Part shown: positions 1-40,102 of the stretch, piece by piece
Position numbering within the stretch: the first letter of the stretch is position 1
Layout: each line of letters opens with the position of its first letter
Virus record (IMG/VR): IMGVR_UViG_3300008952_000116
Coordinates: 1 to 40,102 of that record
Direction: 5' to 3' (one strand)
Source of the DNA: a virus
Length of the DNA: 40,102 bases
Notes under the pieces: model-generated
What the model was told of the DNA's origin: nothing
The model's database searches: none
The model's input: the letters and a program-made list of their open reading frames with translations, nothing else
Translations under genes and position numbers: made by a program

Positions 1-148
1 GTTTGACCCTATTGAAGGTAACGACGAGCTGAGAGTTCCAGCTAATATAGCGGGAAGTGCAGCAAATCCAGATGAAGGTGGTAGACCTGAACAGGAGGAA
101 GAAGAACCTTCCTTACCGCCAATAGAAGCAGAGGTAGAAGATGTCTAG
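1..148 (+). CDS. Portal protein, C-terminal end (partial)
   Basis: An open frame enters from the left edge (first full codon at base 2) and ends at TAG 146-148, giving 49 residues. It contains VPANIAGSAANPDEGG followed by an acidic, Pro/Glu-rich tail. This resembles the disordered C-terminus of HK97/lambda-type portal proteins, which form the dodecameric DNA-entry vertex. The position just before the prohead protease and capsid gene fits a portal. The catalytic or structural core lies outside the window, so the call rests on the tail motif and gene order only. The next gene starts inside its last codons. Confidence 0.6.
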   Translation, partial: FDPIEGNDELRVPANIAGSAANPDEGGRPEQEEEEPSLPPIEAEVEDV

Positions 149-476
149 CATACAACGAAGAAAAATGACAAAAGCTTTGGCCGAATATTATATAGAGAAG
201 GGTAAGGTTTTCGACTCTTCTGTAGAGTATAGTAGACAAAACGATGCTCCATATACGATCAAAGAAATCAAGAAAGTAATGGGGGGCTGGAGTATGTGTT
301 TTAGATATATTCGTACTGAATACCCCAATATTGATGAAGATATTAAAAAAGCAAAGAGGAAGGACAGAGGAAATTTATTTAAGGATAAACCTGATTTTCC
401 TAAATCAAGAATTCCCTCGACTCCTAAGCCCGATAAGATAACTCTTACTACGGGACGGAATGAAACGAATGAATAA
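141..476 (+). CDS. Small basic protein of unknown function between portal and protease
   Basis: This 111-residue protein starts at ATG 141, inside the portal stop region, with GAGG at 131-134 six bases upstream. It is Lys/Arg-rich, with a predicted helical N-terminal half (residues 1-60) and a disordered, Pro/Lys-rich C-terminus (about residues 80-111). The motif YTIKEIKKVMGGWSMCFRYI could be a small helical DNA- or protein-binding unit, but I do not recognise the family. Its place between portal and maturation protease suggests a role in head assembly or packaging; that is inference from position. Its last bases overlap the next gene. Confidence 0.7.
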   Translation: MSSIQRRKMTKALAEYYIEKGKVFDSSVEYSRQNDAPYTIKEIKKVMGGWSMCFRYIRTEYPNIDEDIKKAKRKDRGNLFKDKPDFPKSRIPSTPKPDKITLTTGRNETNE

Positions 477-2484
477 AATTTTTAATTTAACTTCCACTTT
501 TAAATCTTCTCCTGAAGATGATGGCAGCGTTAAGATACGCGGCATGGCCAGCACTTCAGATTTTGATAGAGCTGGCGACAGTATTAAGCCAGATGCTTGG
601 GGTAAAGGTGGTTTAAATAATTTTAAAAAGAATCCTATTATTCTTTTTAATCACGACTACGACCGTCCTATCGGTCGTGCTACAGGTCTCGATGTAACAG
701 ATAATGGTCTGGCACTAGAGGCAAAAATTAGTAAGTCAGCGCCCGCAGGGGTCTGCGACTTAGTTAAGGATGGCGTTCTTGGAGCATTTTCTGTTGGTTT
801 CCGAGTCAAGGATGCCGATTATATCGAGGAAACTGACGGACTTATGATAAAGGACGCTGAATTGTTTGAGGTATCGGTAGTTTCCGTACCTTGCAATCAG
901 GCAGCTACTTTTTCTTTAGCGAAATCGTTTGACTCTATGGAAGAGTACAATGATTTCAAGAAAACTTTCACAAATCGTGTAGATCTAGCCGGTCAGTCTC
1001 TGGCTAATGAAGATGAGAGATCATCTAGCGTAGCTAGTAATACACCGGTAAGGGCGGAGAAATCCGTGCAAAAGGAGATCGTAATGTCGGAAGATAAAAC
1101 TCCCGAAATCGACTTGGAAGCATTTGCAAAGCAAGTGGCAGAACAAACTGCTACTAATATTGCAATGAAGCAAGCCGAGCAAAAAGCTGTGGAGAAAGCT
1201 GAAGCCGAAAAGGTAGAAGCTGCCGAAGCAGAAAAGGTCAAGCAAGAAGAGGAGGTCAAGACTGCTATTCAGGTAGGAGTTGAGACTGGTGCTGAAAGGC
1301 TTGTCAAAGATGTAGAAGCTAAGCTCGCAGAAAAGGATGTTGAAATTGAGGAAGTTCTCAAGCAGCATAAATCTGATCTTGAAGAGAAGAAGGAAGAAAT
1401 TTCCCGCCTTCAGGAATCTAAGCGAGTTTTCGCAAATCGTGGCGACGGTGATATTTCTAAGTGGGGCAAAGAGTTTCTTTACGCTTCAGTTCTAGGTAAA
1501 ATCACTGGTAAAGGTTGGAATACCGACTATGCCCAAGATGTCATGACCAAAGCAGGCGTTACTTATGATGCCTCAACTGGTATCGGTCTGGATGCAAGCG
1601 TGTCGGCTACTTTCGAAGAAGAAGTCCGACTCGAGCAAAAGGTTGCTGGTCTCTTTAGAGATATGGCAGTCAATTCAGGTGCTACAGTGTTGCCTGTCCT
1701 TCCAGATACAGAAGATGCCAACTGGAATGCAACTGGTCTAGAAACCACTGCTAATCTCTTGGAAGAGAAAGGTGCGAGCGATAATAACTACAACGTTAAT
1801 CGTGTCACACTAAATGCCTATCGTTTGATTTCTGGTACATTTATCGCAAACGATACTGACGAGCAAATCGTTGTTAATGTTCTTCCTTGGATTTTATCAG
1901 CTCTAGCTCGTGCACACGCTCGCGCTATTGATGGTTCAATCATGAATGGCACAGCTAACCAAGCAGGTCTGATTGGTGGAGCAGGTACCGATGGTGCAGG
2001 TTCTTTCCTAGCTTCAGACTCTACTGGTGTTACTGATATCGCAAATGATGGTTCAGGTGCACTAACTGGTGCTAACTTACTGTCCATCCGTTCTGAAATG
2101 GGTAAATATGGGGTTAGCCCTGGAGACGTTGCATACATTGTCAACGTTGAAGAGTATTTCAACCTAATTGCAGATGCTGCGTTCTCAGACGTGTCAGAAG
2201 TTGGTAGTGATATCGCAATGAAGGTAGTTGGTCAAGTTGGGTCTATCTACGGCTCACCAGTTGTAGCTAGTGACCAATTCTCACGTGCAACTACTAAAAC
2301 AGCAGCTTGCGCAGTCAACGTTCATAACTATGTAATGCCTAAGTTACGTGGTGTTAATATTGAAACTGACTACGAAGTAGCAGGTCAGCGTACCGCAGTT
2401 GTCGCTTCACAATCCAGAGGATTTGAAGAGTTAGTTGCAGGTGCTGGTGCAGATCAGCCCGCTGTTAGAATTGAATACGCCTAA
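460..2484 (+). CDS. HK97-type prohead protease fused to scaffold and major capsid protein
   Basis: One 674-residue frame carries three parts. Residues 1-185 form a U35-family prohead protease: IILFNHDYDRPIGR supplies the catalytic His65 and GAFSVGFR the catalytic Ser111. Residues 210-320 are Glu/Lys/Ala-rich coiled coil, like the HK97 delta (scaffold) domain. Residues 325-674 are an HK97-fold major capsid protein. In most relatives the protease and capsid are separate genes. Maturation probably cuts around residues 320-326, releasing the capsid; this is inferred. Starts at Met1 (460) and Met4 (469) both overlap the previous stop and neither has a strong Shine-Dalgarno. A strong internal start lies at Met209 (see separate entry). 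A terminator follows. Confidence 0.9.
   Translation: MKRMNKIFNLTSTFKSSPEDDGSVKIRGMASTSDFDRAGDSIKPDAWGKGGLNNFKKNPIILFNHDYDRPIGRATGLDVTDNGLALEAKISKSAPAGVCDLVKDGVLGAFSVGFRVKDADYIEETDGLMIKDAELFEVSVVSVPCNQAATFSLAKSFDSMEEYNDFKKTFTNRVDLAGQSLANEDERSSSVASNTPVRAEKSVQKEIVMSEDKTPEIDLEAFAKQVAEQTATNIAMKQAEQKAVEKAEAEKVEAAEAEKVKQEEEVKTAIQVGVETGAERLVKDVEAKLAEKDVEIEEVLKQHKSDLEEKKEEISRLQESKRVFANRGDGDISKWGKEFLYASVLGKITGKGWNTDYAQDVMTKAGVTYDASTGIGLDASVSATFEEEVRLEQKVAGLFRDMAVNSGATVLPVLPDTEDANWNATGLETTANLLEEKGASDNNYNVNRVTLNAYRLISGTFIANDTDEQIVVNVLPWILSALARAHARAIDGSIMNGTANQAGLIGGAGTDGAGSFLASDSTGVTDIANDGSGALTGANLLSIRSEMGKYGVSPGDVAYIVNVEEYFNLIADAAFSDVSEVGSDIAMKVVGQVGSIYGSPVVASDQFSRATTKTAACAVNVHNYVMPKLRGVNIETDYEVAGQRTAVVASQSRGFEELVAGAGADQPAVRIEYA
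1072..1086 (+). promoter_or_regulatory. Internal ribosome binding site and in-frame ATG within the protease-capsid ORF
   Basis: AAGGAG at 1072-1077 sits six bases before ATG 1084-1086, which is in frame with the 460 start (codon 209). The Shine-Dalgarno match is stronger than that of the gene's own start. It lies exactly at the junction between the protease linker and the acidic coiled coil, where a separate capsid gene would begin. Confidence 0.7.
1084..2484 (+). CDS. Predicted internal-start product: scaffold domain plus major capsid protein
   Basis: Translation from the internal ATG 1084 would give a 466-residue protein starting MSEDKTPEIDLEAFAKQVAE. It would contain the coiled-coil scaffold domain (about 110 residues) and the full HK97-fold capsid domain, without the protease. 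A capsid is needed in hundreds of copies while the protease is needed in few. A dual-start gene would therefore supply mostly protease-free capsid plus a minority of fused protease that co-assembles through the shared capsid region. The same logic is known from lambda C/Nu3 nesting. The ribosome binding site is seen directly; use of the start is inferred. Confidence 0.55.
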   Translation: MSEDKTPEIDLEAFAKQVAEQTATNIAMKQAEQKAVEKAEAEKVEAAEAEKVKQEEEVKTAIQVGVETGAERLVKDVEAKLAEKDVEIEEVLKQHKSDLEEKKEEISRLQESKRVFANRGDGDISKWGKEFLYASVLGKITGKGWNTDYAQDVMTKAGVTYDASTGIGLDASVSATFEEEVRLEQKVAGLFRDMAVNSGATVLPVLPDTEDANWNATGLETTANLLEEKGASDNNYNVNRVTLNAYRLISGTFIANDTDEQIVVNVLPWILSALARAHARAIDGSIMNGTANQAGLIGGAGTDGAGSFLASDSTGVTDIANDGSGALTGANLLSIRSEMGKYGVSPGDVAYIVNVEEYFNLIADAAFSDVSEVGSDIAMKVVGQVGSIYGSPVVASDQFSRATTKTAACAVNVHNYVMPKLRGVNIETDYEVAGQRTAVVASQSRGFEELVAGAGADQPAVRIEYA

Positions 2485-2504
2485 TTAGGAGTGTTTAACT
2501 ATTA

Positions 2505-2541
2505 CCTTGTGGGGAGGGCTTTGGCCTTCCCCCAGGTTTTT
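2505..2541 (+). terminator. Rho-independent terminator after the capsid gene
   Basis: A GC-rich hairpin pairs GGGGAGGGC (2511-2519) with GCCTTCCCC (2524-2532), with one G-T wobble and the loop TTTG. It can be extended downward by CCT/AGG pairs. TTTTT (2537-2541) follows. This probably isolates high capsid expression, with partial read-through to the connector genes. Confidence 0.75.
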
Positions 2542-2553
2542 ACTAATTGACTT

Positions 2554-3147
2554 ATGGCAGATTTAATTACAAGAGACGAGTATAAATCCTTAAAGAATCT
2601 TTCACAGAGTGTGAAGGAGGATAGCAGGATTGATGCACTTATAGACTCTGTGAGTCCATTAGTAAAAACCTACTGTGGTAACAGTATTGTAGACTATTAT
2701 AGTTCTAATAAGACAGAAACTTTTAATATTAATTGGGATACTTATGTAGTTCAATTAACTGAAAGCCCCGTCAATGCTATTGTAAGTGTACAAGAAAGAG
2801 AGGGGTATTCTAGTGACTACTCTACTCTTACAACAGGTTCTAATGAATATTTTTTAGATACTGATACAGACAGTGTAATTCGTACTACAACAGGTAGTGC
2901 TTACAAGAACTGGCCTCAAGGGCCTGGTGCTGTTAAGATAGTTTATACCGCAGGGTATTCTACTACGCCAAAAGATTTGCAACTAGCGGTTGCTGATCTT
3001 ATTACTTATTACTTGAAAGATGAGTATAAAGAAAGACGAACATTACAAGGTGCAAGTGTACAAAATAGAGGCACTTCATCAATGACTGACAATGTGGATT
3101 TTCCAGACCACATTAAGAGGGTCTTAGACCTTTATAAGAATTTTTAA
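2554..3147 (+). CDS. Head-tail connector (HK97 gp6-like)
   Basis: This 197-residue protein begins LITRDEYKSLKNLSQSVKEDSRIDALIDSVSPLVKTYCG in sense, the usual N-terminal layout of gp6-like connectors: a short helical bundle with a conserved DxxI..LI..a...v..yc pattern. A beta-rich middle and a C-terminal helical segment (DLQLAVADLITYYLKDEY) follow. These proteins form a ring below the portal and seal DNA in the head. Position right after the capsid gene fits. No clear Shine-Dalgarno lies before ATG 2554, and the terminator T-run ends only 12 bases upstream, so expression may depend on read-through. Confidence 0.7.
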   Translation: MADLITRDEYKSLKNLSQSVKEDSRIDALIDSVSPLVKTYCGNSIVDYYSSNKTETFNINWDTYVVQLTESPVNAIVSVQEREGYSSDYSTLTTGSNEYFLDTDTDSVIRTTTGSAYKNWPQGPGAVKIVYTAGYSTTPKDLQLAVADLITYYLKDEYKERRTLQGASVQNRGTSSMTDNVDFPDHIKRVLDLYKNF

Positions 3148-4622
3148 TGTCAACAGCTGCAATGAAGGAGCTCGATAAAGAGCTCTATAATGAATTAAAG
3201 GCTTCTGCAGGGGACTTCAGACTTTTCTATTCAGATAAAAAAGTTCATGTAATTTATCTAGATTTAGAGGCGACAAAACACCAAGTCTGGGAAGAAATGG
3301 CTCGAAGAGAGGGCTTCCGAGAGATAAGTGTTTTTAAAGATCAACTAAGCCCAGAAGCTTTAGGAAGATTAAATAAAACTGTTAATACTGGGTGTAAAAG
3401 AATGCTGGGACTTTTGTTTTCATCAATGCAAAAAAAGGATACCAAATTTACTTTTACATATAATAGGGGCGCAAGTAAAAGTAATTTTACAGTAACCATA
3501 ATGTCTACGACAAAAACTGGTAATGTATTTAAGAAGTTTAAAGATCACAAAGCAAAAGCGCAGAAATCATTAATAAATCTTATTAATAAGTGGAATAAAA
3601 AATATAGTAATAGAGGTGTAGCCGGACACGCACTTGAGGGTGAAAGCAATCAAATAAGACGAAAAACGTATAAAAAAGACCCCAAAACAGGTAAGACAAT
3701 GGCTTCGGGTTCTAATGATCCTTTTATTGATGTAGGGCACATGGAGGGGTCTGAGGTTGGAACTTTAAGAGCTTTACATGCAAAGCAGTTTTTAGAAAAT
3801 AGATTAGAAAATTGCAAAGATTCTGAATGTGTATCTGCCACCCAAGCAGCTTTAGATAACATGAAAGATGTAGTTCAATGGGAGTACCTTAACACCTTAA
3901 ACTATAGTGGAGAAATGGAAAAGGACGTTAAAGCTACAATGGAATCTTCAAGAATAAATAAAGCTTCTATGACCAAAGGTGAGGTTGCAGGATTAAATAA
4001 AGCCTTATTTAGAGGTATGTCAAATGTAAAAACAAAGGATGGATGGGTGCATGCAAAAGGTTCAGATACTTTTTATGATATGGCTGAAAAAACTATAGTA
4101 GCCAGTGTTGTAGCTCACTTAGAAAAGAATCCAAAAGCAAAGATACGCACCAAAGTTAAGTATAAAAATAGAAAGGGTGGTAAAGGCCGCCCTGTGAAAG
4201 GTAAAAAACGCACAATAAAAGCAAAGAAAGCAAAAGGGCCTGCGTATAGAAAAGTTCCTATTACAAGGTTAAAAAAATCTGCAAAAGAAATTAAGGGAGC
4301 AGCGTCTTTTCAACCATTACACATGATAGGGCTGATAAACAAAGAATTACCAGCAGTAGTAGAAGCAAATATGGGAAGACCAAGACTAGAATCTGTAACA
4401 GGTAGACTAGCTGGATCTGCAAGAGTAACAGATATTATAACTACTGCCCAAGGATTTCCATCTATTGGATATACTTATCAGTTAGATCCGTATCAGACTT
4501 TTGAAACTGGTGGAAAGCAGGGAAGTACAGATTACGACCCCAGAAGATTAATAGATCAATCTCTAAGACAAATAGCAATAAAATTTGCAATGGGAAGATT
4601 CTATACTAGACGAGAGCAATAA
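3147..4622 (+). CDS. Large neck/tail-completion protein with a gp10/gpZ-like C-terminus
   Basis: This 491-residue protein has a start overlapping the previous stop (TAATG). Around residue 415, SVTGRLAGSARV followed by GYTYQLDPYQTFETGG matches the TGrLr.Sirv...Y..y.E.G pattern of HK97 gp10/lambda gpZ tail-completion proteins. It sits where Z belongs, directly before the tail terminator. The gp10 family is usually about 100-200 residues. The first 370 residues here are unusual and unrecognised, and include a strongly basic stretch (about residues 335-372, many Lys/Arg/Gly) that could contact DNA or the connector ring. Assigning the C-terminus is moderately secure; the N-terminal function is unknown. 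Confidence 0.6.
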   Translation: MSTAAMKELDKELYNELKASAGDFRLFYSDKKVHVIYLDLEATKHQVWEEMARREGFREISVFKDQLSPEALGRLNKTVNTGCKRMLGLLFSSMQKKDTKFTFTYNRGASKSNFTVTIMSTTKTGNVFKKFKDHKAKAQKSLINLINKWNKKYSNRGVAGHALEGESNQIRRKTYKKDPKTGKTMASGSNDPFIDVGHMEGSEVGTLRALHAKQFLENRLENCKDSECVSATQAALDNMKDVVQWEYLNTLNYSGEMEKDVKATMESSRINKASMTKGEVAGLNKALFRGMSNVKTKDGWVHAKGSDTFYDMAEKTIVASVVAHLEKNPKAKIRTKVKYKNRKGGKGRPVKGKKRTIKAKKAKGPAYRKVPITRLKKSAKEIKGAASFQPLHMIGLINKELPAVVEANMGRPRLESVTGRLAGSARVTDIITTAQGFPSIGYTYQLDPYQTFETGGKQGSTDYDPRRLIDQSLRQIAIKFAMGRFYTRREQ

Positions 4623-5074
4623 TGGCAACCAGATCATATACTACTAGACGACAGGGAATTGTAAACGCTATAGTAGATAAATTAAAAGCTATTGATGGGT
4701 CTGGAAACTATCATACTGATTTAGTTGATAATATAAGCCCTAGATTAAAATTTTGGGACGAAGTAGAAGAATTTCCTGCAGTACATATAAATGCAGGAGG
4801 CGAAACAAGAGAGTATTTAACTGGCGGGATAAAAAATAGATTTTTAACTATTACTCTACGCTGTTATGTAAATGAAGAAGACGCTGTAAATGCTTTAGAC
4901 GCTTTATTAGAAGATGTAGAGACAGTACTAGAAGATAATTCAAGTATGACTTATACAGACAAACTAGGGGTATCTCAAGGCATACAACAAATCACAGTCC
5001 TCAGTATTGATACTGATGAAGGTGTATTAGAACCTATGGGGGTAGCAGAGATGGTAGCCGAGGTTCGATACTAG
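4622..5074 (+). CDS. Tail terminator (lambda gpU-like)
   Basis: This 150-residue protein has its start overlapping the preceding stop. Its pattern is an N-terminal helix (GIVNAIVDKLKAI), then a beta region containing FPAVHINAGGE and ITLRCYV, then a helix with ALDALLEDVETVLED. This is the alpha/beta layout of gpU-type terminators. They form a hexamer that stops tail-tube growth and joins the tail to the head. Position between the gpZ-like gene and the tail tube gene supports the call. Sequence similarity in this family is always weak. Confidence 0.7.
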   Translation: MATRSYTTRRQGIVNAIVDKLKAIDGSGNYHTDLVDNISPRLKFWDEVEEFPAVHINAGGETREYLTGGIKNRFLTITLRCYVNEEDAVNALDALLEDVETVLEDNSSMTYTDKLGVSQGIQQITVLSIDTDEGVLEPMGVAEMVAEVRY

Positions 5075-5134
5075 AAAATGCTGGTAGGAACAAAAGTTCA
5101 AATCCAAGCCTTTTCAAGATAATAGGAGAAAATA

Positions 5135-6538
5135 ATGGCTCAACAATTATATTTTAGCCGCGACTCGGTGATGCACGTTGAAATCGGGTCGGCTGTGTGG
5201 AAGATTCCTGTACTTGAAGGATTCTCTTTCTCACAGGCTACAAACGTAACGGAGATTGGACTGAATGAGATGGAAAGCACTGCAGGAGTCAGTCGTCGAG
5301 GTAGACGAGCCTTTAATGACTCTCTTGCTGCGGCAGAATTTTCTTTCAGTACATATGTTAGACCTTTTATTTCAAAAGGTACTAGTGCTCCGGCAGCTAC
5401 AGGTGCTTTAGAAGCAGGCGGATCTGCTTTAAACCACCACGCAGTAGAAGAATGTCTCTGGGCGTTATTTGGAGGCCCAGCAGCATATGCTAGTAATACT
5501 TTTACCAATCAATTTGATACTAGTACCAGTAAAGCACACATTAATCTTAGAGAATCTAATGTATCAACATTAGGCCCAGACGCTGGAGCTAATATTTATT
5601 TCCAACTAGGTGACGCAAATAAGATTACTTATAAACTAACTGGTGTTGTACTAAATGAAGCAACCATTAACTTTGATATTGATGGTATTGCTCAAATTGA
5701 CTGGTCAGGTATGGCTTCAACAATTACTTCAGAGGGAGTATCTTTCCCAGCTGCAACAATTAATGAAGCACATTCAGCAACAACAAACTTTATTCGAAAC
5801 CGACTAACAACTCTAGCAATAGCAGTTGGTACAGTAACTACTCCAACAATAACAGCAGGCGGATCTAGCTACTCTAGTGCTCCTACTGTTACATTTAGTG
5901 CACCTGGTGGAGGCGGTACAACAGCCACAGGAACTGCAATAGTTTCTAGTGGAGCAGTAACTAAAGTAATCGTTACTGATGCAGGAGCAGGTTATCAATC
6001 TAGTGATACAATTACTTGTACTTTTAGTGGTGGAGGTGGATCAGGAGCAACAGCTACAACAGCTCTAAATACTACTATGAACCCAACAGGGGATACTTCA
6101 AACGAACTAGAAAAGACCTACAGTCTGACATTAACAGGTGGAAGTATTACCTTGACTAATAATGTAACGTATACAACTCCAGAAGAATTAGGAATTGTGA
6201 ACGTAGCGGTTGGTCACGTAACAGGCTCACGTACTGTTACTGGTAATTTTACCTGTTATCTAGCAGATGACACTACAACCACTAACGCTAGTAAGGACTT
6301 TTTCGATGATATGTCAGCATTAACGACTGTAACAGCGAATAAGTTTGATCTTACATTCGCTATTGGGGGCGGAGCAGGTACTCCTAGACTAGAAGTTCAC
6401 TGCCCACAAGCTCACGTAGATATTCCTACTCACGCAGTAGAGGATTTAATCTCTCTAGAGACTACTTTCAATGCGTTGCCTTCATCTCTTGATGTAGCCG
6501 ACGATGCAGATATGACTTATGTAGGAATAGCCTACTAA
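5135..6538 (+). CDS. Major tail (tube) protein with an inserted repeat domain
   Basis: This 467-residue protein has a good Shine-Dalgarno (AGGAG, 5124-5128) before ATG 5135. The core sequence (residues 1-230 and 312-467) has the beta-sandwich tube-protein features seen in siphoviruses: N-terminal SRDSVMHVEIGSAVWKIPVLEGFSFSQ and C-terminal ISLETTFNALPSSLDVADD. Its position before the G/GT chaperones is that of lambda V. Residues 235-311 look like an insertion: two Gly/Thr/Ala-rich units with YSSAPTVTFSAPGGGG and VIVTDAGAGY motifs, probably a surface decoration on the tube. The 14-codon frame at 5078-5122 upstream is probably not a gene. Confidence 0.8.
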   Translation: MAQQLYFSRDSVMHVEIGSAVWKIPVLEGFSFSQATNVTEIGLNEMESTAGVSRRGRRAFNDSLAAAEFSFSTYVRPFISKGTSAPAATGALEAGGSALNHHAVEECLWALFGGPAAYASNTFTNQFDTSTSKAHINLRESNVSTLGPDAGANIYFQLGDANKITYKLTGVVLNEATINFDIDGIAQIDWSGMASTITSEGVSFPAATINEAHSATTNFIRNRLTTLAIAVGTVTTPTITAGGSSYSSAPTVTFSAPGGGGTTATGTAIVSSGAVTKVIVTDAGAGYQSSDTITCTFSGGGGSGATATTALNTTMNPTGDTSNELEKTYSLTLTGGSITLTNNVTYTTPEELGIVNVAVGHVTGSRTVTGNFTCYLADDTTTTNASKDFFDDMSALTTVTANKFDLTFAIGGGAGTPRLEVHCPQAHVDIPTHAVEDLISLETTFNALPSSLDVADDADMTYVGIAY

Positions 6539-6547
6539 AAATAAATC

Positions 6548-6576
6548 TTGACATTTTTGTCAAAGTGAAATATAAT
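6548..6576 (+). promoter_or_regulatory. Consensus sigma-70 promoter with a -35 palindrome
   Basis: TTGACA (6548-6553) and TATAAT (6571-6576) are both perfect and separated by 17 bases. The -35 box is one arm of a perfect inverted repeat, TTGACATTTTTGTCAA (6548-6563), which could be an operator. Transcription would start near 6583, just before a terminator hairpin. It lies between the tail tube and tail chaperone genes. Confidence 0.8.
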
Positions 6577-6589
6577 GTATTAATAATCG

Positions 6590-6623
6590 AGTGAGGGGGG
6601 GTTAAGCCCCCTCGCTATTTTTT
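6590..6623 (+). terminator. Terminator directly downstream of the promoter
   Basis: A 10-bp stem pairs 6590-6599 with 6607-6616 (one T-G wobble, GC-rich, 7-base loop). It is followed by A and TTTTTT (6618-6623). It can end transcripts of the tail tube gene. It also lies within about 40 bases of the start expected from the 6548 promoter, so it may act as an attenuator for the genes downstream. Confidence 0.8.
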
Positions 6624-6646
6624 AACTGATAAAGGTAAATGTAGTA

Positions 6647-7084
6647 ATGACAGACACAGCGAGTAAAAAAGCACCAGTTTCACTATCGAGTCTAATGACT
6701 CCAAGCAAAACAGTTTCATTAGAGTTTCCTGGGTATATGGGATTAAATGTAGACTTATGTTATTTGGCTAGAGAAGAGTTATTAAAGCTAAGAAAAAAGT
6801 GTTTAACCACTAAATTTAATAGAAGTACTCATCAGCCAGAAGAAGAACTTGATGATGAAAAGTTTTTAGTAGAGTATTGTAAAGCAGTAATTAAAGGCTG
6901 GAAAGGTTTGAAATTTTCATACTTAGAAGAGTTTCTTTTGGTGGATGTTTCAGACTTTAAACCCGATGATAAGTTACCTTACACTCAAGAAAATGCCCAA
7001 TTACTTATGAGAAATTCTAATATATTTGATAATTGGGTAACTAATACTATAGGTGATTTAGAAAATTTTACGGGGAACAAGTAG
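6647..7084 (+). CDS. Tail assembly chaperone (lambda gpG-like)
   Basis: This 145-residue acidic, helical protein lies directly between the tail tube and tape measure genes, the fixed place of siphovirus tail chaperones. The chaperone coats the tape measure protein and recruits tube subunits; it is not in the finished tail. The middle (LAREELLKLRKKCLTTKF, then LVEYCKAVIKGWKG) is like the conserved core of this group. Its end overlaps a long -1 frame and carries a frameshift signal (7063-7108) just before the TAG at 7082-7084. AAAGG at 6631-6635 is the likely Shine-Dalgarno. A start-stop pair ATGTAG (6639-6644) lies between it and the true start. Confidence 0.8.
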   Translation: MTDTASKKAPVSLSSLMTPSKTVSLEFPGYMGLNVDLCYLAREELLKLRKKCLTTKFNRSTHQPEEELDDEKFLVEYCKAVIKGWKGLKFSYLEEFLLVDVSDFKPDDKLPYTQENAQLLMRNSNIFDNWVTNTIGDLENFTGNK

Positions 7085-7500
7085 AAAAAATTCAGGGTTT
7101 ACTTGTTCGATATGTTAAAGAGCAAGCTTCTCCAGTAGATGTAGATAAGTATTTAAAAATCTGTGAACAGCTTGGAGAGGAACCTGACCCACAAAAGATG
7201 CCGCTTACTCAGTCGGATTTTCCGGCTGAGGTTCAGTTGGCATTTTTTATGTTTGACTTATTGTCAGATGTATATGAGGGTATGTCAGGTACTTATATGG
7301 GCAAAGATTGGTCTCATTGTGACCAACTTTTCAAAATTTGGGAGATAGACGAACCTAAACTTACTATGTACTTTATGAAGCTCTATGAACGAACTGTAAT
7401 GAATGATAGAGCAGAAGAAGCAGAAAGAAAACGAAAAGCAGATGAACGTAAATCAAAAAGCGGTGACGGCAAGAATTACACCCATAATGTTAAAGGCTAA
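6647..7500 (+). CDS. Frameshift product: tail assembly chaperone GT-like fusion (-1 shift near 7069)
   Basis: A -1 slip on AAATTTT (7063-7069) joins the first 141 codons of the gpG-like gene to an open frame that runs without stops from 7057 to TAA 7498-7500. This gives about 284 residues. The T-like part begins YGEQVEKIQGLLVRYVKEQA and ends in a Lys/Glu-rich tail. It has no plausible start of its own: ATG 7198 has no Shine-Dalgarno and would drop conserved sequence upstream. This is the lambda G/GT arrangement, in which the minor fusion binds the tube subunits through T and the tape measure through G. The tape measure gene overlaps the stop by one base. Confidence 0.85.
7063..7108 (+). promoter_or_regulatory. 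Programmed -1 ribosomal frameshift signal
   Basis: The heptamer A_AAT_TTT (7063-7069) fits X_XXY_YYZ in the gpG frame. After a 5-base spacer, GAACAAGTA (7075-7083) pairs perfectly with TACTTGTTC (7100-7108), extendable by two pairs. The gpG stop codon is inside this stem-loop. All parts of a classic -1 signal are present at the right spacing. Confidence 0.85.
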
Positions 7501-10500
7501 TGGCTAAAACTGTAACTATACAAATTGAAATGAAGGGCAAGGGCGTTAAAAACGTTGCCGTTCAAAGTAAAAAAGCTTCTAAAGCCCTCAATCAAACTTC
7601 AAAAGCCGCAGGTACTGCTGACCGAAATATAAAAGGTGTAGCAAACGCTTCTTCTGGTGCATCTAAAAACTTCTCAAAAATGTCACAAGGCATGGCATCA
7701 GGAATCGTCCCTGCATATGCTACTTTAGCCGCTAATATTTTCGCCCTTTCCGCAGCATTTAGATTTTTTAAGGAACAAGCAGATTTATCTATTTTAAAAG
7801 AGTCTCAGGTTTCTTATGCTCAATCTTCTGGTACTGCTATTAAAAAGCTAACAGCTGATTTACAAGAAGCTAGTGGAGGCATGCTTACCTTCAAATCTTC
7901 AGCAGAAGCCGCAGCTATAGGCATGGCTAAAGGATTTACTCCTGAGCAAATGAACTCCTTAGCTATAGGGGCTAGAAAGGTATCTGCAGCTTTGGGAAGA
8001 GATTTTGAAGATGCTTTCGATCGTTTGGTTCGAGGTGTATCAAAAGCAGAACCGGAACTATTAGATGAATTAGGTATCACTTTAAGACTTGCAAATGCCA
8101 CTAAAAGATATGGAGATATGGTAGGAAAAACCGCAGATTCTCTAACAGAATATGAAAGAAGCCAAGCTGTTATGGTAGAAGTACAGCGTCAATTAAATGA
8201 TCAATTCGGAGACCAAGCACTACAAGCTAATCCTTATCAACAATTAATGGTTACATTAGATAACTTAATAAATAAAGTTACGCAAGCAGTATTACCTATA
8301 TTTAATGCTATAGTAGGGACTATAAATAGATCTGCGGGTGCAGCAGTAGCAGTATTTGGTTTAATAGGTTTAAGTATACTCAAATCAATGCCTTTTATTC
8401 AGAACTTTAATAAAGGTATAGATGATTGGGTAACAAAACAAAAAGAAGGATATGAAGACGCTAAAAAAGCACTTGATGATTATACTAAGAAAATAAAAGA
8501 GGCAGATAAGGGAGAGGCCTCCGCGTCCATTAAAGGAAAGGGTGTAGCTAAAGATATAATATCCAGAGGAGGTAAGGGAGCAAAATCTCCTGTTCTTAAA
8601 AGATTCTCTGAAGGTAAAATGAAGGGAGCAGACGAGCATAATTTAAAGAAAGCAATAACTGCTGCAGAAGTACAACTTGCAGCCCATGGAAAAGTTGTTT
8701 CAGGAATATTTGAGGGGGCAACCGCAGCAGAAGTTAAAGCTGTCCAAAAAGCTTTGAAGGTAAAAAATAGCTCTTGGAGGAAATTTTTTAGGCAGGTAGG
8801 AAGAGGATTTAAAAAGTCGGGACTACAAGCTAAAAAGTTTTATGCAGGTATAAAGAAGGGCGCTAAGAGTGTTCTTGGAGGAATAGGTAAAATTGCAGGT
8901 GGTGTAGGTAAGCTGGTCGGCAAAGCCATGGCATTTGCTGGTTGGATTGGAATGTTAAAAATGATCTGGGAAGCTTGGAAAACTTTACAAGCAAAATTAA
9001 ATGATGTAATTTCAGGGTTTTTAAGAGGTGTAGACGCTATAATGAATTCTGGTGTTGGTCAAATGATTAGACAAGTTATAGGAACTATTATTGAAGTGGT
9101 AGGTACTGGAGTTGACTGGATTTCTGAAAAATTAGGAGGAATGGTTAATTTTCTTTTAGGTATTTATCAAAAAATGTTAGAGTTTATGTCAATGATACCT
9201 GGAGCCATCGGAGATATGGCAGGGGCGGGGGCAGAAAAGTTAGAAGCATTTAGAGAAACCAGTGCTCTTCTTCAAGGTACTAATATCGCTGAATTTGGTA
9301 GAAATATGAAAGAGAATGCAGATGAGGTTTTGAATCTAGAAGCAGCTTTTCAAGCAAGTCCTATCGGGGAATGGACAATGAGTGTCCAAAATTCTGCGGG
9401 CGCAGCTTTAGAGGCAGAAGAAGCCTATGGTCGCTGGGCAGACATGATAAAGACAACATCTGAGGAAATGGGTACTTTACAAGATGCTATTAATGCGGCA
9501 GAAGGTGTTGAAAGAGGTGCGAAGGTAGCTAATGCTATGGCCTCCTTAAATCTTGGAAGCCTTTTAGAGTCAGCATTAGCACAAACTGAGAAGATGGGTG
9601 ATGTAGCATATAAAAATGATGCGCTAGAAATTTTAGGGAACTCTACAATTCCTCAGGTACAAGCAGCTTTTCAAGCATTTGAAGACTCTGGCAATATGCA
9701 GGCATTTATAGACAGATTAAAAGAACTCACTACTTTTGGAGGTATGGCAACTGCTGGAGAACAAGAATTTGTCAATCAAGTGGAATCCTTAGAAGAAGCT
9801 TTAAGAAACCCCGGAGATTGGGATGCGCTAGCTATACAATTAGGAAAAACAAGATCTGCTGCAGACTTGCTTGCTGCTGGTATGGAGGGCTTGGGTGAAG
9901 AGACCGACGTAAATACAAGAATAAATGAGGCAGCTGGTGGTAGTTTTAAAGACTTACAAGATAGAGTTCAGGGTTTTATTGCTATTCAACAACAATTAAA
10001 ACTTGACGAAATAGACAGGAATAAAAGACAAGAAGCATTTCATAGAGGAGGCACTTTAGTAGCAAAATTATTAAACGAGCGTTTAGAATTAGAGAAAAAG
10101 AATGCTGCAGTACAAGCCAAATTATTAGAAATAGAAAGTTTGCGGATGCAGATTAATGAGGGAAATCTTCAGCCCCAGGCTTTGGCGGCTGCTCGAAGAC
10201 AATTAGAGATAAATATAGCAGAACTTGATCAACTAAGAGCAGCTAAAGAGGGGTATGAAAAGGACATAGAAGATTCTTCTAAACTAGGGCTACAAGCTAT
10301 AAATAGTTTAGGTTCAGGTATAGCCGCAGCTTTTGATGGTCTAGTTATGGGCACTAAAACTGTAAAAGAAGCTTTTAGAGACATGGCAATGGGAGTAATA
10401 CAATCTCTTTCTAAGATGTTAGCAGAAATGATGGCTGCTAAAATAATGATGTCAGTAATGGGATTCGCAACTCCTAGTGCTCCTAGTACTTCACAAATGC

Positions 10501-10883
10501 CAGGTGCTAATGCGGGTTCTGCTGATTGGGGAGCTTTTTATGGTGTTCCAGGAGGTAAGAAAGGAGGAGTTTTTAATCCTCCCGAGTATGCAAGAGGAGG
10601 AATTGCTAAAACTCTTAATAAGATGGACGGTTCCGGAGGATACCCCGCGATACTTCATGGAACTGAGGCAGTTGTTCCATTACCTAATGGAAGATCTATA
10701 CCTGTAGATATGAAAGGAGCAGGTAATAATATAGTAGTTAATATTTCTGGCGAAGGCGGTGCTATGCAAACTGAGGGCGGAGATCAAGAAGGTTTAGGAA
10801 GAGCTATTGCAATGGCAGTACAAAAAGAATTGCAGAATCAGAAACGATCGGGCGGAATACTTAATCCGTATGGGGCAGCATAA
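7500..10883 (+). CDS. Tail tape measure protein
   Basis: This 1127-residue protein begins at ATG 7500, overlapping the GT stop. It is long, Ala/Gly/Lys-rich and mostly helical. The conserved tape measure region is at about residues 60-250 (ASGIVPAYATLAANIFALSA, and DFEDAFDRLVRGVSKAEPEL). Hydrophobic segments lie near residues 278-296 and 457-489, as in proteins thought to form a channel in the host membrane on ejection. The C-terminal part has FDGLVMGTKTVKEAFRDMAM, then near residues 1046-1070 HGTEAVVPLPNGRSIPV, both typical of the C-terminus of this family. At about 1.5 angstrom per residue, the tail would be near 170 nm; this is an estimate. It is the longest gene of the pre-tip block and is followed by gpM. 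Confidence 0.93.
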   Translation: MAKTVTIQIEMKGKGVKNVAVQSKKASKALNQTSKAAGTADRNIKGVANASSGASKNFSKMSQGMASGIVPAYATLAANIFALSAAFRFFKEQADLSILKESQVSYAQSSGTAIKKLTADLQEASGGMLTFKSSAEAAAIGMAKGFTPEQMNSLAIGARKVSAALGRDFEDAFDRLVRGVSKAEPELLDELGITLRLANATKRYGDMVGKTADSLTEYERSQAVMVEVQRQLNDQFGDQALQANPYQQLMVTLDNLINKVTQAVLPIFNAIVGTINRSAGAAVAVFGLIGLSILKSMPFIQNFNKGIDDWVTKQKEGYEDAKKALDDYTKKIKEADKGEASASIKGKGVAKDIISRGGKGAKSPVLKRFSEGKMKGADEHNLKKAITAAEVQLAAHGKVVSGIFEGATAAEVKAVQKALKVKNSSWRKFFRQVGRGFKKSGLQAKKFYAGIKKGAKSVLGGIGKIAGGVGKLVGKAMAFAGWIGMLKMIWEAWKTLQAKLNDVISGFLRGVDAIMNSGVGQMIRQVIGTIIEVVGTGVDWISEKLGGMVNFLLGIYQKMLEFMSMIPGAIGDMAGAGAEKLEAFRETSALLQGTNIAEFGRNMKENADEVLNLEAAFQASPIGEWTMSVQNSAGAALEAEEAYGRWADMIKTTSEEMGTLQDAINAAEGVERGAKVANAMASLNLGSLLESALAQTEKMGDVAYKNDALEILGNSTIPQVQAAFQAFEDSGNMQAFIDRLKELTTFGGMATAGEQEFVNQVESLEEALRNPGDWDALAIQLGKTRSAADLLAAGMEGLGEETDVNTRINEAAGGSFKDLQDRVQGFIAIQQQLKLDEIDRNKRQEAFHRGGTLVAKLLNERLELEKKNAAVQAKLLEIESLRMQINEGNLQPQALAAARRQLEINIAELDQLRAAKEGYEKDIEDSSKLGLQAINSLGSGIAAAFDGLVMGTKTVKEAFRDMAMGVIQSLSKMLAEMMAAKIMMSVMGFATPSAPSTSQMPGANAGSADWGAFYGVPGGKKGGVFNPPEYARGGIAKTLNKMDGSGGYPAILHGTEAVVPLPNGRSIPVDMKGAGNNIVVNISGEGGAMQTEGGDQEGLGRAIAMAVQKELQNQKRSGGILNPYGAA

Positions 10884-11272
10884 TGGCAATAGGATTTTTA
10901 ATACCTTCAAGTGAAAGTTATGTAACCAGTAATACCCAAGTCAGGCCTGATAGAGGTATTAGAAAGGCATCTAAACCTCGTATAAGAACGGCAAAATTTG
11001 GGGACGGATATGAACAACGATTAGTAGATGGAATTAACGCAATAGAGGAACAATATAGCGTATCCTTTAATAACAGACCAAAAGCGGATATAGATGATAT
11101 AGTTAAATTTTTTGATACACGAGTAGCAGCCTCTTTTGATTTTACTATTCCAGATACTAATAACTCCGGAGAAACTACAATTAAGGTAGTATGTAATAGC
11201 TATAATACAACATATAATAATGATACTACTTATAGTTGTTCAGCCACATTTAGAAGAGTTTATGAAGCATGA
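10883..11272 (+). CDS. Minor tail protein (lambda gpM-like)
   Basis: This 129-residue protein has a start overlapping the tape measure stop. RIRTAKFGDGYEQRLVDGIN followed by YSVSFNNRP is the signature of gpM-family tail tip proteins, and FFDTRVAASFDFTIPD also fits. gpM is a ring component between the tape measure end and the tip complex, needed to begin tube assembly. It is followed by gpL with a 4-base overlap, as in lambda, and length is near the lambda protein (109). Confidence 0.88.
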   Translation: MAIGFLIPSSESYVTSNTQVRPDRGIRKASKPRIRTAKFGDGYEQRLVDGINAIEEQYSVSFNNRPKADIDDIVKFFDTRVAASFDFTIPDTNNSGETTIKVVCNSYNTTYNNDTTYSCSATFRRVYEA

Positions 11273-12312
11273 CAGAATTAATAGAACTAGTTCAGAAGGA
11301 GACACCTGGAAGCGAGGTAGTAAGGCTATTTGAGTTAACTTTTAATAGCACTACTTTGTACTTCCATCCTGGATTAGATGAAAATTTAGCCAAACTTTAT
11401 TTTGAAGATGCTACAACCCCTTTTAAAATCAGAGAATATGAACCTTTCCCAATAGAAATGACGGGAATAGAATTTAGTGCAGACGGGGCAACTAATAGAC
11501 CCACTCTTACAGTAGCTAATGTAACTTCTCAATTTAGTAATTTATTAGGGGGTTTAACTAATGAGGATTTAATTGGGGCAACTATTGTTGTTCGAGAAAC
11601 ACTGGCAAAGTATTTAGAGACTTCCACAACATATAATAATAACTCAGGCAATGGTGCTCTCCCAATAGAGTTTCCAAAAAAGAAATTCATTATAGATAGA
11701 CTAGCTGGTGAAAATGCTCTAGCTATAACTTTTGAACTAAGTTCCCCTTATGATTTAGAGAATATCCAGCTCCCTAGAAGAGCTTTGATAGGGAAATATT
11801 GTAGCTGGATATATCAAGGACACCATAAAGGGCTTGGGGGTGGATGCAATTGGAAAGCAGATAGTACTATAGATTATGCTAGCGGTACTAGTAATGAGCT
11901 AAACTCACACAAAGCCTATTTTGACGATGAGGATAACCCTATAGTTAATGATAATTCAGGGCAATCTCAATTATCAGATACTGTAGCTGCGGGGTGGACA
12001 GATGCTAAAGGGTATAAAACTTATAGTAATTCTGTCGCTATAGTTAAGGGTAATTACTATGAACATAACAATACTGTATGGAAAGCAGCGCAAGCTCAGT
12101 CAACAACGGGCAGCAGTCAAGTAGCTCCTGAAGCTAATTCGGCTTATTGGATGAGAGGGGACGTATGCGGAAAAATGTTATCCTCTTGTAAGTGTAGATT
12201 TCAATTTGTTCCCCACACTAAAGGTAATACTAATTCTTATCCCAAAACAGATAAAAATTTAGACGCAAGTCTTCCTTTTGGCTCATTTATAGGAACTAGA
12301 AAGTTTAGATGA
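11269..12312 (+). CDS. Minor tail protein (lambda gpL-like) with an inserted carbohydrate-binding-like domain
   Basis: This 347-residue protein overlaps gpM by ATGA. Residues 1-200 match gpL (VVRLFELTF, IEMTGIEFSADG.TNRPTLTVAN in sense, and LPRRALIGKYCSWIYQG). Cys178, Cys193, Cys300, Cys307 and Cys309 provide four ligands for the [4Fe-4S] cluster known in lambda gpL. The C-terminal LPFGSFIGTRKFR is also typical. Lambda gpL has 232 residues; the extra length lies between Cys193 and Cys300. There, VAIVKGNYYEHNNTVWKAAQ...PEANSAYW resembles the CBM5/12 chitin/glycan-binding fold. This may be a glycan-binding decoration at the tail tip. Confidence 0.85.
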   Translation: MTELIELVQKETPGSEVVRLFELTFNSTTLYFHPGLDENLAKLYFEDATTPFKIREYEPFPIEMTGIEFSADGATNRPTLTVANVTSQFSNLLGGLTNEDLIGATIVVRETLAKYLETSTTYNNNSGNGALPIEFPKKKFIIDRLAGENALAITFELSSPYDLENIQLPRRALIGKYCSWIYQGHHKGLGGGCNWKADSTIDYASGTSNELNSHKAYFDDEDNPIVNDNSGQSQLSDTVAAGWTDAKGYKTYSNSVAIVKGNYYEHNNTVWKAAQAQSTTGSSQVAPEANSAYWMRGDVCGKMLSSCKCRFQFVPHTKGNTNSYPKTDKNLDASLPFGSFIGTRKFR

Positions 12313-13007
12313 TAAAACATTTAAGTGAAATTGAAGAACACTTTAAAGATTGTTACCCTAAAGAAGGTTGTGGAATAGTTGGAGTTGTAAAGGGTAAATC
12401 AAAATGGTTTCCTTGTGAAAATCTAGCAGAAGAGGAAGAACATTTTGTAATGAATCCAGAGGATTTTAACAGAATTAATGCAACTAGTGATATTATTGGA
12501 ATAGTACATAATCATATACATAGCAGTCCGGAGCCGAGTTTAAATGATATAAAACATTGTAATGTTATGGGAATACCTTATTATATTTTTAGTTACCCTA
12601 ATATGGAACTGGAAATATTAAAACCTAAAACAGTAATTAATAAACTGGCGGGGCGAGAATATGAATTTGGAATATTTGATTGTTTAGAGGCTGTAAGAGA
12701 TTTTTACAGCCAAAAACTCAATATAGAATTAAGAAGAAGAGAAGCATACTTAGATGATTGGTGGGAAAAAGGAGAAGATTATTTTACGGCTGAACACATT
12801 AAAGAATGGGGATTTAAGCCTGTAAATGATTTAAAAGAAAACGATATTCTCATTTTCACTATGGGAGCGAGTATAGGCACACATTGTGGTGTGTATTTAT
12901 ATGATGATATATTTTATCATCATGCAGTAAATAGATTATCTTGTAAAGAGAATCTATATCCTTTATGGAAAAAGCACTTAACTGGAATATATAGATATGA
13001 CACGTAA
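12309..13007 (+). CDS. Tail tip assembly protease/peptidoglycan hydrolase (lambda gpK-like, JAMM + NlpC/P60)
   Basis: This 232-residue protein starts in ATGA overlap with gpL. Residues 1-105 form a JAMM/MPN metallopeptidase: Glu19 in PKEGCG and the full motif HNHIHSSPEPSLND (His67, His69, Ser77, Asp80) are present. Residues 110-232 are an NlpC/P60 domain with catalytic Cys124 (FDCLEAVRDFY) and His192 (GTHCGVYLY). This is the domain order of lambda gpK. The NlpC part is expected to cleave stem peptides of peptidoglycan, either in tail-tip assembly or during DNA entry. The next gene overlaps by 11 bases. Confidence 0.92.
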   Translation: MIKHLSEIEEHFKDCYPKEGCGIVGVVKGKSKWFPCENLAEEEEHFVMNPEDFNRINATSDIIGIVHNHIHSSPEPSLNDIKHCNVMGIPYYIFSYPNMELEILKPKTVINKLAGREYEFGIFDCLEAVRDFYSQKLNIELRRREAYLDDWWEKGEDYFTAEHIKEWGFKPVNDLKENDILIFTMGASIGTHCGVYLYDDIFYHHAVNRLSCKENLYPLWKKHLTGIYRYDT

Positions 13008-16000
13008 GATTCACTTAAATGGCGAAATGTCTACCTTATTTGGGCAGCAGTATGCCTTTGGGGGTGAAACAGTACAAGATGCCATACGTTGTATAGACGC
13101 CAATAATTCTGGCTTCAAACAATATCTTATGGATTGTCATGAAAACGATATTGGATTTTCCATTAGTGTATATGGGGACGATATAGAAGACCCTATAGAA
13201 TGCTTACTTCCATTAAGAGAAGGGGACATAGTTATTACTCCTGTTGTAGCCGGATCTAAATCTGGCGGAGGAAAAATACTTGCAGCAATTGCTATAGCAT
13301 TTGTACTATTTTATTCAGGTGGTACTGCTGCCGGTGCCACAGGTTTTATGGGACTTGGCGGAACTCATGGCTCAGTATTTGCTGCTATGACAGCAGGTAG
13401 TGCCGGTTCTTCTATGGCAGCCTATGGCTTAGCAATGCTGTCATTGAATCTAGCTACTGCGGGTATTCAGCAACTTATGGCTCCCGATCCTTCAGTAGAT
13501 GAGAAAGACGATCCCGGATATATGATAAGCGGAGCTTCTCAGAATGTTGTAGAAGGGGACCCTATTCCTTTATTATATGGAGAATTAAGAGTACCAGGCA
13601 GACCTGTATCTTTTGAAATAAGTAATAAATTTGCAAATATTAAAAATGAAGTATATACCTACGGTGGAAGCATTATTTCAGATGCAGACGGCTCCGGTCG
13701 CGACGAAAAAGATAGTGGCGCTAATCTGGGGGGCTTGGAGGCCCAGTATGCTCATAACGAAAGCGTAGAAAGAGATACTTTAGGAGGTGTAAATACTGTC
13801 TATGGCAGAAGTCAAAATATAATTGCTACAGATGTTATATCTGAAGGCCCTATTTACGGACTAGTAGAAGCTAGTTCTAGTGTATACTTAAATGATGACC
13901 CTGCTGTAGACCCGGGAGAGTCGGCTAGAAGTCTTCATCGTACAGCAGCTACTTTTTCATTTACATATAATGATGATGAAGTAATTTATAATAGCAATGG
14001 ACAAACGGCTCTTAAACATATTGTAGGAACCAGATATATAAATATCAGAGACTACAAGACTACTACTAGCCATTCTACTATTCCAGTAAAAGTAGTGACA
14101 AAAAGTAATAATAATGCTTTAAAAGATATACAGGTAGTAACTAGTTCTTCTTTTTTCCCAACAGATGGTTCATGGCTTCATGATAGCCTTAATACCACTT
14201 CGTCTCCCAAAATTAGATTAAGTAAAAATGGTGTACTTAAATTTGAGGGATATATCAATTCTGTTCAGTCTGCAATTAATGCTAATTGTACTCCTTATAC
14301 ATACGATTATCTAAATGATTGGGAAGAGACTGATGCCAACGGAAACGTTATTGTCTATGATGTACATATAGACTATGCTGTGAGCTTTCAAACTGTAGTT
14401 GGAAGCACAATAACATTGGATGCACCTTTTACAGGCCCCACCGATGACTATTACGCAGATATAACTGGAGCAAATAGAGATATTGAAGACATTCAGCGAG
14501 GTCTTGGAGTAGGCATAAAATATGATGGCTTCAAATGCAATTTCATAGTTGGAGACCGCGAGCAAATCAATATTCCTGCAGAGCCGGGCACAGGATTAGG
14601 GTCTATTGCTATAGCTGCTAGCCCAAATAGTGCAATAGCTGGCCCGCTCGAAGAGGGTGCTGAAAATGAGTACATATATCAAGGTACTACTCATTTTGGA
14701 TTATCAGCCACACAAGCTTCTGAAGCGGATGAAATTAGAGTTTTATTTGTATATGATTCTTTAACAAATACTAGCGGTAATGGTAGGAGCCACAACGGAA
14801 AAGCTTGGTATGAGATATTCATATCTTTATATGATGGGGCTAATTGGGGGGCGTATGAAGATATATATCCCGCAACGAATCGTTTACGACATGCGAGAAT
14901 GTCAAAAACTCCTGTTTCTATAGAAGAAATTATTAATTTAAAACCTTATGGTAAATTTATAGATTTTAAATTAAAAATTAGAAGAATAAGTGAAAATACT
15001 CGAGCCTATAAGGAGGACTGGAATAATGGTTGGTATAATGATGAATATACAAGTAGTACTTCTTGTACTATTACCACATTAAATACTATAATTAAAGAAA
15101 AGTTATCGTACCCTCTAACAGCGATGGCTTGGACTACTTTTAATACCAAAAGCTTTTCTTCCCCTCCTAGAAGAACCTATCATTGTAAAGGATTATTAGT
15201 AAAAGTTCCTTCTAATTATGTTACTAGAGAGGAAGCTACAGATGCGATTGCAAATTATAGAAGAAATGTTTCTACGGAAGTAGTACACGCCACTGATTAT
15301 CAGAATTGGGACGGTAATTTCAGAACTAATACTGTTTATACAAATAATCCTGCTTGGATATTTTATGATATAATAACTAATAATCGTTATGGATTAGGCT
15401 CTTTCATTGCCGAAACAGATATAGATAAATATGCACTTTATAGAATAGCTCGATATTGTGATGAAATGGTTCCAGATGGTAGTGGAGGTCAAGAACCGCG
15501 TTTTACTTGTAATGTATATTTTGCTAAAAGAGCAGACGCTTATAAAGTATTAAAAGATTTGGCGACAGTATTTAGAGGGATGCTATACTGGTTAGATGGT
15601 AATATTTTTCCAGTTATGGATGAGCCTAAAGACCCTGTGTATAACTTTACAGCAGGAAATGTTATTGAGGGTCAATTTAGTTATGAGTCTACTGGTAGTA
15701 AGACTCGTGCCAATCAAGTTGTAGTCACTTGGACTAACCCTGAACAAAATTATAAACAAGAAGCCTTACTGGTAGAAGATAAGCAAAATATTCTTGATAA
15801 AAATGAGATTATTTCAGAAAACGCTGTAGCCTTTGGAGCAACTACAGAAGGTCAAGCACTAAGGTATGGCAGATGGAAGCTTTGGACAGCAAAGAATCAA
15901 ACCGAAGTAGTTACTTTTAGTACCTCAATTAATGCAGCATTTCTAGCTCCAGGTGATATAGTAAATATACAAGATGCGGCTCGATCTCCTTCTAAAGTTC

Positions 16001-19000
16001 AATATAGCGGAAGAGTAAGCTCAACAGGCTCACCTTCTACAACATCAATTCCTTTAGATAGAGGAGTAGATTTAGCTAATGGCTCAACTTATGAATTAGC
16101 AGTATTAATAGAGAAACCTGCTGTATTTTTATCACAAGATTCTGCAGAAATTAACGGAGTTACGTATAGTAAAGGGGAATTAATTCTTAAAGCTTCGGGG
16201 GACTATACAGAATCTGAAGCCGCAAATATTATACAAACTAATGGTAGTGGTACTCCTATACTTGGTTCAGATCCAGATGACCTGCAGTATTATCAAAAAC
16301 AACAACCTGTATCAGTATCTTGGCAGCCACATACAAGAGTAGAAGAACAGACTGTAAGTACTTCTTATGGTAATAATATTACTACATTAACAGTTAGTAC
16401 AGCTTTTGATGAAATTCCAAAAGCTAATGCCATATGGGCGTTAAGAGAGACTAATGCAGATAATATAGATATTTCCGGCTCTAAAAGACCTTACAAGATA
16501 CTATCTATCGCAGAAGGTGAAAAAGATTACACCATAACAGCAGTAGAGCATTATAATGATAAGTTTATGGAGGTAGATGAGGATTTTACGCTAACTGTAG
16601 AAGATACTGTAATCCCTGCCGTTAAAGCCTCAGATACTGTTCCTGCCCCTAGAAATGTACATGCCCTTATTGAAGATACAACTAGGAGTGGTATACTAAA
16701 AGATGATGTTACACTTTATTGGGACCATCCCACAGTAGCTGGTTCTAATACTAGTGATCTTTATCAACACGTTTTATATTATGAAGTACATCATAATTCA
16801 GACGCGGTCGAGAGTCCTATTATTGTTGATAAGTCCAGAAATTCTGTATCAGGAATTGATGTACCTGAAGGGACTTATACTCTTGGCCTTAGAACAGTAA
16901 GTACTATTGGTACAAAATCAGGCTTTTCTGAAATAACAATTACTATAGGGGAACCTATAGAAGATGATGGCATCCCTAGATATGCTGGTATGCCAATAGG
17001 AGGTGTACTATCTAGAGATATAGATTTAGTTGCTACTACAAGTCCTACTGCAAAAACTTTTAAGATATTAAATTCTTCTTATAAAATTTCGTCTGTAGCT
17101 TCTCCTTTGATTATTGTTACTAAAAGTGGAGGAGGCGCAGCTACTTATCAACAAGATTGTACTAATATAGCTAGTGTTGATTATGCGGGGTTGTCTACTG
17201 ATTTTAATAGACAAGTAGCAGCACACTACATATTTTTTGATGCTAATGATACTAGCGACCCGTTAAAACTAATTAAATACTATATAGACGCTAATATAGG
17301 TTTAAATTATTATTATGATGCAGGTACTGGTAATAATGCCGCAAGTACTAACTTTGATACAGCAGGGACTGGAACTGTAGCTGTAGCTGCAGATGATATA
17401 AAAGTAGTAGGGACAGGCACAGCTTTCACAACAGATTATAATGTAGGAGATATAATTTACTTTAGCAACACTAAAGCAGCTAGAGTAAATTATATCGCTT
17501 CAAATACAGATTTAAGACTGGATAATAGTTTTACTACTGCTATTTCAGCTGGGGCAGCTCATTACCCTCAAAAGTTTAAATTTGATAAAAAATATGATAC
17601 AGTAATAGCTAGTGTTAGAAATAATAATGGAACATTTGAAACGTTCCCTGTAAATCTGACCATAAATAAAGATTTAAATACCGCAGGCCGAACACTTACT
17701 TTAGATAGTGCCCCCGCATTATTAAATTTTGATAAAGATAGCGCACTTACTACTTCTTATAATAATATAGTATTAACAGCTAACGCCCAAGGATTTAATG
17801 ATCCAGAATTTAAAGTTACTGGTTCGGGGTTTAGTAATGCTGAAATTAGTCAAAGTGCAGAGAGCAGTTTTACTAATAATGGTACTACTACTTATACTAA
17901 AACTTTAGATAAAGTAGATGCTATTCCAGACCCTCTTGTAGATTTAATTTTTACAGTTACAGTTAGAGAAACAAATGACCCTGAAAATACTTTAAAACAA
18001 TTAAGTAGCTCTGTCACCATTCCTTTTGTCCAACAAGGAGCAACTACTTATACTTGGATTAAGTATGGCACTAATTCTTCGGGCGCAGGATTAACAGATA
18101 CATTTACAGCAGGAACTACAACTTATATAGGAATGGCGTTTAATAAAACAACCGCTACGGAAAGTACGACTGCTGGAGACTATACTTGGTCTAAAATTGA
18201 AGGATCTGATGGAACTGATGGAACTGATGGTGAGGATGGAACTGATGGAACTGCAGGAGCTCAAGGGCCTCAAGGGCCTAGCGGTGCTGATGGAGCCACA
18301 GGGGCTACGGGAGCAGATGGAAAATCTTATGCAGAATTAACTATTCATAAGAGATCTGCAAGCGATCCTGGTACTCCTTCAGGAGGTAGTTTTAATTTCT
18401 CTAATATGACTTTAACCGCTCCTGGTGGTTGGAATACTTATATTCCAGCAGGGGCAAATGCATTATGGACTTCTACTGCTACAGTTTCAATAACAGGAAA
18501 TACTGGGAGTGTAACACCTACTTGGTCAGCCTCTGAAAAGAGTATGGAGCATGGGGCAGCCGGAACAGCTAGATTAACTCATTATGTTTATTATCAACTT
18601 GCTTCATCTGGTAATCCTGGGACTCCTTCGGCTACGTCTTATGATTATTCAGATAATACTTTTAGCGGATTAACCTCTAATTGGGGCACTAGCCCTCCCA
18701 CTTTTACAGCTAGTAATACTAATAAATACTGGTATTCTTATTTTACAGCGGAAGAAAATACTGCTGGAGGCAATATAGCATCTGGAAGTAACTTGAGCTT
18801 TACAGCTGCTCAACAAGGAATAGGCTTCACTGGTTTAGTAACTTTTACTAGTGGAAGTGCTACAATAGGAGACGGAACTAATTCCTTGACTCCTTTAGAA
18901 GCTGCAGATTTAGGAGTAGATGGTACTACAACTATTGATGGTGGAAGAATTACTACTGGAGTAGTGGCATCCTCAAATTTTGCATATAGTTCTGGTGATT

Positions 19001-20535
19001 TTTCTACTGCAGGAACAGATATTAATCTATCAACAGGTAGAATACGTGCCAAACAGTTTTACGTTGATGCTAGCGGCAATGCGGGATTTTCAGGAACTCT
19101 AGCAGCAGCATCACTTACAACAAATGTTACTGCAGGAAGCAGAAAATTTCATTTAGGAGAAGGTTCTATAATTTCTGGAGCGCCTGCTGCTATAACAGGA
19201 CAGGGCACAGGATCTGACGTTGTAGGAATCGCAGGAACTTCCATTGGCAATGCAGGGGTAGCGGGCGCAGGTTCTTCTGGCGGTTATGGAGTTTATGCCG
19301 GATTCTCAAGTTCTACTAGTTATGGTCAAGATACATTTTCAAACGAAGTAAATTTAGGAACGTCAAGCCATGCGGTGTATGCAACAGGTAAGATACAAAC
19401 CACCGGTAATCTAACTGCAGCTACTGCTACTATAACAGGCAACGCTACTGTAGGCGGTACTTTTCATATAGATGGAGACGAATTAAACCTAGGAGGTAGA
19501 TCATTAAACTTCCCTTCTAGCGGCACTAATGGACAGGTTCTAAAAATAGCAAGTGGCGGCGGGGGAAGTGGTGCATATACTCTTGAATGGGGAACTGGAG
19601 GCGGCGGCGGTGGCTCTGGTACTATCACAGGTGTTACAGCTGGCACTAATTTATCAGGTGGCGGAACTTCTGGAAATGTTACATTAAATGTTACAACAGC
19701 TGCAGTTTCAAATGGTGCTGCTACCGTTCCATCAGGTGGCGATGTATACGACTTTGTCGTGGATAATTATGCTGGTGATATTACACAAGTCACAGCTGGT
19801 ACAGGATTATCGGGTGGCGGAACTTCTGGAAATGTTACAGTAAGTCTTGATTCTGATAGTGTAGGAGCGGGGGAACTTAAAGTATCTGGCAATGGAAGTT
19901 CTACACAATTTTTACGATCAGATGGAGATGGTACATTTACTTGGGCTGTTCCTACGGATACAAATACAACTTATACTTCTAGTGACTTTACTCATGATGA
20001 TTTAACTGGATTTGTTGCAAATGAACACATAGATTGGACTGCAGACCAAGGCTCTACTAATATTGATGCGAATAATTATACAAATACAACTTATCAAGCA
20101 GGAACAGGAGGCATTGCACTCGTTGGTACTGCGTTTAACCTTCCCCAAACTCTTACTACTGCTGGTACGCCACAATTTACAAGATTAGGTGTTGGAGAGG
20201 CTGCTAGTGGTAGTTATTCTATAAAAGCTTCGGGCACTATTTATGCTAATGAAGTTACAGCCGCTTCAGATATAAGATTAAAGACTAATGTTCAAACCAT
20301 AGAGAATGGTTTAGATAAAGTTTCTAAAATGCGTGGAGTAACTTTTGATAAAATAGAAGGCGCAAGTAGTGGAGTTATCGCACAAGAATTAGAAAAAATA
20401 GCCCCAGAATTAGTAAATAGTAATTCTGAGTATAAATCAGTAGCATATGGAAACTTAGTAGGATACTTAATCGAAGCAATTAAAGAATTAAAAGATAAAG
20501 TTGAGGAGCTAGAAAATGGCAACTCTTCAGCCTGA
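12997..20535 (+). CDS. Giant tail tip attachment protein: gpI-gpJ fusion with fibre extension and S74 autochaperone
   Basis: This protein has 2512 residues, about twice lambda gpJ (1132). Residues 1-90 are a gpI-like beta-grasp domain (LREGDIVITPVVAGSKSGGG), followed by hydrophobic segments (about 93-150). The gpJ core starts near residue 177 (VVEGDPIPLLYGELRVPGRP). A fibronectin-III-like domain covers about 1215-1320 (VPAPRNV to GFSEITITI). A collagen-like Gly-X-Y run occupies 1736-1776. Two ITGVTAG/GLSGGGTSGNVT units lie near 2207-2285. The end is a peptidase S74 intramolecular chaperone beginning at Ser2424 (ASDIRLKTN), which trimerises the fibre and is then cut off before that Ser. It recognises the host receptor. 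The I-J fusion and long extension are unusual. Confidence 0.9.
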   Translation: MTRKIHLNGEMSTLFGQQYAFGGETVQDAIRCIDANNSGFKQYLMDCHENDIGFSISVYGDDIEDPIECLLPLREGDIVITPVVAGSKSGGGKILAAIAIAFVLFYSGGTAAGATGFMGLGGTHGSVFAAMTAGSAGSSMAAYGLAMLSLNLATAGIQQLMAPDPSVDEKDDPGYMISGASQNVVEGDPIPLLYGELRVPGRPVSFEISNKFANIKNEVYTYGGSIISDADGSGRDEKDSGANLGGLEAQYAHNESVERDTLGGVNTVYGRSQNIIATDVISEGPIYGLVEASSSVYLNDDPAVDPGESARSLHRTAATFSFTYNDDEVIYNSNGQTALKHIVGTRYINIRDYKTTTSHSTIPVKVVTKSNNNALKDIQVVTSSSFFPTDGSWLHDSLNTTSSPKIRLSKNGVLKFEGYINSVQSAINANCTPYTYDYLNDWEETDANGNVIVYDVHIDYAVSFQTVVGSTITLDAPFTGPTDDYYADITGANRDIEDIQRGLGVGIKYDGFKCNFIVGDREQINIPAEPGTGLGSIAIAASPNSAIAGPLEEGAENEYIYQGTTHFGLSATQASEADEIRVLFVYDSLTNTSGNGRSHNGKAWYEIFISLYDGANWGAYEDIYPATNRLRHARMSKTPVSIEEIINLKPYGKFIDFKLKIRRISENTRAYKEDWNNGWYNDEYTSSTSCTITTLNTIIKEKLSYPLTAMAWTTFNTKSFSSPPRRTYHCKGLLVKVPSNYVTREEATDAIANYRRNVSTEVVHATDYQNWDGNFRTNTVYTNNPAWIFYDIITNNRYGLGSFIAETDIDKYALYRIARYCDEMVPDGSGGQEPRFTCNVYFAKRADAYKVLKDLATVFRGMLYWLDGNIFPVMDEPKDPVYNFTAGNVIEGQFSYESTGSKTRANQVVVTWTNPEQNYKQEALLVEDKQNILDKNEIISENAVAFGATTEGQALRYGRWKLWTAKNQTEVVTFSTSINAAFLAPGDIVNIQDAARSPSKVQYSGRVSSTGSPSTTSIPLDRGVDLANGSTYELAVLIEKPAVFLSQDSAEINGVTYSKGELILKASGDYTESEAANIIQTNGSGTPILGSDPDDLQYYQKQQPVSVSWQPHTRVEEQTVSTSYGNNITTLTVSTAFDEIPKANAIWALRETNADNIDISGSKRPYKILSIAEGEKDYTITAVEHYNDKFMEVDEDFTLTVEDTVIPAVKASDTVPAPRNVHALIEDTTRSGILKDDVTLYWDHPTVAGSNTSDLYQHVLYYEVHHNSDAVESPIIVDKSRNSVSGIDVPEGTYTLGLRTVSTIGTKSGFSEITITIGEPIEDDGIPRYAGMPIGGVLSRDIDLVATTSPTAKTFKILNSSYKISSVASPLIIVTKSGGGAATYQQDCTNIASVDYAGLSTDFNRQVAAHYIFFDANDTSDPLKLIKYYIDANIGLNYYYDAGTGNNAASTNFDTAGTGTVAVAADDIKVVGTGTAFTTDYNVGDIIYFSNTKAARVNYIASNTDLRLDNSFTTAISAGAAHYPQKFKFDKKYDTVIASVRNNNGTFETFPVNLTINKDLNTAGRTLTLDSAPALLNFDKDSALTTSYNNIVLTANAQGFNDPEFKVTGSGFSNAEISQSAESSFTNNGTTTYTKTLDKVDAIPDPLVDLIFTVTVRETNDPENTLKQLSSSVTIPFVQQGATTYTWIKYGTNSSGAGLTDTFTAGTTTYIGMAFNKTTATESTTAGDYTWSKIEGSDGTDGTDGEDGTDGTAGAQGPQGPSGADGATGATGADGKSYAELTIHKRSASDPGTPSGGSFNFSNMTLTAPGGWNTYIPAGANALWTSTATVSITGNTGSVTPTWSASEKSMEHGAAGTARLTHYVYYQLASSGNPGTPSATSYDYSDNTFSGLTSNWGTSPPTFTASNTNKYWYSYFTAEENTAGGNIASGSNLSFTAAQQGIGFTGLVTFTSGSATIGDGTNSLTPLEAADLGVDGTTTIDGGRITTGVVASSNFAYSSGDFSTAGTDINLSTGRIRAKQFYVDASGNAGFSGTLAAASLTTNVTAGSRKFHLGEGSIISGAPAAITGQGTGSDVVGIAGTSIGNAGVAGAGSSGGYGVYAGFSSSTSYGQDTFSNEVNLGTSSHAVYATGKIQTTGNLTAATATITGNATVGGTFHIDGDELNLGGRSLNFPSSGTNGQVLKIASGGGGSGAYTLEWGTGGGGGGSGTITGVTAGTNLSGGGTSGNVTLNVTTAAVSNGAATVPSGGDVYDFVVDNYAGDITQVTAGTGLSGGGTSGNVTVSLDSDSVGAGELKVSGNGSSTQFLRSDGDGTFTWAVPTDTNTTYTSSDFTHDDLTGFVANEHIDWTADQGSTNIDANNYTNTTYQAGTGGIALVGTAFNLPQTLTTAGTPQFTRLGVGEAASGSYSIKASGTIYANEVTAASDIRLKTNVQTIENGLDKVSKMRGVTFDKIEGASSGVIAQELEKIAPELVNSNSEYKSVAYGNLVGYLIEAIKELKDKVEELENGNSSA
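19657..19839 (+). repeat. Direct repeat within the tip protein gene
   Basis: Two identical 27-base copies lie at 19657-19683 and 19813-19839, 156 bases apart. Both encode GGGTSGNVT in the same frame, within related fibre-shaft units (VTAGTNLSG and VTAGTGLSG). The identity at DNA level suggests a recent duplication or recombination. Confidence 0.85.
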
Positions 20536-21631
20536 CGGCGATATTACCTTAGAAGAAGTAGGAGAGCATTTTGGAGATAGTGCTTCTTTTAATTTATCAG
20601 CTTATAGAAGGAATGGTTCTTTTGTTCCTAATACCAGATTTAATGAAAGTATACCTAAGAGCGGAAATATTTCATTAACTGATTTTTATGGTGCAGATAA
20701 TAGAAAATATAGTCTAGTAGCTAGCCCTACTCAAGTTAATGAAACAACTAATAGAGTTGTTACAGTGACTTTAACAACAGAAAATGTGGGGGATGGAACT
20801 GGAGTGTACTCAGAAACTAGCGGCATCACTCCAGTAGATGATATTGTAGGAGGTTCTGGTACAGAAAATGTTCCTTATACTTTTACTGTTAATAACAATA
20901 CAGCTTCAGTACAATTTACAGTAAAAGCAGATAGAACAACTGAATCAACAACTCCAGAAAGAGCTTATATAGTATTATATACAAGTAGTACTAGTGGCCA
21001 AACTATAGGATTAGACCATGCTGGACCAAATCCTGACCCTTCTGGAGATTATGCAACTGCTTATTTTGATATTTCTGATACATCTAAAACTTGGTATACC
21101 AGCGTTGTATCCCCTTCAGGCTCAGCGCCTTATACAATATTTATAGAAGAAGCGGAGGGGGAACCTCAAAATACTGGTAGTGTTTTTTATTCTACTACGG
21201 GGACAAGTGCAAGATTTAGGATAAATTGTGCAAATAATGAGCCTGGAAATGGACTTGAGGGGGAAGGAACAACTTGGTCTATTGTAGCTGATATGGATAA
21301 TTCTTATGGTAGAGTAATATCTGGTTCAACAGATAGTGATTTAACATCTGCCAACTCTACAAATCTTCAGGGCACTGTAGGGCTTTATAATGGATATACT
21401 AATATGTCTACAGGTTGGCCAAATGGCACAGAACAACCCTATTTTGAGTTTCAGAGAACGGCTACTTTTCCCTCCACTTTACCCGGTAATACTAATCATC
21501 AAATAACAATAAAAGAGAAGGGAAGACTTAAGTTCACAGAGATAGGAGCTCCTTCCGGGTATACAAATAGAACCCTTTATTCAGATTGGTGTATATTTGA
21601 AAGTAGGCATACAGTTGCATACGGTAGTTAA
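20516..21631 (+). CDS. Virion protein, probably tail tip or fibre-associated, Ig-like
   Basis: This 371-residue protein begins inside the last codons of the tip gene, with GAGGAG upstream of ATG 20516. The N-terminal part (QPDGDITLEEVGEHFG, then GNISLTDFYGA) is a short module found in many marine-phage tail proteins, often just downstream of gpJ. Residues 65-180 are beta-rich and resemble a bacterial Ig/Calx-beta-like domain (VNETTNRVVTVTLTTENV). The rest is Ser/Thr/Gly-rich beta and unrecognised. Likely roles are a cap or side protein of the tip complex, or an adhesin. It is the last gene before the 21740 promoter. Confidence 0.65.
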   Translation: MATLQPDGDITLEEVGEHFGDSASFNLSAYRRNGSFVPNTRFNESIPKSGNISLTDFYGADNRKYSLVASPTQVNETTNRVVTVTLTTENVGDGTGVYSETSGITPVDDIVGGSGTENVPYTFTVNNNTASVQFTVKADRTTESTTPERAYIVLYTSSTSGQTIGLDHAGPNPDPSGDYATAYFDISDTSKTWYTSVVSPSGSAPYTIFIEEAEGEPQNTGSVFYSTTGTSARFRINCANNEPGNGLEGEGTTWSIVADMDNSYGRVISGSTDSDLTSANSTNLQGTVGLYNGYTNMSTGWPNGTEQPYFEFQRTATFPSTLPGNTNHQITIKEKGRLKFTEIGAPSGYTNRTLYSDWCIFESRHTVAYGS

Positions 21632-21691
21632 TACCTAAGAAGTTTAAAACTTTTGTGTTTTTTGCTCAAATTTATAACTTAAATACTTAAA

Positions 21692-21713
21692 ATTGCTAAG
21701 AAATATAAGCAAT
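21692..21713 (+). promoter_or_regulatory. Inverted repeat upstream of the fibre promoter
   Basis: ATTGCT (21692-21697) and AGCAAT (21708-21713) form a 6-bp inverted repeat with a 10-base centre, 26 bases before the -35 box. It may be a regulator binding site. The rest of the 21632-21787 gap is AT-rich, with no good terminator and no gene. Confidence 0.35.
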
Positions 21714-21739
21714 AATAATTCACCTAGCGAAAAAATTTC

Positions 21740-21768
21740 TTGACTAAAAATGTCGAGCTTGCTATAAT
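21740..21768 (+). promoter_or_regulatory. Sigma-70 promoter for the fibre cassette
   Basis: TTGACT (21740-21745, one mismatch) and TATAAT (21763-21768) are 17 bases apart. The expected start near 21775 gives a leader of only about 13 bases, containing GGAG (21777-21780), before ATG 21788. It separates tip genes from the fibre/adhesin cassette. Confidence 0.75.
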
Positions 21769-21787
21769 TACAGCATGGAGAATCTAA

Positions 21788-22126
21788 ATGACTGCAGCGA
21801 CTTATAACTTAACAATAGATCAGGGTTCAGATTTCGCACTTGACTTAGTTGTTAGTGAAAGTGGAAGCGTAAAGAACCTAACGAATTATTCTGCTAGAGC
21901 ACAGATGAGAAGCACTAAAGGGGCTTCTTCTGTCTCAGCTACTTTTACTTGTACTATTCCTAATGCTGCTGCTGGTCAGGTAAAAATGGAACTATCAAAT
22001 TCGGCTTCTTCTGCTATATCTGCGGGAAAATATTATTATGATTTAGAAATTTTTACAACTTCAGATGCAATAGTTAAAAGACTAATGCAAGGCACGGTCA
22101 TTTTGACCCCAGAAGTAACTAGATAA
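21788..22126 (+). CDS. Small baseplate/fibre adaptor-like protein
   Basis: This 112-residue beta-rich protein is the first gene after the fibre promoter. TYNLTIDQGSDFALDLVV, NLTNYSARAQMRST and ISAGKYYYDLEIFTTSD match the N-terminal domain type of BppU-like upper-baseplate proteins, which attach receptor-binding proteins to the tip. Length fits a stand-alone copy of that domain. The specific role as an adaptor for the fibres downstream is inferred. It is coupled to the next gene by TAATG. Confidence 0.6.
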   Translation: MTAATYNLTIDQGSDFALDLVVSESGSVKNLTNYSARAQMRSTKGASSVSATFTCTIPNAAAGQVKMELSNSASSAISAGKYYYDLEIFTTSDAIVKRLMQGTVILTPEVTR

Positions 22127-22521
22127 TGGCAACATCAATAGCCGTAACAGAAACTGTAACCAGTATAGATGCTACAGGTACTTCTACATCTATTTCTATA
22201 ACAGATAATACTTCTAGTGTAACCGCTTATAATACTGCCTTACCTGGAGCAACTCCTGCTTCTACTGTGACAGTAACTCCTTACGGCCCAGTAACGGCAA
22301 CTAATATACAAGGAGCTATAGAACAATTAGCAGATCAGAATTTTAGACAAGCTGCCGCACCGACAGGAGATACTGTAAGCGAGGGCGACACTTGGTATGA
22401 TACAGACGATGACGAATTTAAAGTATACAGAGAAACATCAACCGGAGTTTTTCAATGGGTTCCAATAATGCTTGGAACACCTCCAGGAGACTCAGATATA
22501 GTCGATGCAGGAGCTTTTTAG
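22126..22521 (+). CDS. Small virion/fibre-attachment protein
   Basis: This 131-residue protein starts on the stop of the previous gene. Residues 1-65 are Ser/Thr-rich beta repeats. Around residues 50-80, PYGPVTATNIQGAIEQLADQ is a fibre-linker motif. Near residues 80-115, APTGDTVSEGDTWYDTDDDE followed by FKVYRE is a motif common in marine-phage tail fibres. No enzyme signature is seen. It probably forms the proximal part of a fibre or a linker between adaptor and fibre. Confidence 0.55.
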   Translation: MATSIAVTETVTSIDATGTSTSISITDNTSSVTAYNTALPGATPASTVTVTPYGPVTATNIQGAIEQLADQNFRQAAAPTGDTVSEGDTWYDTDDDEFKVYRETSTGVFQWVPIMLGTPPGDSDIVDAGAF

Positions 22522-22535
22522 CTTAGAGTAATCCC

Positions 22536-23897
22536 ATGGCACAAATAGTAAAAATTAAACGAAGTGATACTACGGCTGTACCAACTTCTCTTAATCAGGG
22601 AGAAATGGCGTATTCTTCTGACAGTGATAAATTATTTATTGGAAATCCGGGGGATGCAGAAGTAACAGTAATTGGTGGTAAGGTATATATTAATATGCTT
22701 GACCATACAGCAGGAACTCTGACAGCCTCTAGCGCATTAATAGCAGATGCTAATAGCAAAATAGACCAGTTAAATGTTGATAATTTAACACTTAATGGCA
22801 ATACTATTAGTTCTACAGACACTAATGGGCACTTGTATCTTACTCCTCATGGAACTGGAGACTTAAAACTTGATGGATTAAACTGGCCCCAAGCCGATGG
22901 TAGTGCGAATCAAATATTACAAACTAATGGTGCGGGACAACTCTCTTGGGCTACTGGTGCGGAATCTACTTTCACAATTTCAGATGGTGGCGGAACAGAT
23001 AGTTTTACAACTGGTGAAACACTTACTTTTACTGGCGGTACTAATATTGACACAGTTGTTAGTAATAATACAATAACTTTTAATGGCAAATCAGATGCTC
23101 AAATAAGAGCTTTAGTAAGTGCGACAGATTCAGGGGGTGATGGGTCTTTTTCGTATAATAATTCTACTGGTGCATTTACTTATACTGGCCCAAGTGCTAC
23201 TGAAACACGGGCACATTTTACAGGTGGAACAGGTGTAACACTTACTGGTGGCGAGTTTAGTATCGGTCAGGCTGTAGCTACTAATAGTAATGTTCAATTT
23301 AATAATGTTACTGTAGATGGAACACTGTCTACTGATGATGTTACTGCAACTAATATTACTACTTCTAATAATTTAACCGTTACTGGTAATTTAACAGTTA
23401 ATGGCACAACTACTACTGTTAATACTGCAACTATGTCGGTTGAAGACCCTTTATTGGCTTTAGCATCTAACAATACTTCCGCAGATAGTGTTGATATTGG
23501 TCTTTATGGAGTACATGATAGTGGTGGTGGAACTGATTTATACACAGGACTTTTCAGAGATGCTAATGATAGTGGAAAATGGAAGCTATTTAAGGCATTA
23601 CAAGCGGCTCCTACTACAACTGTAAATACAAGTGGTACGGGATACGCGGTAGGAACTATAGTTGCTCACTTAGAAGATAGTGCAGTAGCAATTACAGGCG
23701 GAAGCATAACAGGAATTACAGATTTAGCCGTAGCAGACGGTGGAACAGGACGAAGCTCCTTTACATCAAATGGTCTTTTATACGGCAATGGTACTAGTGG
23801 CATAAATGCTACAGCAGCAGGAGCAGATGGGTATATACTCATATCTAACTCCGGTACTCCCGAATGGTCAGCATCAATTGATGGGGGTACTTTCTAA
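22536..23897 (+). CDS. Tail fibre protein A
   Basis: This 453-residue protein opens with a conserved N-terminal attachment module (IVKIKRSDTTAVPTSLNQGE, then KLFIGNPGD), like that of phage Mtd and marine T4-like fibres. A Ser/Thr/Gly shaft follows, containing the linker NQILQTNGAGQLSWATG, then GDGSFSYNNSTGAFTYTGPS, then NNLTVTGNLTVNGTTTTVNT. The C-terminal half includes SVEDPLLALASNNTSADSVD, a domain seen in many cyanophage-like fibres. It has no self-cleaving chaperone. Function is host recognition or fibre shaft; the first is inferred. Confidence 0.75.
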   Translation: MAQIVKIKRSDTTAVPTSLNQGEMAYSSDSDKLFIGNPGDAEVTVIGGKVYINMLDHTAGTLTASSALIADANSKIDQLNVDNLTLNGNTISSTDTNGHLYLTPHGTGDLKLDGLNWPQADGSANQILQTNGAGQLSWATGAESTFTISDGGGTDSFTTGETLTFTGGTNIDTVVSNNTITFNGKSDAQIRALVSATDSGGDGSFSYNNSTGAFTYTGPSATETRAHFTGGTGVTLTGGEFSIGQAVATNSNVQFNNVTVDGTLSTDDVTATNITTSNNLTVTGNLTVNGTTTTVNTATMSVEDPLLALASNNTSADSVDIGLYGVHDSGGGTDLYTGLFRDANDSGKWKLFKALQAAPTTTVNTSGTGYAVGTIVAHLEDSAVAITGGSITGITDLAVADGGTGRSSFTSNGLLYGNGTSGINATAAGADGYILISNSGTPEWSASIDGGTF

Positions 23898-23905
23898 ATA
23901 CTCCA

Positions 23906-23917
23906 GCGTATATACGC
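23906..23917 (+). promoter_or_regulatory. 12-bp perfect palindrome between fibre genes
   Basis: GCGTATATACGC is fully self-complementary and lies in the 37-base gap before the 23935 gene. It is more GC-bounded than its surroundings and could be a protein-binding site. No function is demonstrated. Confidence 0.3.
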
Positions 23918-23934
23918 GAGGTTAGGAGAGCCAT

Positions 23935-24405
23935 ATGGCGCAAACAATTAAGCTCAAGAGGTCGGCATCCTCTGGGGCAGAGCCCAGCACGTCTGATCTT
24001 GCCTTAGGTGAACTTGCATTAAACACCTATGACGGCAAGGTATACATGAAGAAAAATGATGGTACTGAGTCTATTGTAGAGATCGGACAAAGTGGTAGTG
24101 TCTATACAAAAACTACTGTTACTGCGACAGCGAATCAAACAACAGTTACTGGGCTTACTTATACCGCTGGACTTGTGGACGTATATCTTAACGGAGTTAA
24201 ACTAGTAGTGGGACAAGATGTAACCGCCACTAATGGAACTAGTATTGTGTTAGCTGCAGGGGCAGCTGTAAATGATATTATACAAATAGTTGCATTTGCA
24301 TCTCAAGGTAGTTTTAATCAACATATTATTAAAGCAGATGGTGGAAGTGCTACTTCAACTTATACAGCGGCACAAACTATAAACGGAGGCGATGCTAATG
24401 GCTGA
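23935..24405 (+). CDS. Short tail fibre/attachment protein B
   Basis: This 156-residue protein has GGAGAG upstream of ATG 23935. Residues 1-45 carry the shared attachment module (TIKLKRSASSGAEPSTSDLA, GELALNTYDGKVYMK). Residues 55-120 form a beta domain with YTAGLVDVYLNGVKLVVGQD, a motif of phage fibre distal or collar domains. It ends shortly after, so it looks like an attachment module with one small domain. The 5' third is richer in GC than the surrounding genes, suggesting a different origin. It overlaps the next gene by 8 bases from the chosen start. Confidence 0.65.
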   Translation: MAQTIKLKRSASSGAEPSTSDLALGELALNTYDGKVYMKKNDGTESIVEIGQSGSVYTKTTVTATANQTTVTGLTYTAGLVDVYLNGVKLVVGQDVTATNGTSIVLAAGAAVNDIIQIVAFASQGSFNQHIIKADGGSATSTYTAAQTINGGDANG

Positions 24406-26401
24406 TGTCATACAAATTAGACGAGATACTGCCGCTTTATGGACTAATTCTAATCCTGTTCTAGCCTCTGGTGAGTTTGGGTACGAAACTGATACTACAA
24501 AGATTAAAATAGGGGACGGTTCGACAGCTTGGACGTCTCTTGGGTACTATACTCTAGGAACTCTAGGGTACGCACCTTTAGCAAGCCCTACATTTACAGG
24601 AGCAGTAAACGCTAGTGGAACTTTACAAATTGCTGGTACAACAATTACGTCAACAGCAGCAGAATTAAATATACTAGATGGAGTTACCAGTACAGCAGCA
24701 GAATTAAATATATTAGACGGGGTTACAGCTACTGCAGCAGAGTTAAACCATACAGATGGAGTTACGTCTAATATACAAACTCAGATTGATGCTTTACCTG
24801 TTCCAAAAATCACAGCAACAGCTTCAGGTGCTATAGCCAATGGAAAACCTGTAATTGTTAATACTAATGGTACTGTAAGTGTTCCTACAGGAACTTCTGC
24901 ACTTGAGGGATTAAATACAAATTCAACTGCGCACACAGATCAAGCTGGTGGAACTACAGGATATGCACATATTGGCGATATAGCTTATGACACTACAAAT
25001 AATGTGTACTGCATAGTCTACAATGATTACGGGGATACTTATAAAATCACAGCTAAAGTGGCAACTTTTAGTGGGTCTGCTTGGACATTTGGAAGTGAAG
25101 TCGTTATAGGTGAATACGGTTATGCTGGGGGAGCTTCAGTAGTTTTTAATCCTGATACTTCGCAATTTGTTATTCAATTTGTTGAGGGTCAAACTCCTTC
25201 TAATGGCTCAGGGCATTTAAGAGCTAGAGTAGCGACTGTAACGGGTACAGGCTCTGGTGCGAGTCTTACTTTAGGCAGTATTGTCGATATAGATAATAGA
25301 GCTAATGTATCAAATGGGGCAGTGTCAGATCCCACTTGGATTACTTATGATACTAATGCAAATAGAACTATTAGTATATGGACTTGTAGACCTAGTTCAG
25401 GAGTGAATAGTGGGGAAGGAAGATTAAGAATAGGTACTGTAAGTGGTACAGGTACTAACGCAACTATTTCTTTTGGGAGCACTCAAACATTTCATGCTAA
25501 CAGCACTAATATAGAAAGAAGACCAATAGTTTTTGACCCTGATACTAATAATTTTCATATAATATATCAGGATTATTCAGGAGGAGAGTACATGAAGTCT
25601 ATTTCAGGTACTGTAGATTCTTCTGATAATTCGGCAGATCTTGGAAGTGAAGTTGCAATGTCTGCTAGTCCAGAAATTAAAGGACAGCCCAGCGGTTTAG
25701 TTTATGATACTCATAATAATAAAGTAGTAGCGTGTGTTTTCAATGATGATGCAAATGATATTTTAGAAGGTTATGTAGGGACTGCAAGTGGTACAGGCAA
25801 TAGTGCAACTATTTCATGGGGCGCGGGCGGTTCGATTACTTCTTCTGCCACTACAAAAGGACACAGTACCATGGTTTATGATGAAACGGCTAAGCAAGTT
25901 GTTGTTTTTTATAAAGATAGTGCAGGTAATCAATTTGCAAAACTTATAGTAGGAACTGTATCAGGAACTTCTGTTTCGTTTGGAAATGGAGGAACCCATG
26001 GAAATACTGCCTCGCCAGGTACAGCACTTACGGTTATATCAGGAGGGGGCGCTATGGAATACCCGACTGGGTGTTTTGATCCTGATCAGAACACTGTTAC
26101 GTTTCATTATGTAGATGAATTAATGAATCCTTCTGAGGGTGCAGTGGTTGCTTGGACTACTGGGTATTTTGATTCAACTCTAACTGCTGAGAATTATATT
26201 GGTATAGCAGATGCAGCATATTCAGATGGCGCTGCAACAACAGTTCAAATTGCCGGAGCAGTAGATGATGCCCAATCTTCTCTAACTGCAGGACAAAAAT
26301 ATTATGTACAGGCAGACGGAACTTTAGGGTTAACAGCAGCTTCGGTATCAGTATTTGCCGGAACAGCTATATCGGCAACGAAACTTATAGTGAAGGGATA
26401 A
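24398..26401 (+). CDS. Tail fibre protein C with a predicted seven-bladed beta-propeller
   Basis: I place the start at ATG 24398 (667 residues): GGAGG (24385-24389) is 8 bases upstream but only 2 from ATG 24392, and the paralogue downstream also starts MAD. Residues 1-60 are the attachment module (IQIRRDTAALWTNSNPVLAS, STAWTSLGYYTLGT). Three 13-residue LDGVT repeats follow. Seven copies of a YD...N..hhhY.D...hhVGTVSG unit, spaced 51-66 residues (near nt 24985, 25142, 25340, 25528, 25700, 25870, 26070), suggest a seven-bladed propeller adhesin. The C-terminus (ENYIGIADAAYSDGAA ... KLIVKG) matches the next gene's. Confidence 0.75.
   Translation: MADVIQIRRDTAALWTNSNPVLASGEFGYETDTTKIKIGDGSTAWTSLGYYTLGTLGYAPLASPTFTGAVNASGTLQIAGTTITSTAAELNILDGVTSTAAELNILDGVTATAAELNHTDGVTSNIQTQIDALPVPKITATASGAIANGKPVIVNTNGTVSVPTGTSALEGLNTNSTAHTDQAGGTTGYAHIGDIAYDTTNNVYCIVYNDYGDTYKITAKVATFSGSAWTFGSEVVIGEYGYAGGASVVFNPDTSQFVIQFVEGQTPSNGSGHLRARVATVTGTGSGASLTLGSIVDIDNRANVSNGAVSDPTWITYDTNANRTISIWTCRPSSGVNSGEGRLRIGTVSGTGTNATISFGSTQTFHANSTNIERRPIVFDPDTNNFHIIYQDYSGGEYMKSISGTVDSSDNSADLGSEVAMSASPEIKGQPSGLVYDTHNNKVVACVFNDDANDILEGYVGTASGTGNSATISWGAGGSITSSATTKGHSTMVYDETAKQVVVFYKDSAGNQFAKLIVGTVSGTSVSFGNGGTHGNTASPGTALTVISGGGAMEYPTGCFDPDQNTVTFHYVDELMNPSEGAVVAWTTGYFDSTLTAENYIGIADAAYSDGAATTVQIAGAVDDAQSSLTAGQKYYVQADGTLGLTAASVSVFAGTAISATKLIVKG
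24650..24780 (+). repeat. LDGVT repeat cluster, fibre C
   Basis: Three tandem 39-base units encode TAAELNILDGVTS-type repeats. Identical or near-identical units occur in the next two fibre genes. Confidence 0.85.
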
Positions 26402-26402
26402 C

Positions 26403-28373
26403 ATGGCAGATAAAATTCAAATAAGAAGAGATACTGCATCTAACTGGACTAGTGTAAATCCTACGCTGGCATCAGGTGAAATTGGTTTTGAAACTGACAC
26501 TACGAAATTAAAAGTAGGTACAGGTTCAACAGCTTGGACATCTCTTGGCTACTATACTCTAGGAACAACAGGATATGCGGCTTTAGCCGGAGCAACTTTT
26601 ACTGGGGCTGTATCCGGAACAAATTTTACTGGGTCTGGTACAGTTACCGGAGCAACAGTTACCGGAACAACAGTTAATGCTAGTACTCAGTTACAAATAG
26701 GTGGTACAGCTATTACTGCAAGTGCTGCAGAACTTAATTATGTAGACGGGGTTACTTCCAATATACAAACACAGATAAATGGAATTTTACCAAGCCAAAG
26801 TGGGCAATCAGGACAATTTTTAACAACTAATGGAACTGCTGCTGATTGGACAGCTGTTCCAGCTCCAACACTAACAGCGACAGCAGATGGTGCAATAACA
26901 GCTGGCAGGGCGTGTAAAATAAATGCGAGTGGTTCAGTTTCACAAATCGGAAGCACAGCACTAGGTATAAATGATCATATACTAAAAGCTTATCCAACTC
27001 AATCTTGGGACACAAAAGATTATAGCTATGGGGTCTCAAACCATACTCCTCATACTATAACAACGTTGGGAATGTGCTATGACAATCACAGAGATCAATT
27101 TGTAGTTGTAGGATTTGATACCGCCTATGTTAAATGCTATTATATGATAGTAGGTCAAATTAAACATGGAGTTGTACTCTGGCAACGTCCTTTAAAAATA
27201 TTGGAATCTGAACACCAGAATGGCTATAGTGGTCAGAATAATAATAGTAGAGCAATGTGGTATGATGAAGATAATGATAGAATAATGATGCTGGAGTGCC
27301 CTAGCAACACGGATAAAATGGCTTTTGGATTACCTCAAGACGATGGGGGTTATTGGTGGGGGTCTTGGGTAAGTGAAGGTATCCCGAATGTAACCGAATA
27401 TTTTGGACAAGCAGAATTTTTTAACACTGAAGGTATTGCTTTAGGAACAAAAGGTGATAAATTAGAAGTAATATGTACCACTTTTTCAAAAGATCATAGA
27501 TATAATAATACAAGCGGCGATGCTGAAATTACTCAAAGATCAAGACAAGTTCATGTTAATAGTCAACCTCAATGGTCAACTAGTTCCACAGCTAATTTTG
27601 CTCTTGATAGAACAAATGGAGAAGTATGTACAGCCGGAAATCCGGGCGGATCTGATAGTGAATGGCACGTTTCTTTAGTTGAATTAGGTACAGATAAAAG
27701 TCAAAGTCCTACTCTATTATATAATTCAGGGCAGGGTACTTCAGGTGATAAAGATTATTTAAAAGTTTGGTATTTAGCCCCTAAAAAATATTTATTAACT
27801 TATCAAAATTCAAGTAATAAAGCAGAGGCTCAAGTTCTTACTTTTTCTGGCTCTACGCCTACTTATCATACTGCACAGCAGATGAATACTCAAGATGCAT
27901 ATAATACATGGTGTGTTCCATTAAAAGATGGAAGAATATATGTTAGATGGTACCATAATTCGGCTTTTTTAACTTTAGATAATAGTAATAATATTACTGT
28001 AGGAACGGTTAGAGTTGATAGTACTACTGATTTTAGTTATACAATGCTTGGAGCTAATCAGCCTGATTATAACTATGGATATTCTCCTGTTTCAGATGTA
28101 GCAGTTGCTTTTAATTATGAAGGGAATGGGGAGGCCAGAGGATTTTCAACTACAACTGCACACGCAGACACTTATATAGGTCTTGCTCAAGGCACAGTTT
28201 CAAATGGAGCACAGGCAACAATAGATATAGTAGGCGCAGTTAATGGTCAACAATCTGGACAAACTACAGGTAAAAAATATTATGTACATCATGACGGTAC
28301 TTTAGGGACTGAATACTCCTCTGTTTATGCAGGTTTAAGTACCACAGCTAATAATATAATAGTAAAGGGGTGA
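26403..28373 (+). CDS. Tail fibre protein D, paralogue of C
   Basis: This 656-residue protein starts one base after fibre C. Its first 65 residues match C closely (KIQIRRDTASNWTSVNPTLA, and the identical STAWTSLGYYTLGT), with near-identical DNA around 26525-26570. One LDGVT unit (near 26720-26760) and the linker GQFLTTNGTAADWTAV follow. The last 70 residues again match C (TYIGLAQGTVSNGAQA, IIVKG). The middle (about residues 180-580) differs, with propeller-like units such as GMCYDNHRDQFVVVGFD and AMWYDEDNDRIMMLE. C and D thus share ends but have different adhesive centres. Confidence 0.75.
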   Translation: MADKIQIRRDTASNWTSVNPTLASGEIGFETDTTKLKVGTGSTAWTSLGYYTLGTTGYAALAGATFTGAVSGTNFTGSGTVTGATVTGTTVNASTQLQIGGTAITASAAELNYVDGVTSNIQTQINGILPSQSGQSGQFLTTNGTAADWTAVPAPTLTATADGAITAGRACKINASGSVSQIGSTALGINDHILKAYPTQSWDTKDYSYGVSNHTPHTITTLGMCYDNHRDQFVVVGFDTAYVKCYYMIVGQIKHGVVLWQRPLKILESEHQNGYSGQNNNSRAMWYDEDNDRIMMLECPSNTDKMAFGLPQDDGGYWWGSWVSEGIPNVTEYFGQAEFFNTEGIALGTKGDKLEVICTTFSKDHRYNNTSGDAEITQRSRQVHVNSQPQWSTSSTANFALDRTNGEVCTAGNPGGSDSEWHVSLVELGTDKSQSPTLLYNSGQGTSGDKDYLKVWYLAPKKYLLTYQNSSNKAEAQVLTFSGSTPTYHTAQQMNTQDAYNTWCVPLKDGRIYVRWYHNSAFLTLDNSNNITVGTVRVDSTTDFSYTMLGANQPDYNYGYSPVSDVAVAFNYEGNGEARGFSTTTAHADTYIGLAQGTVSNGAQATIDIVGAVNGQQSGQTTGKKYYVHHDGTLGTEYSSVYAGLSTTANNIIVKG

Positions 28374-28376
28374 TAA

Positions 28377-29273
28377 ATGACTAGAGCAAGAGATTTAGCA
28401 GACAGCGGTCTAGTAATAAATAGTTTAGACAATCTAAATACCACCCTAACGGGCGCAGAATTAAGTGTTTTAGATGGTATAACTGCAACTACTGCTGAAT
28501 TAAATATATTAGATGGAGTCACATCAACCGCAGTAGAAATAAATTTATTGGATGGAGTAACAGCTACTACAGCAGAACTTAATTATGTAGATGGAGTTAC
28601 TTCTAATATTCAAACTCAGCTTAATACTAAGTCTCCTACTGCATCTCCAACATTTACAGGAACAGCAACAGCGCCTACAATTAATGCTAGTACAGCGCTA
28701 CAGATCGGGGGACAAGCAATTACTTCTACTCCGGCTGAGTTAAATTTACTAGACGGAGTGACGGCTACTACAACAGAAATTAATTACTTAGATGGAGTTA
28801 CTTCTGATATTCAGCCTCAAATAGACGCTGCTGCACAATCTGGTGGAAGCGGAGGAGATGTTGCAGCTTATAAAGTGACCACTACATTTACAGCACCAGT
28901 ATATTTTAAGAAAGTGGATATCATACCAAATGGAATAACAGTAGCAGGAACTTGGGAACTGTTTGCAGATGCACAACTTTTTGTTTCCGAACTCACTACT
29001 ATTGCTAGTAATGGGGAATACTTAACTGCAACTGAATCTAAAAGTAACCATCTTTTTTATGGAACTGCTTATGTTGGAGATAGCGCTACGGTAACTGTAA
29101 CGAATACAATGCAAGGACTAGGAGACGCAGACTCAGGATCAAGTCTTGCTAGAACAGATTTTAGTGCAACAGACGCAGGGGGCCTAGGCTCTTTTTCATA
29201 TAATAGTACAACAGGAGCTTATACTTACACAGGGCCTAGTTTGGGTAAGGTAATGTTTTTAGGGGGAATATAA
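28377..29273 (+). CDS. Tail fibre shaft protein E with LDGVT repeats
   Basis: This 298-residue protein has AGGGG upstream of ATG 28377. After a short start (TRARDLADSGLVINSLDNLN), six 13-residue units occur in two blocks (about residues 25-82 and 117-145). They are joined by a KSPTASPTFTGTATAPTINA linker. The C-terminal part has a small beta domain (VAGTWELFADAQLFVSE) and ends with LGSFSYNSTTGAYTYTGPSL, a segment also present in fibre A. It lacks the attachment module of A-D. It probably forms a fibre shaft or collar. Confidence 0.65.
   Translation: MTRARDLADSGLVINSLDNLNTTLTGAELSVLDGITATTAELNILDGVTSTAVEINLLDGVTATTAELNYVDGVTSNIQTQLNTKSPTASPTFTGTATAPTINASTALQIGGQAITSTPAELNLLDGVTATTTEINYLDGVTSDIQPQIDAAAQSGGSGGDVAAYKVTTTFTAPVYFKKVDIIPNGITVAGTWELFADAQLFVSELTTIASNGEYLTATESKSNHLFYGTAYVGDSATVTVTNTMQGLGDADSGSSLARTDFSATDAGGLGSFSYNSTTGAYTYTGPSLGKVMFLGGI
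28450..28815 (+). repeat. LDGVT repeat cluster, fibre E
   Basis: Six 39-base units occur in two blocks (28455-28610 and 28726-28810), encoding T-x-A-E-L/I-N-x-L/V-D-G-V-T-S/A. They share long DNA identity with units in genes C and D, so they could support recombination among fibre genes. Confidence 0.85.
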
Positions 29274-29274
29274 A

Positions 29275-31080
29275 ATGGCAAGTGGAAGATTAGCCTCTGC
29301 AAGTATTGCAGCAAATGGAGCAACTCAATTATATAGGAACACTGCTGGTAATCCGCAAGTAATTACTTTGCTAGCTAGTAGTCAAGTTTCTGGAGCCACT
29401 CCTAAGTTAAATGTAAAAATAACTAATGAGAATATTACTAGTAATACTACTACAACAGATTCAAATACAAATCATACTCTAACTTATGATTATCCTACTG
29501 CTACTCAAACCGCAGGTGAGGCGGGGCTTCCATATATTTTGGGATTAAATAATTCGGAGACAACGGATAATATGGGGTATGGCTTTAAACATTATGGTAC
29601 ATCTAGCGATTCACGCGACTATATTGCGAGTAAGGCATCTTTTGGGACTCAAATAGCCTGCACAGGTGATTCAGATAGTGGTGCAGGAAAATGGACTGTG
29701 AGTTCCGCTAATGCACATGGGCGTAGACATAATACACCAGTATATGATCCTTATTATTTCGAGAACCCTAATGCATATAATCAAAATAAAGCAAGAGGTA
29801 TGTTAGCTGATAGTGATAGTGATACAATGCATCATATTGAAGATATATCAAAAATGCCTATGTCTACCATGAAACAATTCTATAACTGTAATGAGAATGC
29901 GGGGACTGGGTATGTGAATACGAGCGCCCCTGCTTCTGATGCAGATACTTATGGCACTGTAACCTCAAGAGGAATGAGTTATATGAATAGAGGTTGGTGT
30001 TATGATGTGTACACAGGATTATGGTTTAGTATGAGTTCAAATGGTTATTCTGAGCATCGTTGGTTTGATGAAAATAATCCAAGTACTGGGCAGCAAGGTA
30101 ATGGTACAAGCAGATCTTCGGACAGTGGAATACATCGATGGGGAGTTTGGTGGACAAGTAGTGACCCGAATAGTTATAATAGTCACGTAAAGGGCTCTAC
30201 TTTTGGCTCTAGCTGCACCGGATTTTTTGAAAATGGAATATTAATACTTTCAGGAATGCAGAAAACTAATAAATTAGGGTTTAAAAACTTTCAATATTGG
30301 TTTGGTAACACTCTTACAAATAAAGATACTAGAGCAGCTACTAATGGCTCTCTTGCTACTTATGAAAGCTCGTCTTATTATCACGATGTGTCATATACTA
30401 CTGGGAGTAGTCAAAAATTACAATGGTTTAAGTATAATCCAAATACAGATAAATATTATATCTGTCTTTGGTGTTCTCCCGGAACTGCAACTTCTGACCC
30501 CCCTGAGCAGGGAACTACCAGTACTTCTGAGGCTGGAATTTTCGAAGTAGATATAACTAGAATTCATGGATATGAGCACAGCAATTACAGCGGAAGTTAT
30601 TCTAGTTCTAATAATAGAGATGTTAGTTTCTCGCAAGCCGTAACAGATGGATTACTTACAAAAAAAGGAGATACCCCCACAAATTCAGGTACAGGTATGA
30701 TGATGCCCCCACTTAGACTCTCAGCCTCTTTATGGGTTTCTATGGGAGGGGATGGAAAGCAATATTATTCTACAGACTTAATAACTTGGGGGGAAAATAC
30801 TTCAAGCACTTATTATGATAATAGCTATGCAATGATGAATACTAAAGGTACCGGAACTCTTAAATATTATGTAGCTGCAGGATCACGTTCTGTACTATAT
30901 AGCAGCACAACTGTAGCGGATGTCTATGATCAGGCAGCAGTAGCAGGAATAATAGCAAAAGGAGCGGTGACTCCTTATGAACAGAAATCGATAATTTTAT
31001 CGGATGGAGATGCAATCTATGTAGAGAATGAAGATGCTACAAATGCTATCTCAATTACAGCAATGGGGGTAGATGTATAA
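29275..31080 (+). CDS. Large adhesin-like virion protein F
   Basis: This 601-residue protein has AGGGGG upstream of ATG 29275. The N-terminus (SGRLASASIAANGATQLYRN) is short and beta-rich. The long centre is Tyr/Trp/Ser/Asn-rich, as in surface adhesins, and carries propeller-like or Asp-box-like units such as KQYYSTDLITWGENTSSTYY followed by YYVAAGSRSVLYSS. It ends IILSDGDAIYVENED, resembling fibre tips. There is no visible catalytic set. I do not recognise the family. Position in the fibre cassette and composition suggest receptor binding. It couples to the next gene by TAATG. Confidence 0.6.
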   Translation: MASGRLASASIAANGATQLYRNTAGNPQVITLLASSQVSGATPKLNVKITNENITSNTTTTDSNTNHTLTYDYPTATQTAGEAGLPYILGLNNSETTDNMGYGFKHYGTSSDSRDYIASKASFGTQIACTGDSDSGAGKWTVSSANAHGRRHNTPVYDPYYFENPNAYNQNKARGMLADSDSDTMHHIEDISKMPMSTMKQFYNCNENAGTGYVNTSAPASDADTYGTVTSRGMSYMNRGWCYDVYTGLWFSMSSNGYSEHRWFDENNPSTGQQGNGTSRSSDSGIHRWGVWWTSSDPNSYNSHVKGSTFGSSCTGFFENGILILSGMQKTNKLGFKNFQYWFGNTLTNKDTRAATNGSLATYESSSYYHDVSYTTGSSQKLQWFKYNPNTDKYYICLWCSPGTATSDPPEQGTTSTSEAGIFEVDITRIHGYEHSNYSGSYSSSNNRDVSFSQAVTDGLLTKKGDTPTNSGTGMMMPPLRLSASLWVSMGGDGKQYYSTDLITWGENTSSTYYDNSYAMMNTKGTGTLKYYVAAGSRSVLYSSTTVADVYDQAAVAGIIAKGAVTPYEQKSIILSDGDAIYVENEDATNAISITAMGVDV

Positions 31081-31472
31081 TGGCTTATGATATAGTAGCA
31101 CAGGCAGCAGGACCAACATCAACAGTTTCTCCAGCAGAAGTAGCAATTTGGATAAATATGAGCAGTGATAGTATTGAATACACTGTTCCAACTGGTAAGG
31201 TATTTAAGGGTTGGATACATTGTCATAATTCTAGTACTAGTATCGGGTACACTTATACACCTAGTTCTACCTCCACAACAGCTCATAGTATTATGGGAAA
31301 TAATGGGTCTGCATATGACGGCGAGTTTGGTCATACCAGTACCGGATTTGAAAATAAATGGCCTATAATGATGAACGCAGGGGATAAAATTAAACGAAGA
31401 AGTAGTCATCCCTGGACTTTAATGGGGCTAGAAACAACAGTAAACACCGTATCTTGGGATACAAGCAGCTAA
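31080..31472 (+). CDS. Small beta-rich virion protein G, unknown
   Basis: This 130-residue protein begins on the stop of F. It is beta-rich and contains TVPTGKVFKGWIHCHNSSTS and PIMMNAGDKIKRRSSHPWTL. The pattern of a VPxGKxxK..I.....S turn followed by a late AGDKI is like small jelly-roll or collar domains in phage fibres. It probably forms a fibre cap or works together with F, since the two are translationally coupled. No specific family is recognised. Confidence 0.55.
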   Translation: MAYDIVAQAAGPTSTVSPAEVAIWINMSSDSIEYTVPTGKVFKGWIHCHNSSTSIGYTYTPSSTSTTAHSIMGNNGSAYDGEFGHTSTGFENKWPIMMNAGDKIKRRSSHPWTLMGLETTVNTVSWDTSS

Positions 31473-31483
31473 GGAGCTAAAAA

Positions 31484-32665
31484 ATGGCAAAAATAATAGT
31501 AGAACAAGTTCAAGGGGGAAGTGGTGGAACTGCTCTAACTGTGCCTACTGCTGCAGCTACGGTGAATAACCAAGCTGTTGTGGGTAGCACAGCAGGCGTT
31601 CTTTCTCACTCTCCAATCGCATTACCGGCGGCAGCGTCGGGTGCAAACAATCGCCCTCTCGTGGGAGCAACAACTGGAGCAACCTCGTTTTCTCCTCTTG
31701 CGCTTCCAGCGGCAGATGGCGCAGCAAATAAGCCTATAACTACTAATGGTTCAGGACAGCTTCAATTTGGAGCAACCGCATTACCCTCAGCGGATGGTAC
31801 AGCGGGTACATATTTAACAACCAATGGTAGCGGAGTAGCGTCTTGGGGGGCAGTAAGCTCTTCTCCAGTTATAGATGATCATATTTTATCAGTAGGAATG
31901 GTGATGACCTCATCCGCTCGTCAGAATGTGTATTCATCGGGTGAATGGTCTTCAGGCGGCCCGAATAGCACTTATTATAACAATCTTGAAGATGCTTCTG
32001 CACAAGGACAAGCTTGGAATATGTTAATGGGGGATGGCTATGCTGACTCAACCGGCGGTCAATTATTTTATGTGAATGATGACGGGGATACTTTTCATAG
32101 AGAACTAATATTTGCACATAACAAAAGACTAGGGCATTTTTATAGAGATATGATGTATTATGACAATGCTACAAGCCAATCATATGCTGGAGTAACTTTT
32201 AGTTGTATTCCAATTCGTAATCATGCGTCTTCAGGTAGTACAAACGTCTCAATAAAAATGAAGAAGTCCACGGGTAATAATAATTACGGTGGTTCTGGTG
32301 TAATGTACTACACTCCTACCTTTAGTAGCGGCACTAACTATGCAAATGCTACTGGGGGCGCTTGGACTGTACTTAATAGTTATGCTAGTAATACTGATGA
32401 TCATAATTATACTGCAACTGTTCCAGTTGCTGCAGGAACTACAGTATTATTATTTATGTCTTCAGCACATAGATATCATACTACTTATAGATTCAAGGAT
32501 ACACATTTTTATTATGATTTACAAACTGCTTTTGCAAGTGATATTAAATGTGATCAAAGAATGCTACACGCTTTATGGATGGGAAGACAGCCGTCCCAAG
32601 CTTATAATACACACACTCCTTATGAAATATATACGACGTGTGCGACACTTTTTGGAGATAGATAA
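31484..32665 (+). CDS. Tail fibre protein H
   Basis: This 393-residue protein has AGGAG upstream of ATG 31484. Residues 1-125 are Ala/Gly/Thr-rich repeats of about 21-30 residues with a LPAADGAANKPI-type core and the linker GTYLTTNGSGVASWGAV. The DNA of this part is visibly richer in GC than its neighbours. Residues 130-393 form the distal domain (DDHILSVGMVMTSSARQNVY ... LQTAFASDIKCDQRMLHALW), a beta-rich adhesin with many Tyr and Asn. The next gene, a likely assembly chaperone, overlaps by one base, suggesting this is the main fibre it serves. Confidence 0.65.
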   Translation: MAKIIVEQVQGGSGGTALTVPTAAATVNNQAVVGSTAGVLSHSPIALPAAASGANNRPLVGATTGATSFSPLALPAADGAANKPITTNGSGQLQFGATALPSADGTAGTYLTTNGSGVASWGAVSSSPVIDDHILSVGMVMTSSARQNVYSSGEWSSGGPNSTYYNNLEDASAQGQAWNMLMGDGYADSTGGQLFYVNDDGDTFHRELIFAHNKRLGHFYRDMMYYDNATSQSYAGVTFSCIPIRNHASSGSTNVSIKMKKSTGNNNYGGSGVMYYTPTFSSGTNYANATGGAWTVLNSYASNTDDHNYTATVPVAAGTTVLLFMSSAHRYHTTYRFKDTHFYYDLQTAFASDIKCDQRMLHALWMGRQPSQAYNTHTPYEIYTTCATLFGDR

Positions 32666-33057
32666 TGGCTTATGCAAAAATTGTAGATAATAAAATTGTA
32701 GAGATAGATGCAGCGGATCATGATGGAGAAGCGGGCTGGAAAGAAGTGCCTGTAGACGATATAGGACATGCATTAATGTATGATACAGTTTCCAGCTCTG
32801 TGAGGGCTATGACTGATGCGGAAAAGAGTGCAGAACATACTGCTATTACATTATCAGATGCTTGGGAACATTTACGCAATCAGAGAAATATATATCTAAG
32901 AGATACTGATGCATATATGGTATCTGATCGCCCTGCTACTACAAATATGTCTCAATATAGGGCGTATTTGAGAGGGCTTCCAGCGACTTACAATGATACT
33001 TCAATATTAAGTCAGTCTCCTGTTATGGATTTTGACGCGTATGTGGCATCATTATAA
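32665..33057 (+). CDS. Tail fibre assembly chaperone-like protein
   Basis: This 130-residue protein is the last plus-strand gene. The N-terminal half is a small beta domain (YAKIVDNKIVEIDAADHDGE). The C-terminal half has W..LRNQRNIYLRDTDAYM, SDRPATTN and YRAYLRGLPATYNDTS. This is the R..RN..L..TD....sDrp......YR..LRdLP pattern of the phage tail-fibre assembly chaperone group. The gene is directly coupled to fibre H, as such chaperones usually follow their fibre. Confidence 0.75.
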   Translation: MAYAKIVDNKIVEIDAADHDGEAGWKEVPVDDIGHALMYDTVSSSVRAMTDAEKSAEHTAITLSDAWEHLRNQRNIYLRDTDAYMVSDRPATTNMSQYRAYLRGLPATYNDTSILSQSPVMDFDAYVASL

Positions 33058-33067
33058 GTAAGATCAA

Positions 33068-33107
33068 TACTTAGGTTAGTCCCACTACCTTGGGACCGAC
33101 CTAAGTA
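33068..33107. terminator. Hairpin between convergent gene blocks, possible bidirectional terminator
   Basis: A 16-bp stem (33068-33083 with 33092-33107; one wobble, one A-C mismatch) has the 8-base loop ACTACCTT. It lies in the 64-base gap between the fibre chaperone and nrdB, which converge. Neither side has a U-run, so it is not a textbook intrinsic terminator. It could block read-through or protect 3' ends. Confidence 0.55.
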
Positions 33108-33121
33108 CGTCTTAAAACTGC

Positions 33122-34081
33122 TTATTTGAATATATCTTTCCAATTCCCAGTTGTACTGGCTTTGGAGTATTCTGTCGCTCGATTTTCAAAGAAGTTCGTA
33201 TGCTCTACACCGTTTAACATATAATCTAACCAGGTTAGAGGATTGGTAGTGCTACCAAATATCTTTTTCATACCTAGTCCTAGTAAACGTCTATCCGCAA
33301 TATATCTAATATACTCTTTCACCTCTTCGGCTGTAAGATCAGGTACTTCTGCGTTTTCAAAACATAAATCAATAAAAGAATCTTCTAGTTCTACAGTTCT
33401 TTCTGCAGCACAATAGATTTCATACTTTAAATCATCATTCCATATGTACTTATTTTCTTTAATAAATGTACGGAATAACTGTGTCATTCCTTCAACGTGT
33501 AGACTTTCATCTCGAACAGACCAAGTAACTATCTGTCCCATGCCTTTCATTAAGTTGTGTCGTGGGAAATTTAAAAGAATAGCAAAACTACTGAATAATT
33601 GTACTCCTTCTGTAAAAGCCGAATAAATAGCCATAGTTTTGGCTAAATCAGTAGGATTTCTTGTGCCAAAATTACTTAAATATTCATGTTTATCTAACAT
33701 TGCTTGATATTCTAAAAACATCTGATATTCTTCGTCTCCGAATCCTAATGTTTCTAGTAATAACGAATATGCTTCTTGATGTACTGCTTCCATAGATGCA
33801 AAAGAAGCTAGCATCATTCTAACTTCTGGTTGTTTAAAACTAGGGAGATAATGTTCTGCGTATCCAGCACATACATCTACGTCTGCTTGTGTAAAGAATC
33901 TAAAAATTTGAGTAATTAATTTTCGATTTTCTACTGATAATTTTTCCTTGTAGTCTCGCAGGTCATCTGCTAAATTTACTTCACTTGGTAGCCAATGCAT
34001 TTGTTGTTGAAGTTTATAGTTTTCAAATGCCCATGGATAATTGAAAGGCTTGTAATAATTTCGTTCGTCTAATAATCCCAT
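33122..34081 (-). CDS. nrdB: Ribonucleotide reductase class I small subunit
   Basis: This 319-residue R2 subunit holds the di-iron tyrosyl radical that starts reduction of ribonucleotides. Aligned on E. coli NrdB by spacing, metal ligands are Asp67, Glu98, His101, Glu158, Glu192 and His195 (SMEAVHQEAY, AFTEGVQLF, RDESLH). The radical tyrosine is Tyr105, four residues after His101, as for Tyr122. The subunit is shorter than E. coli NrdB (376). It follows nrdA with a one-base gap, with AAGG inside the nrdA end as ribosome binding site. It is the last gene of the minus operon and would provide dNTPs for phage replication. Confidence 0.95.
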   Translation of the reverse strand: MGLLDERNYYKPFNYPWAFENYKLQQQMHWLPSEVNLADDLRDYKEKLSVENRKLITQIFRFFTQADVDVCAGYAEHYLPSFKQPEVRMMLASFASMEAVHQEAYSLLLETLGFGDEEYQMFLEYQAMLDKHEYLSNFGTRNPTDLAKTMAIYSAFTEGVQLFSSFAILLNFPRHNLMKGMGQIVTWSVRDESLHVEGMTQLFRTFIKENKYIWNDDLKYEIYCAAERTVELEDSFIDLCFENAEVPDLTAEEVKEYIRYIADRRLLGLGMKKIFGSTTNPLTWLDYMLNGVEHTNFFENRATEYSKASTTGNWKDIFK

Positions 34082-34082
34082 A

Positions 34083-35852
34083 TTAACCTTCGCACGCTAA
34101 ACACGTTTCTTCTGAAATTGAATCAAATATATACTGTCTAAGAGCTTCATCAGATACCTTATCTGCGCGTTTTATAGCCTCACTTCTTAAATAATATAGC
34201 GTTTTTACTCCTTTTTTCCAAGCCATCATATGTACGGCATGGAGTTCTTGCTTTGAAACATCTGCCGGAAAAAATAAATTAAGAGATTGGCTCTGACAAA
34301 TGTGTTCTTGTCTATCAGCTGCAAATTCTACAATCCATCTTTGATCTATCTCTACTCCAGTCTTAAATATATCTTTTGTATCTTTGTCTAAAAAATCTAA
34401 ATGTTGTACTGAGCCGTCATGAGTAATAATACTTTGCCATATTTCATCAGTATTCATACCAATTTCATCTAAACAATGTTCTAAATATTCGTTTTTGAGG
34501 AGACTACTTCCTGTCTTAGTTTTTTGTACAAATGCATTAGCGCGGTAGGGTTCAATGCTTGGGCTAGTGTTACCACAAATAATGCTGCTGCTAGCATTAG
34601 GAGCAATAGCCAATAAATGGGAATTGCGAACGCCATAGCCAATACCATCAGGACACTCTCCCCGCTCTTTTGCCAAAATTTTTGTAGCTTCATTTGCTTT
34701 CCTTTTTATTTCATGGAACATACTTTTGTTCCTAACTTTTGCGATAACTGATTCAAACGGGATACTGTGTCTTTGTAGATATGCATGGAATCCCATCGCC
34801 CCCAACCCAAGGCTTCTTTCTTGCCTAGCGCTGTAGACTGCTCGATGTAGTTCTGATGGAGCGTTATGGATGAAGTGGTCAAGTACATTATCTAACATTC
34901 TGATGAGATCTGGGATAAATAAGTCATTATTTTTCCACTCATCGTATTCCTCCAGATTTACACTTGATAGACAGCAAACAGCCGTTCGATCTACGTCTGT
35001 GGGTAGTGTAATCTCTGAACACAGGTTAGAATGATGTACTTTTAGCCCTAATTTTTGTTGAAATTCTGGTAAAGCCTTGTCAACTGTATCTTTAAACATT
35101 ATATACGGCTCGCCAGTTTCTACACGATTCTGTATAAGTTTTACCCACAGTGTTTTAGCGGGTACAGTTTTGACTACTTTTCCAGTGTGTGGGTCGATTA
35201 AATCCCAAGAATCGTCGAAGTTTTCTTCTCTTGTTGCGCCTTCTATTAGACGCATGAAGTCATCAGTAATAACAACAGCGTGATGCAAATTAATAGATTT
35301 TCTATTAATATCACCTCCAGTTGGCTTACGAATATCGAGAAACTCCTCCATTTCTGGGTGAGATATGTCCAAATAGGCTGCATAGCTCCCTCTCCTAGTT
35401 ATACCTTGAGAAAATGCTAACATTTCCCCATCTACTACTTTCAAAAACGGAATCACTCCCGTACTTTCAGAGCCGTTACTTGTTGAGGAACCTACTCCTC
35501 TAACGCTGCTCCAGTCTCCTCCAATACCCCCACCTACTGAGGATAGAAAAGCATTCTCAGTATAGTGAGATGTTATTCCGCCCCTGCTGTCTTCTACATG
35601 ATTTAAAAAACAACTTATAGGCATACCTCTTTCAGTACCCCCATTACTTAAAACGGGAGTAGAGAACATAAACCAAAGTTTACTAGCATAATCATATAAT
35701 CTTTGGGCGTGTTCTTCATCGTCCGAAAATGCCATTGCAGCACGTGCAAAAGCATCTTGAGGGGACATCTCACCATCTAGCATATATCTATCGTTCAGAG
35801 TTTTTATACTGAACTCAGACAAGTATTTATCCCTGTTGTAGGAAATTTCCAT
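34083..35852 (-). CDS. nrdA: Ribonucleotide reductase class I large subunit, without ATP-cone
   Basis: This 589-residue catalytic subunit reduces NDPs to dNDPs. Active-site parts are present: Cys81 (MPISCFLN), the thiyl-radical Cys278 with Asn276 and Glu280 (NLCSE), and the redox partner Cys293 (AVCCLSSVNL). Tyr553-Tyr554 (KTLYYLRS) carry the radical, and the C-terminal CxxC (Cys584, Cys587) exchanges electrons with thioredoxin or glutaredoxin. It is about 170 residues shorter than E. coli NrdA (761). It starts straight into the fold (SPQDAFARAAMAFSDDEEHA), so the N-terminal ATP-cone that gives dATP inhibition is missing. The start has GGAG 8 bases upstream and overlaps the exonuclease gene by 26 bases. 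Confidence 0.95.
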   Translation of the reverse strand: MEISYNRDKYLSEFSIKTLNDRYMLDGEMSPQDAFARAAMAFSDDEEHAQRLYDYASKLWFMFSTPVLSNGGTERGMPISCFLNHVEDSRGGITSHYTENAFLSSVGGGIGGDWSSVRGVGSSTSNGSESTGVIPFLKVVDGEMLAFSQGITRRGSYAAYLDISHPEMEEFLDIRKPTGGDINRKSINLHHAVVITDDFMRLIEGATREENFDDSWDLIDPHTGKVVKTVPAKTLWVKLIQNRVETGEPYIMFKDTVDKALPEFQQKLGLKVHHSNLCSEITLPTDVDRTAVCCLSSVNLEEYDEWKNNDLFIPDLIRMLDNVLDHFIHNAPSELHRAVYSARQERSLGLGAMGFHAYLQRHSIPFESVIAKVRNKSMFHEIKRKANEATKILAKERGECPDGIGYGVRNSHLLAIAPNASSSIICGNTSPSIEPYRANAFVQKTKTGSSLLKNEYLEHCLDEIGMNTDEIWQSIITHDGSVQHLDFLDKDTKDIFKTGVEIDQRWIVEFAADRQEHICQSQSLNLFFPADVSKQELHAVHMMAWKKGVKTLYYLRSEAIKRADKVSDEALRQYIFDSISEETCLACEG

Positions 35853-36681
35853 CTATAAGTCTCCGATCTATTTCTGCTGTATTATCAGCTCCGATTGCGT
35901 CTTCACAATATGTTATTAAATCCATTAATTGATAATTTGTAAGTAATACTTCGCCATTCGAGTTAAGTTCTTGAATAAACTTATAGTTACTGTCTATAGG
36001 TATTTGGTCATAGATATCCATAGCACTACCATATGCAGTTATAAGAGTAGCAGCGCGTTTAGGGCCAATGCCTGTAATTCCCGCTACATTATCTCCTTTA
36101 TCTCCAATTAAGCACTTATAAGATATGTACTCATCGGGGGTTACTTCATAATGTTCGCTCCAGTTATCTACAGTTACTTCTTTTCTCGTAACATAAGAAA
36201 ACCTGGAAACCCCTTCTTGAATGAGTAAATCCCAGTCTCTATCGCTAGATATGAGCCAAATTTCTTCAAACTTAAACTTATCTTTATATTTTACTAAGTA
36301 TGCAGCAATATCATCTGCTTCTACTCCGTTAAATCTAAATACAGGACATTGTTTAGATAATTCTACTAAAGTTTTTTCATACTCTTCGAAGAAATCTTCA
36401 AATGCTTTTTTCTCTTCCTCGGTTTGTTGTGCGTATTTTTCTTTTCTACTCTGCTTATAATCAGCACTTATGTCTTTTCTATATGTAGATGTTCCTAAAT
36501 CTGAAGTAATGATTATATTTTCACATCTATAAGAATGGGCAAGAGAGACTACTGTTTTTATATATTCTTCACAAAAGTCTGTTCTGCCTTGGTGCTTCCA
36601 TCTAAAAGCTAAATTTAAAGAGTCTACTATTAATACTGAACCAGGATTTTTATCTAATACTTTTGAAAAATTAAACGCCAT
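35827..36681 (-). CDS. FEN-type 5'-3' exonuclease / flap endonuclease (T5 D15- or T4 RNase H-like)
   Basis: This 284-residue nuclease would remove RNA primers and 5' flaps, or resect DNA ends. Acidic metal ligands in family order are Asp20 (LIVDSLNLAFR), Asp61, Glu121, Asp123 and Asp124 (GVEADDIAAYL), Asp147 and Asp149 (SSDRDWD), then Asp194 and Asp197. The helical-arch region has STYRKDISADYKQSRK with the conserved Tyr-Arg and Lys. The H3TH DNA-binding motif GDKGDNVAGITGIGPKRA occupies 193-210. It overlaps both neighbours and lies with the gp46/47-like pair, so it may also trim recombination ends. Confidence 0.93.
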   Translation of the reverse strand: MAFNFSKVLDKNPGSVLIVDSLNLAFRWKHQGRTDFCEEYIKTVVSLAHSYRCENIIITSDLGTSTYRKDISADYKQSRKEKYAQQTEEEKKAFEDFFEEYEKTLVELSKQCPVFRFNGVEADDIAAYLVKYKDKFKFEEIWLISSDRDWDLLIQEGVSRFSYVTRKEVTVDNWSEHYEVTPDEYISYKCLIGDKGDNVAGITGIGPKRAATLITAYGSAMDIYDQIPIDSNYKFIQELNSNGEVLLTNYQLMDLITYCEDAIGADNTAEIDRRLIDGNFLQQG

Positions 36682-37117
36682 TTTCTATTAACTCTATATG
36701 TTCTTGTCTCAACCATTCTTCTGCCAGTAATACATAACAATCTAACCAAGATATAAACATATATTTACACTTTTTTGGTTTGTGTTCAGTTACTACAAAT
36801 ACTCTTGACCTGTTATATTTAAAAAATAATAAAGGCTGTTGGTTGCCGTTTTCTGCTTGTGTTATTAATTTTTTCCACCACCGAATAAGATTATTAGTTT
36901 TTTCAGCAGTAAACATTCTGTCTGTTAGGGGAGATTCTGAATAATTTTTTACTTCTATACAGTAATGGTTCTTTGCGTGGGGCACATAGAGATCGCCTTT
37001 TAGATACTCCAATGCGCCAGAAGCTGGAACCCTTTCAAATTTTAACCCAGTGTACTCTCGTAACATATCTCTTACTAAATATTCACCTCTTGCGCCTTTT
37101 GCTCTTGAATCTACCAT
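36671..37117 (-). CDS. Holliday-junction-resolvase-like nuclease (PD-(D/E)XK, Hjc-type)
   Basis: This 148-residue protein begins with SRAKGARGEYLVRDML and continues FERVPASGALEYLKGDLYVP, then HYCIEVKNY. Glu12, Asp42, Glu55 and Lys57 fit the E...D...ExK catalytic set of Hjc-like resolvases, as does the KG..GE start followed by RVPaSGa. It would cut four-way junctions made by recombination-driven replication so that DNA can be packaged. The substrate is inferred; a related structure-specific nuclease is possible. It is two bases from the SbcC-like gene and overlaps the exonuclease gene by 11 bases. Confidence 0.8.
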   Translation of the reverse strand: MVDSRAKGARGEYLVRDMLREYTGLKFERVPASGALEYLKGDLYVPHAKNHYCIEVKNYSESPLTDRMFTAEKTNNLIRWWKKLITQAENGNQQPLLFFKYNRSRVFVVTEHKPKKCKYMFISWLDCYVLLAEEWLRQEHIELIENGV

Positions 37118-37119
37118 TA

Positions 37120-38916
37120 TTAATACAACCTACTTATGTTTTCTTCTTTTACTATCTCTATCTTTTCTAGTAATGGATGTGTCCAGCCGTGGCTAACTAC
37201 ATAGGTATTTAGATTTTCTTCTTCAGTTAAAACTTCTACAAGTTTTTCCCTCCCCAAATCATCTAATACACTTACTACTTCATCTAAAAATAGTATATTA
37301 ATTCTTGACTTAGAAATACTACTCATTAACTTACGAATTGCTATTAATGTTGCAGTATTTACTCGGGCTAGTTCTCCGGATGACAATGCTAGAATATCTA
37401 CTATTTTACCATTGTCTGTTATTTGTACATTTAATTTGTCATTTGAAACCACAAATTCAAGCGTAAACCTGCCATCAGAAAATTCAGCTAAATAAGTATT
37501 TACTAATTCTTCTAACTCTTTAACTAAATTCTCTATTTTGTAGGCTAGGAGTCCGTTTGTACTGAAAGCTTTTTTAAGTATTTCTAAATTTATGAAGACT
37601 TTGTTTTGCTTACTAACTTTATTCTCGGCTTCTTTGAGCTGAGCTTTAAAGGCTTCTGTTTGTTCTTGTATGATTTGGATCCTTGTGTTATTTTTGGTGC
37701 GCCTTTCGTTTTCTTTCGCGATTTCTCCCAGCTTTTCTTTTGCTGTATGAATTCTCTCGCGAACTCCTGCAATGCGGCTATTAAGCTCATCGCCGTCCAC
37801 TTGCTTACTTGATAAGCTATGGTCAATGCGGCTATACAAATCTTCCCAATCTTTTTGAATACTGATTTTAGTATTGTACTGAGAGTTGTTATCTTTGATT
37901 CTTTTGATCTTTCGGGATATGTTGCCACGCTTTTTTTCTACCTCCTCTATACTATCCAATTCTGTTTGTATTAAATCTTTTTTGAATTCTTTGTCTACTG
38001 TTTGCTCACAAGTGGGACACTTATCCCCTAGTTTTAATAATTTTTCTAACAATATATTAGAACTATTAACTGAGGCTTTTAAACTACCTTCTTCGGTTTG
38101 TAACTTATCATAGGACAGTAATTCGCTGGCATTTATTTCATTAGCTTTATTAATATTTATCTGCTTAAATAAGTCTTTATAACTATTATTAGTTTTTATT
38201 TTTTTATTTTTTTCCGAGATATTTTCAAATTCTAATAATAAAGACCTTAAAATCTCTTCATCTTCAGTCGTGTTAATTTCTAAATTTAACATTGGAAGTA
38301 TGGTAGTACTTTCCAATTTATTGTCATGCAACCATTTTTCTACCGTTGCTATAGTCGCATTTATCTCATTTATTGTAGAGTTTATTTCTCGAGAGGCTTC
38401 TTTGAAAACCTCAAATAACTTTACATATTCTTCTAAGTGCAATAAATCAATTAAAAACTTTTTCCTATTAGTATCTGTAGCAGTTAGAAATTGTAAACTA
38501 CTATTAGTGTTCTGATAAACTAATTGGCTGAATGTTTTGAAATCTATACCTAGAATATCTTGTAGAGTTCTATAAGTATTTGTAGCGGTATGGCTTGATA
38601 TATCTTCGCCATCTTTAAGAAGTTTCACTTTTATACTTGCTTTTCTAATCACAATCACTTCGTATAAAGAGTCTTCTTTAGTAAAGGTTAGATGAATGTC
38701 ATATCCATCATTAATATATCTATTGGGAATATCGGCTTTTTTTATTCCTTTTGAATTTTTATTGTATAATACTTCTTCAATAATCAATGGTATGGAAGAC
38801 TTTCCCATACCATTTTTACCTATTATTTGGGTAACATTACTACTATCTAAATCAAGTTCATTATTATCACCGTAGCTGAAGCAATTATTCCATTTGAGCC
38901 TTTTTAGAGTAATCAT
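37120..38916 (-). CDS. SbcC/Rad50-like recombination ATPase (T4 gp46 / T5 D13-like)
   Basis: This 598-residue SMC-type ATPase has Walker A GKNGMGKS (33-40), a zinc hook CPTC (Cys300, Cys303), the ABC signature LSSGE (511-515), Walker B ILFLDE (541-546) and the switch His in VVSHGW (near 576). Two coiled-coil arms (about 165-295 and 310-470) flank the hook. Arms are short, as in T4 gp46 (560) rather than E. coli SbcC (1048). With the SbcD-like nuclease encoded just upstream (32-base overlap), it would resect DNA ends and process branched DNA in replication and recombination. Confidence 0.95.
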   Translation of the reverse strand: MITLKRLKWNNCFSYGDNNELDLDSSNVTQIIGKNGMGKSSIPLIIEEVLYNKNSKGIKKADIPNRYINDGYDIHLTFTKEDSLYEVIVIRKASIKVKLLKDGEDISSHTATNTYRTLQDILGIDFKTFSQLVYQNTNSSLQFLTATDTNRKKFLIDLLHLEEYVKLFEVFKEASREINSTINEINATIATVEKWLHDNKLESTTILPMLNLEINTTEDEEILRSLLLEFENISEKNKKIKTNNSYKDLFKQININKANEINASELLSYDKLQTEEGSLKASVNSSNILLEKLLKLGDKCPTCEQTVDKEFKKDLIQTELDSIEEVEKKRGNISRKIKRIKDNNSQYNTKISIQKDWEDLYSRIDHSLSSKQVDGDELNSRIAGVRERIHTAKEKLGEIAKENERRTKNNTRIQIIQEQTEAFKAQLKEAENKVSKQNKVFINLEILKKAFSTNGLLAYKIENLVKELEELVNTYLAEFSDGRFTLEFVVSNDKLNVQITDNGKIVDILALSSGELARVNTATLIAIRKLMSSISKSRINILFLDEVVSVLDDLGREKLVEVLTEEENLNTYVVSHGWTHPLLEKIEIVKEENISRLY

Positions 38917-39844
38917 TAAATGTTCCTATGATTTCGGATACGTTATTCGGGTCTATTTCTAGTATATAATTTAGATATTCGATTAATTCGTCTTCTAATG
39001 TCATTTCTTTATCTATTATGAGAGCGGCTTCAGAATTTCGTTTTACTACTTTCTTATCCAATAATTCTGAATTTTTCACTGAAGCTAGTTGTTGCATATC
39101 TCCTTCTATCTCATAAATAGTGTGGTGATAGTCTGTCGGTATCATCTCTTCCTCGCTCTTTACTGTTCTTCGAATTAGTTGAGGCAGGTTAAACGGTTCC
39201 CATATCCAATCCCAAGTATTCTCAGCAATATATAAAAATCCTGTTGAGACTTCGGTTCTATGGAAAGAGGTAGTCATTGGACTGCCTGGATAAACAATGT
39301 TTCTCTGTGTATTGCTATGAGCGTGTAAATCGCCTGCAAACACAACCGGAAACGGGTCAAATCTATGTAGATCAACTTCAGGCTTCACATGAGGGGGTAT
39401 CTCACCCCTCACATGAGTAAATAGAGGCCAATCAGGATTGAACTTTTCTATACTATTGGGCTTATGAAGATCTGCGTACGGAAGAATACTAAAACCTAAA
39501 TCCTTATCCTCATAGGATATGTCAATAACACTGACCAATGGATTTATCTGTCTAGTAACATCTTTTAGCTGGGTAAAAAAGGTTTTATTCTTTTTTGTGG
39601 CTTCATGATTACCGTCAAAAATTAGAGTGGGTCTTTGAGCTTTAGATATAAAAGAAAAGTACAGCTCTAATTCTATCATAGTAGGTAACCTATCAAATAG
39701 GTCACCTCCAATGATATGCATAGAACAGCTTTTTTCTTGCTCTCTTATTGCTTCAAAAAATAACTCATACCGATTTAATGCCCACTTTACAGGGACATTT
39801 TTCTGGCCTAACTTTAGGTGCCAATCGGCTGTGAATAATATCAT
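38885..39844 (-). CDS. SbcD/Mre11-like nuclease (T4 gp47 / T5 D12-like)
   Basis: This 319-residue calcineurin-like phosphoesterase carries the Mre11 metal motifs: Asp7 and His9 (TADWHL), Asp48 (GGDLFDR), Asn79 and His80 (FDGNHE), His144 (FTHV), His174 and His176 (GDLHAHSN). Length is close to T4 gp47 (339). The C-terminal part (240-319) is probably the cap and ATPase-binding region. It partners the SbcC-like ATPase encoded next. Start ATG overlaps the stop of the upstream gene (ATGA). Confidence 0.95.
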   Translation of the reverse strand: MILFTADWHLKLGQKNVPVKWALNRYELFFEAIREQEKSCSMHIIGGDLFDRLPTMIELELYFSFISKAQRPTLIFDGNHEATKKNKTFFTQLKDVTRQINPLVSVIDISYEDKDLGFSILPYADLHKPNSIEKFNPDWPLFTHVRGEIPPHVKPEVDLHRFDPFPVVFAGDLHAHSNTQRNIVYPGSPMTTSFHRTEVSTGFLYIAENTWDWIWEPFNLPQLIRRTVKSEEEMIPTDYHHTIYEIEGDMQQLASVKNSELLDKKVVKRNSEAALIIDKEMTLEDELIEYLNYILEIDPNNVSEIIGTFNDYSKKAQME

Positions 39845-40102
39845 GCCACATTAAATTCTTCTTCAAGAGTGTCATCTACTTCACCAACCGCAGCCTTTCT
39901 AACCGTATCTAGAAGTTCTTTTTGAGCGTCCGGAGTTGGTCTAGCCATAACGTCATCCATAGACTTGAGGTCAGCAATAGCTGCCATTTCGTCTTCAGTT
40001 AACGCACGGGGCTTACACTTTAATACTTGTAGTTGATATTCTACATTGTAAGCTAGTGGGCCGGTCTTTACTCGCTTAAAGCAAATATCCCAGCCAGTTT
40101 CT
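39841..40102 (-). CDS. C-terminal end of an unidentified protein, partial at the right edge
   Basis: The minus-strand frame runs from the window end to TGA (complement of 39841-39843), giving about 87 residues. The visible part has GWDICFKRVKTG, then YNVEYQLQVLKCKPRALTED, then EDEMAAIADLKSMDDVMA, and an acidic tail ending DDTLEEEFNVA. An acidic tail after a small beta domain, next to gp46/47-like genes, would fit a single-stranded DNA-binding or recombination-mediator protein. That is a weak inference; I do not recognise the family from this fragment. Confidence 0.6.
   Translation of the reverse strand, partial: ETGWDICFKRVKTGPLAYNVEYQLQVLKCKPRALTEDEMAAIADLKSMDDVMARPTPDAQKELLDTVRKAAVGEVDDTLEEEFNVA

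Follow-up and report, generated by a model that had tools for sequence, protein, structure and literature searches.

The head gene of this marine, uncultured phage joins a prohead protease, a scaffold and a capsid protein in one reading frame, and the question it raises is whether such a gene yields one protein or two. The window, i.e. the whole 40.1-kb stretch of DNA analysed here, is the IMG/VR virus record IMGVR_UViG_3300008952_000116, and the head-gene parts described below, from the upstream ORF at 141 to the terminator-like hairpin ending at 2532, lie on its + strand. Neighbouring genes include those for a head-tail adaptor, a tail terminator, a major tail protein and a tape measure and, further, a ribonucleotide reductase, an exonuclease and an SbcD-like nuclease, predicted functions that fit a T5-like siphophage. 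Two side observations concern the tail region: three consecutive tail-type ORFs at 24392-29273 have common AELNILDGVT-like repeats, which suggests duplicated fibre-type genes, and at 12309-13007, flanked by the genes for a minor tail protein and for a tail protein of 2512 aa, a 232-aa protein is encoded that looks like a peptidase for tail assembly, with Mov34-like and NlpC-like halves.

A gene for protease, scaffold and capsid

The fusion frame spans 460..2484 (674 aa) in the ORF list. Pfam places a Peptidase_S78 domain at residues 33-161 (556..942; E 7e-15) and a Phage_capsid match at residues 383-634 (E 5.8e-5, slightly under the curated cut-off), residues 5-639 align to PHROG 617 'major head protein', and the family profile run against the PDB finds the T5-like capsid precursor 8ho3_A (E 9.7e-50, query 238-661 on chain positions 26-443). 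These results confirm the sequence-only reading, which had described a 674-residue frame joining a protease with His65 and Ser111 to scaffold and capsid. Both residues are invariant in 16 diverse relatives and line up with their counterparts in the T5-type protease. The N-terminal domain is accordingly a Peptidase S78 prohead protease, with catalysis predicted, and the C-terminal part an HK97-fold major capsid protein of the T5 type. The region at 1111..1440 is taken as the scaffold, or delta, region of the capsid precursor by analogy with T5 and HK97, and a low-confidence model predicts it to be helical or coiled-coil; the AlphaFold2 model, built from a family alignment of 16 sequences, is poor, with a mean pLDDT of 48. 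The window contig holds one S78 protease, and the capsid gene has a single match per contig in 8 related contigs of up to 72.9 kb, all of them incomplete.

T5-type phages (Shigella phage SSP1 and Vibrio phage Pontus; Demerecviridae) carry the same protease and capsid precursor in the same order, but as separate genes of 210 and 458 aa, divided by a stop codon and a gap of 7-17 nt, whereas in the window the two are fused. The N-terminal 208 residues show 51% identity over 156 residues with the protease of Shigella phage SSP1, and from codon 209 on the protein matches the SSP1 capsid. As judged from these sequences, the simplest history would be that the protease stop codon was lost while the ribosome site of the capsid gene was retained. 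In HK97 an S78 protease, gp4, acts beside a capsid protein, gp5, with a delta domain; these are again two separate genes, whereas the window places a similar S78 and delta-capsid logic in one ORF. It should be noted that in Aeromonas phages Akh-2 and AhSzq-1 the protease and capsid genes are annotated in fragments, in what are apparently frameshifted records.

Concerning the immediate surroundings, an upstream ORF (141..476, from the ORF list) overlaps the start of the fusion by 17 nt, which may allow translational coupling, and a sequence scan places a terminator-like hairpin with a T tract at 2511..2532, directly 3' of the capsid gene. Of the two candidate first codons, the ATG at 469 (M4) recurs in 31 of 32 representatives and the one at 460 (M1) is not conserved, so the true first start is likely M4.

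The internal start at codon 209

A Shine-Dalgarno AAGGAG at 1072..1077 precedes, with a 6-nt spacer, an in-frame ATG (1084-1086, codon 209) at the domain junction, confirming what had been noticed in the letters alone. The internal frame (1084..2484) encodes a delta-capsid product of 466 aa, close to the 458 aa of the T5 capsid precursor, and in length and domains it corresponds to a separate T5-like capsid gene. The sequence-only reading had asked whether the site matches a separate capsid start.

That reading had also staked its claim on the AAGGAG-ATG being kept in relatives that retain the fusion, and it is kept. Relatives were collected from viral contigs (80), by a second query, which added more, and from genome contigs (9), and 146 distinct genes were counted. 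All 146 have ATG at codon 209, and 145 have GAG at codon 206, while GAG makes up 36% of the Glu codons of these genes. Codon 205 is CAG in 82, AAG in 51, GAG in 10 and TTG in 3, i.e. the residue changes among Gln, Lys, Glu and Leu yet the third base is always G; hence it is the nucleotides that are kept and not the residue. Departures from AGGAG number four, three of them TTGGAG and the other AAGGAA. The fusion and an in-frame start at the junction occur together in all full-length relatives whose frame is intact. The site is found as well in each of the 8 relatives from the genome collection that are more divergent (44-62% identity) and span the full junction, and in one relative at only 32% identity; the divergent relative L174 has the weaker AAGGA. 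The linker 5' of the site varies in sequence and in length, by a 60-nt indel, whereas the AGGAG-ATG is constant. By these counts the pair is conserved far more than expected by chance.

A conserved in-frame ribosome site at a domain junction, as seen here, is what the nested genes C and Nu3 of lambda would lead one to look for, where an in-frame internal start within the protease ORF gives a protease-free product with a common C-terminus. The likeness has its bounds, since in lambda the internal product is scaffold only and the protease is of the S49 type, whereas the window has an S78 protease and its internal product is the delta-capsid precursor in full. The lambda arrangement goes back to Shaw and Murialdo 1980, as cited in PMC8508860.

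How much of each protein would be made is another matter. In the window the internal Shine-Dalgarno is the stronger (-8.7 kcal/mol against -4.0 or -6.9 for the first site), as the sequence-only reading had it, but this order does not hold across all relatives: in 32 representatives the first site ranges from -3.0 to -12.5 and the internal one from -7.4 to -9.7 kcal/mol, so that in some the first site equals or exceeds the internal one. The part of the earlier proposal by which one mRNA gives two products is strongly supported by the conserved site and the capsid-equivalent product, while the excess of capsids over fusions that it foresees cannot be taken as established, and the fusion to capsid ratio cannot be read from Shine-Dalgarno strengths.

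A conserved RNA at the junction

Codons 171-220 show 2.1-4.3 synonymous changes per codon against a gene mean of 13.5, a 3-6-fold drop. The window segment 955-1100 has a folding energy of -43.3 kcal/mol (z -4.87), and this fold, together with inspection of the relatives, gave a five-helix model (P1-P5) for an element at 961..1080, present in full in long-form relatives. The sequence-only reading had overlooked this RNA. In P1 the GAUCU at 982..986 could pair with AGAUC at 1076-1080, covering the end of the Shine-Dalgarno. P2 (990..993 with 1044-1047) shows a swap from C-G to A-U at synonymous sites (42 CG, 25 AU, 2 other). P3 (CUGGCUA, 1000..1006, with 1031-1037) is nearly invariant and includes a fixed G-U pair, P4 (1012..1016 with 1021-1025) covaries, and P5 is a GCGGA-GAAA-UCCGU hairpin (1054..1067) directly 5' of the Shine-Dalgarno, in which all five pairs have changed on both sides, the stem being preserved across lineages despite the sequence change.

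In 69 distinct long-form sequences 98.2% of the cells of the model are paired, compared with 24-45% in slid controls; 8 pairs show two-sided changes, with 85 such cells, and none of 500 shuffles reached as high. On a tree that used the capsid part alone, 41 of the mapped changes were double and kept pairing, 7 were single and 14 led to or from the unpaired state. When all 2,988 variable column pairs were scanned exhaustively, a check that is independent of how the model was chosen, the four top-ranking pairs all belonged to the model. The base pairs thus covary beyond what phylogeny alone would give, pointing to a structured RNA. P1 is uninformative in this respect because its strands are mostly invariant, and, as the sole helix that touches the Shine-Dalgarno, it stays an unproven candidate pairing. 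Short-form relatives, without the 60-nt insert, lack P1-P4 and keep a small hairpin and P5; the full structure is therefore not essential to the arrangement. Rfam gave no family match for the junction RNA, returning a chance-level hit (E 0.31) far below the cut-off.

Concerning the effect on initiation, 13 of 15 representatives open the stretch from Shine-Dalgarno to ATG at a lower free-energy cost than their synonymous randomisations do (mean z about -0.9, the sequences being related), and masking the upstream sequence barely alters this cost. The lower cost mildly favours an RNA that presents the internal site rather than hiding it.

Synonymous change is also low at codons 101-140 and 231-240. 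Within the protease part, 11 of 14 relatives show a better fold at 760-855 (codons 101-132) than their synonymous controls, and at 1084-1190 (codons 209-241) the low synonymous change extends into the start of the capsid, where a hairpin is predicted that has no covariation support. Neither is claimed as an RNA: at 772-855 the pair-keeping changes are mostly one-sided, with one double change, which makes a structure possible, and at 1113-1179 there are zero double changes and more breaks. Antisense ORFs at 993-1259 and 1021-1368 were rejected as the cause of the constraint, as the constrained stretch does not track them.

Two probable products and the alternatives

The fusion, the conserved internal site, the equivalence to a stand-alone capsid gene and the RNA pairing are read from the sequence, and they lead us to hold, with good confidence, that the gene is two nested genes, for a fusion and a plain capsid precursor, and that the conserved RNA would set or protect internal initiation. 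Ribosomes initiating near 460/469 would make the protease-delta-capsid fusion and others, initiating at ATG 1084, the protease-free T5-type precursor of 466 aa; from the sequence evidence it is very likely that both are made. Their common delta-capsid part would let them co-assemble, bringing the protease into the prohead with no need of a separate protease gene. The sequence-only reading would have the protease held in the shell by its own capsid part; a cut between delta and capsid, of the kind made in HK97 and T5, would instead free a protease-delta piece and leave an ordinary mature subunit, so that all mature subunits would be identical. The folded RNA 5' of the internal Shine-Dalgarno would most likely act by keeping the flanking coding sequence paired with itself, such that the ribosome site stays usable.

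A different role for the RNA would be that of a switch, in which P1 hides the internal start until a translating ribosome opens the structure, tying capsid output to passage over the protease. P1 pairing in the minimum free energy fold of the window does overlap the Shine-Dalgarno, its strands are almost invariant and synonymous constraint 5' of the site is strong, but opening the site is usually cheaper than in synonymous controls and upstream masking makes little difference; moreover P1 shows no covariation and its GAUCU strand is missing in short-form relatives, so that we see this as a tentative and rather unlikely reading. Of similarly speculative standing is the idea that the RNA senses the state of assembly, through binding of capsid, delta or protease or through ribosome passage, and so tunes the fusion to capsid ratio. 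It seems distinctly unlikely that the junction RNA mainly slows or diverts elongation, by a pause, drop-off or frameshift to a close-by stop that frees protease or cuts fusion output and leaves the internal start secondary. The stretch AAAACTTTCA, just 5' of the structure, is invariant in 32 representatives and stops in the other frames follow soon 3' of it; however, the chief conserved feature by the ATG is a good Shine-Dalgarno, which needs no such role, and the codon 5' of AAAACTTTCA varies between AAG and AAA. A -1 frameshift there was rejected, since no canonical slippery heptamer lies in frame.

The conservation could also belong to DNA, i.e. to a site for recombination, packaging or replication, or a promoter. 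Nucleotide conservation is indeed very high, with a mostly invariant core 25-mer, yet one G-U pair is fixed in P3 and G-U states occur in P5, as befits RNA, and matches to promoters within the protease part, sought as candidates, are at chance level. The core is found in the same gene context in 113 of 114 matches (the remaining one is cut by a contig end), on which ground a mobile element was rejected, and a DNA site of any of these kinds is very improbable. We give hardly any credence to a single polyprotein, by which all capsid would come from cut fusion and the AGGAG-ATG would be a by-product of protein sequence or of ancestry. Virtually every relative does keep the fused frame open, and cleavage in cis by the protease is conceivable, but the conservation is at nucleotide level while residue 205 changes, each capsid subunit would bring a protease domain into the prohead, and the same layout recurs in an unrelated family, that of Pseudomonas phage PAJU2, whose split relatives start their capsid at this region.

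Fusions of prohead protease and capsid are already known, from PAJU2, where the gene carries the annotation 'prohead protease fused capsid protein', and from Microbacterium EE/EL, Arthrobacter AM/AU/AN and Rhodococcus RRH1 phages (PMC7302621, PMC5513430). All place the protease and an HK97-type capsid in one ORF, as the window does, EE adding the scaffold. The passages found in these papers make no mention of an internal start for the Microbacterium and Arthrobacter fusions, and in the open-access literature we found no report of one in such fusions. As far as that literature shows, the internal start within a conserved RNA structure is new; fusion and internal start each belong to known kinds, and what is novel is that they occur together with an RNA, supported by covariation, at that start. 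Many tailed phages have a fused gene annotated as one protein, and if the capsid comes from a nested start these annotations misname the main virion protein. The limited number of proteases per prohead would then be simply explained, the protease being carried by a minority of subunits, and the RNA would offer a testable handle on ratio control in a structural gene. Were it to sense assembly, it would be a case of an RNA-controlled internal start within a phage structural gene.

Among the fused families compared, the junction RNA is found only in that of the window, while the conserved internal start has its counterpart in the PAJU2 family. There, the ATG at codon 197 is kept in 54 of 57 intact frames; its median Shine-Dalgarno energy is -10.8, while the remaining conserved Met codons give -2.5 to -7.6. 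Of the seven members with in-frame stops, 6 carry the capsid as an ORF of its own further downstream, 465-474 aa long and starting near the homologous point, the internal product of PAJU2 itself being 471 aa. In one split relative (L207) a TAGGAGG overlaps the stop just 5' of the capsid start; L209 is apparently frame-disrupted. Candidate internal starts in the actinophage EL and EE fusions are suggestive only. A terminator-like GC stem with a T tract lies between the split protease and capsid genes of the PAJU2-family member L202 (3640-3715), and a similar T-rich remnant, seemingly translated in the fused frame, is seen 5' of the internal start in L201, L206 and L247.

Follow-up and report, generated by a model that had tools for sequence, protein, structure and literature searches.

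The closest described counterparts of the locus analysed here are the lambda-type tail assembly chaperones, namely lambda G/GT, which shifts at G_GGA_AAG, and the Xu-Hendrix-Duda set. Such loci have two overlapping frames between the major tail protein and tape measure genes, a second frame at -1 that lacks a start codon of its own near the overlap, and an in-frame X_XXY_YYZ heptamer within it; their G protein has the fold of a tail assembly chaperone, and the fusion, produced at a few percent, is required for building the tail. In Escherichia coli dnaX, the -1 signal has three parts, a Shine-Dalgarno (SD)-like element, A_AAA_AAG and a hairpin, while UUU_CGN is a +1 site shown for influenza A PA-X and reported for amalgaviruses (PMC3498833, PMC5052127). 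The phages T5 and Sugarland have been said to lack a predicted frameshift signal (PMC6256483).

The window studied here is a 40,102-base virus record (IMG/VR IMGVR_UViG_3300008952_000116, positions 1 to 40,102), whose chaperone locus very probably contains a lambda G/GT-like site of programmed -1 ribosomal frameshifting at the heptamer A_AAT_TTT. In the literature searched, no A_AAU_UUU heptamer was found as a tested bacterial frameshift site, the AAATTTT paper found being a Wolbachia sequence prediction (PMC10299305). The focal site itself is of a known kind, and the interesting part is the putative switch of shift direction that separates it from its T5-like relatives.

Gene order and the two chaperone frames

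The genes of the window follow the order capsid/protease (460), major tail protein, G, T, tape measure and minor tail proteins, with two overlapping frames between the major tail protein and tape measure genes, as in lambda-type loci (Table 1). G starts with ATG at 6647 and its 3' end reads GAA AAT TTT ACG GGG AAC AAG TAG. The second frame, at -1, is open from 7057 to its stop at 7498-7500, and the tape measure gene begins on the last base of this stop. Both frames are open across the heptamer, G to 7084 and T from 7057 to 7500, as the original prediction from the sequence had stated; the position at which it made the signal begin, 7057, is where the T frame opens, the heptamer itself occupying 7063-7069.

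Capsid, chaperone and tape measure proteins showed roughly 25-47% identity to those of T5-like Demerecviridae. No chaperone family was found above the cut-off for G in Pfam, and Rfam, searched over 6400-7600, gave only sub-threshold matches. The AlphaFold model of G (pLDDT 82) had modest best PDB matches, to YqbN (Z 5.5) and the HK97 tail assembly chaperone 2ob9 (Z 4.8). Among predicted viral structures, its best four matches were Demerecviridae-type phage proteins, three of them named tape measure chaperone; matches beyond the first few ranks were weak and were not used.

Table 1. Features of the chaperone locus and flanking genes (positions in the window)
Feature	Position	Strand	Basis
Major tail protein gene, upstream of G	5135..6538	+	PHROG 3575, E 1.7e-39
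G frame, tail assembly chaperone, 0-frame product, 145 aa	6647..7084	+	PHROG 313, E 2.8e-11
SD-like AGGTGAT upstream of heptamer, candidate stimulator	7051..7057	+	sequence; conservation inconsistent
Last upstream T-frame stop TGA, bounding the possible shift region	7054..7056	+	sequence reading
Slippery heptamer A_AAT_TTT, P-site Asn, A-site Phe	7063..7069	+	sequence; conserved in relatives
Spacer (5 nt before the stem of the window, 8 nt before the conserved core)	7070..7074	+	
T frame (-1), C-terminal chaperone domain, 143 aa	7069..7500	+	PHROG 3914 (tail assembly chaperone), E 8.4e-17
Hairpin 5' arm	7075..7085 (conserved core 7078-7085)	+	RNAfold, recoding, covariation
0-frame stop TAG, within the extended 5' arm	7082..7084	+	sequence reading, RNAfold
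Hairpin 3' arm	7098..7108 (conserved core 7098-7105)	+	RNAfold, recoding, covariation
Tape measure protein gene, downstream	7500..10883	+	PHROG 3779, E 1.8e-50

Two further features of the module were observed. A single 674-aa ORF at 460-2484 has matches to head maturation protease families at its N-terminal end and also to major head protein families; protease and capsid thus seem to be fused, whereas T5-like phages have two genes. In addition, the stretch that separates the major tail gene from G contains a promoter matching the sigma-70 consensus perfectly (TTGACA-17-TATAAT, 6548-6576); after it, still ahead of G, comes a strong hairpin with a T run (6590-6616). The promoter was found with at most one mismatch in 71 of 183 relatives and a terminator-like hairpin in 137 of 183. 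This hairpin precedes the promoter in L001, L002, L004, L005, L007 and L010, and follows it in the window, L093, L095, L011 and L120, where it could attenuate.

Close to the overlap, the second frame lacks a start codon: the first in the window is the ATG at 7198 (+135), and in 59 close relatives none occurs before +36, the first common ones being at +132/+135. An independent T gene with an internal start, for example at ATG 7198 (100 aa), would make overlap and heptamer incidental; a start at +132 or +135 is indeed present in most close relatives, and many T5-like records annotate a downstream start for the second ORF. This reading appears improbable, given that the region between the shift site and ATG 7198 is conserved as protein and that the T profiles of the -1 group and of the +1 group of T5-like phages align from residue 7 on (probability 99.8, E 4.6e-29). 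Homology thus begins just past the shift site, and both frames are apparently coding from there. An internal start would also leave unexplained the codon-level invariance of the heptamer and the hairpin downstream of it.

Conservation of the slippery heptamer

The window's genes contain 78 in-frame X_XXY_YYZ heptamers in 12,856 codons, and only the one at the end of G gives access to a long -1 frame (145 codons; the next best, 30). The motif GAAAATTTTA is carried by 95 of 95 distinct close relatives (viral contigs), which were placed by this same motif, and it is also present in every locus anchored on the T protein. A wider sample, which includes phage records and whose loci were located by protein matches, independently of the motif, yielded 203 distinct -1 loci. 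All 203 hold a canonical in-frame X_XXY_YYZ within the overlap, as lambda-type loci do (AAATTTT in 162, GGGAAAC in 37, GGGAAAG in four), these relatives being kin, so that the counts are not independent samples and overstate independence. The original prediction had pointed to relatives that keep the overlap while losing both heptamer and stem as the case that would speak against it, and none of the 203 has lost the heptamer. Its remark that the heptamer differs from lambda's GGGAAAG holds for the window, while some relatives have GGGAAAG or GGGAAAC one codon upstream.

Among the AAATTTT loci, 61 have a T frame that opens at the heptamer itself and 80 one that opens six bases before it (141/162 together), which leaves little room for a shift elsewhere. 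Codon usage at the site is invariant, with Asn encoded by AAT and Phe by TTT in 162 of 162 loci, as against 66% AAT (481:242) and 82% TTT (814:182) elsewhere in the same genes. In loci of the GGGAAAY class, whose heptamer lies one codon upstream, Gly at the site is always GGA, a codon that makes up 61 of 239 Gly codons elsewhere, while the next codon, for Phe, may be TTT or TTC; as expected, this pattern fits constraint on the heptamer and not on the protein.

The GGGAAAC and GGGAAAG heptamers were observed in a related lineage (L199-L223, L303-L378), within which a sub-group (L201, L202 and L206) has AAATTTT, with a long hairpin in L201 and L202. L201 falls within the GGGAAAC rows, which suggests that one heptamer has given way to another on more than one occasion.

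A hairpin maintained downstream of the heptamer

Positions 7075-7083 (GAACAAGTA) are the exact reverse complement of 7100-7108 (TACTTGTTC), and reading the sequence bore out the predicted combination of AAATTTT, a 5-base spacer and a perfect 9-bp stem within the overlap. The stop does overlap the 5' arm, as had been proposed; the stem, however, is not limited to nine pairs, since RNAfold extends it to 11 (7075-7085/7098-7108; -11.2 kcal/mol, z -3.57, 0/200 shuffles as good), with the G of the stop (7084) pairing with U7099. The conserved core is confined to 7078-7085/7098-7105, and the outermost three pairs (GAA/TTC) are retained in a minority of relatives only.

Folding of the 50 bases from +9 gave a mean z of -3.05 over the 162 AAATTTT loci, with 81% of loci below -2, compared with 1-11% at six control offsets in the same genes. 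The GGGAAAC group was intermediate (mean z -1.70, 43% below -2), and a significant hairpin was found in none of the four GGGAAAG loci (0.21). Because the hairpin arms are coding in frame T, synonymous recoding of this frame was used as a null in 99 reduced-redundancy loci: the observed mean was -11.46 kcal/mol versus -4.50 for recoded sequences (mean z -2.99), with 83% below z -2 and controls at 4-16%. When the first 15 bases were kept fixed and the rest of frame T was recoded, the mean z was -2.77.

Covariation among relatives, proposed earlier as a check on the stem, was detected: in 90 aligned sequences the named helix scored 0.169 versus 0.099 when shuffled (0/500), and structures slid along the same sequences scored 0.025-0.122. 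Several pair types, A-U, C-G, U-A and G-C among them, occur at the inner pairs 7085-7098 and 7086-7097. RNAalifold returned no consensus structure for the mixed 90-sequence alignment (A2), perhaps due to minority rows with the 3' arm elsewhere; in 126 of 162 loci the arms pair best in one and the same geometry, and the 3' arm is nine bases closer in 16. As far as sequence comparison can tell, the hairpin is selected beyond the coding constraint.

The hairpin might also sequester the stop so that structure slows termination, as the original prediction had suggested, and this could be its functional point; stop and 5' arm do overlap in the majority of AAATTTT relatives. This explanation is not supported, and seems slightly less probable even than an internal start for T. 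L040 and L067 do not have this stop, their 0-frame ending at +28, and both still fold (z -2.3 and -3.7, respectively, L067 through a different helix). Moreover, a codon must be unpaired in the A site to be read, so a paired stop would already be melted when it is decoded. The overlap of stop and arm is read as geometry, heptamer, hairpin and stop all lying within about 20 bases.

An upstream stimulator was also considered. The SD-like AGGTGAT was dropped as a conserved element, being lost in part of the family: GGTGA is absent in L096-L103, L105, L109-L112, L114 and others, and the locus accordingly does not have the conserved upstream part of a dnaX-type three-part signal.

A putative -1 frameshift producing a G-T fusion

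Slippage of RNA polymerase on AAAATTTT might produce the same fusion, and an AT-rich run does adjoin the junction. This is very unlikely: the runs are of only 4 A and 4 T, whereas slippage-prone runs have n > 7 (A) or n > 8 (T) (PMC3711429), relatives use GGGAAAC or GGGAAAG instead, and the downstream hairpin and the codon phase fit ribosomal slippage. That an indel or a sequencing error split one gene, for which the split itself speaks and nothing more, is refuted by the same -1 split in 203 distinct relatives from many samples, and can be practically discounted.

A programmed -1 ribosomal frameshift is thus strongly favoured, because gene order and chaperone families on both frames, the conserved heptamer, codon bias and the hairpin all point to it; conservation, frame geometry, the lack of a nearby T-frame start and hairpin covariation likewise uphold this reading as first proposed. 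Most ribosomes would read G to the TAG at 7082-7084 and produce the 145-aa chaperone. A minority would be paused by the downstream hairpin while AAT occupies the P site and TTT the A site, whereupon both tRNAs would re-pair one base back (AAA, TTT) and translation would read on as TAC GGG GAA CAA... The product would be a 284-aa G-T fusion comprising 141 aa of G and 143 aa of T, the T-frame part starting YGEQVEK (junction ...DLENF/YGEQVEK), and the predicted junction peptide is NSNIFDNWVTNTIGDLENFYGEQVEK, set against NSNIFDNWVTNTIGDLENFTGNK. By analogy with lambda, G would bind the tape measure protein and the fusion would recruit the major tail protein. From these features we infer that slippage occurs, its efficiency, and a role of the fusion in tail assembly. 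Such a site would add an abundant marine lineage to the lambda-type chaperone frameshifts, and provides a case in which selection on a hairpin is measurable against coding constraint.

A second frame at +1 in T5-like relatives

Homologous G and T proteins in a syntenic module were found in T5-like phages, in which the second frame lies at +1 and the homologous Phe codon is the TTT of TTT_CG(T/A) in every one of the 42 usable loci, a set made up of 33 distinct loci, eight further ones and Shivani, with many near copies. Other Phe codons in the T5-like genes are TTT in 102 cases and TTC in 97. The lineages represented include Tequintavirus, Epseptimavirus, Hongcheonvirus, Sugarlandvirus, Novosibvirus, Thalassavirus, Jesfedecavirus, Pogseptimavirus and Serratia phage Kamaji. 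Aeromonas phage AhSzq-1 (L386) was excluded from the 42, its chaperone frame being interrupted early; this is a partial record with no genes annotated at the chaperone, and the interruption may reflect sequence error or decay.

No hairpin was found directly after TTT_CG(T/A) in the T5-like loci (mean z -0.55). As a separate observation, the +1 group, unlike the -1 groups, shows a strong fold in the 50 bases at offset +110 downstream of TTTCG (mean z -2.96, 70% below -2).

Most T5-like records (L082-L092, L158-L159, L173-L198, L379-L385, L387-L389 and L392) annotate two separate genes or a second ORF that starts downstream. In Shivani (GenBank KP143763) the two frames are annotated as one joined gene; its length implies -2, a point that the accompanying paper does not discuss. 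Slippage by -2 is judged unlikely in T5-like phages because the codon before TTT varies (ACT, AAC, ACC, TCA, TCC, GGG) and offers no consistent -2 re-pairing, whereas re-pairing from UUU to UUC is available in all.

Apparently, therefore, the window's lineage shifts by -1 at A_AAU_UUU or G_GGA_AAY, usually with a selected hairpin, and the T5-like phages by +1 at UUU_CGN without a direct hairpin. On a tree of 55 G proteins, the direction has to change once (branch support 100/98) and the type of site four times; the tree has some long branches (L091 above all) and is unrooted, so that either direction could be ancestral. We lean towards the view that, as this tree suggests, shift direction switched once at the same Phe codon between the window's -1 lineage and the T5-like +1 lineage, and that UUU_CGN works in bacteria. 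No report of UUU_CGN as a phage frameshift site was found in the literature searched, and an earlier description in T5 is possible.

If this view is correct, UUU_CGN, so far a +1 site of eukaryotic viruses, would work in bacteria, and would do so in a classic phage reported to be signal-less. Homologous chaperones would have kept their two frames through changes in the heptamer, in the codon position it occupies, in the hairpin and, apparently, in the direction of the shift, which would make signal replacement without loss of the product testable in T5 and E. coli.

Comparison with known frameshift systems

With lambda G/GT and the Xu-Hendrix-Duda set, the window shares gene position, direction, a heptamer near the end of G and a short overlap, and among its own relatives G_GGA_AAG and G_GGA_AAC occur in almost the same position. 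It differs from lambda in its A_AAT_TTT and covarying hairpin. The fold link of the window goes, with modest Z, to HK97/YqbN chaperones. A heptamer and a downstream hairpin are shared with E. coli dnaX, as is an SD-like sequence upstream in the window itself, although part of the window's family has lost this element.

The slip codon UUU_C followed by CGN, as in PA-X and the amalgaviruses, occurs in the T5-like relatives and not in the window, and those sites belong to eukaryotic viruses. Human genes seldom use CGU, whereas E. coli uses it often (table in PMC3498833), so a slow A-site codon may not explain a +1 shift in bacteria.

The T5-like Demerecviridae have an orthologous head-tail module, with capsid, both chaperones and tape measure protein homologous to those of the window and the predicted shift at the homologous Phe. 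They differ from the window, with its -1 frame, A_AAT_TTT and adjoining hairpin, in having a +1 second frame, TTT_CG(T/A) at the site and no hairpin directly downstream.
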